A DNA stretch of 49,649 nucleotides from Oscillospiraceae bacterium. GTDB lineage: Bacteria; Bacillota; Clostridia; Oscillospirales; Ruminococcaceae. The notes below the pieces were generated by a model. That model worked only from the letters and a program-made list of their open reading frames with translations, did not search any database and was not told the origin of the DNA. Position 1 is the stretch's first letter. Each line of letters begins with the position of its first letter. Below, piece after piece: positions 1 through 49,649 of this stretch. The position numbers were made by a program, and so were the translations under genes. The stretch covers positions 1 to 49,649 of the forward strand of contig JAAVIE010000113.1 in the NCBI GenBank assembly GCA_014799325.1, written 5' to 3'.

Positions 1-2
1 AA

Positions 3-1145
3 GATGAAGATTTGGTTGAGGACAAACTTCCGACAGAAATGACATTACTCGGTATTATCGGCGTTGTTGACCCTGTAAGAGCAGAAGTTCCTGACGCAGT
101 AGAAATTGCTCACAAAGCAGGTATTCAGATAATCGAGATCACCGGTGATTGTATTGAAACAGCTATTGCAGTTGCAAAAGAATGTGGAATTTACAAAGAG
201 GGCGATATTGCTTTAACCAATGATGAATTTGAAGCAATGACAGATGAAAAAGTCAAAAGTGTAATTCCTTCATTAAGAGTTATCGCAAGATGTTCGCCAA
301 ACACAAAACTTCGTCTTGTAACACTTGCACAGGAAATAGGTAAGTCAGTTGCTATGACAGGTGATGGTGTAAATGATTCACCTGCATTAAAAAGAGCCGA
401 CGTTGGTTTCGGCATGCAGAGCGGCAGCGATGTAGCAAAAGAGGCAAGTGATATTGTGCTGACTGATGATAATTTTGCATCTACCGTAAAGGCAGTAGAA
501 GTGGGAAGAACATTTATGCACAATATTATGATGTTCCTTGAATTTCAGTTGCCTATAAATATTTCGCTTTTGGTTTTAAGTATTATATATCCATTGATTG
601 CATCAGGGGTAGCAATCTTGGCTTCGGTGCAAATTTTGATTGTAAATATTATTATGGATTCGCTTAATTCGCTCTCGTTTGGCGGAGAACCTCCGAAAAA
701 AGAATACATGCTGGAATCACCTATTAAGAAAGGTTCGGGCTTGTTTATCAGAGGCGCAAAAGGAAGAATTGCATTAAGCACTTGTTCATTTATTGGTATT
801 TATGCATTGCTAACATTTACATCAATCAGTAATTTATTTGCAACAGATATAGAAAGCTTGACTGCAAGATTTGCAATATTATGTTTTGCGGCTGTATTTA
901 ACGGGTTTAACATTAGAACTGAACATATAAACTTGTTTACTGGGTTAAATAAGAATAAATTGTTCGGTAAAATTGCATTAGGTATTCTTGCGGGAATTAC
1001 TATGCTTTGCTCATTTGCTGGTGATTTGGTAAAAGTAACATCATTAGACGTAATACAATGGTTAGTAATTATCGGGCTTTCGTTTATCGTAATTCCGGTA
1101 GATTTAGCAAGAAAAGCTATTAACACAATAAATAATCGTACATAA
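3..1145 (+). CDS. Calcium-type P-type ATPase, C-terminal part (5' end outside window)
   Basis: The reading frame is open from base 3, so the true start and the phosphorylated Asp (DKTGT) lie upstream of the window. What remains is the end of the P domain and the C-terminal membrane half. The hinge motif TGDGVNDSPALKRADVGFGM is intact near residue 117. Several hydrophobic helices follow (about residues 165-230 and 255-370). This layout fits type II P-type ATPases that export Ca2+ or other cations across the cytoplasmic membrane. The gene ends 13 bases before a vWA gene and leads a TerD module. Calcium-type ATPases are known neighbours of Ter proteins, so a role in the same stress response is an inference. 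Confidence 0.88.
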   Translation, partial: DEDLVEDKLPTEMTLLGIIGVVDPVRAEVPDAVEIAHKAGIQIIEITGDCIETAIAVAKECGIYKEGDIALTNDEFEAMTDEKVKSVIPSLRVIARCSPNTKLRLVTLAQEIGKSVAMTGDGVNDSPALKRADVGFGMQSGSDVAKEASDIVLTDDNFASTVKAVEVGRTFMHNIMMFLEFQLPINISLLVLSIIYPLIASGVAILASVQILIVNIIMDSLNSLSFGGEPPKKEYMLESPIKKGSGLFIRGAKGRIALSTCSFIGIYALLTFTSISNLFATDIESLTARFAILCFAAVFNGFNIRTEHINLFTGLNKNKLFGKIALGILAGITMLCSFAGDLVKVTSLDVIQWLVIIGLSFIVIPVDLARKAINTINNRT

Positions 1146-1158
1146 GGAGGATATGAAT

Positions 1159-1899
1159 ATGGGATTTTGGGACAAGTTATTTGGAAATGACAATAACACA
1201 AGCAGCAAAACTGAACATACTTCAGTTTCACCAACAATTGATATGTCCAAATCAGCAGAAAGCTTAAACAAAGTGCTGATAAATATGTCAAAGGGAAACA
1301 AAATCAATATGACAAAACATATTGCAAGAGTGGCTTTGGCAATGGATTATTCTGGAAGTATGAGCAATTTATTCGTAAACGGATCTGTTCAGGAGGTGAT
1401 AACAAGACTTTTACCAATAGCATTAAAATTCGATGATAACGGAGAACTGGAATCTTGGCTTTTCTCTAATGATAAAGAAAGACTTGAAGCAGTAACGATT
1501 AACAACTACAAAAACTATGTCAAGTCAGAAATGATGAATGCTAATATAAGAATGGGCGGCACAAATTATGCTCCTGTACTGAAAGATATAGTCGAGTATT
1601 ATAAGGACGTTGAACCCAGTGAAATTCCTGCGTTTATAATCTTTATTACAGACGGAGAAAATTGGGATATAGAAGAAACAAATCATATTGTTAAAGAGCT
1701 TTCAAATTACAATATGTTTGTCCAGTTTATTGGAATTGGTGACGAAACCTTTAATTATCTGAAATCTTTAGATAATATGAAAGGCAGGAAATACGACAAC
1801 ACCGGATTTACCGCTGTCAGAGATATGAATCTTATGACAGATGAAGAATTATACACTGAGATCCTTAGACAGTATAAGGACTGGTTAAATACAAAGTAA
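1159..1899 (+). CDS. vWA domain protein of a Ter stress module (TerF/TerY-like)
   Basis: A single von Willebrand factor A domain of about 246 residues. The MIDAS metal site is complete: DYSGS at residues 63-67, the Thr in GGTNYAPV, and the Asp in FITDGEN. Such cytosolic vWA proteins act as metal-dependent adaptors in tellurite-resistance-type (Ter) systems. I start at 1159 rather than at the ATG at 1153, because the AAGGAGG at 1144-1150 is 8 bases from 1159 but only 2 from 1153. The gene is directly followed by a TerD gene, which supports the Ter assignment. The partner or client is unknown. Confidence 0.8.
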   Translation: MGFWDKLFGNDNNTSSKTEHTSVSPTIDMSKSAESLNKVLINMSKGNKINMTKHIARVALAMDYSGSMSNLFVNGSVQEVITRLLPIALKFDDNGELESWLFSNDKERLEAVTINNYKNYVKSEMMNANIRMGGTNYAPVLKDIVEYYKDVEPSEIPAFIIFITDGENWDIEETNHIVKELSNYNMFVQFIGIGDETFNYLKSLDNMKGRKYDNTGFTAVRDMNLMTDEELYTEILRQYKDWLNTK

Positions 1900-1920
1900 G
1901 AAAGATGAGGTAAAAATAAT

Positions 1921-2562
1921 ATGGCAAACGTTATCAACATGAGCAAGAACCAGAAGATCAGCATGATAAAGGAAGATGGAACCGCAATAAAAAACTTCTT
2001 TATTGGCGTAAATTGGGATCAAAACAGATATGCCGGAGAAGCAGATATTGACTTTGACATAAACGGTTTCTTAACTAACGCTGATAGAAAAGTAATGTAT
2101 CCTAAGGATATTGTAAATTATAATACATACGGTGACGGAAGTGCTTATCCTTGGGTGGAATTTTCTGGGGACAATCTTACAGGGGATGATTCAAAGGGTA
2201 TCACTTTTAACGGCAAACATTATGATGAATATTTTATTGTACATTCCGACAGTTTCCCAAAGGATAAAAGCGATTTTACTATCTGCTTAACAATTTTCAG
2301 AGCAGTGCAGAGACTTCAGAATTTCGGAATGGTTAATAACGCCACTATGACAATTTGCGATTATGATGATCCGAGTGGAACAAAGTGGGAATTTGATCTT
2401 TCTGAGAACGAAAAATTTGAAAAGCTGAATGCCGTTGAAATGGGTAGGTTATACCGTTATGGAGACGGATTTAAATTTCAGGCACTTGGCTCAGGTTATG
2501 TGGGAGGCATGACAGAACTGTTTAAAAACTTTGGATTAGATATTGATGAAGGGAGAGATTGA
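1921..2562 (+). CDS. TerD-family protein
   Basis: The whole 213-residue protein is one TerD domain. Recognisable blocks are GVNWDQN, the acidic DIDFDINGFL, FSGDNLTGDDSKG, the QNFGMVNNA stretch and the C-terminal LYRYGDGFKFQALGSGYVGG. TerD domains bind Ca2+ through the acidic strands and occur in stress and tellurite-resistance systems. The gene sits between a vWA gene and a membrane-anchored coiled-coil gene, 21 bases after the former. Only one TerD copy is seen here, whereas many Ter operons carry several, and TerC/TerB are not in the window. The substrate or stress is not shown by the sequence. Confidence 0.88.
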   Translation: MANVINMSKNQKISMIKEDGTAIKNFFIGVNWDQNRYAGEADIDFDINGFLTNADRKVMYPKDIVNYNTYGDGSAYPWVEFSGDNLTGDDSKGITFNGKHYDEYFIVHSDSFPKDKSDFTICLTIFRAVQRLQNFGMVNNATMTICDYDDPSGTKWEFDLSENEKFEKLNAVEMGRLYRYGDGFKFQALGSGYVGGMTELFKNFGLDIDEGRD

Positions 2563-2563
2563 T

Positions 2564-3316
2564 ATGAATTATTTAATTATACTAATTATTGTATGCTGCG
2601 TAATTGGTTTTTTGTTTTTTACAAAAACAGGTAAAAGATTAAGATTAAGAGCTTCTGGTACAGCTGATGAAGTAATTTCAAAAGATGCCTCAACGCCCGA
2701 AGGAGCAAAAGCATACTACAATACCGCTATTGCAAAAAAGGAAGAAGATTATCAGAAAGCACATTCTATTTATGCACAAATGCTCGGCAAGATTGAAAGC
2801 TACGAAGAACAGCTTCGTACACTCAAAAAAGAGAATATGCAGCTGGATCTAAATATTAACGCTTGTATTGACAAATCCGATGATGAAGGGACAAAGATAT
2901 ACCTCACCAGGCAGGAAGAAGTATCTGAAAAAATTGAGATTATTAAAGAGGCGGTAAAAGAGTTAAAAGAAAATGCTGCATTACAAAACGAAACTCTAAA
3001 CGAAATGCACGATAGTCTCAATAAACTCAAATCCGAAAAAGAGACAGCCATTCTTACATTAGAAACTTCACAAGCAACAAGATCTTTACAGGCAACGCCA
3101 GGAATTTCTTCAAGGGAAGAAGATAAAATGCTTGAAAAGGTCAGAGAAGGAATCAAAAAGACGAAAGAAGAAGCTAATGGCAATAAGATCGCATACGAAA
3201 ACTCTACTGCTGTTCAGCAGAAACGGCTTGATAAGAAGATGAAAGAAGATGAGATTCAGAGAAAATTAGAACAGTTAAAGGCAGATAGGAAAAATGAAAG
3301 AAAAGATAAATCATAA
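2564..3316 (+). CDS. Membrane-anchored coiled-coil protein of the Ter module
   Basis: About 250 residues. A single N-terminal transmembrane helix (residues 2-20, NYLIILIIVCCVIGFLFF) is followed by a long charged coiled coil rich in E, K and Q, so the bulk is probably cytoplasmic. I start at the ATG at 2564, served by GGGAG at 2551-2555. The longer frame beginning at 2543 would start inside terD. No enzyme motif is visible. PspA/IM30-like coiled-coil proteins accompany Ter genes in other genomes, and this could be a distant equivalent that senses or stabilises the membrane. That is inference; no family is firmly recognised. Confidence 0.7.
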   Translation: MNYLIILIIVCCVIGFLFFTKTGKRLRLRASGTADEVISKDASTPEGAKAYYNTAIAKKEEDYQKAHSIYAQMLGKIESYEEQLRTLKKENMQLDLNINACIDKSDDEGTKIYLTRQEEVSEKIEIIKEAVKELKENAALQNETLNEMHDSLNKLKSEKETAILTLETSQATRSLQATPGISSREEDKMLEKVREGIKKTKEEANGNKIAYENSTAVQQKRLDKKMKEDEIQRKLEQLKADRKNERKDKS

Positions 3317-3650
3317 AATGAGTTTGACAAAAAAGATTATATTTTCATTTGGATGTTCTCTAATTCTGCTTGTTTTTTCAGGCTGCGAAAACAAACAACC
3401 TATCATAATCAATGTCTCAAGTAACGAATCAATCTATAATGACGTTTTTGGGGAAACTGCACTGATCAAAATAGGAAATGGGCTGTGGTATGACGCAACA
3501 ACTCGAATTGTATATTGGTGGAGTGGAAAATTATCTTATGATTGGCAGAGTTCTACTACACCAAGTCCTTATTATGCACCAAACGGTCTTCCCTACCGAT
3601 ACAACCCGGAAACGAATACATTTGAGGAGATTTCTAATGAGCTATATTGA
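3294..3650 (+). CDS. Small lipoprotein, unknown function
   Basis: A 118-residue protein with a lipoprotein signal: charged start, hydrophobic core (about residues 15-28) and the lipobox LVFSGC, cleaved before Cys. The mature part is short and rich in Tyr and Trp, including WYDATTRIVYWW and PYYAPNGLPYRYNPE. It overlaps the end of the coiled-coil gene by 23 bases and the next gene by 14, so it belongs to the same transcript. Proteins with YDxxTxxVYW stretches occur in phages and mobile elements, but I recognise no function. Confidence 0.65.
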   Translation: MKEKINHKMSLTKKIIFSFGCSLILLVFSGCENKQPIIINVSSNESIYNDVFGETALIKIGNGLWYDATTRIVYWWSGKLSYDWQSSTTPSPYYAPNGLPYRYNPETNTFEEISNELY

Positions 3651-4023
3651 AAAAATCAAGAACTTTTTCAAAAACTACAAATCCAAACGCCAACTGAGAG
3701 AGGAAATTGAAAGCCTGAAAGAAGAATTGAGTTATAAATACACCAACTCCGTAAGGCTGGGAAGACACGAGCCTATAACCGTCAAGTTATTTGCCGAAAC
3801 AAGTCTCTCACCGTATTATAAAAACCACGAAATAATGATCGATAACGCAAAAAACTCTTTAGCGAGAAAAATTGCCGAAGATCTAATACCATACATGGTT
3901 TGGGAAGAATTCCCTAATCCTATAATTCCCGACGAAAAGGTTCTTATGGGAGGCTTAATGGTTGTAGATAAGGCGGAAGAAATTCAGCAATATATGGATT
4001 GCAGGCGTTTATATCAACAATAA
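3637..4023 (+). CDS. Phage-type hypothetical protein with N-terminal coiled coil
   Basis: A 128-residue protein. The start is ATG 3637, with GAGGAG at 3624-3629; a longer upstream frame is only an overlap with the lipoprotein gene. Residues 1-35 form a basic helix and coiled coil (KNFFKNYKSKRQLREEIESL). The rest contains PITVKLFAET and a helical segment LARKIAEDLIPYMVWEE. It looks like small accessory proteins of phages in Clostridia. No catalytic motif is seen. Confidence 0.6.
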   Translation: MSYIEKIKNFFKNYKSKRQLREEIESLKEELSYKYTNSVRLGRHEPITVKLFAETSLSPYYKNHEIMIDNAKNSLARKIAEDLIPYMVWEEFPNPIIPDEKVLMGGLMVVDKAEEIQQYMDCRRLYQQ

Positions 4024-4044
4024 CAAACAGAAAGGAAAAATGAT

Positions 4045-4440
4045 ATGAAAAAGAGAATTTTAAGTTTAATTTTAGCTGTAATAACGCTCTTATGTTTTTC
4101 GAGCTGTTCGGAAGCTGATAGAGTTTCCTATAACCTCTCCCAGCAGGCAGATAACTTTAATATTGTCCGTCAGCTTACAGTTATCAACTGCATAAAAGGA
4201 GATGTGTTATTCCAAATGACGGGCAAGCTGTCTATCACAGCAGATGTAACAGACAATCAGCTCGAAATCATTGTTGAAGACGGCGGCACTTATGTAAAAC
4301 ATTTTGTGGGGTTGAGCGATAATGTAACATACATAATTGAGGATCTGAACTTAGGAGCTAATGATGTTGCCAAATACAAATATACTCTTAATTTCAACCC
4401 GAATATGTGGCTGCCTGTAAATATTGAGCCTATTGATTAA
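4045..4440 (+). CDS. Beta-sandwich-type lipoprotein of a mobile element
   Basis: A 131-residue protein with signal peptide and lipobox (LCFSSC, Cys near residue 21). The mature part is predicted mostly beta: alternating strands such as QLTVINCIKGDVLFQMTG and LSITADVTDNQLEIIVED. This resembles beta-sandwich lipoproteins found in phages and integrative elements of Firmicutes, but the molecular role of that family is unknown to me. A good Shine-Dalgarno (AAAGGAA) precedes it. It is the second lipoprotein within 1 kb of the Ter module, so surface exposure may be part of this locus's job. Confidence 0.65.
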   Translation: MKKRILSLILAVITLLCFSSCSEADRVSYNLSQQADNFNIVRQLTVINCIKGDVLFQMTGKLSITADVTDNQLEIIVEDGGTYVKHFVGLSDNVTYIIEDLNLGANDVAKYKYTLNFNPNMWLPVNIEPID

Positions 4441-4492
4441 GCTGTGCAGCAACAGTAATGCGAAAACGGATCAAGCAAAAGAGGATAGAGAA

Positions 4493-4771
4493 ATGATATA
4501 TAAAAATAGTATTGCGATCATACACACCCAAAACAAAAGTGGACATATTGTTGGCAGCCACTCGATTGCTACATATAACTACCAACAAGCAAGACCAAAT
4601 CAATTTGCCTACGACTACTTGTGTGATGAATTTGAAATTAAGGAAACGGTTGGAGGAGAGCTTCTTATAACAACCTTTAGAAGACTTAATTTTTCCAGTA
4701 TTGAAATTAAAGAAGATATTTTATTCTCTAATGTTGCCAATGTTGAAATTCATACAGAGTATAGCATATAA
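4493..4771 (+). CDS. Small hypothetical protein of the element
   Basis: A 92-residue protein starting at ATG 4493, with GAGG at 4481-4484 eight bases away. An upstream in-frame extension to 4424 would overlap the lipoprotein gene without a ribosome site, so I reject it. The sequence is mixed alpha/beta and ends VANVEIHTEYSI. No family is recognised. It lies in the run of short co-directional genes between the lipoproteins and the zinc-ribbon genes. Confidence 0.5.
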   Translation: MIYKNSIAIIHTQNKSGHIVGSHSIATYNYQQARPNQFAYDYLCDEFEIKETVGGELLITTFRRLNFSSIEIKEDILFSNVANVEIHTEYSI

Positions 4772-4806
4772 TGACATTTTTATATGTTGGAAAGGATGGC
4801 GAAAAA

Positions 4807-5160
4807 ATGAAAGATGATTACATAAGCCGTAGGGCGATATTTCACGATTTGCTGGTTATGAACAACGGAAGTGTTGTTCCCGATTTCGATATTGATGGAT
4901 TTTGAAATAAAATAGATGTTCCTACTATTAAGAGCATAATAAGGAAAACTCCCGCCGCTGATGTGCAGGAAGTGAAACACGGAAAATGGATTTTTGGAAC
5001 ACCGAACATTATCGGATTTTTCCTGGTACAATGTAGCTGCTGCGGAACTGAAATAGCAACTACTGTATCACCGGCAGATTGGAGTAATGAACCCAATACT
5101 ATCTATTGCGGAGCTTGTGGCGCTAAAATGGATGGAAAGGACAGCAATAATGGAGACTGA
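4807..5160 (+). pseudogene. Zinc-ribbon phage protein interrupted by an in-frame TGA
   Basis: An ATG at 4807 opens a frame starting MKDDYISRRAIFHDLL that meets TGA at 4903-4905. The same frame then continues to 5160 without another stop. Either side of the TGA reads as one protein: DFDIDGF, then NKIDVPTI, then a zinc ribbon with CSCCG and CGAC pairs. In related phage proteins the interrupted position (DGF-W-NKID type) is usually Trp, so TGG to TGA is the likely change. Other genes of the element use TGA as a normal stop, so recoding is unlikely. Two short products, or a dead gene, are expected. Confidence 0.7.
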
Positions 5161-5728
5161 ACTAACTAAAACTATAAAACGCCGTTTAAGGCAATTTAAT
5201 CCCGCCATGAACAGCAATCTTCGGACAATAAGATGGTCAGAAGAAGTATGGACTCCAACAGGAATTGTAGATCAGATAAGATTTGAGGATTATATCGAAA
5301 GAGATGATAGTTTTTGTGGCTACAATGAGTATTATCCCGAAACAGATTGTAAAATTGAGGGACAAAAGTATCCTAATGGTAATTGCCGTGGATGTGTGTT
5401 TAAAAGAAACAGACATATATTAGGAATACTAACAACTTGCTTTGAGGTAAAAATAACGGTATCAGATTTCAAAAGCGCAAATGGGCACAATTTTTGTGGA
5501 AATTATAACTATTATGTTGTTCCAATCGGAATTTATAAGGCTATAGAACCATTAGTACCAAAGGACATAGGCATTATTGTTTATTATTCACTTACAAACA
5601 GAATGAGAGTAAGGAGAACAAGTTCATTCAAAGAAGTAAATTCTGACGACCTCTCTTTGCTTCTGTATAATGCTCTGAAAAAATGGGTTGACAAATACGA
5701 GAAAGAAGGCGAAAATAATGACCATTGA
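5150..5728 (+). CDS. PD-(D/E)XK nuclease-like phage protein (MmcB-like)
   Basis: A 192-residue protein starting at ATG 5150 (GGAAAGG at 5134-5140). It overlaps the end of the zinc-ribbon pseudogene by 11 bases. The segment GIVDQIRFEDY followed by TTCFEVKITVSDFKSANGHN gives a D...ExK arrangement like the PD-(D/E)XK nuclease fold seen in MmcB-type DNA-repair proteins and phage homologues. Cys pairs (CKIEGQ...CRGC) sit between the two parts and may bind metal. The nuclease activity is inferred from this pattern only; the family resemblance is moderate. Confidence 0.5.
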   Translation: METELTKTIKRRLRQFNPAMNSNLRTIRWSEEVWTPTGIVDQIRFEDYIERDDSFCGYNEYYPETDCKIEGQKYPNGNCRGCVFKRNRHILGILTTCFEVKITVSDFKSANGHNFCGNYNYYVVPIGIYKAIEPLVPKDIGIIVYYSLTNRMRVRRTSSFKEVNSDDLSLLLYNALKKWVDKYEKEGENNDH

Positions 5729-5954
5729 AGAAGCCAGAAACGAAATACCAAATATAAACGACTTTTGCAAATGTGCTTGCAGTGTTTGCACTGCTAACGA
5801 TTGGCATTGCCCTACAGACTGCGAAACCCTTGAAAAAGCAAGAAGAATGGACTTTGACAGGATCGTAAGATCCTACGCAAAAAATGAGGGTAGCTGGTCT
5901 AAAGTCTTTAGGTTTATCAACAGAGCAAATGTCGATTATGAGAAAGGACGGTAA
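5718..5954 (+). CDS. Small Cys-rich phage protein
   Basis: A 78-residue protein starting MTIEEARNEIPN, overlapping the previous gene by 11 bases, with GAAAGAAGG upstream. Five Cys in CKCACSVCTANDWHCPTDC suggest a small metal site. The remainder is a basic helix (ETLEKARRMDFDRIVRSYA). It resembles short phage proteins of unknown role in Clostridia. Confidence 0.55.
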   Translation: MTIEEARNEIPNINDFCKCACSVCTANDWHCPTDCETLEKARRMDFDRIVRSYAKNEGSWSKVFRFINRANVDYEKGR

Positions 5955-5959
5955 AAACG

Positions 5960-6253
5960 ATGGATAAACTTATTTCTATCGATGACATTCTTTTTAAATA
6001 TAATCGCCCTAAAAAAAGATTTACGCATTTGTGGAATAGAGTGATGTGTGTTGACAGACGTGATATTTGTTTTGGAATAGTTAGAGGACACGTTTGTGGA
6101 GAGGTTGTCGACCTTCTTGCAGGTTATGAGGACACAGGTCTCACTCCCGAAGAAATCAAAATCTTACAAGAGGATAATGCAAGACTTCATAAGCTCCTTG
6201 ATGATCTTGAATCAATTCTTAATATAAAAGGCGGTGATCATAATGTCTCATAA
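5960..6253 (+). CDS. Phage-type hypothetical protein (YEDTGLTPEE motif)
   Basis: A 97-residue protein. It carries LLAGYEDTGLTPEEIKIL, a signature seen in many small proteins of Firmicute phages and integrative elements, followed by a short coiled coil (QEDNARLHKLLDDLESIL). The start ATG at 5960 follows AAAGGACGG. The function of proteins with this motif is unknown to me; the assignment to phage-derived cargo is solid. Confidence 0.65.
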   Translation: MDKLISIDDILFKYNRPKKRFTHLWNRVMCVDRRDICFGIVRGHVCGEVVDLLAGYEDTGLTPEEIKILQEDNARLHKLLDDLESILNIKGGDHNVS

Positions 6254-6461
6254 ATACTGCCGATACTGCGCCTATTGTATAAGCGGCGATACATATTATT
6301 GCACCGAATTTGAAAAGGTTCTCCACAATATCAAAAGTGCCGTAAACTGTTCGTTGTTTACAATGTCGGCATTAGGTGATATAGACACGGGGAAACCCTA
6401 TAAGCCAAGAAAAAAGGTTTCTGTTCGTGATGATAGTACGCAGATTACATTATTTAAGTAA
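6243..6461 (+). CDS. Small Cys-rich phage protein
   Basis: A 72-residue protein starting at ATG 6243 (AAAGGCGG upstream), overlapping the previous gene by 11 bases. The N-terminal half has repeated Cys (YCRYCAYCISGDTYYC), a likely metal-binding knuckle. The end GKPYKPRKK...QITLFK is typical of small phage proteins in Clostridia. No function is known to me. Confidence 0.6.
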   Translation: MSHKYCRYCAYCISGDTYYCTEFEKVLHNIKSAVNCSLFTMSALGDIDTGKPYKPRKKVSVRDDSTQITLFK

Positions 6462-6494
6462 AACAAGCATTTTAGAGGAGGAATAAAGTTAGAA

Positions 6495-7034
6495 TTGGAA
6501 ACCATAGTAGTAAACTTATTTGGAGAACCATCAGCAGGCAAAAGCACAGCTGCAATGGACATTACAGCTAATTTAAAAAGAAATGGTATAAACGCTGAAT
6601 ATGTTTCTGAATTTGCCAAAGATAAGGTGTATGAAAACAATAACGAGGTATTCAAACACCAAGAGTACATATTCGGCAAACAGTCATTCAAAATGGGAAG
6701 AGTAAAGGATAAAGTTCAGGTTATGGTCGTCGATTCTCCGCTGATACTTTGTATTATATATAACAAAGATAGCATACTTGGAGATAATTTTAATAAGACT
6801 GTGTTGAATATGTTCAATTCATATAACAACAAAAATTATCTTCTTGTGAGGAAACACGCTTATGAAAATGAGGGGAGATTTCAGAACGAACAGGAAGCAT
6901 TGGATGTCAGAAAACAAATTATGGACAAATTGAACAAACTCAACATTAAATATTCTACAACAACGTCAAAAAGCGAAGACTGTGAAGAAATCGTTAATGA
7001 AATCACAAAGGAGATCAAAAGTCATGAACAGTAA
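6495..7034 (+). CDS. P-loop ATPase/kinase of phage type (AAA_28-like)
   Basis: A 179-residue P-loop protein. The Walker A GEPSAGKST lies at residues 10-18 and a Walker B-like VMVVDSPLIL lies near residue 76. The size and layout match small phage NTPases or nucleoside-kinase-like proteins. The start is unusual: no ATG is available, and the frame opens with TTG at 6495 about 12 bases after a strong GGAGGA (6477-6482), so translation may be weak. It could act in nucleotide metabolism alongside the dUTPase and ThyX-like genes downstream, but the substrate cannot be read from the sequence. Confidence 0.6.
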   Translation: METIVVNLFGEPSAGKSTAAMDITANLKRNGINAEYVSEFAKDKVYENNNEVFKHQEYIFGKQSFKMGRVKDKVQVMVVDSPLILCIIYNKDSILGDNFNKTVLNMFNSYNNKNYLLVRKHAYENEGRFQNEQEALDVRKQIMDKLNKLNIKYSTTTSKSEDCEEIVNEITKEIKSHEQ

Positions 7035-7185
7035 AGGACACTTAATAATCAGTTTGGCAAAATCATCGATCAGAGTGATCGGTGGCATAGCAGCTCTTAT
7101 ATCCGGCTCGATAGTTCCGTTAGCAGTAGGAGTGATTATTGCAGAGGTTGGCGGAGTGCTTGAGGAGTTGGTTGATAAAAGATGA
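7024..7185 (+). CDS. Small membrane protein of the element
   Basis: A 53-residue protein, MNSKGHLIISLAKSSIRVIG..., with one or two hydrophobic segments (about residues 17-45) and a charged end EELVDKR. AAGGAG precedes the ATG at 7024. The gene overlaps the ATPase gene by 11 bases and shares an ATGA with the next. Similar tiny proteins occur in Clostridia phages and integrative elements; the role is unknown. Confidence 0.6.
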   Translation: MNSKGHLIISLAKSSIRVIGGIAALISGSIVPLAVGVIIAEVGGVLEELVDKR

Positions 7186-7349
7186 ATTCTATAAATGAAT
7201 ATCGATTCAAGCTGATCAAGGAAATGATCAAACTTGGAGCAACGGAAAATGACCTAAATCTAATAAGCGACACCTTGACCAGAAATTCCATTAAAATAAT
7301 AGAAACCCGAAAGATGTCGCATGGGCGATATTACAATAAAGTTATATAA
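7182..7349 (+). CDS. Very short hypothetical protein (55 residues)
   Basis: ATG 7182 overlaps the previous stop as ATGA, suggesting coupled translation. The product begins MNSINEYRFKLIKEMIKLGA and is mainly helical and charged. The gene runs 8 bases into the oppositely oriented gene at 7342, so the two converge tail to tail. Support is the coupling and the coding-like composition only. Confidence 0.45.
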   Translation: MNSINEYRFKLIKEMIKLGATENDLNLISDTLTRNSIKIIETRKMSHGRYYNKVI

Positions 7350-7644
7350 GCTCCTCGTTGATATTTTTTCGGACGGTCAAAGTATTGCTATCCCGTGAAA
7401 TACGATATGCCATATTTTTCTTAAAATGGTTTTCCCAATCCTCTAATTGAGAAATACATTTTGAGCCAAAATCCAAAACGCACACACCGTAAGCTTCCAG
7501 CCTATCCTCTACCGCCGCTAAAGTGATCCTTGATATTTTGGAACGCGTTGATAATTCGGGAGGAATACCAAATTTTTCCGATAAGTCTAATTCATTTTCC
7601 ATTACTATAGTATAGGTGTTTGGATTTACTGTAGCGTCTTGCAT
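7342..7644 (-). CDS. Oppositely oriented small protein with its own strong promoter
   Basis: A 100-residue protein, MQDATVNPNTYTIVMENELD..., the only convincing minus-strand gene in the element. I start at the ATG at 7644, with AAAGGA eleven bases upstream; a GTG nine bases earlier sits too close to that site. A near-consensus promoter (TTGACT, 17 bases, TATAAT) lies at 7709-7681. The fold appears alpha/beta, with VEDRLEAYGVCVLDFGSKCI in the middle. I recognise no family. Opposite orientation plus a private promoter suggests a maintenance, immunity or regulatory gene expressed while the rest is silent, which is inference. Confidence 0.6.
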   Translation of the reverse strand: MQDATVNPNTYTIVMENELDLSEKFGIPPELSTRSKISRITLAAVEDRLEAYGVCVLDFGSKCISQLEDWENHFKKNMAYRISRDSNTLTVRKNINEELI

Positions 7645-7680
7645 AAATATCACTATCCTTTGTATAAGTATTTTGGATAT

Positions 7681-7709
7681 ATTATACCAAACATAGCAGA
7701 AAAAGTCAA
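7681..7709 (-). promoter_or_regulatory. Promoter of the minus-strand element gene
   Basis: Read on the minus strand: TTGACT (7709-7704), a 17-base spacer, and TATAAT (7686-7681). This is five of six and six of six to the sigma-A consensus and lies 37 bases upstream of the ATG at 7644. Confidence 0.75.
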
Positions 7710-7741
7710 CAAATTAGATAGTATAGAAAGGAGAATTACAA

Positions 7742-7963
7742 ATGTCAACAGAACAAGCAGAATTGCTTAAAAGGGCTAATAACTTAAGAGATGAAATTGA
7801 GAAACTTGAAGATCATATCGAGGCTGGTCGTCAATTTGAGGGCGAGGATATGTACGAAGCGCTTATCGGAATGACAGAACATATTTTAATTCAAAAGCAA
7901 AAGGAGTTCTCAAAGATCATCTCTCAACTCGAAAAAGAGGACTCTAAAAGAAAGGAAGATTAA
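7742..7963 (+). CDS. Small coiled-coil protein of the element
   Basis: A 73-residue, highly charged helical protein with coiled-coil repeats at both ends (LLKRANNLRDEIEKLEDHIE and KEFSKIISQLEKEDSKRK). It follows AAAGGAG and lies 2 bases before the dUTPase gene, so the two are co-translated. Function unknown. Confidence 0.6.
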   Translation: MSTEQAELLKRANNLRDEIEKLEDHIEAGRQFEGEDMYEALIGMTEHILIQKQKEFSKIISQLEKEDSKRKED

Positions 7964-7964
7964 A

Positions 7965-8531
7965 ATGAACAAAATAGCGCAATTTGAAAAGGTATCTTAT
8001 GAGCAGTTTAGAAAAGACTGGATAGACTGCTTTCCGCAATACAACGAATCCAAAATAAAAGAAATCTATAACGCAATCAAACTGCCAAAAAGGGCAACAT
8101 CAGGCAGTGCAGGTTATGACTTTTTTTCACCAATAAGCACAACCATTTGGAGTAGTGGCGCCCAAGAGCTTATCAAAGGAGGTGGAGGTCAATGCATCAC
8201 AGAGTCAGGAATAACCTTAATTCCCACGGGAATCAGATGCCAAATCGAAGAAGGTTGGGTGCTTCAGATATTCCCCCGCAGTGGTTTGGGATTTAAGTAT
8301 GGGCTTCAATTAGCCAATACTGTGGGGATAATTGACAGCGATTACTACAATTCAGATAACGAGGGTCACATTTTCGTTAAATTCATCAACGATTCTGCTT
8401 TCCATAAAAACGTTCCGCTTGCAGCAGGACAGGCTTTCTGTCAAGGAGTATTTACTCCATTTGGTATTACATATACCGATGATACCCAAGCGGTTCGTAA
8501 TGGCGGATTCGGCAGTACCGATAAAAAATAA
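7965..8531 (+). CDS. dut: dUTP diphosphatase (dUTPase), trimeric type
   Basis: Hydrolyses dUTP to dUMP and PPi, keeping uracil out of DNA and supplying dUMP for dTMP synthesis. All five dUTPase motifs are present in order: SAGYDF near residue 46, PRSGLGFK near residue 105, NTVGIIDSDYY near residue 118, the AGQAFCQGVF stretch, and the C-terminal GGFGSTDKK that closes the active site. At 188 residues it is somewhat longer than usual, with an insert between motifs 1 and 2 (IWSSGAQELIKGGGG) and a roughly 30-residue N-terminal extension. Viral dUTPases are common in phages; next to a ThyX-like gene it implies a dTMP-supply module. Confidence 0.9.
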   Translation: MNKIAQFEKVSYEQFRKDWIDCFPQYNESKIKEIYNAIKLPKRATSGSAGYDFFSPISTTIWSSGAQELIKGGGGQCITESGITLIPTGIRCQIEEGWVLQIFPRSGLGFKYGLQLANTVGIIDSDYYNSDNEGHIFVKFINDSAFHKNVPLAAGQAFCQGVFTPFGITYTDDTQAVRNGGFGSTDKK

Positions 8532-8547
8532 AGAGAGGAGGGAAAAA

Positions 8548-8632
8548 GCACATTAGCAGATCGCATATTTCACTTTTGGATATTAAGGCTACCCATATTT
8601 TTGTACTTTAACTATGCGATTTGCTAATGTGT
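8548..8632. repeat. 19-bp inverted repeat with 45-nt loop after dut
   Basis: The left arm 8549-8567 begins CACATTAGCAG and the right arm 8613-8631 ends GCTAATGTG. The arms match at 18 of 19 positions and the one mismatch is a G-U pair in RNA; positions 8548 and 8632 add a further G-U. The loop (8568-8612) is AT-rich and unpaired by eye. There is no poly-T after the right arm, so it is not an ordinary terminator. No reverse transcriptase is nearby. It lies in the 124-base gap between dut and a small membrane protein gene. Confidence 0.75.
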
Positions 8633-8655
8633 AAATATAATAAAGCGAGGATAGA

Positions 8656-8838
8656 ATGAAAAAGTATCTCAACAGGATCAGAAAAATTCTATGCGGCAGT
8701 ATAATAGTTGTTTCCTTAGTGTTTGTTTTCTATTGCGTCTATGAAATATCTAACGAAGGCAATATTACCGATAACATCAAAGGACTTGCTTTTCTTATTG
8801 TCGCAGTTATAGCATATATAGCAGGAGGATTTAAATAA
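8656..8838 (+). CDS. Small two-helix membrane protein
   Basis: A 60-residue protein with two hydrophobic helices (about residues 12-31 and 43-57), joined by a short polar loop. GCGAGG lies 6 bases before the ATG. It precedes the ThyX-like gene by 3 bases and that gene's ribosome site lies inside its end, so they are translated together. Function unknown. Confidence 0.55.
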   Translation: MKKYLNRIRKILCGSIIVVSLVFVFYCVYEISNEGNITDNIKGLAFLIVAVIAYIAGGFK

Positions 8839-8841
8839 ATT

Positions 8842-9414
8842 ATGAAACTTGAAAATATAAAAGTATACGACATAGAGGAAAGCTTCAAAGCCAGCAAATA
8901 CCCAATGGCAATAAACACAGAGTCGGTAAACGGCGACATCACCGACAGGATAAAGAGCCTTGCCCAAAGCCACAAGGGAGAGGGACACGACCAGTTCCTC
9001 ACGGGAATAAGGGTAGCCTTCGACCTGACCTTCACGGTAAAGGCATGGACAGAGGCGGAAAGGTACAGATTTTTAGAATTTGTTTCCAGCCAGTCCACTA
9101 TGCACAGAATATCGAAGTTTGACCTCACAAAGCAGTATAACAAGTATGTAGACCCCCGCATGATTGAGATCATGGAGGAGCTGAAAGATAGGTATAACGA
9201 AACCAACGATCCTGAGGATTATTTAAGGCTGCTGTACTCCAACCCCTGCGGCTTCGAGCTGACAGCAAGGCTCACTACCAATTACCGCTGCTTGAAAACT
9301 ATCTACAGCCAGCGCAAGAATCACAGACTGCCCGAATGGCGGGAGTTCTGCGAGGAGATCAAGAAGCTGCCTTATGCTATGGAGCTTATCATTGGTGAAA
9401 ATGAAGATTTGTAA
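8842..9414 (+). CDS. Divergent ThyX-like protein
   Basis: A 190-residue protein that resembles the FAD-dependent thymidylate synthase fold. After a helical start it has H..FL.GI.V.FDLTF near residues 49-64, then MHRISKFDLTKQYNKY at 87-102 in the place of the ThyX RHRxxSxNExSxRY motif, and ends with NYRCLKTIYSQRKNHRLPEW like the ThyX C-terminal helix. Two Arg of the RHR motif are not conserved as such, so activity is uncertain. Its base use is richer in GC and in AGC/CCC codons than the genes before it, hinting at a different origin. Neighbouring dut supports a dTMP-supply role; this is a moderate-confidence call. Confidence 0.5.
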   Translation: MKLENIKVYDIEESFKASKYPMAINTESVNGDITDRIKSLAQSHKGEGHDQFLTGIRVAFDLTFTVKAWTEAERYRFLEFVSSQSTMHRISKFDLTKQYNKYVDPRMIEIMEELKDRYNETNDPEDYLRLLYSNPCGFELTARLTTNYRCLKTIYSQRKNHRLPEWREFCEEIKKLPYAMELIIGENEDL

Positions 9415-9446
9415 AGTTGTGTGAATAAAAGAGAGTAAAGGAAATT

Positions 9447-9656
9447 ATGAAAGAAGTAATGACAAATACAATCCCAATATGGGAAAAACTAAATTTAACT
9501 ATCAACGAAGCGGCTGAATACAGTAATATAGGCATAAACCGCTTAACAGAATTAGTGAATAAGCCCATGTGCCCGTTTGTGCTTCATGTGGGCAAAAAAA
9601 GACTTATAAAACGCAAAGAATTTGAAAAATATATTGAGAGAGTTTTGGAGGTTTGA
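9447..9656 (+). CDS. xis: Excisionase (Tn916 Xis family)
   Basis: A 69-residue winged-helix protein. IPIWEKLNLTINEAAEYSNIG followed by KRLIKRKEFEKYIE matches the Tn916 Xis pattern (IPIWERYTLTIEEA...). Xis binds the element ends and directs the integrase toward excision. AAAGGAA precedes the ATG at 9447; a second ATG at 9459 is possible. The stop codon overlaps the integrase promoter. Confidence 0.88.
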   Translation: MKEVMTNTIPIWEKLNLTINEAAEYSNIGINRLTELVNKPMCPFVLHVGKKRLIKRKEFEKYIERVLEV

Positions 9657-9681
9657 CAATAACAATAAAATGTGGTACACT
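9653..9681 (+). promoter_or_regulatory. Promoter of the integrase gene
   Basis: TTGACA (9653-9658) overlaps the xis stop codon, followed by 17 bases and TACACT (9676-9681). A TGTCAA 13 bases downstream forms an inverted repeat with the -35 box, a possible operator. Confidence 0.6.
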
Positions 9682-9727
9682 TATTACATGTGTCAAGCTC
9701 TTTTTATAAAAAAGGAGTTGATTCAAA

Positions 9728-10861
9728 ATGGGTAAAGATTTAAAAGGCAAAGAAATAGGAGAAGGAATTTCTCAAAGAAAGGATGGAAAATATACTGCAA
9801 GATTTACCGGTCAAAACGGGAAAAGAGTTGAAAAACATTTTGTAAAAGCTGTTGAAGCAAAGAAATGGCTTGCAGAAGCCAAACATAATGATGAACATGG
9901 TAATATTGGCAAGGTTTCGCAAATGACTGTTGATGCTTGGTATGAGTATTGGATAACCGAAATAAAAGAAAAAGTTGTACGCTTTAATACCATAAGAGGC
10001 TACAAATACAGGTATATTCAAAATATCAAACCTATTATTGGCAATATGATAATATCTGATGTCAAGCCTATGCACTGCCAAAAAGTTTTAAATCTTATGG
10101 ATGATAAAGGCTATAAAAAAGCATCTATTGATTTATGCCGCGTAACAATGCAAAATATGTTTTTTTATGCTGTTGAAAATGAAATAATCCCACTCTCTCC
10201 TGTTAAAAGATCCGTAAAATGCCCCAAAAAAGGCGATAAGAAAGTCAGGTTCCTTACGCTTGATGAGCAAAAACGCTTTTTAGATACCGCGAAGGCAACA
10301 AGCCACTTTTATCTTCAATACGCTTTTGTTTTACAAACAGGACTTAGGACAGGTGAACTTGTCGGTTTAAAGTGGGAGGATATTAACTTTGAAGAACGTA
10401 CAATTACCGTAAATCGCACTATGGGATATGTATGTGATGACAAAGAGTTTAAAGTCGGCGAACCAAAGAGCAAATCCGGACACAGGACTATTCCTATGAC
10501 ACAGGAGGCTTATGATATTTTGATTCACAAAAAACATGAGTACAAAGAAAGAAAAGTAAGCAATATTTTATATAGCGACTTTGTTTTTGTAAATCAAAAT
10601 GGTAGACCGATACAAAACGCAGTTTATAATGCTGCTATTTACGTAATAGCAAAAAAAATTGGCATCGAAAAATTTTCAATGCATACGCTAAGGCATACAT
10701 TTGCAACAAGGGCTATTGAAGCTGGAATGAAGCCAAAAACTCTTCAAGAAATACTTGGACACTCAAATATAAGCATTACCATGAATCTATATGTCCATGT
10801 TACAGATGATGAAAAAGAAAAAGAGATCAAAAAGCTTGAACAGGCTTTTAACTTTGGTTAA
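9728..10861 (+). CDS. int: Tyrosine site-specific integrase (Tn916-type)
   Basis: A 377-residue tyrosine recombinase of the usual length. The N-terminal part (residues 10-60) is an arm-binding domain, GISQRKDGKYTARFTG. Residues 65-170 are the SAM-like core-binding domain. The catalytic domain has all key residues: R207 (GLRTGEL), H319 and R322 (HTLRH), H345 (LGHSNI) and Y355 (NLYVHV). It integrates and excises the element together with Xis. It is the last gene of the element and ends 217 bases before the first chromosomal gene, with likely arm repeats just behind its stop. SD AAAGGAG. Confidence 0.93.
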   Translation: MGKDLKGKEIGEGISQRKDGKYTARFTGQNGKRVEKHFVKAVEAKKWLAEAKHNDEHGNIGKVSQMTVDAWYEYWITEIKEKVVRFNTIRGYKYRYIQNIKPIIGNMIISDVKPMHCQKVLNLMDDKGYKKASIDLCRVTMQNMFFYAVENEIIPLSPVKRSVKCPKKGDKKVRFLTLDEQKRFLDTAKATSHFYLQYAFVLQTGLRTGELVGLKWEDINFEERTITVNRTMGYVCDDKEFKVGEPKSKSGHRTIPMTQEAYDILIHKKHEYKERKVSNILYSDFVFVNQNGRPIQNAVYNAAIYVIAKKIGIEKFSMHTLRHTFATRAIEAGMKPKTLQEILGHSNISITMNLYVHVTDDEKEKEIKKLEQAFNFG

Positions 10862-10866
10862 ATTCA

Positions 10867-10965
10867 ATTGGTGCGCTAATGGTGCGGAACAACAATCTAA
10901 ATCTTGCAAAACACGATGAATAAAGGGAATAGTCGTTGAAAGTGTGTTAATATTATATTAACACA
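10867..10965. other. Probable right end of the element (integrase arm sites and palindrome)
   Basis: Just after int, two copies of TGGTGCG lie at 10869-10875 and 10880-10886, exactly 11 bases (one helical turn) apart, as expected for integrase arm sites. About 57 bases on is a perfect palindrome with 9-base arms TGTGTTAAT (10943-10951) and ATTAACACA (10957-10965). Without the left end the att core cannot be fixed; no tRNA gene is seen here, so the target is intergenic. Confidence 0.45.
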
Positions 10966-10987
10966 AAAGGAAAAATAATGCAAGGGC

Positions 10988-11016
10988 TTGAAATATGCAG
11001 AGTAAAATGTTATAAT
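10988..11016 (+). promoter_or_regulatory. Promoter of the gene at 11079
   Basis: TTGAAA (10988-10993), 17 bases, TATAAT (11011-11016). ATGCAG and CTGCAT (10995-11000, 11021-11026) flank the -10 box as an inverted repeat that could be an operator. Confidence 0.7.
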
Positions 11017-11078
11017 TAAACTGCATAGGAATGTATAATATGGTTTATACAATTTTGCACATAGAGAAAGGAAAAGAA

Positions 11079-12614
11079 ATGGATCAGAATCAAAATCCCG
11101 AAAATCAGTCTGTATTCACCGAAAATAACAATGTACAGCAGAATTTTCAGACAAACAACGGCGTACAAAGCCCCGATCCCTCATTTGTGGAGTATCAGGC
11201 TCCCGTGTACGCGTCGCAATTCAAGCCTATAAAAAAGAAATTCAATCCCTTAGCAGTCATCATTCCAGCCTGTGTCGCAGTTATTGCGGCTGTGGCAGTG
11301 CTTCTGGTATTTTTGCTGAATCAGGTCGATTACAAAAAATCGGAAAAGAAATACTTTGACAACCTTTTCAGCACCGCTCTTTCTTCTGTAGAAGAACAGG
11401 AAAGCAATGTTGTTCCCCAGAAAGTTTCTCTCAATTTCCAAAGCCCTTTGAGCAATCTTACGGGAAATATTCTTGACATATCCAATATTGATCTTGTTTT
11501 TGACGAAGCTGTCAGCGACAAGGATCTTTACACCACTATGGGCTTTAAAATGGGTGATGTGGATATTAACGCCGAGTATTGGTTCAACAGTGCGAAAAAG
11601 ACTTCTTTAATGGCGCTGCCCGGAATTTCCGATATTTATCTGATGCTTGACGCCAACGGTATCGAAAACGAAAGCAATACTGCCGATTACTCCGAATATG
11701 TAAGAGTATTTTCCGAGGTACTGTCAAAGACCGCCGACACATACTTTGAAGTTATCGGCGACGTTGAGGTACAGAAGGATCAGAGCTTTGTTGTTGGCGT
11801 AAAGACCTACACCGCCGACAAAGCAGAAATACATCTTAATGCAAAGCAGATTGCGGCTATTGCCAGAGCATTCTACAACAATATTCTGGATAGCGAGGAC
11901 GCTGTAAAGCTCCTTTGCGATTCACTCGGATATGAGAATAAGGATGAACTGAAAAACGCCCTGGACAATGCCATAGATTTTGACGCATTGGAAAAGGCGG
12001 AAACCGAAGAAAACTATCCTTGGTTCGTAGATATGACCGTTTATATGAAAAACAAGGAGATCATCGGCAGAAGCATTTCTGCTCAGGACGAAGATGAAAA
12101 GTACAGATTTGAGGTTTATTGTATTCCTCAGCAGAACGGCAATGTTTGCTATGTTTCCGCAAAAGATGACGAAAAGACACTGTTCACCGTCAACAATGAG
12201 GACAGCGTAAACGGCGATGTTCACAGCGGAACTGTTGAGTTTATGGTAAACGGAAGTGAAGCTACTTTGACTTACAGCGATTTTGCTGTCACAAGCACCC
12301 TTTTCCAAGGAAAAGCCGAGCTGGCTGTAAAGAGCAACCCCGCATTTTCCGCAAAGTTAGAACTGAAGACAGAGGGAGATGTCAAGACAGTTGAGATTAT
12401 TGTTCCCAATATCTTCACTATGACTATAAAGGCTGAACCCTCCTCCTTGGCATATAAGGGAGAACCTCAACTTTCTGACAGTCAGGTTGCTGTTATCAGC
12501 AATGATGAGAACAGCGAGATGAGTGAGAATCTCCAAAAGTTTATGGAAGATATTTATTCTTATATAATGGGACTTACGGGTTACGGCGATCTGTATGATG
12601 ATCTGCTGCCTTAA
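11079..12614 (+). CDS. Membrane-anchored extracellular protein, unknown family
   Basis: A 511-residue protein. Residues 1-50 are polar and rich in N and Q and probably cytoplasmic. One transmembrane helix follows (about 55-78, AVIIPACVAVIAAVAVLLVF), then about 430 residues of mixed beta/alpha outside the cell. The ATG at 11079 has AAAGGAAAAG upstream; a start at 11031 lies ahead of that site and is less likely. No catalytic motif or known repeat is visible. Similar one-helix proteins with polar N-termini are common in Ruminococcus-like genomes. It is the first chromosomal gene beyond the integrase. Confidence 0.7.
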   Translation: MDQNQNPENQSVFTENNNVQQNFQTNNGVQSPDPSFVEYQAPVYASQFKPIKKKFNPLAVIIPACVAVIAAVAVLLVFLLNQVDYKKSEKKYFDNLFSTALSSVEEQESNVVPQKVSLNFQSPLSNLTGNILDISNIDLVFDEAVSDKDLYTTMGFKMGDVDINAEYWFNSAKKTSLMALPGISDIYLMLDANGIENESNTADYSEYVRVFSEVLSKTADTYFEVIGDVEVQKDQSFVVGVKTYTADKAEIHLNAKQIAAIARAFYNNILDSEDAVKLLCDSLGYENKDELKNALDNAIDFDALEKAETEENYPWFVDMTVYMKNKEIIGRSISAQDEDEKYRFEVYCIPQQNGNVCYVSAKDDEKTLFTVNNEDSVNGDVHSGTVEFMVNGSEATLTYSDFAVTSTLFQGKAELAVKSNPAFSAKLELKTEGDVKTVEIIVPNIFTMTIKAEPSSLAYKGEPQLSDSQVAVISNDENSEMSENLQKFMEDIYSYIMGLTGYGDLYDDLLP

Positions 12615-12628
12615 TGTTGAAATAAAAA

Positions 12629-13065
12629 ATGAATAAAATTATCAGAAAATCGGCCCCGCTGCTATTGCCTGTGATAATCTGGGCAGTTATGGTCTTATAT
12701 CATGGTGTTGTCCTGAAACCATTTTCGGACTTCATGATATCTGTTTCTGCGCCTTTTTTCTCAGCTTGGTTCCGCACACTTTGATCCAACTGCTGATCTT
12801 ATGCGCAATAACCTCAGCAGCGGTGAAAAAGCTTGGATATGGGGTCTGGGGTCTGATCATCTCAATTCCTGTAATGTATTTGCTGTTTGCGGTTTATGCT
12901 CCCTCGTCAATATATTTATTCGTATTTACGGGAGGATTTCAAATAGCCTTTGGAGGATCTCAACCTGCAATGCCTTCTCCGATCGCAGCGATCTTTATTG
13001 TGTTACAATATGGCTTTGTTATCACGGTGACAACTTTTCTTGCAGTTGAAAGAAACAATAGATGA
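12629..13065 (+). pseudogene. Small membrane protein gene split by a -1 frameshift
   Basis: ATG 12629 starts MNKIIRKSAPLLLPVIIWAV and runs to TGA at 12782-12784. From the T6 run at 12754-12759 the -1 frame continues as a clearly hydrophobic protein with LVPHTLIQLLILCAITSAA, two or three further helices and the end FLAVERNNR at 13065. Joined at the T run, the halves give a single protein of about 146 residues with four likely membrane helices. The site reads T TTT TTC, a perfect -1 slippery heptamer. Loss of one T (a pseudogene or sequencing error) is the simple view; programmed slippage is possible. Confidence 0.6.
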
Positions 13066-13083
13066 TCTAAAGAAATAAAAAAT

Positions 13084-13120
13084 AAGGGACTGTACGATCA
13101 CAGTCCCTTAATTTTTTATA
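13084..13120. terminator. Bidirectional terminator
   Basis: A perfect 10-bp stem, AAGGGACTGT (13084-13093) and ACAGTCCCTT (13100-13109), with a 6-base loop. A T run follows on the + strand and an A run precedes it, so it can stop transcription from both sides. It lies between two genes that converge. Confidence 0.85.
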
Positions 13121-13130
13121 TTAGATATTT

Positions 13131-13751
13131 TTAAAGCTGATCCACGATCTCGATCTCTTCGAACAAACTGCCTTCATCGTTATCAACATCTACACTTTCC
13201 GCCTCGGGAATGCCGTCGGAAACAGGAATGTCGTCACCTTCATCATCGTCGTCCTGAACTCCCTCATCGTTGGGTGTGCTGTTGATAGACGCAACAAGGT
13301 TCTTTAACTCGTTGATCTCGCCCTTGATGTTGCCTGCGGCGTCCTTAAGCTCGTCCTTTATATTATCGGTGGTGTCCTTGATGTTATCCTTAATATTGTC
13401 CTTGCTGCCCTTTAAGCCGTCTTTTAAGCTGTCTGCGCCTTCCTTTACGCGCTCTTTGATAGCTACGGTGTTTTCTTTGAGCTGCTCAACGGTCTTTTCG
13501 CCCTTTTCCACCATATCCTCGGACTTTACCTGCTTGATGCCCTCGGAGATCTTATCTGCGGTGGTCTTGATAGTGCCTACTGCGTACATAGAGGCTCTGT
13601 GGACTTTTCCGCCCTTCTTGTGAGGTTCTTCCTTTTCTCTGTATTCTGTGTATGCTTCAACGTCTTCTTTCTCTTCGTTCATTTTTTTATAAACCAAATA
13701 GCCAATTCCCGCTGCGCTTGCCAATGCCAATAATGCTGTTAATGCTTTCAT
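13131..13751 (-). CDS. YtxH-like protein with 11-residue helical repeats and acidic tail
   Basis: A 206-residue protein. An N-terminal hydrophobic helix (residues 2-21, ALTALLALASAAGIGYLVY) is followed by amphipathic repeats of about 11 residues (residues 95-150, KDNIKDTTDNI and KDELKDAAGNI types) like apolipoprotein or LEA proteins. A strongly acidic tail follows (about 160-206). The layout is that of YtxH-like general-stress proteins, which are tethered to the membrane. Transcription runs leftward and ends at the terminator at 13084-13120. No enzyme motif. The family call is moderate. Confidence 0.65.
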   Translation of the reverse strand: MKALTALLALASAAGIGYLVYKKMNEEKEDVEAYTEYREKEEPHKKGGKVHRASMYAVGTIKTTADKISEGIKQVKSEDMVEKGEKTVEQLKENTVAIKERVKEGADSLKDGLKGSKDNIKDNIKDTTDNIKDELKDAAGNIKGEINELKNLVASINSTPNDEGVQDDDDEGDDIPVSDGIPEAESVDVDNDEGSLFEEIEIVDQL

Positions 13752-13819
13752 ATCTTTATACCCCTTTTTAATTATTTCAGAACGGATATTTTTTGATTCC
13801 GTCTATATTGTTAAAATAC

Positions 13820-13848
13820 ATTTTAACATATTTTCCCAAAAATGTAAA
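13820..13848 (-). promoter_or_regulatory. Promoter of the YtxH-like gene
   Basis: On the minus strand: TTTACA (13848-13843), 17 bases, TAAAAT (13825-13820), 69 bases before the ATG. Confidence 0.5.
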
Positions 13849-13868
13849 TACCTGTAAGACTTTTTTGG

Positions 13869-14546
13869 CTATTTTTTCAAAAAAGCTTCCAAATAAAAGA
13901 TCGGCATTCCCATTTCGGTAAATTTTTGTTCATACTCTGTAATAATATTCCCCTCAATATTGCTGTTATGTAAATCAAGAGAAACATTTTGCATGATCCA
14001 GCCGTTTTGTGAAAAGCTTTCTATGGAAAATTCAAAAAGCCGTTTGTTGTCGGTTTTTTGCTTGATATAGCCGCTGTCTGTGAGAAGATTTTTGTAGATG
14101 TTCAGGAAAAGCGGGTGAGTAAGACGGTGCTTGGCGTAGCTTTCCTTGGGATAGGGGCAGCTGAAATTGAGATAGATAAGCTCCACCGATTTTTGGGGCA
14201 GTATCTTCTCCAAATATTCCGCCTTGCCCGCGTAGTATTTCAGATTTTTGATGCCGCTTTTTTCTGTCCTTTCCATAGCCGTTACCAGCACATTGGCGGT
14301 CTGCTCTATGGCTATGTAATTTTTGTCGGGATTTTCCTCGGCAAGCTGTTGCACGAATTTGCCCTTGCCGCAGCCTATTTCAAGGCAGACAGGGTTATTA
14401 TTGCCGAAAACCTTTTGACAGTCAAATTTTTCGGCAAGCTCCTCCTGATCTCTTTGATCGGAGATGTAGTCGGGGAGCCAGCCTAAAAATACGCCACCGC
14501 ATTGCTCCCAGCGTTCGTTTAAGTGCTTTTTCTTTCTCATTCTCAT
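13869..14546 (-). CDS. trmB: tRNA (guanine-N7)-methyltransferase
   Basis: Forms 7-methylguanosine at position 46 of tRNA using S-adenosylmethionine. The 225-residue length is typical. The SAM motif EIGCGKGKFVQQLAEENP starts near residue 58, followed by NYIAIEQ; the TrmB block YLNFSCPYPKESYAKHRLTH lies near residue 128, and the substrate block near the end is TEYEQKF. An N-terminal basic stretch (MRMRKKKHLNERWE) is usual. One change is notable: the common NFSDPWPK is NFSCPYPK here. It lies 14 bases after the acetyltransferase gene on the same strand, so they are likely co-transcribed. Confidence 0.92.
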   Translation of the reverse strand: MRMRKKKHLNERWEQCGGVFLGWLPDYISDQRDQEELAEKFDCQKVFGNNNPVCLEIGCGKGKFVQQLAEENPDKNYIAIEQTANVLVTAMERTEKSGIKNLKYYAGKAEYLEKILPQKSVELIYLNFSCPYPKESYAKHRLTHPLFLNIYKNLLTDSGYIKQKTDNKRLFEFSIESFSQNGWIMQNVSLDLHNSNIEGNIITEYEQKFTEMGMPIFYLEAFLKK

Positions 14547-14560
14547 AACGGTAATTCCTT

Positions 14561-15031
14561 TTATAATAGATCTTTTCTTAACATTATACAGTCCTCGGTG
14601 CGGTATTCCTCGTAAAATCCGTTTTTCAGAAACAGGGCTATGGCGGAGTTGTCAACGGCTATATCGTCATAAAGGATATTTATTCCGTTTGCTTTTGCGG
14701 CATCGCACAAAAACTGCAAGCCTTGGTTTCCGAAGCCTTTTCCGCGGTACTTTGCCAGAACTATCACATCGGCGATATACACCTCCCTTTCACTGTCATA
14801 GTGATAGGCGATCTCTCCCACAAATTCCCCTGTTTCGGTATCTTGCAGGTATCTGTAAAAACGCTTGCTGTCGTGGTTCACTATCCAAAAGTCAAACCAG
14901 TCCTGCCACCTGTCCTCGTGGAAATCTATGGTGCCGCCCCATTTTTGATTGTAGGACATTGTTTCGGGGTCAGCTAACAGTTTTTGGCGAAAGGGTATAT
15001 CTTCAAATTTGGGTGTATAGAGTTGTAACAA
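14561..15031 (-). CDS. GNAT-family N-acetyltransferase
   Basis: A 156-residue GNAT domain. The acetyl-CoA loop RGKGFGNQGLQFL lies near residues 96-107, preceded by the beta strand VYIADVIVLAKY and followed by NGINILYDDIAVDNSAIALFLKNGF, the usual C-terminal part. The substrate is not evident. It starts with a TTG at 15031, ten bases after AAAGGA, since no ATG fits. It precedes trmB on the same strand. Confidence 0.75.
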   Translation of the reverse strand: MLQLYTPKFEDIPFRQKLLADPETMSYNQKWGGTIDFHEDRWQDWFDFWIVNHDSKRFYRYLQDTETGEFVGEIAYHYDSEREVYIADVIVLAKYRGKGFGNQGLQFLCDAAKANGINILYDDIAVDNSAIALFLKNGFYEEYRTEDCIMLRKDLL

Positions 15032-15094
15032 TATGGGTGATTCCTTTCAATTATTTTCCTTTTTATAGTATATCCCAAATCGGCTTTTAAGTCA

Positions 15095-15130
15095 ATAAAA
15101 AATACCCCAAACCGTTTAAAATTCGGGGTA
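15095..15130 (-). terminator. Terminator of the ECF transporter gene
   Basis: Minus-strand stem TACCCC (15130-15125) with GGGGTA (15108-15103), 16-base loop, followed by a T run (complement of 15096-15102). It lies 9 bases past the stop of the gene at 15139. Confidence 0.65.
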
Positions 15131-15138
15131 TAAATTTT

Positions 15139-15942
15139 CTATTCTTGTGCCGAGGTCACTGTGGGAACTTCTATTCCAAGCTGTTCATAAAGGTTATTCA
15201 GCTTGTTTTCGTAATCCTCTAATCTTTCTTCCAGCTTGGCTTTTTCCTCCGCTTCCGCTTTTTCTATCTTTGTCTGGGCGGACAGATTCATTGTGTAGAC
15301 GGTGACTGTCACAAAGGCGAAGGCGATAAGTCCTACTGTAACAGGATTGAAGTAGCCTTTGCTTTTGGTCTGCTCGTTGATAAGCGGCTTTATGGAAGTT
15401 TTTGAAAGGGCTGCTCTTAATGCGGCGTAGAGGGGTACCGAGATTATTACCGCAAGAACCGCGTTTATTACAGAGGTTATGGCGTTTGTGCCTACTGCTG
15501 TCCACGCCGCTTCCACTGTGCCGCCTATTATCAGGACGGTGAAGAAGGATTTTACTAAATAAAGGATAATGTATGCCAGCTGACCGAAAACTGCCGCCAA
15601 TACGGTTGTTGACAGAGGTATTTTTCCGTCCTTGTTATGGCGGTTGAGCTTGCCTGCCACAAAGCCCATGGCAAATTTTGAAATAAAGGTGTAAGGTGCG
15701 GAAAGGACGTAAGCGGGATTCATCAGATCATACAGCGCCGCTCCTATTCCGCTTGCCAAGCCTCCTGTACTGCCGCAGAAAAGAAGTCCTGCTAAAAGGC
15801 ACATTGAGTTGCCCAAATGTATTCGGGTCACGAGAATACCGTTTGGTATGGGGAATGACAGATAGTTCCCTACAAAGACCAGCGCCGCCATTAAGCCAAT
15901 AGTCACCGTTTTCATTATTTTTTTGCTTGCCGAGCGTTCCAT
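15139..15942 (-). CDS. ECF transporter substrate-binding (S) component with C-terminal extension
   Basis: A membrane protein that captures a vitamin or similar small molecule for an energy-coupling-factor transporter. Residues 1-175 hold about six helices with the S-component pattern: AALVFVGNYLSFPIPNG, then IHLGNSMCLLAGLLFG-type helix and SGIGAALYDLMNPAYVLSAP, as in the HmpT/PanT-like group. Residues 197-267 add one more helix and a charged coiled coil (KAEAEEKAKLEERLEDYENK), which is unusual for S components. The start is ATG 15942 with AAGGGAG upstream. The EcfA/EcfT partners are not in the window, so it probably shares a general ECF module. The substrate is unknown. Confidence 0.75.
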   Translation of the reverse strand: MERSASKKIMKTVTIGLMAALVFVGNYLSFPIPNGILVTRIHLGNSMCLLAGLLFCGSTGGLASGIGAALYDLMNPAYVLSAPYTFISKFAMGFVAGKLNRHNKDGKIPLSTTVLAAVFGQLAYIILYLVKSFFTVLIIGGTVEAAWTAVGTNAITSVINAVLAVIISVPLYAALRAALSKTSIKPLINEQTKSKGYFNPVTVGLIAFAFVTVTVYTMNLSAQTKIEKAEAEEKAKLEERLEDYENKLNNLYEQLGIEVPTVTSAQE

Positions 15943-15982
15943 AATATTATCTCCCTTTTGTTCGGTTTTTTGTTCTGTTTTT

Positions 15983-16011
15983 ATTTTAATCGTTAAACCT
16001 GCACAATGCAA
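15983..16011 (-). promoter_or_regulatory. Possible promoter of the ECF gene
   Basis: On the minus strand: TTGCAT (16011-16006), 17 bases, TAAAAT (15988-15983), 40 bases before the ATG at 15942. The -35 is weak. Confidence 0.4.
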
Positions 16012-16299
16012 ATCGGTGTTTGTTTTCTCTCAATTTTTCTTTTTTGTGAGAATTCCACTGTTTTTTATTATTGTGTTGATTGTTTTTGATTTTATTGCCA
16101 ATAATTTTAAGGTAATTTTTATATTGTCCAAAAACGATTTTGTATAAACAGCACAAAAGAGGTTATTATTAAGGAAATTTTTGCTTGATTTATAGAACGT
16201 GTTTTTGCTTACCCGAACAGCCATTTGTTAATAAATACCAAAAAACTCTCATAATATTATAGCGTAATTACTAAAAAATATAAATTTACCAAAAACCCC
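16012..16299. other. AT-rich intergenic stretch, no gene seen
   Basis: About 290 bases of very AT-rich DNA between the ECF gene and the groESL promoter. A 64-codon frame on the minus strand has no ribosome site and protein-unlike composition. I see no riboswitch stem pattern by eye. Confidence 0.5.
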
Positions 16300-16327
16300 T
16301 TGATTTTTTCTATAAAATGGATAAAAT
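16300..16327 (+). promoter_or_regulatory. groESL promoter
   Basis: TTGATT (16300-16305), 16 bases, TAAAAT (16322-16327), directly ahead of the CIRCE operator, so transcription should start within the operator. Confidence 0.65.
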
Positions 16328-16332
16328 AGTAT

Positions 16333-16359
16333 TTAGCACTCCAAGGCTAAGAGTGCTAA
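16333..16359 (+). promoter_or_regulatory. CIRCE element (HrcA operator)
   Basis: A perfect CIRCE: TTAGCACTC (16333-16341), 9-base spacer, GAGTGCTAA (16351-16359). HrcA binds this repeat and represses chaperone genes until heat stress; the hrcA gene itself is not in the window. Confidence 0.97.
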
Positions 16360-16384
16360 ACATAAATCGGTTAATAATTTTTAA

Positions 16385-16681
<297 letters not shown>

Positions 16682-16709
16682 AAGAAATAAACTTTATTAT
16701 ATTTTATAG

Positions 16710-18356
<1,647 letters not shown>

Positions 18357-18364
18357 TTTAAAAA

Positions 18365-18498
18365 GAATTTCAAAACCGACAAGATTTAAATTTGCTTGAA
18401 TAACTGGGCAAATTTAAATCTTGTCTATCTAACTGAGTTCGGATTTTTTGCTTGAAAAAATGGGCAAAAAATCCGAACTCAGTTGATTTTTGAAATTC
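18365..18498. repeat. Twin perfect hairpins inside an outer stem after groEL
   Basis: An outer stem GAATTTCAAAA (18365-18375) and TTTTGAAATTC (18488-18498) encloses two perfect hairpins. Hairpin 1 has 18-bp arms (18378-18395, 18408-18425); hairpin 2 has 21-bp arms (18431-18451, 18464-18484). The stems differ in sequence, but both 12-base loops share the form TTGAANAANTGG and are closed by GC pairs. As RNA or DNA this gives a three-way junction. No T run follows hairpin 2, so it is not a plain terminator. Confidence 0.9.
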
Positions 18499-18581
18499 GT
18501 GCTATCAGGGCAGTGGTGCGAGTGGTAACCCGCTTTTGGGAATATTGTGCTGTTTTTTACCGATTAATATGTGCAGTAGGG

Positions 18582-18767
18582 TTATGTTTTTTCATCAGTT
18601 TTTTGACCTAAAACAATTTCTCCGTGCTTTTCCTCATATTTTTCAATACTTGCACGAATTAAAGCGATAACTTGCCCGTTTGCAGAGCGTGATTCATAAT
18701 TAGCCACTATGTGAAGTTTATCAAGCATTTCTTCATCAATTCTTATAGTTAGGTTTTTAATACCCAT
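18582..18767 (-). CDS. Arc-like ribbon-helix-helix protein
   Basis: A 61-residue protein with a ribbon-helix-helix DNA-binding domain: the beta strand KNLTIRIDEEM, helix LDKLHIVANYES, then RSANGQVIALIRASIEKYEEKH as in Arc-type repressors. Such proteins dimerise and bind operators through the strand pair. AAAGAGG upstream serves the ATG at 18767. No toxin gene is next to it, so it looks like a stand-alone regulator. Its targets are unknown. Confidence 0.75.
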   Translation of the reverse strand: MGIKNLTIRIDEEMLDKLHIVANYESRSANGQVIALIRASIEKYEEKHGEIVLGQKTDEKT

Positions 18768-18901
18768 ACAACAACCTCTTTCATATCCTATCCCTCTTTT
18801 GCTTATATTTTATCACAGTTTATTGATAATGTGAATTTGATGTAATACAATATTTATTGTATTTAAAGCAATAAATCAATACAGAAAACACAAAAGACAA
18901 T

Positions 18902-18937
18902 AAAAAACCGAGGAAAGCAAGCTACCCTCGGTTTTTT
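18902..18937 (-). terminator. Terminator after the EAL/HDOD gene
   Basis: AAAAAACCGAGG (18902-18913) pairs with CCTCGGTTTTTT (18926-18937). On the minus strand the stem is followed by T, 42 bases past the stop at 18979; it can also act on the + strand. Confidence 0.85.
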
Positions 18938-18978
18938 ATTTATGGACGACTAATTATGAAAAAATGTCTTTTAAATTA

Positions 18979-20193
18979 TCAGTTGGTCAGGAAGCACATC
19001 ATCTGAACCTTGTTCAGACACTCGATATACTTTCTCAAGATCTCCTGACCATCAAGATTGTAGGTGGTAACAAACTTGTCAACTCCTGCCCAGTTAGCCT
19101 GCTCGCAGTCAAGAACGAAGTTGAAGGTATCGCCGTATACGCCCGACATGCTGGAAAGACCGTCAATAATGTTGTTAGACAGCCGCATAGCGGTCATAGT
19201 TTCCTTATCGTTAAGATCAACTACAACAGACATAAGACCCATGAGGTACATTTCATCGTCAAAGGAGAACTCATCAAGGATCATAATAGACACAAGACGG
19301 CAGAATGTAGCGCGGAACAACGCAACACGCACTCTCTCGTCGGGACCCTGGGGAGTAAGGCTCTGCAAGCCCACAATGTAGATCCACTCGGTAAGCTTTT
19401 TCAGACCAAGCATCAAAAGAGCCTGCTTAACTGTGGAAATTCTGTTAGCCATATCGCCCTTTAATGCGTTTACAAGCCGTAACAGCTTGGCGGTCATAAA
19501 GGGGTCGGAGGAGATAATATCTGCGATCTTATCCATATCAGCGTCGGGGGCTCTCAGCTCGTTGATAAGCTTGGAGAATGTGAGAGCCATAGGGCTGTAG
19601 GCGCTTCCCTTTTCGATAAGAGGCTTTGCGAAGAAGTAGCCCTGCATAAGGGTGCAGCCAAGCTTTTTAGCATACTCGGCTTCCTCGTTGGTCTCTATTT
19701 TTTCCGCTAAGAGGATCTTATTTTTCAGTCTGCACTGTGCGGCTGTGTGTTCGATCTGCTCTTTGGTATTGTTTCTGAAGTCGATCTTTACCATTTGGCA
19801 ATAATCAAGCAGCACAGCTCTTTCGGCAGAGTAAACAAAATCGTCAAGAGCTACGATATAGCCGTTTTCGATAAGCTCCTTGCAGCAATTCAGTATCTCG
19901 TCGGTTGCTGCCACATTTTCGAGAACCTCAACAACTACCTGATCCTTGGGGAGGAGCAGGGCTGTTTTCTGGAGCAGGAGGTTTTCGGTAAAGTTAAGGA
20001 AGGCTCTTTTATTATTGAGATATTCCTTATCACCGTCACCGAAGAAAATGTTGTTGATAACGTCTGCCGATGATTTGTCACCGTCCTCTCCGTCGTAAAA
20101 AGGAACCTTGGGAGCGGTACGGTACAACATTTCATATCCGTAAGTAACGCCGTTTAGATCAATAATCGGCTGCTTGGCAAAAAAGCTGTTCAT
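18979..20193 (-). CDS. EAL and HDOD domain signalling protein (YuxH-like)
   Basis: A 404-residue cytosolic protein. Residues 1-190 are an EAL-type domain, beginning FFAKQPIIDLNGVTYGYEML and ending QGYFFAKPL; the catalytic DDFG part is altered to LDDFVYS and other metal residues are missing, so c-di-GMP hydrolysis is unlikely. Residues 195-390 are an HDOD domain (ADIISSDPFMTAKLLRLVNA). This arrangement is that of YuxH-like proteins, thought to act by protein contacts. I start at 20193 (MNSFF), matching the family start; an ATG at 20211 is possible. Confidence 0.85.
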   Translation of the reverse strand: MNSFFAKQPIIDLNGVTYGYEMLYRTAPKVPFYDGEDGDKSSADVINNIFFGDGDKEYLNNKRAFLNFTENLLLQKTALLLPKDQVVVEVLENVAATDEILNCCKELIENGYIVALDDFVYSAERAVLLDYCQMVKIDFRNNTKEQIEHTAAQCRLKNKILLAEKIETNEEAEYAKKLGCTLMQGYFFAKPLIEKGSAYSPMALTFSKLINELRAPDADMDKIADIISSDPFMTAKLLRLVNALKGDMANRISTVKQALLMLGLKKLTEWIYIVGLQSLTPQGPDERVRVALFRATFCRLVSIMILDEFSFDDEMYLMGLMSVVVDLNDKETMTAMRLSNNIIDGLSSMSGVYGDTFNFVLDCEQANWAGVDKFVTTYNLDGQEILRKYIECLNKVQMMCFLTN

Positions 20194-20244
20194 GCTTTCA
20201 CCGTCTTTCATATATTAAAATCAATAGTTTCTCAATTTACCTCT

Positions 20245-20273
20245 ATTTTACCACATTTCGCCGTATATTTCAA
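20245..20273 (-). promoter_or_regulatory. Promoter of the EAL/HDOD gene
   Basis: On the minus strand: TTGAAA (20273-20268), 17 bases, TAAAAT (20250-20245), 33 bases before the ATG at 20211. Confidence 0.6.
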
Positions 20274-20424
20274 TATAGAAATATTTAGTATTTATCTAAG
20301 GCTTTTTGTGTATTATTGCTAAAAATCACGGCGTAATCGCTGTTTGTAAATATCAAACGGTTTAAAGGTCTCGAATATTGTATAAAAGGCACCACTAAAA
20401 AAATACATAGCTTAAAGTTTCCGT

Positions 20425-20637
20425 CCACCCTTTTCCAAAGGGTGGCAGGTTTCCAAAGGGCGGCGCCCTTTGGTCGCCCTCCGCAGAGGGCGAAACTCCC
20501 CAGACGGAGTGCGCTCAGAAAAGGGTGAATTTCAAAAATGCCCCAGTGGGGCATTTTTGAAAGAGGGGAAGCCCTGCAAGAGAGGGCTTCCCCTGTTCGC
20601 TATCAGTACAACATTGTCCTGCGAGGTTATCCTCGCA
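20425..20637. repeat. Array of seven consecutive hairpins (intergenic repeat)
   Basis: Seven inverted repeats follow one another: 20425-20445 (9-bp arms), 20453-20473 (9), 20474-20493 (8), 20495-20510 (5), 20530-20562 (15), 20564-20594 (12) and 20620-20637 (7). All arms are perfect. The rest of the 450-base gap to the EAL/HDOD gene holds that gene's promoter and otherwise no gene. The unit looks like a modular intergenic repeat rather than a gene; it may stop transcription of the ABC operon. The first four hairpins resemble repeats I associate with Ruminococcus-type genomes. Confidence 0.7.
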
Positions 20638-20661
20638 CAGTAAACTGTTTTTATGGTAATG

Positions 20662-22470
20662 TTAGTTGTAATATTTAGCCTGCGCCTTGAACATTTCCGC
20701 ATAAATACCGTTGTTGATAAGTATAAGCTCGTCATGAGTGCCGTACTCTTTTATCACACCCTCGGAAAAAACCGCTATCCTATCGCAGAACTTGCAGCTT
20801 GAAAGCCTGTGTGAGATATAAATAGCCGTCTTTCCCCCAACCAAAGAATCAAACTGCCTGTAAATATCGTACTCCGCCACGGGATCAAGTGCGGCGGTAG
20901 GCTCGTCAAGGATAACCACGGGGGCTTTCTTGTACAGCGCTCTCGCAATAGCCATTTTCTGCTGTTCACCGCCGGAAGGCTCGATACCGTTTTCGTCAAA
21001 GGATTTGAACAGCATTGTTTCCGTTCCCTTTTCAAGATATCTCAGCTTGTCGCCAAGTCCAACCTGTTCAAGCAGTCCGCTTATTTCCTCATCGCTGCAT
21101 TTATCATCAAGGACAATGTTTTCCTTGATCGAAAAGGCAAATAGCTTGAAATCCTGAAAGACAGGGGAAAACAGGTTCATATACTCGGTATAGTCATACT
21201 CTTTGATATTCACTCCGTCCAAAAGTATTTCTCCCTCGGTGGGATCGTACAAACGGCACAAAAGCTTGACAAAGGTGGTTTTGCCTGCACCGTTCAGTCC
21301 AACTACCGACAGATGCTCGCCCTGTTTTAAAGTAACGTTTACTCCCTTTAACACCTCAACATCGGTATTTGGGTACGTAAAGGAAACATTTCTGAATTCA
21401 ACAGTATGATCTCCTTCCTCGATATGGCGTGTTCCCTTTTCGATAGCTGCGGGGAAATCCGCAAACTTAACATATTCGTAAGCATAATTACATTTTTTCA
21501 CTATCTCCTGAAGATTGTAAAGCAGCGAACCCATAGAGCTGTTAAAGGTAGCAGACGACGCTATCATCTGAGTAAATACCGCAATGGAGATACCGCCCGA
21601 TAATACAGATGTTCCGAGATACAGGTAGGAAACTATATCCCTTGCCACATTAAGAACATTTTTGAACTGATTAAGAGGGTGTTGTTTATTTGATGTTTTT
21701 ATCCAAGTACCAAGGCTGTCATCGGTGTATTTATTCCACCTTTCTACCATAAGATCCTTTGCGCCGTAAAGCCTTATGTCCTTTCCGTATTTGAAATCGC
21801 TTATCTGCCAGCCGTAATAGCTAAAGGCTCGGTTGATCTTGGACATATCTTTAAATCTCTCTATCTCGATCTTATTTTGTTTGTTTTGAATTAGGGAATT
21901 TATGATCACCACTACCAGCGTTATAGGAAAAAGCAACGGAGCGTTGAGCGCTATAAGAGCCACCGTGCCGCAAATCTTGATTATCTGCCCTATGATTTCA
22001 TAAACGGGATAAAAAATGCCAACAACTCCCCCCGAATACCAGCTCATTCCCGTTCTTGCCGCTTCTACCTGATCAAGAGCCTTTTTATCCTCTGTGACCT
22101 GAAAATCCAGTTCCATTACCTTTCTGCTCATTTCCTCGGTAAAGTAATTTTCAAACTTTTCACTGTATTTCTGAACTACCATACCAAGCCACGAACCGAT
22201 AAAGGAAAGAATAGGTCCTGCAACCGCCAGAATTGCCACATAAACGATCAGCCTTGTTATATCACGCTCTCCAAGCAGCTCGCTTATAATCAGCGGCGAT
22301 ACGATAATTGCCACAAAGGGCTGTATGGCGTCAATAACAGTCATAATACCATTGATAAAGAAATACCCCTTATGAACTTTCCACGCAATGGGGAAAAAGT
22401 ATTTAAGGGTTTTCCTTACCACAGAAAATCCGCTTTCCTTTTTTTCTTTCTTCTTATTATCCTTAGACAC
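20662..22470 (-). CDS. ABC exporter half-transporter 2 (permease plus ATPase)
   Basis: A 602-residue fused ABC exporter. Residues 30-330 hold the transmembrane domain with about six helices. Residues 340-600 are the ATPase: Walker A GLNGAGKTTF near residue 390, Q-loop FQDF, signature PSGGEQQKMAIARALYK, Walker B VVILDEPTAALD and the H-loop Ser-His (ISHRLSS). The signature begins P-S rather than L-S, a mild change. It overlaps the next ABC gene by 8 bases, so the two products probably form one heterodimeric exporter. The substrate (peptide, drug or lipid) cannot be told. Confidence 0.9.
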   Translation of the reverse strand: MSKDNKKKEKKESGFSVVRKTLKYFFPIAWKVHKGYFFINGIMTVIDAIQPFVAIIVSPLIISELLGERDITRLIVYVAILAVAGPILSFIGSWLGMVVQKYSEKFENYFTEEMSRKVMELDFQVTEDKKALDQVEAARTGMSWYSGGVVGIFYPVYEIIGQIIKICGTVALIALNAPLLFPITLVVVIINSLIQNKQNKIEIERFKDMSKINRAFSYYGWQISDFKYGKDIRLYGAKDLMVERWNKYTDDSLGTWIKTSNKQHPLNQFKNVLNVARDIVSYLYLGTSVLSGGISIAVFTQMIASSATFNSSMGSLLYNLQEIVKKCNYAYEYVKFADFPAAIEKGTRHIEEGDHTVEFRNVSFTYPNTDVEVLKGVNVTLKQGEHLSVVGLNGAGKTTFVKLLCRLYDPTEGEILLDGVNIKEYDYTEYMNLFSPVFQDFKLFAFSIKENIVLDDKCSDEEISGLLEQVGLGDKLRYLEKGTETMLFKSFDENGIEPSGGEQQKMAIARALYKKAPVVILDEPTAALDPVAEYDIYRQFDSLVGGKTAIYISHRLSSCKFCDRIAVFSEGVIKEYGTHDELILINNGIYAEMFKAQAKYYN

Positions 22471-24352
22471 TTACTGCCGCCTCCTCTCCAAACTCCGCAT
22501 TTTCGTTATTGTTTTCGTCTTTATAATACTGCGCCTGTATCTCGAACATTTCCGCATAAGCTCCGCCCTTTGCCAAAAGCTCATCGTGAGTTCCCTGCTC
22601 TATAAGCACGCCCGCCTTGAACATAGCTATACTGTCACAGAACCGAGTTGAAGATAGTCTGTGGGAAATATACACCGCCGACTTGTTCCCGATGATCTCA
22701 TCAAAGCTTTTATAGAGATTATACTCCGCCAAAGCGTCCAAAGCCGCAGTAGGCTCGTCAAGCACTATTACTGGAGCGTTCTTGTACAGCGCTCTTGCAA
22801 GGGCAAGCTTCTGCTTCTCGCCGCCCGAAAGGTCGATACCGTCATCGTGAATAACCTTCAAAAGCTCGGTATCTACGCCTTTTTCAAGGGTTTCCAGCTT
22901 TTCTTTAAGTCCTGCCTTTTCAGCACACTGACGGCTAAGATCTCTGTTCGTTTCCTCGGTCTTTTTCATAGAAATGTTTTCCGCCATTGGGAAAGCAAAT
23001 ACCTCAACATTCTGAAATACGGGAGAGAACAGCTCGTAGTATTCCTTGCGCCTGAATTTTCTTATATCAGTGCCGTTTAGAAGTATCACTCCTTCGGTGG
23101 GGTCGTAAAGCCGAAGCAGCAGCTTTATAAAGGTAGTCTTTCCCGCTCCGTTCAGTCCCACCACTGCCATTTTTTTACCCGCCTCAAGGGTAAGGCTCAT
23201 ATTTTTAAGGGCATAACCCTCTTGTCCCTTATATTGATAAGAAACATTTCTGAACTCAAACTTATACTTATCCGTTTTGGGAACAGGTATGCAGTCTTCC
23301 TCATTATCCATTTCCAGATCAATAAAGGAACGGAAATCGTCTACCTTTAAAGAGCACTGCTTAAATCCGCCCAAGTCGTTAAGTACGGCGGTAAGGGCAG
23401 TGGTGAAGGTGGTTGACAGTCCCACATAAAGGGTAAAGTCGCCTATTGACATATCCGTACCCAAAATAATAAAGATCAGAATACCGTAAACCGCCGCAGT
23501 GGAAAGCACAAGCATTGAATGTGCAAAAAGGCTGTTATAAGTCCAAAGGTTCTTACTGTAAAGCATTCTGTCCTGCTTTTCGGAAATTATCTCGTGCTGC
23601 TTCCCCGAAAGCCATTTCTTCATACCAAAAAGCCTTATATCCTTGGCGCTGTCAAAGTTCTGAAGGGTATACTCCATATAATCAAGCTTGCGCCAAACAG
23701 GCGCCATTTTGTCCCAAACATTTTTCTTGTCCTTTTTGACAGTATATCTGAAAAACAAAAACTGTACAAATGATATAACAGCAAGAATAAGTATCAGCCT
23801 TATATCCAGCACCGAAATAGTGGCGAGAGTTACAAGAAAGGTAAGAACATTGGCTCCGATATTGTATATATTATGAAGCATTCCTTCCAAGCCTTCATTA
23901 TTGTTGTTTGCAGCCTGAGATGCCTTACTGTGCATATCGAGAATATCAGGCTGTTCCAAGGTCTGATAGTTCATTGAAAGAACCTTAGCCACACGCTCGG
24001 TTACCATTCTCATCCGCACCAATATCATATAGAGTCCGCAGCGGTTATCCGTCAGCACATTAAGTCCTGTGCTAACCAGCTCCACGACCGCCACCCAGAT
24101 AAGAGTATGTATAAGCGGCATAATATCCGTATTGCCGGTTCCGCTCTGCTGCTCCAAAATATCCAAAATAAACTTGCTGATAAATGTCCACAGATAGTTC
24201 ATAAGAGAGTGGCTGATTATTCCTATCCCCATAAGCGCCAACAAAATCGGGCGGTACTCCTTCACCTTTTTCAGCATATAAAAGGTATTTTTCGCTATGC
24301 CGTACTCGGTGTGGAGCTTGTTTTCCTCTTCCTTTTTCTTCTTTTTTAACAT
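22463..24352 (-). CDS. ABC exporter half-transporter 1 (permease plus ATPase)
   Basis: A 629-residue fused exporter, the first gene of the pair. The N-terminal tail is very basic (MLKKKKKEEENK). The transmembrane domain spans about residues 30-330; the ATPase follows with Walker A GLNGAGKTTFIKLL, signature DLSGGEKQKLALARA, Walker B VIVLDEPTAALD and ISHRLSS. Both ATP sites look competent. AAAGGAG precedes the ATG. An XRE regulator gene ends 148 bases upstream on the same strand and may control the pair. Function and substrate are unknown. Confidence 0.9.
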   Translation of the reverse strand: MLKKKKKEEENKLHTEYGIAKNTFYMLKKVKEYRPILLALMGIGIISHSLMNYLWTFISKFILDILEQQSGTGNTDIMPLIHTLIWVAVVELVSTGLNVLTDNRCGLYMILVRMRMVTERVAKVLSMNYQTLEQPDILDMHSKASQAANNNNEGLEGMLHNIYNIGANVLTFLVTLATISVLDIRLILILAVISFVQFLFFRYTVKKDKKNVWDKMAPVWRKLDYMEYTLQNFDSAKDIRLFGMKKWLSGKQHEIISEKQDRMLYSKNLWTYNSLFAHSMLVLSTAAVYGILIFIILGTDMSIGDFTLYVGLSTTFTTALTAVLNDLGGFKQCSLKVDDFRSFIDLEMDNEEDCIPVPKTDKYKFEFRNVSYQYKGQEGYALKNMSLTLEAGKKMAVVGLNGAGKTTFIKLLLRLYDPTEGVILLNGTDIRKFRRKEYYELFSPVFQNVEVFAFPMAENISMKKTEETNRDLSRQCAEKAGLKEKLETLEKGVDTELLKVIHDDGIDLSGGEKQKLALARALYKNAPVIVLDEPTAALDALAEYNLYKSFDEIIGNKSAVYISHRLSSTRFCDSIAMFKAGVLIEQGTHDELLAKGGAYAEMFEIQAQYYKDENNNENAEFGEEAAVSV

Positions 24353-24500
24353 TTATGATAACTCCTTTTCTGTGACTTTTAATAATTTTACACCTATCAT
24401 AAAAAGCTTTCTTGATAAATAGTGCTGTAATCTGCACCGACTTTTATTTTCCACTTATATAGTCGCCGAAAAATCAAAAAGGTTAGCGGGTTTTCAAGAA

Positions 24501-25373
24501 TTATTTTTCCTTTTCGGGCTTATTGGTTTGTGTATTATTTTTAAAAAAAGCTTTTCTTTCTCTGTTGTTGGACTGATTGTTAAAGCTGCAGGGCAAATTC
24601 AGCATAGTGCGGCAAAAGGTCATAAAGGAAACAAAATTGTTTTCAAGGTCAGATTGATATATTTTCTCCTCGCCTCTTTCCGAATTCAGTCTGCGGCAGG
24701 ATACAAGACCAAGCTCCGCCATTTCCTCCAGTATTTCCTTTGACCGTTCAACAGAAATATTAAGGGAATTGGCTAACGATCCGACATTTACATAGACCCA
24801 GCCGCTTATTCCTGCCAAATAATACATTGCCCTTAAAACATCGGGCTTTCCCAAAAATTTAAAAAGCTTTACATACTTTTCATCATACTTCAAAACATCG
24901 TCATAGCCATTTTTAGGTTCGGGCATTATAAGAAAATATTGCAGACTTTCACAAAGTCTTGATTGAAAAAAGCCTTCTGCGGAAGTGAACTCTGAATAAA
25001 GATCCAAATTCGGATCATTAAAAGCGTTATCGGTAATCCCCCAATATCCTTCTTCCGTATTCGTCATTCCCAAGCCTATGGCTCTGCAAACGTACATTCC
25101 GTATTGCAATCTTTCTTTGTAGGGCTTTTCCATGATATATTTAACAACCTCGTTCAATGTATCGGCTTTATCTATGGGATTTCCAAAAAGCTCATCAATA
25201 GTTACTTCAAGAAAATCCGCAATAACAGGCAAAAGTGAAGCGTCGGGATAGCCGTTCATCTCCCACTTTGAAACCGCCTGTGCCGAAACTCCCACTGCGT
25301 CCGCTAACTGCTCCTGTGTAATTCCCTTTTTCTTTCTTATTTCTTTAAGAGCTGTGTTGAACTCGTTTTTCAT
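24501..25373 (-). CDS. XRE-family regulator with long C-terminal domain
   Basis: A 290-residue regulator. Residues 5-60 form an XRE helix-turn-helix, with KKGITQEQLADAVGVSAQAV and SKWEMNG; this N-terminal type is common in Firmicute regulators beside ABC exporters. The rest is helical, with a winged-helix-like patch LANSLNISVERSKEILEE near 215-235. The start is ATG 25373 with AAAGGAA upstream. A near-consensus promoter and an AGTTGAAT palindrome lie ahead, consistent with autoregulation. The ABC genes follow on the same strand. Confidence 0.8.
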   Translation of the reverse strand: MKNEFNTALKEIRKKKGITQEQLADAVGVSAQAVSKWEMNGYPDASLLPVIADFLEVTIDELFGNPIDKADTLNEVVKYIMEKPYKERLQYGMYVCRAIGLGMTNTEEGYWGITDNAFNDPNLDLYSEFTSAEGFFQSRLCESLQYFLIMPEPKNGYDDVLKYDEKYVKLFKFLGKPDVLRAMYYLAGISGWVYVNVGSLANSLNISVERSKEILEEMAELGLVSCRRLNSERGEEKIYQSDLENNFVSFMTFCRTMLNLPCSFNNQSNNRERKAFFKNNTQTNKPEKEK

Positions 25374-25406
25374 GACCGTAATTCCTTTCTCGCTTTGCTG
25401 TTTCAA

Positions 25407-25461
25407 AGTATAACACAATCGTAAGTTGAATACAAGGGATTGATAGTTGAATAATTCAACT
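25407..25461 (-). promoter_or_regulatory. Promoter and palindromic operator of the XRE gene
   Basis: Minus-strand TTGTAT (25435-25430), 17 bases, TATACT (25412-25407). A perfect palindrome AGTTGAAT-A-ATTCAACT lies upstream at 25445-25461, and a third AGTTGAAT lies at 25424-25431 overlapping the -35 box. The spacing fits a repressor site. Confidence 0.65.
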
Positions 25462-25557
25462 GTTGGTTTATGGATTATTATTTCTCAACCTTTGGGTGAA
25501 TAATCGGGAAAAGTTATCATTTAAGGATTTTCCCTCAACTGCTGTATTTCGGGCAGT

Positions 25558-25596
25558 AAAAAAGCCACCGCCGAATTATTTAAGCAGTGGCTTTTA
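25558..25596 (-). terminator. Terminator of the U32 peptidase gene
   Basis: AAAAGCCAC (25560-25568) pairs with GTGGCTTTT (25587-25595), extended by GC pairs inside; on the minus strand the stem ends in a T run, 6 bases past the stop at 25601. Confidence 0.8.
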
Positions 25597-25600
25597 CTAT

Positions 25601-26803
25601 TTACTTGTTTACTCTTCTCAAAATCGAATTGTCTGTGAACTTATCATCACAAAGGGCTGTCAGCTTTTCTGTTGCTTTGTTTGCAACGGTTATTTCCTGC
25701 CCCTCGGAATTATATAATGCTTTGGGCTTGAATTTAACAGGCTCTTTATTTGGCATAAGCACTTCCAGATCGTCATTTACTGTGAAATAGTTTCTTTGGG
25801 TGAGATAAATTTTTCCGTTCTCGCACCTGTCTATTGTTCCCACAAAGTCGCAGTCTCTTTCATATCCGCTGTGGGAATATATCTCCTCTGCATCTTCTCT
25901 GTTGAAGTAAAAGCCTGTGCAGTATTCGCGGTGGCTTACATTGTATACCTCATTTTCTACCCAATCGGGAACTTGCTTTCCCTCTTTGATGTATCTTAAA
26001 GCTGTGCTGTAAGCGTTGGTGACAGTGGCAACATAGTAGGCGGATTTTGCACGACCCTCTATTTTAAAGCTGCCCACTCCCGCCTCTATCAGCTTGTCAA
26101 GGTGGTGTATCATGCACATATCCTTGGCGTTCAAAATGTATGTTCCATTGTCGTCCTCGCTTACGGGGAAATACTGTCCGGGGCGTTTTTCCTCCATTAG
26201 GCTGTATTTCCAGCGGCAGGGCTGTGCGCACTCGCCCTTGTTTGCATCTCTGCCTGTCATGTAGGCGGACAAAAGACAACGTCCCGAAAAGGAAACACAC
26301 ATTGCGCCGTGTACAAAGGCTTCTATTTCCATATCGTCGGGAATTTTTTCCCTTATCCGCTTTATATTTTCGATATCGACTTCGCGGGATAAGACTACAC
26401 GCTTTGCTCCCAAATTATACAGCTCGTTGGCGGCGGCATAATTCACTATGCCGAACTGGGTGGAAACGTGCAGTTCAAGAGAGGGGGCGTATTTTTTCAC
26501 CATGCCCATTACTCCCATATCGCACACTATGACCGCATCAACTCCCGCCGTTTCCGCATTTTTTATAAAGTCGGGGAATCTGTCTGTTTCGTCGTTGGAA
26601 GGCAGTGTGTTGCAGGTGAGATGTACCCTTACTCCCTTGCTGTGGGCAAGGTCGGCGGCTTTTTTCAGCTCATCAAAATCGAAATTCTTGGAGGCGGCTC
26701 TCATGCCGTAGCCCTTTCCTCCAAGATATACGGCGTCGCAGCCGTAGTTTATTGCCGCTTCAAGACATTCAAAATCTCCTGCGGGCGCTAAAAGCTCTAT
26801 CAT
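25601..26803 (-). CDS. U32-family peptidase/tRNA hydroxylation protein (TrhP-like)
   Basis: A 400-residue U32 protein. It starts with the typical MIELLAPAGDFECLEAAI and DAVYLGGKGYGMRA, and carries the block EAFVHGAMCVSFSGRCLLS followed by CAQPCRW; the four Cys of this region bind an iron-sulfur cluster in the family. Members such as TrhP/RlhA add a hydroxyl to uridine in tRNA or cytidine in 23S rRNA, although the family was named as peptidase. The last 80 residues form the usual small beta domain. It is the last gene of the minus-strand run headed by tmk and ends at its own terminator. Confidence 0.88.
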   Translation of the reverse strand: MIELLAPAGDFECLEAAINYGCDAVYLGGKGYGMRAASKNFDFDELKKAADLAHSKGVRVHLTCNTLPSNDETDRFPDFIKNAETAGVDAVIVCDMGVMGMVKKYAPSLELHVSTQFGIVNYAAANELYNLGAKRVVLSREVDIENIKRIREKIPDDMEIEAFVHGAMCVSFSGRCLLSAYMTGRDANKGECAQPCRWKYSLMEEKRPGQYFPVSEDDNGTYILNAKDMCMIHHLDKLIEAGVGSFKIEGRAKSAYYVATVTNAYSTALRYIKEGKQVPDWVENEVYNVSHREYCTGFYFNREDAEEIYSHSGYERDCDFVGTIDRCENGKIYLTQRNYFTVNDDLEVLMPNKEPVKFKPKALYNSEGQEITVANKATEKLTALCDDKFTDNSILRRVNK

Positions 26804-26832
26804 TATAATATCCTTTATTATAAAACTCGGTT

Positions 26833-28479
26833 TCAGGCAAGTCCTGCCAGCACAAGATTTGCTTCATGCTCTTCTATAGTTCTTGCAAAGTAGGTCTCTC
26901 CCGTTTCCATATTGGCGCAGAAGTAATAGTAATCGGTCTCCGCCGCATCAAGCACAGCACTCATTGCGTCAAGTCCCGGATTGCATATAGCGCCTGCGGG
27001 TACGCCGTCGCATTCGTAGGTGTCATAGGAATTGGAGATAACCGCTAATGAGGTGGTAAGACCGTAATCCTTATAGTAAGGCTCGATATAATCCTGTACA
27101 TAGAATACAGTAACGTCCGATTGGAGCTTGGGTATCTCGCCGTTGCTGTTCAAACGGTTCAGGAATACCGACGCTACCAGCTTCATATCCTCGGTATTGC
27201 TTACCTCCGCCTGAACCATGGAGGAAAGGGTAACGAACTCATCAAGTGTAAGACCCAGCTCGTTCATTTTCTTATACATAGACTTGCTTATCTTGGAATT
27301 GAAGTTGGAGTATATTTTCTTTGCGGCGACTTCAGCTTCCTTGGAGGTGTCCTTATCTGTCTTGGGGTCGTCCTTCAGCTCATTGCAGACATAAAACTCG
27401 TATTTATCGGGGAAGAGGTAGCCCTCCATTTGGTTGAATTTGTGGGTGTTTACAAGCAGTCTTTTCTCAAAATCGTAAACGTCCATTTTGTCACGGTAGA
27501 ACTTCTGGAAGTCGGAAGCCTTGCAGACGAAATTTTCTTCCAGGAGCTGTCCTATGTCGTAGGCTGTCATTCCCTCTACTATAGTGACCTCTACGGTTAT
27601 AGTCTGCGTTTTGGAAGCCAGCAGGGTGCTTACGATAGTTCCGTAGTTCATAGAGGAGGAAAGGGTAAACTGTCCGCCCACAAAATCGGTGACGATATCT
27701 TTATCCTCTTTTTTCTTCTCAACATACCATTTGAAGAAGTCGGGCGTGGAGATTATCCCGTTTTCGGAAAGTATCTCAGCCACCTGATCGAGAGAGGGGT
27801 TATTTGGCAGCTCTATCTGCACCTCAAACTCATTGGAGCTGATACCTGCGTAGTCGGTGACAGCGCTGTATATGCCCGAACCTAACTTTACTCCGAAAAA
27901 GAGAACGAAGCCTGATACAGCGATACCGAGAACGATCCTTACAGCGGTAAACCACGCCTGGCGCTGTCTTTTCAGCTTCTTTTCCGCTTCGATCGCTCTT
28001 TTGCTCTTTTTGGTGCGTCTGGGCCTGTCCTCTATATCGGTTTCCGCAAATTCCACGTCGCGCAGATCCTGTTCTTCGGATAAAGCCGCGGAATTATCTT
28101 CCACAAGCTCTGCCCTGTTCAGCTCGCCTGTTCCGGGGGCTGTCTGATTTTCGGGGGTGTAGGTCTTTACGTCGTCCTTGACCGCTTGGGGCTTTGTATT
28201 ACGATCCTCTTTGGGCGTTTCGGCTTTTGCGTTCCGACTTTCTTTCATTGCTTCAAGCTTTTTGTTAAGATTTCCCTTTAACGCATCAAATTTGGAGCTG
28301 CGGTTTTCCTTTGGTTCTTCCGATTTTTCGCTCCGATTTTCTTTGAATGCTTCGGATCTTGTGTTCCGATCCTCTTTGGGAACATTAGGTCTTGCATTCC
28401 GCTCATATTTATCTCTGTTTCTGTCGAGTATTGCGGATAACTCGTCTTTGTATGGTTGCTTATCCTGATTGTTATCCAT
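26833..28479 (-). CDS. mltG: Endolytic transglycosylase MltG with a repetitive N-terminal tail
   Basis: Cuts nascent glycan strands at the membrane and so sets glycan length. Residues 1-170 are cytoplasmic; within them residues 31-107 are seven degenerate copies of an 11-residue unit of the form SEAxKExRNxK. A transmembrane helix follows (about 178-200). The extracellular part has a LysM-like region and the YceG catalytic domain, with the catalytic Glu in SSMVQAEVSN near residue 424 and the conserved VPAGAICNPG. The family is usually 330-380 residues; the surplus is this tail. The gene overlaps the next by 8 bases. Confidence 0.92.
   Translation of the reverse strand: MDNNQDKQPYKDELSAILDRNRDKYERNARPNVPKEDRNTRSEAFKENRSEKSEEPKENRSSKFDALKGNLNKKLEAMKESRNAKAETPKEDRNTKPQAVKDDVKTYTPENQTAPGTGELNRAELVEDNSAALSEEQDLRDVEFAETDIEDRPRRTKKSKRAIEAEKKLKRQRQAWFTAVRIVLGIAVSGFVLFFGVKLGSGIYSAVTDYAGISSNEFEVQIELPNNPSLDQVAEILSENGIISTPDFFKWYVEKKKEDKDIVTDFVGGQFTLSSSMNYGTIVSTLLASKTQTITVEVTIVEGMTAYDIGQLLEENFVCKASDFQKFYRDKMDVYDFEKRLLVNTHKFNQMEGYLFPDKYEFYVCNELKDDPKTDKDTSKEAEVAAKKIYSNFNSKISKSMYKKMNELGLTLDEFVTLSSMVQAEVSNTEDMKLVASVFLNRLNSNGEIPKLQSDVTVFYVQDYIEPYYKDYGLTTSLAVISNSYDTYECDGVPAGAICNPGLDAMSAVLDAAETDYYYFCANMETGETYFARTIEEHEANLVLAGLA
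28159..28389 (-). repeat. Seven degenerate 33-bp tandem repeats in mltG
   Basis: Codons 31-107 of mltG form seven 11-residue units, for example SEAFKENRSEK, SEEPKENRSSK, LEAMKESRNAK and AETPKEDRNTK. The units are in register without gaps. They are highly charged and helix-prone. Confidence 0.85.
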
Positions 28480-29056
28480 TGTTATCTTCCTTCCTGTTAT
28501 TGCTGTTAGTGTAAATTATTCTGTTTTCGGTAACAATAATATCAGCCGAAATGTCATTTTCCCAAGGTTCAAAATCCTTTATAAATTCATCATAGCACAA
28601 GGCTATTTTTATACATTGGTTTTTCTCAAAAAATCTGTCGTAAAAGCCTTTTCCGTAGCCTATTCGGCAGCCGTTCAGATTACAGCATAAGGCAGGGGTG
28701 ATGCAGACGGTGTTTTTATCCGCAAACGCTTGTTTACAGCTGCTTTTTGGCTCGTAAACGCCGAAAGAGCCTTTTTCCAGATCCTCAAAGCCCGAAATGT
28801 ACCGAAAGATCATATCGTCGCCGATACAGACAGGCAATGCCACACTTTTTTCCTCGCCCAAAGCTTTTTTAATAATTTCTTCGGTGGAAATTTCCTCTTT
28901 TTTGCTGAAATAGCAAAAGAGTTGGCTGCATTCCTTGTATTCTTTCAAATCAAACAGCTCTCGGGCTATTTTTTGGGAGGAACCGCTTCTTTTCTCCCCG
29001 TCAAAGGCGGCTCTTAAAAGAAGGATCTGCTTTCGTAATTCGCTCTTTATCTGCAT
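28472..29056 (-). CDS. 5-formyltetrahydrofolate cyclo-ligase
   Basis: Converts 5-formyl-THF to 5,10-methenyl-THF with ATP, returning folate to one-carbon metabolism. The 194-residue length is normal. The ATP/folate motif GCRIGYGKGFYDRFF (family GxGxGYYDRxL) lies near residue 140, and the N-terminal K-S-E-L-R-K is typical. I start at ATG 29056, which overlaps the DJ-1 gene by 10 bases; a longer frame upstream overlaps that gene too far. mltG follows with an 8-base overlap. Confidence 0.9.
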   Translation of the reverse strand: MQIKSELRKQILLLRAAFDGEKRSGSSQKIARELFDLKEYKECSQLFCYFSKKEEISTEEIIKKALGEEKSVALPVCIGDDMIFRYISGFEDLEKGSFGVYEPKSSCKQAFADKNTVCITPALCCNLNGCRIGYGKGFYDRFFEKNQCIKIALCYDEFIKDFEPWENDISADIIVTENRIIYTNSNNRKEDNNG

Positions 29057-29589
29057 TGTATCGAGGACTTGACTTTTTCGGCAGGGGCGGTTCCCTTTAA
29101 GCATTCTAAAAGCTTCAAACCGAATTCCTGCGCTACTCCCGCGCCCTTGGCAGTGATGATATTTCCGTCCTTGCACACATAGTCCTCGGAGAGCTTTTTG
29201 CAGTTCAGCTGACCCTCAAAGCCCGGGAAACAGATCGCTTCCCTATCCTTTAAAATGTCCTTGTGTCCTAAAATGGACGGAGCGGCGCAGATAGCGGCTA
29301 TATACTTATTGTTTTCCATGCAGAAGTCAATAGCTTTCTGCACGTTTCCGTTCTTTTCAAGATTGAGAGTGCCCGGCATTCCTCCGGGAAGAATTATCAT
29401 TTCAAGGTCGGAATTGAGCTCGATCTCGCTGTCGGTGATGTCGGTGTACACGCTTATTCCGTGAGAGCCTGTTATTATCTCCTCGCCAATTCCTACGGTC
29501 TTGACCTCGCATTCTCCTCTGCGAAGTATATCTACGGGGCAAAGGGCTTCCATTTCCTCAAAGCCGCCTGCTAAAAAACAGTAAATCAT
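29047..29589 (-). CDS. DJ-1/PfpI-family protein
   Basis: A 180-residue DJ-1 superfamily protein of the YajL/ThiJ type. The start MIYCFLAGGFEEMEALCPVD contains the conserved Glu after G-F-E-E; the nucleophile Cys is in IAAICAAPSILG near residue 100. Such proteins act as glyoxalase, deglycase or oxidative-stress chaperones; the true role is debated. It lies between DUF2156 and the folate gene, with a short overlap to the latter. Confidence 0.88.
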   Translation of the reverse strand: MIYCFLAGGFEEMEALCPVDILRRGECEVKTVGIGEEIITGSHGISVYTDITDSEIELNSDLEMIILPGGMPGTLNLEKNGNVQKAIDFCMENNKYIAAICAAPSILGHKDILKDREAICFPGFEGQLNCKKLSEDYVCKDGNIITAKGAGVAQEFGLKLLECLKGTAPAEKVKSSIQCR

Positions 29590-29620
29590 TTTTATCTCCT
29601 TTCAAAAGTAAGTATATATT

Positions 29621-30496
29621 TTAATCCTTGAATATTATTCTGAATTTTTCTTCCATAAATACAGGGTGATAAGACTGCTTAGCCTTCCTCAGATTTTCTT
29701 CCCCCATATCCTCCTCGCGGTTGATATATTTGATGTCCGAGGGCAGGCGGTTCACGTACTCCTTGTTGATCATGGGGTAGGTGCCGTCATATAGGGCAAG
29801 TCCTTTTTCAACGTGTATATCAAAGGTGTCGCTGTTTATTCTTTCGCCGAAAGTGAAAGCTACGGGCTCTCCCTCCACTTTCAGTATGCCGCCCGAAAAG
29901 TCCAGCTCTTTGAAATATTCCAAGCCCAATTTTGATGCAAAGACCTCGTCCTCCATGGATTGGTCGCGGGTCTCGCTGTTTTCCTCAAACCATTTATCCA
30001 AAAGAGTGCAGCAATCTTTTATGTTATTTTCGGTGATGTCCTCGTAGCTCCAATCGTTCTGTATAAAGCGGTTTATGAAATTGCGCTTTGAATGGTATTT
30101 CTTGCCGATGAGATATGCAAGATCCTCGCGGTTATAGCAGTAATCGAAGTAATCAAACTTGCTTTGGATCTCTATGTTGTCGCCGCACAGCTCTTTTAAA
30201 TATTCCATTCCGCTTTTTGGAGAGGTGCAAAGTATCAGGTTTTTCCCTTGCGCCTTGCAGTATTCCTTTAGCTGAGAAATTGCTTCTCCGATATCTCCTC
30301 TGCCTGCGGGATAAAAGTATTCTCCGTCGCTTTCCACAAGATAAAAATCCTTATAAAAAGCTATTTTCATATTATAAGGCTTGCTCCAGATAAAGTTGTT
30401 TCCAAAGGTGTATTCGCAGCCTCTGAAATCCGAATAGGCAAGCAATTCCCTGACTTTTTCCTTATCCTCGATTTTTATTTCTCTGAATTCCAACAT
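29621..30496 (-). CDS. DUF2156 (lysyl-phosphatidylglycerol synthase C-terminal type) protein
   Basis: A 291-residue soluble protein built of two GNAT-like halves. MLEFREIKIEDKEKVRELL, FGNNFIWSKPY, YHSKRNFINRF and the final QSYHPVFMEEKFRI are the DUF2156 hallmarks. The domain is the catalytic part of MprF, which adds amino acids to lipids using aminoacyl-tRNA; free-standing members lack the membrane part, and their substrate is unknown. It lies 3 bases after tmk on the same strand, so they are co-transcribed. Confidence 0.85.
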   Translation of the reverse strand: MLEFREIKIEDKEKVRELLAYSDFRGCEYTFGNNFIWSKPYNMKIAFYKDFYLVESDGEYFYPAGRGDIGEAISQLKEYCKAQGKNLILCTSPKSGMEYLKELCGDNIEIQSKFDYFDYCYNREDLAYLIGKKYHSKRNFINRFIQNDWSYEDITENNIKDCCTLLDKWFEENSETRDQSMEDEVFASKLGLEYFKELDFSGGILKVEGEPVAFTFGERINSDTFDIHVEKGLALYDGTYPMINKEYVNRLPSDIKYINREEDMGEENLRKAKQSYHPVFMEEKFRIIFKD

Positions 30497-30499
30497 ACT

Positions 30500-31156
30500 T
30501 TATTTCAACAGATCCTCAATTTCTTTCTTTATATTTTCGTGAATCACTTCAACAGGCAACGGGTCACCCTTTTCAGAGCATTTTATGATGCGCCATTTTT
30601 CCTTCTCCGCAACATACATTGCCGCTTCACGGCATTTGCTCATGAAATCCAAATTGCTTTCGTGAATGTCTAACTTTTTCTCGTCGCCGTTATATCTTTT
30701 CAAAAGCAGTTTTCTTGAAACTTCAACAGGCATATCAAGAAAGATCGTTCCCGTAGGCTTTGGTATGGCGAATTTACCGTATTCGGTATCAAAAAGCCAA
30801 TTCAGATATTCATTCCATTGATCGCGTGGAAGCTTGGTCATTTGGTAAATGGCGTTGCTGCTGACATAGCGGGCGGAAAATATTGGAGTTTCTGCTGAAT
30901 AGTGCTTTTCCCAATCGATTTTGTAGCTTGTGTATCTATCCACTGCGTAAAAACAGCTGGCAGTGTAGGCGCTTACAGTGTCGTTTTCTTCCTTATACTT
31001 TCCCTCAAGGTAGTTTGTGACTATCTGTCCCGAGGGGGAGCCGTAATTGGGAAAGGTAATAAATCTGCAGCCGGGATAGTCCTTTTTCAGCAGATCAAGC
31101 TGCAGGGTTTTTCCGCTGCCGTCAAGACCTTCGATTATGATCAGCTTTTTGCTCAT
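30500..31156 (-). CDS. tmk: Thymidylate kinase
   Basis: Phosphorylates dTMP to dTDP. The P-loop IEGLDGSGKTLQLDLL is at residues 8-23, the DRY motif appears as DRYTSYK near residue 73, and the TMP-binding block SARYVSSNAIYQ lies near 94. The 218-residue length is in range. The lid region is near 155 (LLLKRYNGDEKKLD). It is slightly unlike the common bacterial form, for example QxTPL parts are absent, so a related (d)NMP kinase is possible. It begins a run of minus-strand genes with DUF2156 directly after. Confidence 0.75.
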   Translation of the reverse strand: MSKKLIIIEGLDGSGKTLQLDLLKKDYPGCRFITFPNYGSPSGQIVTNYLEGKYKEENDTVSAYTASCFYAVDRYTSYKIDWEKHYSAETPIFSARYVSSNAIYQMTKLPRDQWNEYLNWLFDTEYGKFAIPKPTGTIFLDMPVEVSRKLLLKRYNGDEKKLDIHESNLDFMSKCREAAMYVAEKEKWRIIKCSEKGDPLPVEVIHENIKKEIEDLLK

Positions 31157-31213
31157 TTTGTCACCTTTTTGAAAAATTTACTATTATGAATAATTTTACC
31201 ACATTTTGCTTAT

Positions 31214-32386
31214 TTAGTCAAGCTCTGACAGCTGTCTTTCGGCGCAGACTATCACATCAATGCTGCCGTACATACTTTTAATTTTGGAAATAACCATATT
31301 TTTCACCTGAATGTCGGACAGCTTGTAGTTATAGGGCAGGTTCAGATCGAATATCACCGATTTTTTGGCGGCGCTTTTCAACACCCTGAAATCGTGTATC
31401 GACAGCTCTTTATCGATATTTTCAACGATCTCCTTTACCTTTTGGCAAAGCTCTGTTGTTTCGGGATCATTAGTGTCAACGGGATCAATGTGTATGGTCA
31501 CATAACAATTGAATTTCTCCCTTAGATCCTTTTCTATCCTGTCTATCACCTCGTGAGCGTCGGTGAGAGTCATTTGGGAATTCACCTCCGCGTGTAAGGA
31601 AACAAAGCTGGTTCCTGCGCCGTAGTTGTGGATTATCAGGTCGTGTATTCCGATTACCTTATCGCAGCAGCAGACGTATTTCTGTATGCTTTTTACGGTT
31701 TCTTTTTCTGGCATCTGACCCAACAGGGGCGAAAGGCTTTCCTTAGCGGTTTTAAGCCCTGAAAAAATTATAAAGACTGCCACTGCCAAGCCCACATAAC
31801 CGTCAATATTCATATCAAAGTAATAGCACACCAGCATTCCCGCAATTACAGCCGTGGTGGAAAGAACATCGGAAAGGCTGTCGGCGGCTGTGGCTTTTAA
31901 AGCAACGGAGTTTATTTTCTCTCCTAATTTTCTGTTGAACGCAAAAAGCCAGAGCTTCACTGCTGTGGAAGCAAAAAGGATTATGATCGTAAAAAGACCG
32001 GGTTTCAGCGGCTGAGGGTCAAAAATTCTCTCAAAAGAGCTTTCAAAAAGCTCAACTCCCATTAGGATTATGATAAGAGAAATTATCAGACCCGAAATAT
32101 ATTCCGCTCTGCCGTGTCCGAAGGGGTGTTCCCTGTCGGGCGGAGTGTTGGCTATTTTAAAGCCTGCCATATTGACTATGGACGAGCCTGCGTCGGAAAG
32201 GTTGTTCAAGCCGTCGGCGATTACTGATATCGCTCCCGAAAACAATCCTGCCGCAAGCTTGCCGACGCACAAAAGGATATTAAGAGCAATTCCTGTTACG
32301 CCTGACAGGAAGCCGTATTTTTTTCTTGTGCGGGGATCTTCGGTATCGGCTTTTCCGATAAACAGTCTGATCAAAAGCTCTGTCAT
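31214..32386 (-). CDS. Cation diffusion facilitator transporter
   Basis: A 390-residue CDF antiporter that exports divalent metals. Six helices fill residues 25-210, with the metal site in IADGLNNLSDAGSSIV (near residue 60) and SDVLSTTAVIAG (near 170). The rest is the cytosolic metallochaperone-like domain, VVCCCDKVIGIHD-type beta strands with HAEVN and TIHIDP. A second cytosolic extension follows at the end (residues 310-390). The metal (Mn, Fe or Zn) is not set by the motif with confidence. The 57-base gap separates it from tmk. Confidence 0.88.
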   Translation of the reverse strand: MTELLIRLFIGKADTEDPRTRKKYGFLSGVTGIALNILLCVGKLAAGLFSGAISVIADGLNNLSDAGSSIVNMAGFKIANTPPDREHPFGHGRAEYISGLIISLIIILMGVELFESSFERIFDPQPLKPGLFTIIILFASTAVKLWLFAFNRKLGEKINSVALKATAADSLSDVLSTTAVIAGMLVCYYFDMNIDGYVGLAVAVFIIFSGLKTAKESLSPLLGQMPEKETVKSIQKYVCCCDKVIGIHDLIIHNYGAGTSFVSLHAEVNSQMTLTDAHEVIDRIEKDLREKFNCYVTIHIDPVDTNDPETTELCQKVKEIVENIDKELSIHDFRVLKSAAKKSVIFDLNLPYNYKLSDIQVKNMVISKIKSMYGSIDVIVCAERQLSELD

Positions 32387-32444
32387 TGTTTTTCTCCTAT
32401 CGGATAATTCGGATAGTTTAGTCTTTTGATATATTATATTAAAT

Positions 32445-32487
32445 CAGCCTGTCAAAAAAATCCCTGAAACAGGTTTTTGACAAGCTG
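32445..32487 (-). terminator. Hairpin terminator after galT
   Basis: 14-base arms at 32445-32458 and 32474-32487 (one mismatch) enclose an inner stem CCTG-AAA-CAGG (32463-32473). On the minus strand the inner stem is followed by a run of seven T, 10 bases past the galT stop. Confidence 0.55.
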
Positions 32488-32496
32488 AACTATAAA

Positions 32497-34011
32497 TTAT
32501 TTCAAATTTGTGCCGATAAAATTCATAAAGGCATTTTGACCTTTTTCATCGCGTTTGAATACTCCTGAATCACACAGAACTTGTTCAAACACTTTTCCGA
32601 CCTCGTATCTGATAATTTCCTCGGCATTTTCCGCCGAGAATTCGGGGTGGTTTTTGAGGATCTCTTTTGCCCAATCGCTGTGAGCGGCTGTTTGGGGATC
32701 CTGAGTCAGATCTTTGTTTTCCAGGAGGGCTTTTTCAACCGACTTTAACTCTACTGCAAGACGGGAAGGAAGCACAGCCAAGCCCATTACCTCAATAAGT
32801 CCGATATTCTCCTTTTTGATATGGTGCAGTGAGGGATTGGGGTGATAAACGCCCAGAGGTCTATCCTCGGTGGTGATGTTGTTTCTCAGAACCAGGTCGC
32901 ACTCGTATATGTCCCCTCTCAATCTTGCTATTGGGGTGATAGTGTTGTGAGGAACGCCCTCAGTCTCGGCGTATATTCCCACAGATCCATCACTGTAAGC
33001 GCGCCATTTGTCTAAAACATAGCTGCAGGCTTTTACAAGCTCTCCTCGGTTAAGGCTTTTCAGTCTGATAACGGACATGGGCCATTTTACCGTTCCTGCT
33101 TCCACATTTGGAAATCCTGACATCAGAAATCTGTTTTCGATAGGAGCGGTCTCCATGGGGAATATATAGTGTCCTCCCTGGAAATGCTCGTGGCTCAGTA
33201 TAGAGCCGCCTACAATAGGCAGATCCGCGTTTGAGCCGATAAAGTAGTGAGGAAGTATTTCAAGGAAATCAAAGAGCTTTTCAAAAACAGATTGGTCTAT
33301 CTTCATCGGAACATGCTGCTCGTTGAAAAGTATGCAGTGTTCGTTATAGTAGCCGTAGGGAGAATATTGCAGCTGCCAATCTCCGCCGTGGATCTTTAAG
33401 GGAATTGGTCTCAGATTCTGACGGGCAGGGTGAGTGGCCGTTCCGAAAAAGCCTGCATTTTCAGGGCAAAGCTGGCACTTGGGGTAAGAAACCGATTTGT
33501 TCTGTGCCGCATTTTTTATGTCGCGGGGGTCTTTTTCGGGCTTGGAGCGGTTTATGGTAATGTCAAGATCGCCGTACTCCGAGCTGTACTTCCACTTTAA
33601 GTCCTTGGCAATTCTTCCCGCCCTTACATAGTTTACCTTTTGATTGTAGGAAAAATAGTCGTCGGAAGCCGCCTTGGGAGACCGGGAATTGTAAATTTTC
33701 CAGAATCTGTCGTTTACCTCGTGGGGCAAGGGTGTGATGATGCCCATGATCTTTGTATCAAAAAGATCGCGGTTGTTGGCGGTATCCTCGATAATTCCCT
33801 GCTCACAGGCGTAATTTACCAGACGGTCAAGAATTTCATCTATTGTGAGCTTCTTATTGGTATCTTTATTGTCGTCTCCTTCGGCGGGCGTCCAATCGGT
33901 AACGCCGAAAAGGTTCATAAGACTGTTTCTTGTGACTATTTCGTCAATAGGCTGTATAAGTCCGTTTTTGACCGAATAATTTATCAAAAGCTGAATGTCA
34001 TTGCAGATCAT
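32497..34011 (-). CDS. galT: UDP-glucose-hexose-1-phosphate uridylyltransferase (class II GalT)
   Basis: Swaps UMP between UDP-glucose and galactose-1-phosphate in the Leloir pathway. The 504-residue length and the start MICNDIQLLINYSVKNGLI are typical of the Firmicute class II enzyme. THPARQNLRPIPL and the HIGH-like ILSHEHFQGGHYIFPM near residue 270 hold the catalytic His. GalK and GalE genes are not in the window. A consensus promoter lies just upstream and a hairpin after the stop, so it appears to be a single-gene transcript. Confidence 0.93.
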   Translation of the reverse strand: MICNDIQLLINYSVKNGLIQPIDEIVTRNSLMNLFGVTDWTPAEGDDNKDTNKKLTIDEILDRLVNYACEQGIIEDTANNRDLFDTKIMGIITPLPHEVNDRFWKIYNSRSPKAASDDYFSYNQKVNYVRAGRIAKDLKWKYSSEYGDLDITINRSKPEKDPRDIKNAAQNKSVSYPKCQLCPENAGFFGTATHPARQNLRPIPLKIHGGDWQLQYSPYGYYNEHCILFNEQHVPMKIDQSVFEKLFDFLEILPHYFIGSNADLPIVGGSILSHEHFQGGHYIFPMETAPIENRFLMSGFPNVEAGTVKWPMSVIRLKSLNRGELVKACSYVLDKWRAYSDGSVGIYAETEGVPHNTITPIARLRGDIYECDLVLRNNITTEDRPLGVYHPNPSLHHIKKENIGLIEVMGLAVLPSRLAVELKSVEKALLENKDLTQDPQTAAHSDWAKEILKNHPEFSAENAEEIIRYEVGKVFEQVLCDSGVFKRDEKGQNAFMNFIGTNLK

Positions 34012-34052
34012 AACACAATCTCCTTTTTACTGCGTTTTTTGAGCATATAAGT

Positions 34053-34081
34053 ATTATAACACCGCTGTAAATTTATGTCAA
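34053..34081 (-). promoter_or_regulatory. galT promoter
   Basis: On the minus strand: TTGACA (34081-34076), 17 bases, TATAAT (34058-34053), a perfect consensus 41 bases before the ATG. Confidence 0.88.
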
Positions 34082-34159
34082 TCATTTTAAAGCAGTCGGA
34101 CATTTTATTGGTGATTATGACAATATATTGTGTTTTTAAAAATTTTTGAATTACAGATG

Positions 34160-34188
34160 TTGACAAATATTCTATTATATAGTATAAT
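34160..34188 (+). promoter_or_regulatory. Promoter of the LRR/Cys-repeat surface protein
   Basis: TTGACA (34160-34165), 17 bases, TATAAT (34183-34188): a perfect consensus, about 100 bases before the ATG. It diverges from the galT promoter. Confidence 0.88.
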
Positions 34189-34286
34189 TTTAATATGTAT
34201 AAGAATGTGTGTTCTTATATGGATCTGTAAATCACTTTTGCCTTTTGGCAGGTTATATAATTAAGTTTTAGAAAGGGATAAGGTCT

Positions 34287-37200
34287 ATGAAAAAGAAAAT
34301 AATCTCTTCTATTGTTGCTTTAGCACTGATAATCACTTCGGTGGCAGTTCTGCCGTCGCTGTATGAAAATACGAGTAATGACGAAGGAGACTCTCCTGAT
34401 GTATTACCCGACGCTGTGGCGGTCAACGAGGAAAATTTCCCCGACGAAAGCTTCCGCAAATATGTTTTGGAGCTGGAAAAAGCGGCTTCGGGCGAAAATG
34501 CGGGCAACGGCATATTTGAAAAAGAGGAGCTGGAACAAGTCACCTCTGTTATGGCAAGCTCTCTTGAAATCCGGGATCTGAAAGGTATAGAGTATTTTAC
34601 ATATCTTGAAACTCTCAACATCAGCGGCAACGGTGTAAAGGAGCTTGACCTTTCCCACTTTAAAAATCTTAAAGAGCTTATCTGCTCCGATAACAAGCTT
34701 GAAAGCTTGGATCTCAGCAAGCTGACGGCTCTTGAAAAGATAGACTGCGCAAGCAACAGCATTGAAGAGCTTAATGTAAATGACAATCCGCTTCTTACCG
34801 AGCTTTGCGTTTCAAACAACCCTGTCACTGCGCTCGATATACGCAACAATCCCGTTTTACAGAGGTTTGAAGCGTCAAACACAAAGCTTACTTCTCTCAA
34901 TATCGAAAACCATACTCCATTTGATTCGAGTGACGCGGAAAACATAAAGGAATTTGACTTCTTCGAGCTTAACAACAGCTCTTACCCTGTTTTCAGCTGC
35001 AACGCAGAGATCTATGATTTCGATCTGACAACGCTGCCCGGCAGCTTCAATATTGAAAAGGCTTCTGAGTGGAACGGTGCTGAGCTTGTTGATACGACGC
35101 TCAAGGGCGTTAAGCTGGGCGACACTATGACCTATTCTTATGATGTAGGCTGCGGAATAAGCGTTCAATTTACCATTACCTTTGAAGAGGGGCATGATCC
35201 CGTAAAGGTGGAGGACAGAACCGAGATATGCTCCACAGCCGAGGAATTGTGGCAGTGTGCAGACTGCGGAAAGTTCTTCTCCGACGAGGAAGGAACAGTA
35301 TCTGCAGAGGCTGTTATCGGTCACAGCTACAACGAGGGTGTTGTGGAAAAAGAAGCTACCTGCACCGAAGAAGGTGTTTTGCTTAAGTCTTGTACAATCT
35401 GCGGTCACGAACACAGAGAAGCTATTGAAATGCTTCCCCACACTATCGGCGACAGTTACGAATTTGACGATTATCAGCACTGGAAGGTTTGTCAGGTCTG
35501 CGGAACTGAGGTCGACAGAGAAGATCACAGCTTTGACGGCGACGATAACATTTGCCTTGTATGCGGCGAGACTATCCAGCGTCATCATCACAATATCGTC
35601 TTTGTTGAGGAAAAGGCTCCTACCTGTAATGAGGAAGGTGTTAAGGAACATTACTACTGCGCAGACTGTGAAACATATTTTACAGACAGTGAAGGAACTG
35701 AAGAGACCGCCTACGCCGATCTGATAATTGAAAAGCTTGATCATCAATATGAAACAAGATTTGATGAAAACGAGCATTGGCAGGAATGTACTCTTTGCGG
35801 AGACAAGAAAGACATTCAAAGCCATAATTTTGAAGAAGAAAGAACAGAACCTACATGCTGCGCTGACGGCGCTGTAAACAATATCTGCCACGACTGCGGA
35901 TATACCGTTGAGGTGGAAGTTCTCCCCGCAACAGGCGACCATATCTTTGCCGAGGAATATTCCACCGATGAAAATAGTCACTGGTTCAGCTGCACCAACG
36001 AGGAATGCACCGAAAGATACCAGCTTGCAGAACACAGCTTCACAAAGCTTGAGATCGCGAAGAACCCCACTTGCTCCGAGGAAGGCGTTCTGAATCATAT
36101 CTGCGAGGTGTGCGGATATACAAAATCAGAACCCATTCCCGTTTCGGACACTCATAATTTCAACGATTCCTATGTTCAGATCGATGAACATACACATGCC
36201 AAGGCTTGCGCTGACTGCGGCGAGATCATAGGAGAGGAAGAACCTCACGAGTTTGATCAAAGCAACGTAAAGGATCTTGGTGAACAGCATGCTTCCATAT
36301 GCAGCCTTTGCGGAGCCTCCGATCAGCCCAATGAACACGTTTACGAGATCGAGATCGTCAAGGCAAGCTGCTTTGAGGGCGCAAAGCTGGTTTACACATG
36401 TAAGATCTGCGGACACAGCTATTTTGAGGAAACAAGCGAGCCTACAGGCGAACATATTTTCTCAGAGGAATACACTCTTGACGGAGACAAACACGTTCAC
36501 AGCTGTATGACTGAGGGCTGTACCGCAGTTGACAAGCACACTCCCGAAAAATGCAGCTTCACAGGCTCTAAGGAAACTGAACCCTCCGGCAGCGAACCTG
36601 TTGATAACGAACCTGACGTTACCGAGCCTGACGAAACGGTTCCCGAAATAACAGTTTCTGACTCGCCCGTAGACGACAGCATCAAGGTTGATGTTGATGT
36701 AACTATTTCCCAGGTTTCAACTATAGATATAGTATGGCCCACAAGCGTAAGCGTTGTATTTAATCCTTACAGATTAAAGATAAAAAATGATAGTGAAGAA
36801 CATTCGCTGTCCTTTGCGGGCGGCAGCGACGAAAGCTCCGAAACCGTTTTATCCGGAGAAATGGCGTTTATCAACAGAGGCGACTGCGAGGTCAAGGTCA
36901 CGGTAACAGGCTCCGTAACTGCCGTTACCTCAACGGATCTTTACGGAAATCCCCTGTTAGACAACAAGGGCAACCCCATAACCAAGCCAAGCGAGAACAT
37001 TGTATTTGTTGACAAGCCCCTTGATCTCAATAATCCCAACAATGCTGACGTCACTCCCAGGAAAAATGCGATCCTGCTTTATCTTGAAGCTACTTCGCAG
37101 TTTGACTCCACAGGAACCTACGGTATTTATTCGGGAATCTATGACAGGGATAACGCAAACCAGATGCTTCTCGGAAGTAAGGAAATCTCCAAAAACCTCT

Positions 37201-37484
37201 TCAACATTGCTCCCAATGACGGAGAAAAGGACGGCGTAACAAACGTCAAGATCTGCGGCGATATGGAAACTGACCCTGACGTAAGCTGGAGCGAGGTTTC
37301 AAGAACAGATCAGATCAAGATCATACTTGTCTTTGAGGCTGCGCCCCTTGAAGATGCCGATAACGGATCTTCTGAAGAAACCGTTGGAGATTCCGCAAAC
37401 CAACCTGTTGAAGAAACGGTTGGGGAAAACACCGAAAATCCAGCCGAAAGCGCATCGGAGACCACAGAACAGTTGGTTCCCTGA
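34287..37484 (+). CDS. Secreted LRR and Cys-repeat surface protein
   Basis: A 1065-residue extracellular protein. Signal peptide at residues 1-25 (KKKIISSIVALALIITSVAV). Residues 90-215 hold about five leucine-rich repeats of the LNISGNGVKELDLS type. Residues 300-760 are a long series of Cys-rich repeats with CxxC pairs in the forms CTICGHE, CQVCGTE, CEVCGYT, CADCGEI and CKICGHS, many preceded by CxEEGV. An acidic Pro/Glu/Ser linker (767-800) and a beta domain with DIVWPTSVSVVFNPYRL near 815 follow, then an acidic tail ending TTEQLVP. No LPxTG, no C-terminal helix: attachment is unclear. The ligand is unknown. Confidence 0.85.
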   Translation: MKKKIISSIVALALIITSVAVLPSLYENTSNDEGDSPDVLPDAVAVNEENFPDESFRKYVLELEKAASGENAGNGIFEKEELEQVTSVMASSLEIRDLKGIEYFTYLETLNISGNGVKELDLSHFKNLKELICSDNKLESLDLSKLTALEKIDCASNSIEELNVNDNPLLTELCVSNNPVTALDIRNNPVLQRFEASNTKLTSLNIENHTPFDSSDAENIKEFDFFELNNSSYPVFSCNAEIYDFDLTTLPGSFNIEKASEWNGAELVDTTLKGVKLGDTMTYSYDVGCGISVQFTITFEEGHDPVKVEDRTEICSTAEELWQCADCGKFFSDEEGTVSAEAVIGHSYNEGVVEKEATCTEEGVLLKSCTICGHEHREAIEMLPHTIGDSYEFDDYQHWKVCQVCGTEVDREDHSFDGDDNICLVCGETIQRHHHNIVFVEEKAPTCNEEGVKEHYYCADCETYFTDSEGTEETAYADLIIEKLDHQYETRFDENEHWQECTLCGDKKDIQSHNFEEERTEPTCCADGAVNNICHDCGYTVEVEVLPATGDHIFAEEYSTDENSHWFSCTNEECTERYQLAEHSFTKLEIAKNPTCSEEGVLNHICEVCGYTKSEPIPVSDTHNFNDSYVQIDEHTHAKACADCGEIIGEEEPHEFDQSNVKDLGEQHASICSLCGASDQPNEHVYEIEIVKASCFEGAKLVYTCKICGHSYFEETSEPTGEHIFSEEYTLDGDKHVHSCMTEGCTAVDKHTPEKCSFTGSKETEPSGSEPVDNEPDVTEPDETVPEITVSDSPVDDSIKVDVDVTISQVSTIDIVWPTSVSVVFNPYRLKIKNDSEEHSLSFAGGSDESSETVLSGEMAFINRGDCEVKVTVTGSVTAVTSTDLYGNPLLDNKGNPITKPSENIVFVDKPLDLNNPNNADVTPRKNAILLYLEATSQFDSTGTYGIYSGIYDRDNANQMLLGSKEISKNLFNIAPNDGEKDGVTNVKICGDMETDPDVSWSEVSRTDQIKIILVFEAAPLEDADNGSSEETVGDSANQPVEETVGENTENPAESASETTEQLVP

Positions 37485-37503
37485 TGTATTTTTCCAAAAA
37501 CTA

Positions 37504-37532
37504 TTGACAAAAAGGTCATAAAGTATTAAAAT
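37504..37532 (+). promoter_or_regulatory. Promoter of the shikimate operon
   Basis: TTGACA (37504-37509), 17 bases, TAAAAT (37527-37532). It points into the aromatic leader peptide 46 bases on. Confidence 0.8.
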
Positions 37533-37577
37533 TAAGTTAATATTTAAGAATTATTTAAAAAAATGACGGAGTAAAAT

Positions 37578-37670
37578 ATGTTAGATCTTTTCACTGAAAG
37601 CTTTATATTTTGGTTTAGCGGCTTGTGCTTTTACTTTAGCAGCAAGTATTATTTCCGTACCAAAAATTAA
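37578..37670 (+). CDS. Aromatic-rich leader peptide of the shikimate operon
   Basis: A 30-codon frame with a good ribosome site (GGAG at 37568-37571, six bases before ATG). Eleven of 30 residues are aromatic: 7 Phe, 3 Tyr, 1 Trp, packed as FIFWF, CFYF and YYF. It has no other features of a protein. It ends at TAA 37668-37670, and an antiterminator arm and a terminator follow before the DAHP synthase gene. By analogy with pheA and trp attenuators, ribosomes pausing at Phe/Tyr codons when these amino acids are scarce would allow read-through. It is too short for routine gene calling; the call rests on composition and position. Confidence 0.75.
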   Translation: MLDLFTESFIFWFSGLCFYFSSKYYFRTKN

Positions 37671-37674
37671 AGCT

Positions 37675-37750
37675 GTGGTGTAGTAGATTTGAGAAAGCAT
37701 ATTTGCTTTTGTACAAATTCAGCCTGCATCGCTTGATGCGGGCTTTTTTA
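37675..37750 (+). promoter_or_regulatory. Transcription attenuator (antiterminator and terminator)
   Basis: Terminator: AGCCTGCATC (37721-37730), loop GCTT, GATGCGGGCT (37735-37744; 10 bp, one G-U) and a T run to 37750. Antiterminator: GTGGTGTAG (37675-37683), just after the leader stop, can pair with CTGCATCGC (37724-37732) over nine positions (three G-U), which takes away the terminator's left arm. A small hairpin AAAGCA/TGCTTT sits between. A five-base pairing of leader-end GCAGC (37639-37643) with GCTGT (37672-37676) could block the antiterminator. Confidence 0.7.
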
Positions 37751-37808
37751 TTGAAACCCACAATAATGAAAAAAGCAAAGAAAAACAAAATGAAAGGAAC
37801 ACAAAAAA

Positions 37809-38828
37809 ATGATCATTATTCTGAAAAAGGACGCACCCAAAGATGAGGTGGAAAGGCTCTGGCATGATATTGAGGCGCAAAATATCAAGATCAACGAGGT
37901 TGTTGGTTCTCACACCACCATTTTAGGCTTGATAGGCGATACCCACAAGGTCGATACCGAAGCTATTGAGGCAAGGGAGATAGTTGAATCCGTTCAGCGT
38001 GTTCAGGAGCCATATAAGGAGGTCAACCGCAAATTCCACCCCGAAGATACAGTAGTTTCTGTGGGAAACGCTAAAATCGGTGACGGAAATGTAGCTGTTA
38101 TTGCAGGTCCCTGCTCCATTGAAACGGAAGAGCAAATCATAGACACCTGTATGCAGGTCAAGGCTGCAGGCGCAAATCTGCTGAGAGGCGGCGCATTTAA
38201 GCCCAGGACCTCCCCCTACTCTTTCCAGGGCTTGGGCGATGAGGGCTTGAAGCTGTTTCTGAAGGCAAAGAAAGCCACAGGACTGCCTATTGTTACCGAG
38301 CTTATGTCACTTGCTCACATTGACCTTTTTAATGATGTAGATATAATCCAAGTCGGCGCAAGAAATATGCAGAACTTTGAGATGCTTAAGGAGCTTGGAA
38401 AATGCAGCAAGCCCATTTTGCTGAAAAGAGGACTTGCCAACACTATCGAGGAGCTGCTGATGTCTGCGGAATATATCATTGCAGGCGGAAACACCAACAT
38501 TATCCTTTGCGAAAGAGGAATACGCACCTTTGAGACACAGACCAGAAACACTCTTGACCTTTCCGCTATCCCTGTTATAAAGAGCTTGAGCCACCTGCCC
38601 GTTGTGGTAGACCCAAGCCACGCTACGGGAAAATACGAGCTTGTGGAACCACTTTCCATGGCGGCAGTTGCGGCAGGAGCGGACGGTCTTATCATAGAGG
38701 TACACAACAATCCTCAGAATGCGCTTTGTGACGGCGCTCAGTCTCTCACTCCCAAGCGTTTTGAGAAGTGTATGGAAAAGTGCGCGCAAATCGGCAATGT
38801 ATTGGGTAAAAAGGTTGGTACTTTATAA
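37809..38828 (+). CDS. aroF: 3-deoxy-7-phosphoheptulonate (DAHP) synthase, type I beta
   Basis: First step of the shikimate pathway: phosphoenolpyruvate plus erythrose-4-phosphate to DAHP. 339 residues. Residues 1-70 are the ferredoxin-like N-terminal domain of the beta type (MIIILKKDAPKDEVERLW), often used for feedback control. The barrel has AGPCSIE, RGGAFKPRTSPYSFQG, QVGARNMQNF, LLKRG and VVDPSHATGKYE. It follows the leader attenuator by 58 bases and its stop overlaps the aroB start by one base. Confidence 0.96.
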   Translation: MIIILKKDAPKDEVERLWHDIEAQNIKINEVVGSHTTILGLIGDTHKVDTEAIEAREIVESVQRVQEPYKEVNRKFHPEDTVVSVGNAKIGDGNVAVIAGPCSIETEEQIIDTCMQVKAAGANLLRGGAFKPRTSPYSFQGLGDEGLKLFLKAKKATGLPIVTELMSLAHIDLFNDVDIIQVGARNMQNFEMLKELGKCSKPILLKRGLANTIEELLMSAEYIIAGGNTNIILCERGIRTFETQTRNTLDLSAIPVIKSLSHLPVVVDPSHATGKYELVEPLSMAAVAAGADGLIIEVHNNPQNALCDGAQSLTPKRFEKCMEKCAQIGNVLGKKVGTL

Positions 38829-39883
38829 TGAAAAAAATTACCGTAAAGGCAAATTCGGCAAGCTATGATATATTGATAGAAAGCGGACTTCTGAACAAGT
38901 GCGGTCAGCTGATCTCCCAAGTGGAAAAGTCAAGAAAATGCGTTATTGTCACCGATGACACAGTAAACGGACTGTACGGAGATATTACCGTAAAGAGCCT
39001 GGAAGAAAGCGGCTTTACTGTTTCGAGATTTGTAGTTCCACACGGAGAAAATTCCAAATCCCATGAGCAGCTTATTGCCATTTATAATTTTCTTTGTGAA
39101 AAGGACATAACCAGGACTGACTTTCTAATAGCCTTAGGCGGAGGAGTTGTGGGAGATCTGACGGGCTTTTGTGCCGCTACATATTTAAGAGGTATAGACT
39201 ATGTTCAGATACCCACCACCCTTTTGGCGCAAGTAGACAGCTCGGTGGGAGGAAAGACCGCTGTAAATATAGATGAGGGAAAGAATCTTGTGGGAGCGTT
39301 CAAACAGCCTGCTCTTGTTATAACCGACACCGACACCCTTTCCACCCTTTCGGAGGACATTTACGCCGAGGGTATGGGCGAAGTGATAAAGTACGGTATG
39401 ATACGGTCAAAGGCGCTGTTTGAAAAGCTGTCAGAGGGCAATTCCCACAAATATATTGATGAGATAATCGCCGAATGTGTGGGCATAAAGCGCGATGTGG
39501 TGCAGAACGACGAGTTTGACACAGGAGAAAGAATGATACTGAATTTCGGTCACACCTTTGCCCACGCTATTGAGAAACACGCAGGCTTTGGCAATGTTCC
39601 GCACGGAAAGGCTGTGGCTATGGGAATGTACATGATAACTTTGGCTGCGGAAAAACAGGGCAAGGTCAAAAAAGGCACGGCTGAACAGCTCAAAAGCTGT
39701 CTTGAAGCCAATTCACTGCCTTGCTCCTACGAGATTTCCCATGAGGAGCTGTACAAGCTTTCTGTGGGAGATAAAAAGAGGACTTCAAATAAAATCAGAG
39801 TTATTATCTGCGCCGAGCCGGGAGCTTGCGAGATAGTTTCACTGACACTTGACGAATATCACGATCTTATACAAACCATTTGA
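38828..39883 (+). CDS. aroB: 3-dehydroquinate synthase
   Basis: Turns DAHP into 3-dehydroquinate with NAD and a metal. 351 residues. NAD-binding GGGVVGDLTGFCAATYLRG near residue 98, QIPTTLLAQVDSSVGGKTAVN, the metal-binding region with EVIKYGMI, and GHTFAHAIE are all standard. It overlaps the DAHP synthase gene by one base. A 206-base hairpin-rich gap follows before aroA. Confidence 0.96.
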   Translation: MKKITVKANSASYDILIESGLLNKCGQLISQVEKSRKCVIVTDDTVNGLYGDITVKSLEESGFTVSRFVVPHGENSKSHEQLIAIYNFLCEKDITRTDFLIALGGGVVGDLTGFCAATYLRGIDYVQIPTTLLAQVDSSVGGKTAVNIDEGKNLVGAFKQPALVITDTDTLSTLSEDIYAEGMGEVIKYGMIRSKALFEKLSEGNSHKYIDEIIAECVGIKRDVVQNDEFDTGERMILNFGHTFAHAIEKHAGFGNVPHGKAVAMGMYMITLAAEKQGKVKKGTAEQLKSCLEANSLPCSYEISHEELYKLSVGDKKRTSNKIRVIICAEPGACEIVSLTLDEYHDLIQTI

Positions 39884-40037
39884 TTGTGGATCAAATCCAC
39901 AAATCCTTCGGCTTTGCCAAAGATGCGCCGACAGGCACAGATTATGTACGTTCAATACAATAACCGAGGGAGCTTTGCACCCTCGCCCTGCCGCAAAGCT
40001 GCAGGGTATTTAAAAAACAGTTTATCTGCTTTTTAAA
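39884..40037. repeat. Cluster of hairpins between aroB and aroA
   Basis: Four inverted repeats: 39884-39902 (8-bp arms, 3-base loop), 39965-39985 (CGAGGG/CCCTCG), 39986-40006 (CCCTGC/GCAGGG) and 40009-40037 (12-base arms, one mismatch). AGCTTTGC (39971-39978) can also pair with GCAAAGCT (39993-40000), which would switch the middle two stems. A weak ribosome site and start for aroA follow. It may mark a transcript break, or a regulatory or repeat element. Confidence 0.65.
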
Positions 40038-40089
40038 AAATTATCAGTATTATAGATTTTGTCTGAATCTGTCTGAAAGGAAGATAATA

Positions 40090-41307
40090 ATGGGAACCAC
40101 TGTTACCATAACCCCCTCCAAGCTCAGCGGAAAAATCTCTGTTCCGCCCTCTAAAAGCATCTCCCACCGAGCCTTGATCTGCGCCGCTCTCGCTAAAGGA
40201 AGATCGGAGATAAAAGGACTTTTAGACTGTGCCGACACAAGGGCTACTATTGGGATATTGAAAGCTTTTGGGGCGAAGATCACCCAAAACAACAACGTTA
40301 CTGTTGTTGAAGGAATAGACGACCCCGTCAAAGAGGCTGTGGCTGACTGCTGTGAAAGCGGTTCTACTTTGAGGTTTTTGATCCCCGTAGCCGCCGCTTT
40401 GGGCTGCCGCACGAAGTTTAGGGGGAAGGGAAAGCTGCCTGAAAGACCGATCACACCGTATTTTACAGAGCTTACCAAAAACGGAATTACCTTTGAGAGC
40501 GAAAAAATGCCCTATATCATAAACGGTAAGCTCAGGTCGGGAGAATACAGCATTAGGGGCGATATTTCCTCCCAGTTTATAAGCGGTCTGCTTTTCGCCT
40601 TGCCTTTGTTGGAGGGCGACAGTAAAATAATAATCACTTCCCCGCTCCAGTCCAAGCCCTATGTGGATATTACCGCCGCGGAGCTGAAAAGGTTCGGAGT
40701 TACCGTCATTGAGACCGACTACGGATATTTTGTAAAGGGCGGTCAAAGCTATAGACCCTCTAATACCGCTATTGAAGCGGATATGTCACAGGCGGCGTTT
40801 TTTGCGGTGGCTTCCGCTTTAGGTTCGGATATAGAAATAGAGGGGCTTAATCTCAACAGCTTGCAGGGCGATCGAGAGATCCTTGATATAATTGATCAAT
40901 CGCAGGGAAACGGCTTTGACGTAAGCGCAAAGCAGATCCCCGATCTGGTGCCAATTCTGACAGTCTTAGCCGCTCTTTCAAAAGGTACGTCGCATATCAC
41001 CGACTGCGGCAGGCTACGAATAAAGGAATGTGACAGGCTGGCTGCGATCACCGCGGAGCTGAATAAGCTTGGGGCAAAGGTGAAGGAATACCCCGACAGT
41101 TTGGAGATAGAAGGCGTGGAGATGCTTAAAGGCGGCGTATGCGACTGCCACAACGATCACCGCATACCTATGGCGCTGGCGATAGCTTCCACCTGCTGCA
41201 CTGAGCCCGTTACTCTTATAGGAACGGAGTGTATCGGCAAATCCTATCCCTCATTTTTTGAAGATTTTATTTCCTTGGGAGGACAAATAAATGTCATCAA
41301 CAATTAA
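40090..41307 (+). CDS. aroA: 5-enolpyruvylshikimate-3-phosphate synthase
   Basis: Joins shikimate-3-phosphate and phosphoenolpyruvate. 405 residues. LSGKISVPPSKSISHRALI at the start is the substrate-binding block; CCESGSTLRFLIPVAAALG, GKGKLPERPI, SSQFISGLL and CHNDHRIPMALAIAS are standard. It overlaps aroC by 17 bases. Shikimate kinase and dehydrogenase genes are not in the window. Confidence 0.96.
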   Translation: MGTTVTITPSKLSGKISVPPSKSISHRALICAALAKGRSEIKGLLDCADTRATIGILKAFGAKITQNNNVTVVEGIDDPVKEAVADCCESGSTLRFLIPVAAALGCRTKFRGKGKLPERPITPYFTELTKNGITFESEKMPYIINGKLRSGEYSIRGDISSQFISGLLFALPLLEGDSKIIITSPLQSKPYVDITAAELKRFGVTVIETDYGYFVKGGQSYRPSNTAIEADMSQAAFFAVASALGSDIEIEGLNLNSLQGDREILDIIDQSQGNGFDVSAKQIPDLVPILTVLAALSKGTSHITDCGRLRIKECDRLAAITAELNKLGAKVKEYPDSLEIEGVEMLKGGVCDCHNDHRIPMALAIASTCCTEPVTLIGTECIGKSYPSFFEDFISLGGQINVINN

Positions 41308-42367
41308 TTTAGGAAATCTTTCGGTATCGGTTTTCGGAGAATCACACGGCTCCGCTATTGGCGTTGTCATCGACAATCTGCCTGCAGGAAAAAGGCTTTC
41401 CATTGACAGGATAAACGAGTTTATGTCAAGACGCGCCCCCAAAAAGGATGGCACAAGCACTTTCAGAAACGAAAAGGATCTGCCCGAAATAATAAGCGGA
41501 TTCTACAAAGGAAAAACCACGGGAGAAGCCCTGTGCGCCGTTATCAAAAACAGCGATCAGCATTCCTCGGATTATGAGAGCATCGCTTCCCTCGCCCGCC
41601 CCGGTCATGCCGATTTTACCGGCTATTCCAGGTATAATAAAAGCAACGATATGAGGGGCGGAGGACATTTTTCGGGCAGGCTCACTGCGCCATTGGTGTT
41701 TGCGGGAGCGGTTTGCGAACAGTTTCTTCTTAGCCTGGGCATAACCACTGCCGCTCATATTTATTCTATCGGGCAGGAAAAGGACTGTGCTTTTGATCCT
41801 GTAAATATTTCGGAGGAGCTGATGCACGAGATCAAAACCCGCTATCTTCCCCTGATAGATACTTCCGCTGACGAAAAAATGCGGGCGGTCATTGACAATG
41901 CAAGAGAAAACAAGGATTCCGTCGGCGGAATAGTTGAGTGCGCCGCTGTGGGGATCCCCGTTGGAACAGGCTCACCGATCTTTGACGGATTGGAAAACAG
42001 GATATCCCAGGTGGTATTTGCAGTGCCTGCTGTCAAGGGGATCGAGTTCGGCGCAGGCTTTGAAGCCGCTTCCCTCTTTGGCAGTCAGAATAATGACGAG
42101 TTTTATATGGACGGCGACCGGGTCATGACGCGGACAAACAATGCAGGAGGAATTTTGGGCGGTATCTCTGACGGAATGCCATTGATTTTCCGCACAGCAA
42201 TAAAGCCCACTCCCTCTATCGCAAAGGCGCAGAATACGGTAGACTTTGTTAAAAAAGAGGACGCGGTCATTGAAATAAAGGGCAGGCACGACCCCTGTAT
42301 CGTGCCGAGATCAGTACCTTGTATTGAAGCGGCGCTGAATATTGCTCTTATGTCATATTTTTGCTAA
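41291..42367 (+). CDS. aroC: Chorismate synthase
   Basis: Makes chorismate using reduced FMN. 358 residues with the usual blocks: VFGESHGSAIGVVIDNLPAG at the start, RPGHADFTGYSRYNKSNDMRGGG with SGRLTAP near residue 105, GSPIFDGLENRISQVVFAVPA near 225, GGISDGMPL and KGRHDPCIVPRSVPCIEAAL at the end. It is 20-30 residues shorter than typical by loops only. A DUF4364 gene follows directly. Confidence 0.96.
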   Translation: MSSTINLGNLSVSVFGESHGSAIGVVIDNLPAGKRLSIDRINEFMSRRAPKKDGTSTFRNEKDLPEIISGFYKGKTTGEALCAVIKNSDQHSSDYESIASLARPGHADFTGYSRYNKSNDMRGGGHFSGRLTAPLVFAGAVCEQFLLSLGITTAAHIYSIGQEKDCAFDPVNISEELMHEIKTRYLPLIDTSADEKMRAVIDNARENKDSVGGIVECAAVGIPVGTGSPIFDGLENRISQVVFAVPAVKGIEFGAGFEAASLFGSQNNDEFYMDGDRVMTRTNNAGGILGGISDGMPLIFRTAIKPTPSIAKAQNTVDFVKKEDAVIEIKGRHDPCIVPRSVPCIEAALNIALMSYFC

Positions 42368-42388
42368 ATGTTAAATAAGGAAATAGCT

Positions 42389-42943
42389 ATGTACGAATCT
42401 CCCAAAATTACAATAGACGAAAAGCTCACAATACAGATATATCTGTGCTTTATTTTAGAGCAGTTAGGCGAGCTTACCGAGGACCAGCTAAGCGATATTG
42501 TCACCGAGATAGACGCGGTAAGCGGCTTGGAATTTTTTGAAGCACTTAGCGTTTCGGTGGAAAAAGAGCTTATCGGCGTTAAAGAAGAAAAGAACGTCAA
42601 AAGGCTTTCTTTGCTTCCCCAAGGTCTCACCATGTCAAAAGAGTTTTTTCACCGTATTCCCCTTTCTATCAGGGAAAAAACTATCGAGTATGGACAGTAT
42701 GTTTTAAAAATGGCTGACCTGGAGCGCTCCATAATTTGCCGTATTGAGCGGAATGGAGTGGGTGAGCCTTGCTATCTCAGGGTGAGGTTTCTTAATGAGA
42801 TCAACGGAGATGAGCTGATGAATCTTAAGATATACGCCCCCGATTATGAGCAGGCAAAGCTTATGAGGGAGCGGTTTTATGAGAAGCCTTCGGATATTGT
42901 TACTAAGATCATGAAGATGTTTATTAAGGATAGCTATTTATAA
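42389..42943 (+). CDS. DUF4364 family protein
   Basis: A 184-residue protein with the DUF4364 layout: a winged-helix-like start (DEKLTIQIYLCFILEQLGEL), the block LLPQGLTMSKEFFHRIPLSI followed by RE, and a C-terminal beta part (CYLRVRFLNEINGDELMNLK). Function is unknown; such proteins are common in Clostridia and often lie near housekeeping genes. I start at ATG 42389, 7 bases after AAGGA, rather than 42368. It is the last gene of the aro run and precedes a toxin-antitoxin promoter. Confidence 0.75.
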   Translation: MYESPKITIDEKLTIQIYLCFILEQLGELTEDQLSDIVTEIDAVSGLEFFEALSVSVEKELIGVKEEKNVKRLSLLPQGLTMSKEFFHRIPLSIREKTIEYGQYVLKMADLERSIICRIERNGVGEPCYLRVRFLNEINGDELMNLKIYAPDYEQAKLMRERFYEKPSDIVTKIMKMFIKDSYL

Positions 42944-42951
42944 CAAATTGA

Positions 42952-42979
42952 TTGACAATGTATATAAATGTGATATAAT
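42952..42979 (+). promoter_or_regulatory. Promoter of the relB-yoeB pair
   Basis: TTGACA (42952-42957), 16 bases, TATAAT (42974-42979), both perfect, 21 bases before the ATG. Confidence 0.85.
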
Positions 42980-43000
42980 AGTTGTGAAAGGAGTGATAAT

Positions 43001-43261
43001 ATGGCACAAGTGAATTTCCGTATTGAAGATGACGTTAAACTTAATGCTGAGTTGGCTCTTAAAGAAATGGGACTATCTATGTCAACCGCTATCAATATGT
43101 TTCTTGTAAAGGTAGGCAGAGAAAAACGCATACCCTTTGAAGTAAATGTAGACCCATTCTATAATCCCGAGCATATAGCAGAGCTTGAAAAGCGCTTTGC
43201 AGATGCAAAAGCGGGACGCAATATGCACGAGCATGAATTGATAGAGGTAAGTGACGAATGA
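43001..43261 (+). CDS. RelB/DinJ-type antitoxin
   Basis: An 86-residue antitoxin. The ribbon-helix-helix domain is at residues 1-45 (AQVNFRIEDDVKLNAELALK and STAINMFLVKVGRE), and the C-terminal part that wraps the toxin is charged (HIAELEKRFADAKAG). AAAGGAG precedes the ATG. The stop overlaps the toxin start as ATGA, the normal coupling. It should neutralise the toxin and repress its own promoter. Confidence 0.88.
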   Translation: MAQVNFRIEDDVKLNAELALKEMGLSMSTAINMFLVKVGREKRIPFEVNVDPFYNPEHIAELEKRFADAKAGRNMHEHELIEVSDE

Positions 43262-43521
43262 AAAAAATCTGGCACGATCAAGCATGGGAAGATTACTTGT
43301 ATTGGCAAACACATGACAAAAAAACATTGAAGAAAATCAACATTCTTTTGAAAGGCATTGACCGAAACGGATATAATTGTATAGGAAAGCCGGAGCCCCT
43401 GAAAGGAAACCTTTCAGGGGCATGGAGCGTCCGTATTGATGAGAAAAATCGAATCGTATTCAGAATTTGCGTAGAAACGATAGAAATACTTGAATGCGGC
43501 TCTCATTACGGCGATAAATAA
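43258..43521 (+). CDS. YoeB-type mRNA interferase toxin
   Basis: An 87-residue YoeB/Txe toxin, the ribosome-dependent endoribonuclease partner of RelB-type antitoxins. It has KKIWHDQAWEDYLYWQTHDK at the start, the conserved KPEPLKGNLSGAWSVRIDEK with the catalytic RNase-like residues, and ends ILECGSHYGDK with the terminal His-Tyr. Full-length and apparently intact. It lies between the aro operon and the leftward ComEC-like genes. Confidence 0.9.
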   Translation: MKKIWHDQAWEDYLYWQTHDKKTLKKINILLKGIDRNGYNCIGKPEPLKGNLSGAWSVRIDEKNRIVFRICVETIEILECGSHYGDK

Positions 43522-43553
43522 AATTTCTTTTTAAATATCTCTTTTGATTTTGA

Positions 43554-43778
43554 TCATGAAACAGTATTATTTCTCAAAAGCTTTTCCAGCGCAAGGATCT
43601 CCTCCCTGCGCTTTTTTGTTTGAGCGTGATCTATCATATAAAAGCTCTCAAAAAGGGCGATAACGTCACCCTCTTTAGCCCCGTCCTCAATAAATTCCTT
43701 TCGGATATTTTGGTGAGTTTCCTTTTCACTGTCCTCTACAACAGCAAAATCACCCTCGAATCTGTCAATTATCAGCAT
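43554..43778 (-). CDS. DUF3006 family protein
   Basis: A 74-residue protein with the DUF3006 form, starting MLIIDRFEGDFAVVEDSEKE and ending in a charged helix (TKKRREEILALEKLL). It overlaps the metallo-beta-lactamase gene by 14 bases. The pair is common in Firmicutes, but the role of DUF3006 is unknown. Confidence 0.8.
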   Translation of the reverse strand: MLIIDRFEGDFAVVEDSEKETHQNIRKEFIEDGAKEGDVIALFESFYMIDHAQTKKRREEILALEKLLRNNTVS

Positions 43779-44826
43779 TGTTGCTCTCCTTAGTAAGAAT
43801 ATTAAAGCCTTTTCCGTCGCTTACAAAAATAATATGTCCTTTTTGATCGGTTCTGTAGATCTCAATATTTTTGCTTTGCAGCTTTTCTATTGTTTCTTTG
43901 TTGGGGTGTCCGTAATTGTTGGGGCTGCCCACACCTATTACCGCATATTGAGGATCCACCGCGTCTAAAAATTCTTGAGAGGTAGAAGTATCGCTTCCGT
44001 GGTGTCCCACCTTCAAAACCTTGGCGGAAACGTCAGCCCCCGATTGAAGCACATCTTTTTCCGCTTTGGCTTCCATATCGCCTGTAAACATAAAGGAATT
44101 TTCGCCGTGGATCAGCTTGACGGATACGGAGTAGTTGTTGAGATCGCTGTAATCGTTGACCGGTGACAGCACCGTCATCTTTGCGTCGTCCAACTTGTAT
44201 TCCTTGCCCGGCTCGGCATATTCAATAGTTATATTTTTGCTTTCAACTGCCTTTAATATACGCAAATATGTGTTGGTGGTGGGAATTATTGAGTCTTTCA
44301 TCTTGGGCATTATCAAAGTGCCTATGTCGAACTCCTCCAAAATGTAGCTCATTCCCCCTGCGTGGTCGGAGTGGGGGTGAGTCATAATAACATAGTCAAG
44401 TCGGGTTATCTCCTGCGCCTTAAGATACTCAATAACACTGGGATAGTATTCCTTTTCGCCGCAGTCTATCAGCACCGACTTTGACGATGTTCTGATCAGC
44501 TGGCAGTCGCCCTGCCCTACGTCAATAAAGTGAACGGTGAGATCACCCTCCACCTTTTCCACGCCGTCTGCAAGATCCGCCGCTTGGAAGATCTCCGTCC
44601 AAGTGGGTACTCCCTCTATCTTGAAAAATCTTGCGTTAAGCTCGATAAACAAAAAAGAGAGTATCAGAAGAACCGCTAATATAGGGATAATATTCTTTCT
44701 GTGCTTTGATCTGAAGATCTTGCTTTCTGCCGCCCGATAAACCGCTTCGTCTATCTTATCAAAGCTTTGGTTCTTGTTGGGGCGGCCGTTTTTATTGGGT
44801 TGTTGTTTATTTTGATTTGTTTTCAT
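43765..44826 (-). CDS. ComEC-like metallo-beta-lactamase hydrolase, membrane-anchored
   Basis: A 353-residue protein. Residues 1-43 are basic and cytoplasmic, one helix follows (about 45-64, IIPILAVLLILSFLFIEL), and the rest is an extracellular metallo-beta-lactamase fold of the ComEC C-terminal type: FIDVGQGDCQLIRTSSKSVL, the metal motif MTHPHSDHAGG and later HHGSDTS. The transport channel of ComEC is absent, so it is a stand-alone hydrolase, perhaps acting on extracellular nucleic acid or a phosphodiester. DUF3006 follows; ftsK is one base upstream. Confidence 0.85.
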   Translation of the reverse strand: MKTNQNKQQPNKNGRPNKNQSFDKIDEAVYRAAESKIFRSKHRKNIIPILAVLLILSFLFIELNARFFKIEGVPTWTEIFQAADLADGVEKVEGDLTVHFIDVGQGDCQLIRTSSKSVLIDCGEKEYYPSVIEYLKAQEITRLDYVIMTHPHSDHAGGMSYILEEFDIGTLIMPKMKDSIIPTTNTYLRILKAVESKNITIEYAEPGKEYKLDDAKMTVLSPVNDYSDLNNYSVSVKLIHGENSFMFTGDMEAKAEKDVLQSGADVSAKVLKVGHHGSDTSTSQEFLDAVDPQYAVIGVGSPNNYGHPNKETIEKLQSKNIEIYRTDQKGHIIFVSDGKGFNILTKESNNADN

Positions 44827-44827
44827 C

Positions 44828-47800
44828 TTAATCCTGCTTATTCAGTTTTCTTTCATACCAGCTTTCCTTTGACATAAGAAGCTGGCGGGGCTTGTTGCCG
44901 TCGGGAGGTCCTACGATCCCCATTTGCTCCATCATATCCACAAGCCGTGCCGCGCGGCCGTAGCCTACCTTTAAGGCTCTCTGGAGAGAAGATGTGCTGG
45001 CTCCTCCATTGGAGAATACCACCTCGATAGCCTCGTCCAGCTTATCGTCGGATATGTCAAGGTCACCGTCATAGGAAGCGCCGCCTTTATCGTCGGAGCC
45101 AACTCTTTCAGCCTGGCGCTCAACTTCGTCCATAACGTTTTCGTCATATTCAAGGGCGAATTTGTTTTTGATAAACTCGGTAACTCTCTCCACTTCTTCG
45201 TCGGACACCCAACAGCCCTGTACACGCATAGGCATAGGCATTGCTACGGATTTGTACAGCATATCGCCCTTTCCCAGGAGCTTATCTGCGCCGCACATAT
45301 CGATTATTGTACGGCTGTCCGTCTGGGAAGCCACCTTTAAGGCTATTCTTGAAGGGATATTGGACTTGATAAGTCCTGTGATAACGTCAACGGTAGGCTT
45401 CTGTGTAGCCACCACAAGGTGCATGCCTGCCGCTCTTGCTTTTTGCGCAATGCGGATTATGCTGTCCTCAACATCTTTCTTGGCGCACATCATCAGATCT
45501 GCCAACTCGTCTATGAAGATCACTATCTGGGGCATTTTGGGGAGATCGTCTCTTGTATCGGCAAGCTTGTTGTACGCCTTGATGTCTCTTACGTTGTTTG
45601 AGCTTAAAATACCGTAACGCTTGTCCATTTCGGTACAAGCCCAGGCAAGGGCGCCTGCCGCCTTTTTGGGATCCGAGACTACAGGCAGGAGCAGATGTCC
45701 TATACCGTTATAGATCATAAACTCCACCGCTTTAGGGTCTATCATTATAAGGCGAACCTCTTCGGGAGTGGCTCTGTACAGAATACTCATGATAATGGAG
45801 TTGATACATACGGATTTACCCGAGCCTGTGGTGCCTGCTACAAGGATATGGGGCATATCGGCAATGTCGCAGATGACCACTTCTCCGGAAATGTTTTTTC
45901 CGAGAGCTGCCCCAAGTCTGCTTTCGCACATGCCAAAGGTGTCACTGTCAATCATTTCGCGGATAGAAACTGTGTCCTTTTCTCTGTTGGGCACTTCTAT
46001 TCCCACAGCGGCTTTATTGGGTATGGGGGCTTCGATACGCACACCCGCCGTAGCAAGGTTGAGAGCTATATCGTCCACCAAATTTGTTATTTTGGAGATC
46101 TTGACGCCGGGGGCAGGCTGTAACTCGTATCTTGTTACCGAGGGGCCTCTTACCGCTCCGAGGAATTTTGTCTTTACTCCAAAGCTGTTGAGGGCGTTTA
46201 CAAGGGTAGTGGCTTTTCCCTCGATCTCGGCGTTTTTGTTTTCTTCGCTTATCTTGTTCTTAACTTCATTTAGGAGCGTTACAGGGGGCAGCGTGTATTC
46301 CTCTGCTGCCGCTATTACCTGATCGGGAGACTGCTGGGCATTGGTCTCGCCATTTACCGTTGTTTCCACAGCTACGCCGCCCTTTTTGTTTTTGTCCTCG
46401 ATCTCGCGGTTGTAATCTGCAATGGCTTTTTCTATCTCGTTTAAGCCGCCCTTATTGTCTGTCGCTTCTTTGCCGCCTACCAGCTTGACGGGCTCGGCAT
46501 TGGCGGTGGTTTCCGGATTTGCTGCGGGTGCGGAAATAGCCGCAGGTTCGGGGTTTTCAGTTTTTTGGCTGTTATCGGAAGTGAGCACAGGGAAGCTTTC
46601 CTTTTGCTCCTCTTTTGGAGCTTCGGGAATAACAGCAGCTGCCTTTTCCAGCTCCGATACGGACTGCGTTGTTCCCTCTGCCGAAACAAGACGTATGGTA
46701 TTATCGGTTTCTCCTTGTTCAGATCGTTCAGCCGCGGCAGGGATCTCGGAGACTCTGTTTTCGGCTGCGATAGGTTGAACGGGTATTTCGGGCGCTGTGT
46801 TTTCAGCTATAGCAGGCTGAATATGTCTTTCCGGCTCTATGTTTTCGGATATGGGAGAATTTACAACAGGCTCGGTTTGCGAAGCGTCTTCCCTGACCGT
46901 TTCCCGATTTTCGGTATTATTGTTTTCCTCGTTTCTTCTGTAATCCTCATTGGTAAGTCTTGGGGGAATAATAGCGGGCTTTGCGCCTATCTTTGTCAAA
47001 AACTCATCCGATTCCTGTCTTTGCTCGTCAACTATCGCCTTTGCCTTTTTGTCTATTTCTGCAAGATTTTTTTCGTGCTTGCTTCTTGTGGCATCGGTAT
47101 CCTCCGGTCGGGTCTCTCTTTCCAGCGCTTCAAATGTCCTTGATCTTCTGACAGCTCTTTCTTCCTCGGAGCCCTCTGACAGCAGTCTTTGTTCTTCTTC
47201 CTCCTGTCTGCGCCTTGCTTCTTCCTGGCGGATCAGCTCGCTTTCTTCATCATACTCTGCTTTTTTTCTTTTTATGTATTTTCCCAAAGCGATAAATGGC
47301 TTGGAGATAAGGCGCAGAAAAGTTATCAGGTCGATATTTGCCATTACCATTACTATAACGAAAATTATTAGGATAATGATAACAGTGGCTCCCCCTCTGC
47401 CCAAAAGAAGCAATGGATAGCCCAGGGGAAGCGCGAAAAATCCGCCGCCGGTCAGGTGCTGACCGTCTGTGAAAATGGCAGATACTGCGCCGCCGAAGCC
47501 CTCCGTTTCCTCAGTGCCGATATGGCCCACAAATATGATCTGCACTGCGGCTGAAAACAGCAGAATGAACATAACTATCTGGATTATCCGCAAGGTTATG
47601 GTCTTTTTGTCCTTTTTAAGCCCTATCATTACCGCAAAGTAAATGAAAAGCGGTCCTATGAAAAATACGGTAATGCCGAACACCCCGCAGAAAAATCCGT
47701 GTATGTAATCCCAGACATTGGGCGCTTCGGCGTCCACATTGCCGAAAAAGGCAAAAGCGGTTATCAGTAAGCCTATGGCAAACAAAACCACCGCCTGGAT

Positions 47801-47914
47801 ATTCCGCCGTTTTGTATATTTCGCCATGACCTCGGTGCGCTTTGCATCGGAAGCCGCAGTTTTTTCCTTTGTAGACGCGGTTTTTGCGGTTTTCTCTTTC
47901 TGTGACGCTGCCAT
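44828..47914 (-). CDS. ftsK: DNA translocase FtsK/SpoIIIE
   Basis: An ATP-driven motor that moves chromosome ends through the division or sporulation septum. 1028 residues from ATG 47914 (AAAGGAAG upstream). Residues 35-180 hold about four membrane helices. Residues 220-540 are a long acidic linker with many Glu and Pro. The motor follows, with Walker A GTTGSGKSVCINS and Walker B IVIFIDELADLMM. The C-terminal gamma winged helix (SSLQRALKVGYGRAARLVDM) reads KOPS/SRS signals. The linker is longer than that of typical SpoIIIE. Confidence 0.95.
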   Translation of the reverse strand: MAASQKEKTAKTASTKEKTAASDAKRTEVMAKYTKRRNIQAVVLFAIGLLITAFAFFGNVDAEAPNVWDYIHGFFCGVFGITVFFIGPLFIYFAVMIGLKKDKKTITLRIIQIVMFILLFSAAVQIIFVGHIGTEETEGFGGAVSAIFTDGQHLTGGGFFALPLGYPLLLLGRGGATVIIILIIFVIVMVMANIDLITFLRLISKPFIALGKYIKRKKAEYDEESELIRQEEARRRQEEEEQRLLSEGSEEERAVRRSRTFEALERETRPEDTDATRSKHEKNLAEIDKKAKAIVDEQRQESDEFLTKIGAKPAIIPPRLTNEDYRRNEENNNTENRETVREDASQTEPVVNSPISENIEPERHIQPAIAENTAPEIPVQPIAAENRVSEIPAAAERSEQGETDNTIRLVSAEGTTQSVSELEKAAAVIPEAPKEEQKESFPVLTSDNSQKTENPEPAAISAPAANPETTANAEPVKLVGGKEATDNKGGLNEIEKAIADYNREIEDKNKKGGVAVETTVNGETNAQQSPDQVIAAAEEYTLPPVTLLNEVKNKISEENKNAEIEGKATTLVNALNSFGVKTKFLGAVRGPSVTRYELQPAPGVKISKITNLVDDIALNLATAGVRIEAPIPNKAAVGIEVPNREKDTVSIREMIDSDTFGMCESRLGAALGKNISGEVVICDIADMPHILVAGTTGSGKSVCINSIIMSILYRATPEEVRLIMIDPKAVEFMIYNGIGHLLLPVVSDPKKAAGALAWACTEMDKRYGILSSNNVRDIKAYNKLADTRDDLPKMPQIVIFIDELADLMMCAKKDVEDSIIRIAQKARAAGMHLVVATQKPTVDVITGLIKSNIPSRIALKVASQTDSRTIIDMCGADKLLGKGDMLYKSVAMPMPMRVQGCWVSDEEVERVTEFIKNKFALEYDENVMDEVERQAERVGSDDKGGASYDGDLDISDDKLDEAIEVVFSNGGASTSSLQRALKVGYGRAARLVDMMEQMGIVGPPDGNKPRQLLMSKESWYERKLNKQD

Positions 47915-48073
47915 TTTTTTGATCTTCCTTTCCTTTTGAAAAGCGCTTGTTCCGAGCTTTTGCCAAGCTGTTATTCCGATATTATTCCGAAACAAGCGCC
48001 CAACGCCCGAAAAATGTATTTTTCATTTTCAGGCTGTCTCTCCCGATTTTTAACTGTCCTATATTCTGCAAAA

Positions 48074-48949
48074 TCAGAAATTAAAATTAAACTCTATCAT
48101 TTTTCCTGTAACATTTTCATAAACTCCGCCGAAAACGCAGAGTATGCCGATTATCAGCAGATATATTCCGAATATCTTGAACTTGTTCTTTTTGGTGATG
48201 AGCTTAACCAGATTTATTGCCAAAATGCCCACCACTGCCGATACAACAAAGCCTACTGCCAAAAGAGGAATGTCAAACTGCACCCCTGTTTCCAGCGCGT
48301 CCTTTATCTCTAAAACACTGCCGCCTAAGATAGCGGGAATTCCTAAAATAAAGGAGAATTTGACGGCGGTTTCCCTTGTAAGTCCGCAGAAAAGACCCGA
48401 GGTTATGGTAGAACCCGAGCGGGAAACTCCGGGGAAAAGCGCCACGCACTGGAAAAGTCCCACCGCTATGGCATCGCGGATCTTCATATCCTTGCCTGTT
48501 TTCAGTCCTTTGACGCAAGCATCGGACATAAACAGCAGCATTGCGGTAAACAGGAACGCGCAGCCCTCAAAGATAATGTCGCTGTCTCCCTCCATGCAGG
48601 TGAAGAAGTCCTTTACAAAGTAGGCAGGCACAAGCAGGGCCGTGGCAATTATCACCATAAAAAGCATTCGCCTGCTGTCGTTCATTTCACTCCAGCGGAA
48701 CTGCCCTGTAAACAGATCCTTAAAGGTGAGGAAAAACTCCTTGATTAGCCCCCAGATGTCCTTTCCAAAGGCGATAAATACCGCTACTAAGGTTCCTAAA
48801 TGCAGTACGATAGAAATTAGCAGCGCTGTTTCCTGCTGCGCTCCCAAAAAGTGCTGTACCACGGACAGATGTCCCGAGCTTGATACAGGAAGAAATTCCG
48901 TAAGTCCCTGAATTATTCCCTGAATTATTATCGATATGTATTCTTCCAT
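48074..48949 (-). CDS. uppP: Undecaprenyl-diphosphatase (UppP/BacA)
   Basis: Recycles the C55 lipid carrier by removing a phosphate outside the membrane. 291 residues with about eight helices. The catalytic blocks are IIQGLTEFLPVSSSGHLSVV near residue 11 and FPGVSRSGSTI near 172. The family end and size match. It confers bacitracin tolerance when abundant. The 235-base gap to ylzJ holds a large inverted repeat. Confidence 0.95.
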   Translation of the reverse strand: MEEYISIIIQGIIQGLTEFLPVSSSGHLSVVQHFLGAQQETALLISIVLHLGTLVAVFIAFGKDIWGLIKEFFLTFKDLFTGQFRWSEMNDSRRMLFMVIIATALLVPAYFVKDFFTCMEGDSDIIFEGCAFLFTAMLLFMSDACVKGLKTGKDMKIRDAIAVGLFQCVALFPGVSRSGSTITSGLFCGLTRETAVKFSFILGIPAILGGSVLEIKDALETGVQFDIPLLAVGFVVSAVVGILAINLVKLITKKNKFKIFGIYLLIIGILCVFGGVYENVTGKMIEFNFNF

Positions 48950-48987
48950 AAGTTCTCCTGTTTCTTTTGTAATTTCTTTATGTATTT

Positions 48988-49190
48988 GTCTGTTCCCCCC
49001 GATAGAGGGAACAGACAGGTTTTAATACTATTCCCCTTTAAAACTCTTGAAAAGATTTGTGGCGAGATTGTGCTTAGCGCAAGGAAAAGCGACGCAGGCG
49101 TACTTAATGTACGTCAAGGAGCTTTGACGCAGCGATAAGCGCAAGATCGCCGCAAAGAATTCAAGATTTTAAAGAGGGATTAGTATTATT
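48988..49190. repeat. Large imperfect inverted repeat and hairpin between ylzJ and uppP
   Basis: First a perfect 10-bp hairpin (48988-48997, 49007-49016). Then two long arms, about 49021-49080 and 49123-49190, match imperfectly over roughly 60 bases, with TAATACTATTCCCCTTTAAAA facing TTTTAAAGAGGGATTAGTATT. The centre contains a small palindrome CGTAC-TTAAT-GTACG near 49100-49114. It looks like a folded intergenic repeat of the REP/MITE sort. No reading frame of note. Confidence 0.7.
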
Positions 49191-49389
49191 TATAATAAAG
49201 CGAGTTTATTTTGTTTTTGGGGTCAAGATATGCTTTTGGATCGGTGGAAAAGAAGCTGTATGGCTGATACCTTCCGTCAGTCTTTATGGAGATCGCTATG
49301 CCGTTTTTTGTCCTCTTTTCGGAAAAATGCGGCATTTCACTTTCCGAGGGAAAAAAGATGTCGTACTGGTCTATGATGGTGTAAAGCAT
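49186..49389 (-). CDS. YlzJ-like protein
   Basis: A 67-residue protein that begins MLYTIIDQYDIFFPSESE and ends with STDPKAYLDPKNK, as in the small YlzJ family encoded beside tepA in Firmicutes. Function unknown. ATG 49389 with GGAGGAG upstream; it follows the tepA-like stop by one base. The order tepA-ylzJ-ftsK is kept here, with uppP inserted. Confidence 0.7.
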   Translation of the reverse strand: MLYTIIDQYDIFFPSESEMPHFSEKRTKNGIAISIKTDGRYQPYSFFSTDPKAYLDPKNKINSLYYK

Positions 49390-49390
49390 C

Positions 49391-49648
49391 TTACCACTCC
49401 TCCGCCGAAACAAATTTTCCGTCCTCGTAAACTACATCGCCGTTACAGATCATATTGAGAAGTGAAACTGCCCTTTGCTCGTCTATTTCGTGAGCAGAAA
49501 CACTTTTGCGGCTCCTGACCTTGGTATTATTATGCTTTTTGGTACTTCCCTTTTTCTTGGAGGACGATTTTTTCTCCTCTTCTTCACCGCTCTCTATCAT
49601 ATCATACAGGCACTGAACAGCGTCCGAAAGTCCTCCCAAGCCGTCAAT
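49391..49648 (-). CDS. ClpP-like (TepA-type) protein, C-terminal part
   Basis: The frame runs off the right edge, so the start is outside. The visible start IDGLGGLSDAVQCLYDMIES is the C-terminal end of a ClpP-like serine protease of the TepA kind, and a Lys/Ser-rich basic linker (KKSSSKKKGSTKK) plus a short extra helix (SAHEIDEQRAVSLLNMICNG) follow. The catalytic part is not in the window. The tail is longer than in TepA of Bacillus. Confidence 0.6.
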   Translation of the reverse strand: MDGLGGLSDAVQCLYDMIESGEEEEKKSSSKKKGSTKKHNNTKVRSRKSVSAHEIDEQRAVSLLNMICNGDVVYEDGKFVSAEEW

Positions 49649-49649
49649 A

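Follow-up and report, generated by a model that had tools for sequence, protein, structure and literature searches.

Computational analysis of the window, the whole 49,649-nucleotide stretch of Oscillospiraceae DNA considered here, uncovered an element at positions 37504-37749 that combines a promoter, a 30-codon leader frame rich in aromatic codons, a terminator of 10 bp and the antiterminator strand that competes with it, all ahead of a DAHP synthase-aroB-aroA-aroC operon. This element is best explained as a ribosome-mediated transcription attenuator that senses charged tRNA-Phe and tRNA-Tyr, a reading to which we assign a probability of roughly 0.87 on evidence that is computational throughout. 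The same arrangement is found upstream of DAHP synthase genes in many other genera and families.

The frame proposed in the initial annotation, with its ribosome site and 11 aromatic codons, is present as described (Table 1): it spans 37578-37667, is closed by TAA at 37668-37670 and encodes MLDLFTESFIFWFSGLCFYFSSKYYFRTKN. The Shine-Dalgarno GGAG is common to most close relatives in alignment A2 (described below). The 10-bp terminator proposed at the same time was also confirmed (AGCCTGCATC-GCTT-GATGCGGGCT, 37721-37744, then the T run), and Pfam profiles identify the genes behind it as those that make the amino acids in question, beginning with a DAHP synthase (DAHP_synth_1 and DAHP_snth_FXD) as first gene of the operon. 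As in an attenuator, an open reading frame with a ribosome site carries codons for the end products of the pathway, and a terminator lies between it and the first gene. Within the frame, a hairpin with an outer stem (37601-37614 with 37659-37672) and an inner stem (37621-37629 with 37638-37647) encloses most of the aromatic codons. Beyond the stop codon, GTGGTGTAG at 37675-37683 can form nine pairs, three of them G-U, with CTGCATCGC at 37724-37732, which lies in the 5′ arm and loop of the terminator.

Table 1. Features of the attenuator and the operon behind it (positions in the window).
Feature	Coordinates	Strand	Description or basis
Sigma-A-type promoter TTGACA-17-TAAAAT	37504..37532	+	11/12 consensus bases
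Shine-Dalgarno GGAG	37568..37571	+	6 bases 5′ of leader ATG
Leader peptide ORF	37578..37670	+	30 codons and TAA; 7 Phe, 3 Tyr, 1 Trp
Leader-internal hairpin	37601..37672	+	RNAalifold; pair counts; peptide-preserving shuffles
Antiterminator strand (strand 2)	37675..37683	+	directly 3′ of leader stop codon
Spacer hairpin, in antiterminator loop	37686..37719	+	predicted fold
Intrinsic terminator	37721..37749	+	stem 37721-37730/37735-37744, loop GCTT, T run
DAHP synthase, aroF type, ferredoxin-like regulatory domain	37809..38828	+	Pfam PF00793 and PF18152
aroB, 3-dehydroquinate synthase	38828..39883	+	Pfam PF01761/PF24621
aroA, EPSP synthase	40090..41307	+	Pfam PF00275
aroC, chorismate synthase	41291..42367	+	Pfam PF01264

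A leucine-rich-repeat protein gene (34287-37484) adjoins the element on its upstream side; since this gene ends at 37484, the element heads its own transcript, for which a start near 37539 would be expected. At the other end, a DUF4364 protein gene (42368-42943) lies directly 3′ of the chorismate synthase gene and may be a member of the operon. It is followed at 43001-43521 by two small overlapping genes that we take, by eye, to be look-alikes of a RelB/DinJ-type antitoxin and a YoeB-type toxin.

In the mechanism that we infer, the leader would be translated, stalling of the ribosome would be the signal, phenylalanine and tyrosine would be the sensed amino acids, and transcription would actually terminate at the hairpin. 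RNA polymerase would start near 37539 and make the leader RNA, with a ribosome following. With an ample supply of charged tRNA-Phe and tRNA-Tyr, the ribosome would reach the stop codon at 37668 and cover 37675-37683, the terminator at 37721-37744 would form, and transcription would stop near 37750. Under a shortage of Phe or Tyr, it would stall on an aromatic codon and leave 37675-37683 to pair with 37724-37732, which would block the terminator and allow transcription of DAHP synthase-aroB-aroA-aroC. The leader-internal hairpin is probably a pause hairpin, and in many relatives it probably protects the antiterminator strand when the ribosome is absent.

Statistics on the window alone support the leader and its fold. 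No open reading frame with a ribosome site and an equal density of aromatic codons arose in 200 dinucleotide shuffles (p=0.005), the fold of the RNA from 37520 to 37808 beats all 200 shuffles (z -3.07), and the leader fold beats peptide-preserving shuffles (z -2.41 and -2.96). The nine-pair antiterminator of the window, taken by itself, is not significant against shuffles (p=0.087; p=0.197 in a second test); its support comes from relatives.

Relatives were sampled at the level of genus, family and order. DAHP synthase was matched in 28 of 60 sampled genomes of the genus, with 80% identity or more in 11 (the window's own genome included). A sequence-only model, R1, was built from 13 aligned elements (alignment A2) and is blind to the downstream gene; it matches 12 of 71 genus genomes, once in each, and these are the 11 loci just mentioned plus one with a 91%-identical DAHP synthase. 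Where genus members have a more divergent DAHP synthase, a leader was not significant or detectable (18 of 18 loci). Searches of 396 family genomes with R1 returned 54 matches at E<=0.01, distributed over 52 genomes and 35 genera. At E<=0.0024, 43 of 44 matches (a tally that includes three genus loci) lie upstream of a DAHP synthase gene on the same strand, and the last lies too close to the end of its contig. Outside the genus, each of the 27 best matches is followed by the gene on the same strand, about 1.2-1.3 kb from the element in two cases (L149 and L151). Another 24 matches are weaker; 14 of these fall at E<=0.0024, 13 of them with DAHP synthase, and between E 0.004 and 0.0084 one in ten has it. 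At L168 the leader is present and the contig ends before the downstream gene. The conservation of the leader frame and its aromatic codons that was proposed as a check on the initial annotation is thus found both in the genus and in many genera and families beyond it.

In order to avoid choosing loci by their leader, an order-wide sample was fetched by DAHP synthase alone. This search matched 193 of 297 order genomes at E<=1e-60, covering 98 of 145 genera; 126 loci (26 + 100) were taken, and 124 of them proved distinct and usable. A leader was called where a ribosome site precedes a frame of 12-60 codons, with at least five aromatic codons in a 10-codon window, no more than 420 bases upstream; duplicates and loci with fewer than 250 bases upstream were excluded, which left 124 of 126 new, 99 of 109 old and 38 of 51 family loci. 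By this rule 90 of the 124 loci carry a leader, as compared with 1 of 124 on the opposite strand, and 34 of the 124 have no detectable leader. Named records that carry a leader at DAHP synthase include Candidatus Soleaferrea massiliensis AP7 (L055), Acetivibrio sp. MSJd-27 (L110) and Emergencia timonensis (L065). In the older set of 99 usable loci the rule finds 40 leaders against one on the opposite strand, and an earlier set of 100 loci gave 36 against three.

The other parts of the element travel with the leader. A terminator lies 3′ of 87 of the 90 order-sample leaders, with 7.0 expected from shuffles, and a terminator hairpin follows all 39 leaders of the family and genus. A promoter scoring at least 10/12 stands upstream of 38 of these 39 (mean 11.1, as compared with 8.15 in mononucleotide shuffles). 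Where a gene has been inserted before DAHP synthase (L004, L006 and L166), the element still comes first in the transcript. In L004 and L006 (the same loci as L034 and L040) the insertion is a SAM-dependent methyltransferase gene, which, lying 3′ of the attenuator, would share its control. The gene between attenuator and DAHP synthase in L166 (1374-2387, minus strand) encodes a leucine-rich-repeat protein.

RNAalifold, run unprompted on A2, returned the hairpin inside the leader frame together with the terminator, and the leader-internal hairpin, which the initial annotation does not mention, is the best supported structure of the element. In these two structures 95.2% of alignment cells are paired (35-53% with sliding partners), and eight pairs have changed on both sides, as compared with 2.4 in shuffles (reached in 0 of 500), counts that favour the structure because it was taken from the same alignment. 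All 39 leaders fold less stably once synonymous codons are permuted (mean z -2.6; -2.8 under codon resampling), with z below -1.64 in 33 of 39 under each of the two procedures. This loss of folding under peptide-preserving shuffles indicates that selection acts on the RNA and not only on the peptide. Two peptide columns occupied by Ser, Gly, Cys or Arg have codons that share the bases xGC, in 37 of 39 sequences each, and xGC forms the inner stem. Of 92 departures across nine aromatic columns, 66 lead to another aromatic residue, and departures at aromatic column 19 lead solely to non-aromatic residues; as the sequences are related, these column counts are not independent events.

The initial annotation had counted one Trp codon among the 11 aromatic codons of the frame. 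On comparison of the sequences, this codon looks like a component of an RNA stem and not like a codon that is sensed. TGG has become CGG in one relative (L033/L129), and the partner bases have changed as well, so that pairing is kept. Trp was set aside as a sensed amino acid because this relative lost the codon and kept the pair.

The conserved positions also bear on whether the peptide itself could act. In a TnaC-like arrest, the nascent leader peptide would stall the ribosome on a free aromatic compound and not on an empty A site. The length of the leader and an FYFS-x-G/K-aromatic pattern that recurs in leaders across genera would fit such an arrest; on the other hand, the non-aromatic positions are conserved as bases of the inner stem (xGC) and not as residues, Phe and Tyr replace one another freely, and the peptide sequence is quite another one in the leaders of other families. 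We therefore consider peptide arrest improbable, though it is the strongest of the competing explanations.

Attenuation by stalling on aromatic codons further predicts that the position of the ribosome decides which fold forms. For 39 leaders, the RNA 3′ of the ribosome was folded up to the point at which the 3′ arm of the terminator is about to appear. The mean probability that the 5′ arm is sequestered was 0.73 for a ribosome placed on the aromatic codons, 0.31 for one at the stop codon and 0.40 with no ribosome, and it was 0.53 with a shuffled spacer (native vs shuffled, Wilcoxon p 7.5e-10). The value on aromatic codons exceeds that at the stop codon in 37 of 39 leaders (L131 and L149 do not show this) and that of ribosome-free RNA in 37 of 39. 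The two folds are mutually exclusive. With footprints of 6, 9, 12 and 15 bases, counted as the bases covered past the first base of the A-site codon, the excess over the stop codon is seen in 34, 36, 37 and 37 of the 39. The order sample behaves in the same manner, with sequestration of 0.75 on aromatic codons, 0.43 at the stop codon, 0.53 without a ribosome and 0.54 with a shuffled spacer; aromatic codons exceed the stop codon in 76 of 86 leaders and ribosome-free RNA in 72 of 86, and native exceeds shuffled spacers in 76 of 86. In the window itself, sequestration with the ribosome at the stop codon is 0.73 for footprints of 6 and 9, 0.42 for 12 and 0.26 for 15, so that the drop appears only with a footprint of at least 12 bases; the ribosome-free RNA gives 0.56, and termination there is not clear-cut. 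An antiterminator that is masked by a ribosome at the stop codon and free when the ribosome stalls on regulatory codons is supported for the leaders in aggregate and is not significant for the window alone.

The specific pairing of 37675-37683 with 37724-37732 put forward in the initial annotation is present and has energetic support across relatives, but the covariation sought for it did not appear: double changes are not in excess on the 13-sequence A2 alignment, where 323 of 500 shuffles reach the observed count. On A2, 81.6% of antiterminator cells are paired, as compared with 77.3 in shuffles (1 of 500) and 29-46% when slid. Direct duplex energies are more favourable than the average of shuffles in 12 of the 13 close relatives and reach p<=0.05 in four (L003, L006, L007 and L041), and one relative (L005) gives no antiterminator signal (p=0.505). 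In L012 and L041 the terminators differ and the antiterminator strand has changed to match (p=0.094 and p=0.005, respectively). Over the 39 leaders, single-locus shuffle tests reach p<=0.05 in 11. Taken with the conserved frame and aromatic codons, folding across relatives supports the translation-coupled attenuation on Phe- and Tyr-tRNA that had been proposed for this locus.

Leader codons also vary with the gene that accompanies DAHP synthase. In the order sample the median of Tyr/(Phe+Tyr) is 0.44 before DAHP synthase-tyrA (n=61) and 0.20 before DAHP synthase-aroB (n=23; Mann-Whitney p 6.1e-5), where tyrA partners were called with the L164 protein, a prephenate dehydrogenase by Pfam, as query. 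Independent contrasts over 143 loci give r 0.21 (p=0.019-0.020), with 10 parsimony changes of partner, in a set that had no hand exclusions and includes model-retrieved family loci biased to Phe-rich leaders. An earlier phylogeny-corrected test on 58 loci, from which L026 and L051 had been dropped by hand as doubtful leaders, gave p=0.058. The association of Tyr-rich leaders (such as that of L076) with tyrA operons and of Phe-rich leaders, like the window's, with aroB is thus suggestive, not settled. Whether a single attenuator chassis runs through the order, with its sensor codons re-tuned to Tyr before tyrA and to Phe before aroB, is in our judgement an even bet; if true, leader codon content could be read as a trace of the end product that is limiting for the pathway. 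The genome of the window contains a prephenate dehydrogenase, and the assembly (~90% complete) has no match to the prephenate dehydratase family (PF00800).

A hydrophobic, aromatic peptide for which pN/pS is lower in frame 0 (0.45) than in the other two frames might instead be a functional small membrane protein, followed by an ordinary gene-end terminator. Such a protein would not account for the selection on RNA folding, over and above the peptide, in all 39 leaders, for complementarity between the 5′ arm of the terminator and the strand at the leader stop codon, or for aromatic content that varies with the operon partner, and the peptide is not conserved between families. This makes a membrane protein very unlikely.

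T-boxes are found in related settings. In one locus of the order sample (L302:466-717, plus strand), a T-box occupies the place that the leader has elsewhere, about 85 bases before DAHP synthase, and a second lies nearby on the opposite strand (L302:1-249, minus strand). This is the only positive among the 31 of 34 leaderless order loci that were checked, and T-boxes were found at none of 17 genus DAHP synthase loci and none of 20 loci from other named genomes. The window's own genome has seven T-box matches, five over the cut-off. By eye, the open reading frames next to them resemble leuA-type enzymes, an acetyltransferase, ThrRS, a TrpB-like protein, CysE-CysRS and a DinB-like protein.

These T-boxes lend some substance to the idea that a riboswitch, a T-box or a protein-binding antiterminator merely overlaps a chance frame at the window locus. 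Rfam, however, returned no gathering-level match across the window, neither the T-box riboswitch (RF00230) nor any other riboswitch; sub-threshold matches fall far below the cut-off, and the aromatic codons, frame and ribosome site are conserved. We regard this alternative as less likely still than a membrane protein. At a permissive threshold, 37400-37900 gave nine weak matches far below the cut-off, which were taken as chance. Although Phe and Tyr codons are frequent by composition in an AT-rich region, a chance frame in front of a constitutive terminator is scarcely credible given the opposite-strand controls (1/124 and 3/100), the dinucleotide shuffles and the blind model search.

A probable leader-peptide attenuator stands at the entry to the aromatic pathway in most sampled loci of the order (90 of 124), and in the window's case in a genome that also has T-boxes. 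The hundreds of natural variants offer a means to learn what governs the choice of sensor codons and how frequently a leader and a T-box take each other's place, as in L302. By inference, the attenuator may also govern the supply of aromatic metabolites in anaerobic communities.

In the enteric pheA/pheST and trp leaders, a peptide rich in the regulated amino acid sets an antiterminator against a terminator. The element described here differs in that it precedes the first gene of the common pathway and has a mixed Phe/Tyr leader. It also has no sequence match to the Rfam Trp_leader model (RF00513; 13.9 bits, gathering cut-off 41). The textbook division gives leader peptides to Proteobacteria and T-boxes to Firmicutes. 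That division is echoed in PMC2965389 and PMC9413887, and PMC2965389 presents regular leader peptides in Firmicutes as a noticeable finding. T-box riboswitches of aromatic genes in Firmicutes, as outlined in PMC2494555, read tRNA charging and decide termination; a T-box binds tRNA directly and needs no leader translation, and none was found in the window. Ribosome-mediated His and Leu leader attenuators are described for Gram-positive Firmicutes in PMC2965389, PMC9413887 and PMC5794164, but these concern other amino acids and genes and, as presented there, single genera or few orders. The open-access full texts searched contain no aromatic leader peptide before a clostridial DAHP synthase gene, and an earlier description is possible. 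The closest likeness is uORFC-13-1 of Acholeplasma, characterized in PMC8632094 as a candidate uORF with promoter elements and a terminator, found exclusively upstream of aroF, with 24 representatives from Acholeplasma and environmental sequences only and "at least one phenylalanine" codon. Both place a Phe-codon uORF and a terminator before a DAHP synthase gene; compared by description only, the window element differs in its many Phe and Tyr codons, its occurrence in other families and its leader-internal hairpin. The kind of attenuator is thus known, its principle being familiar from E. coli, and the family reported here is a new and widespread member of it.
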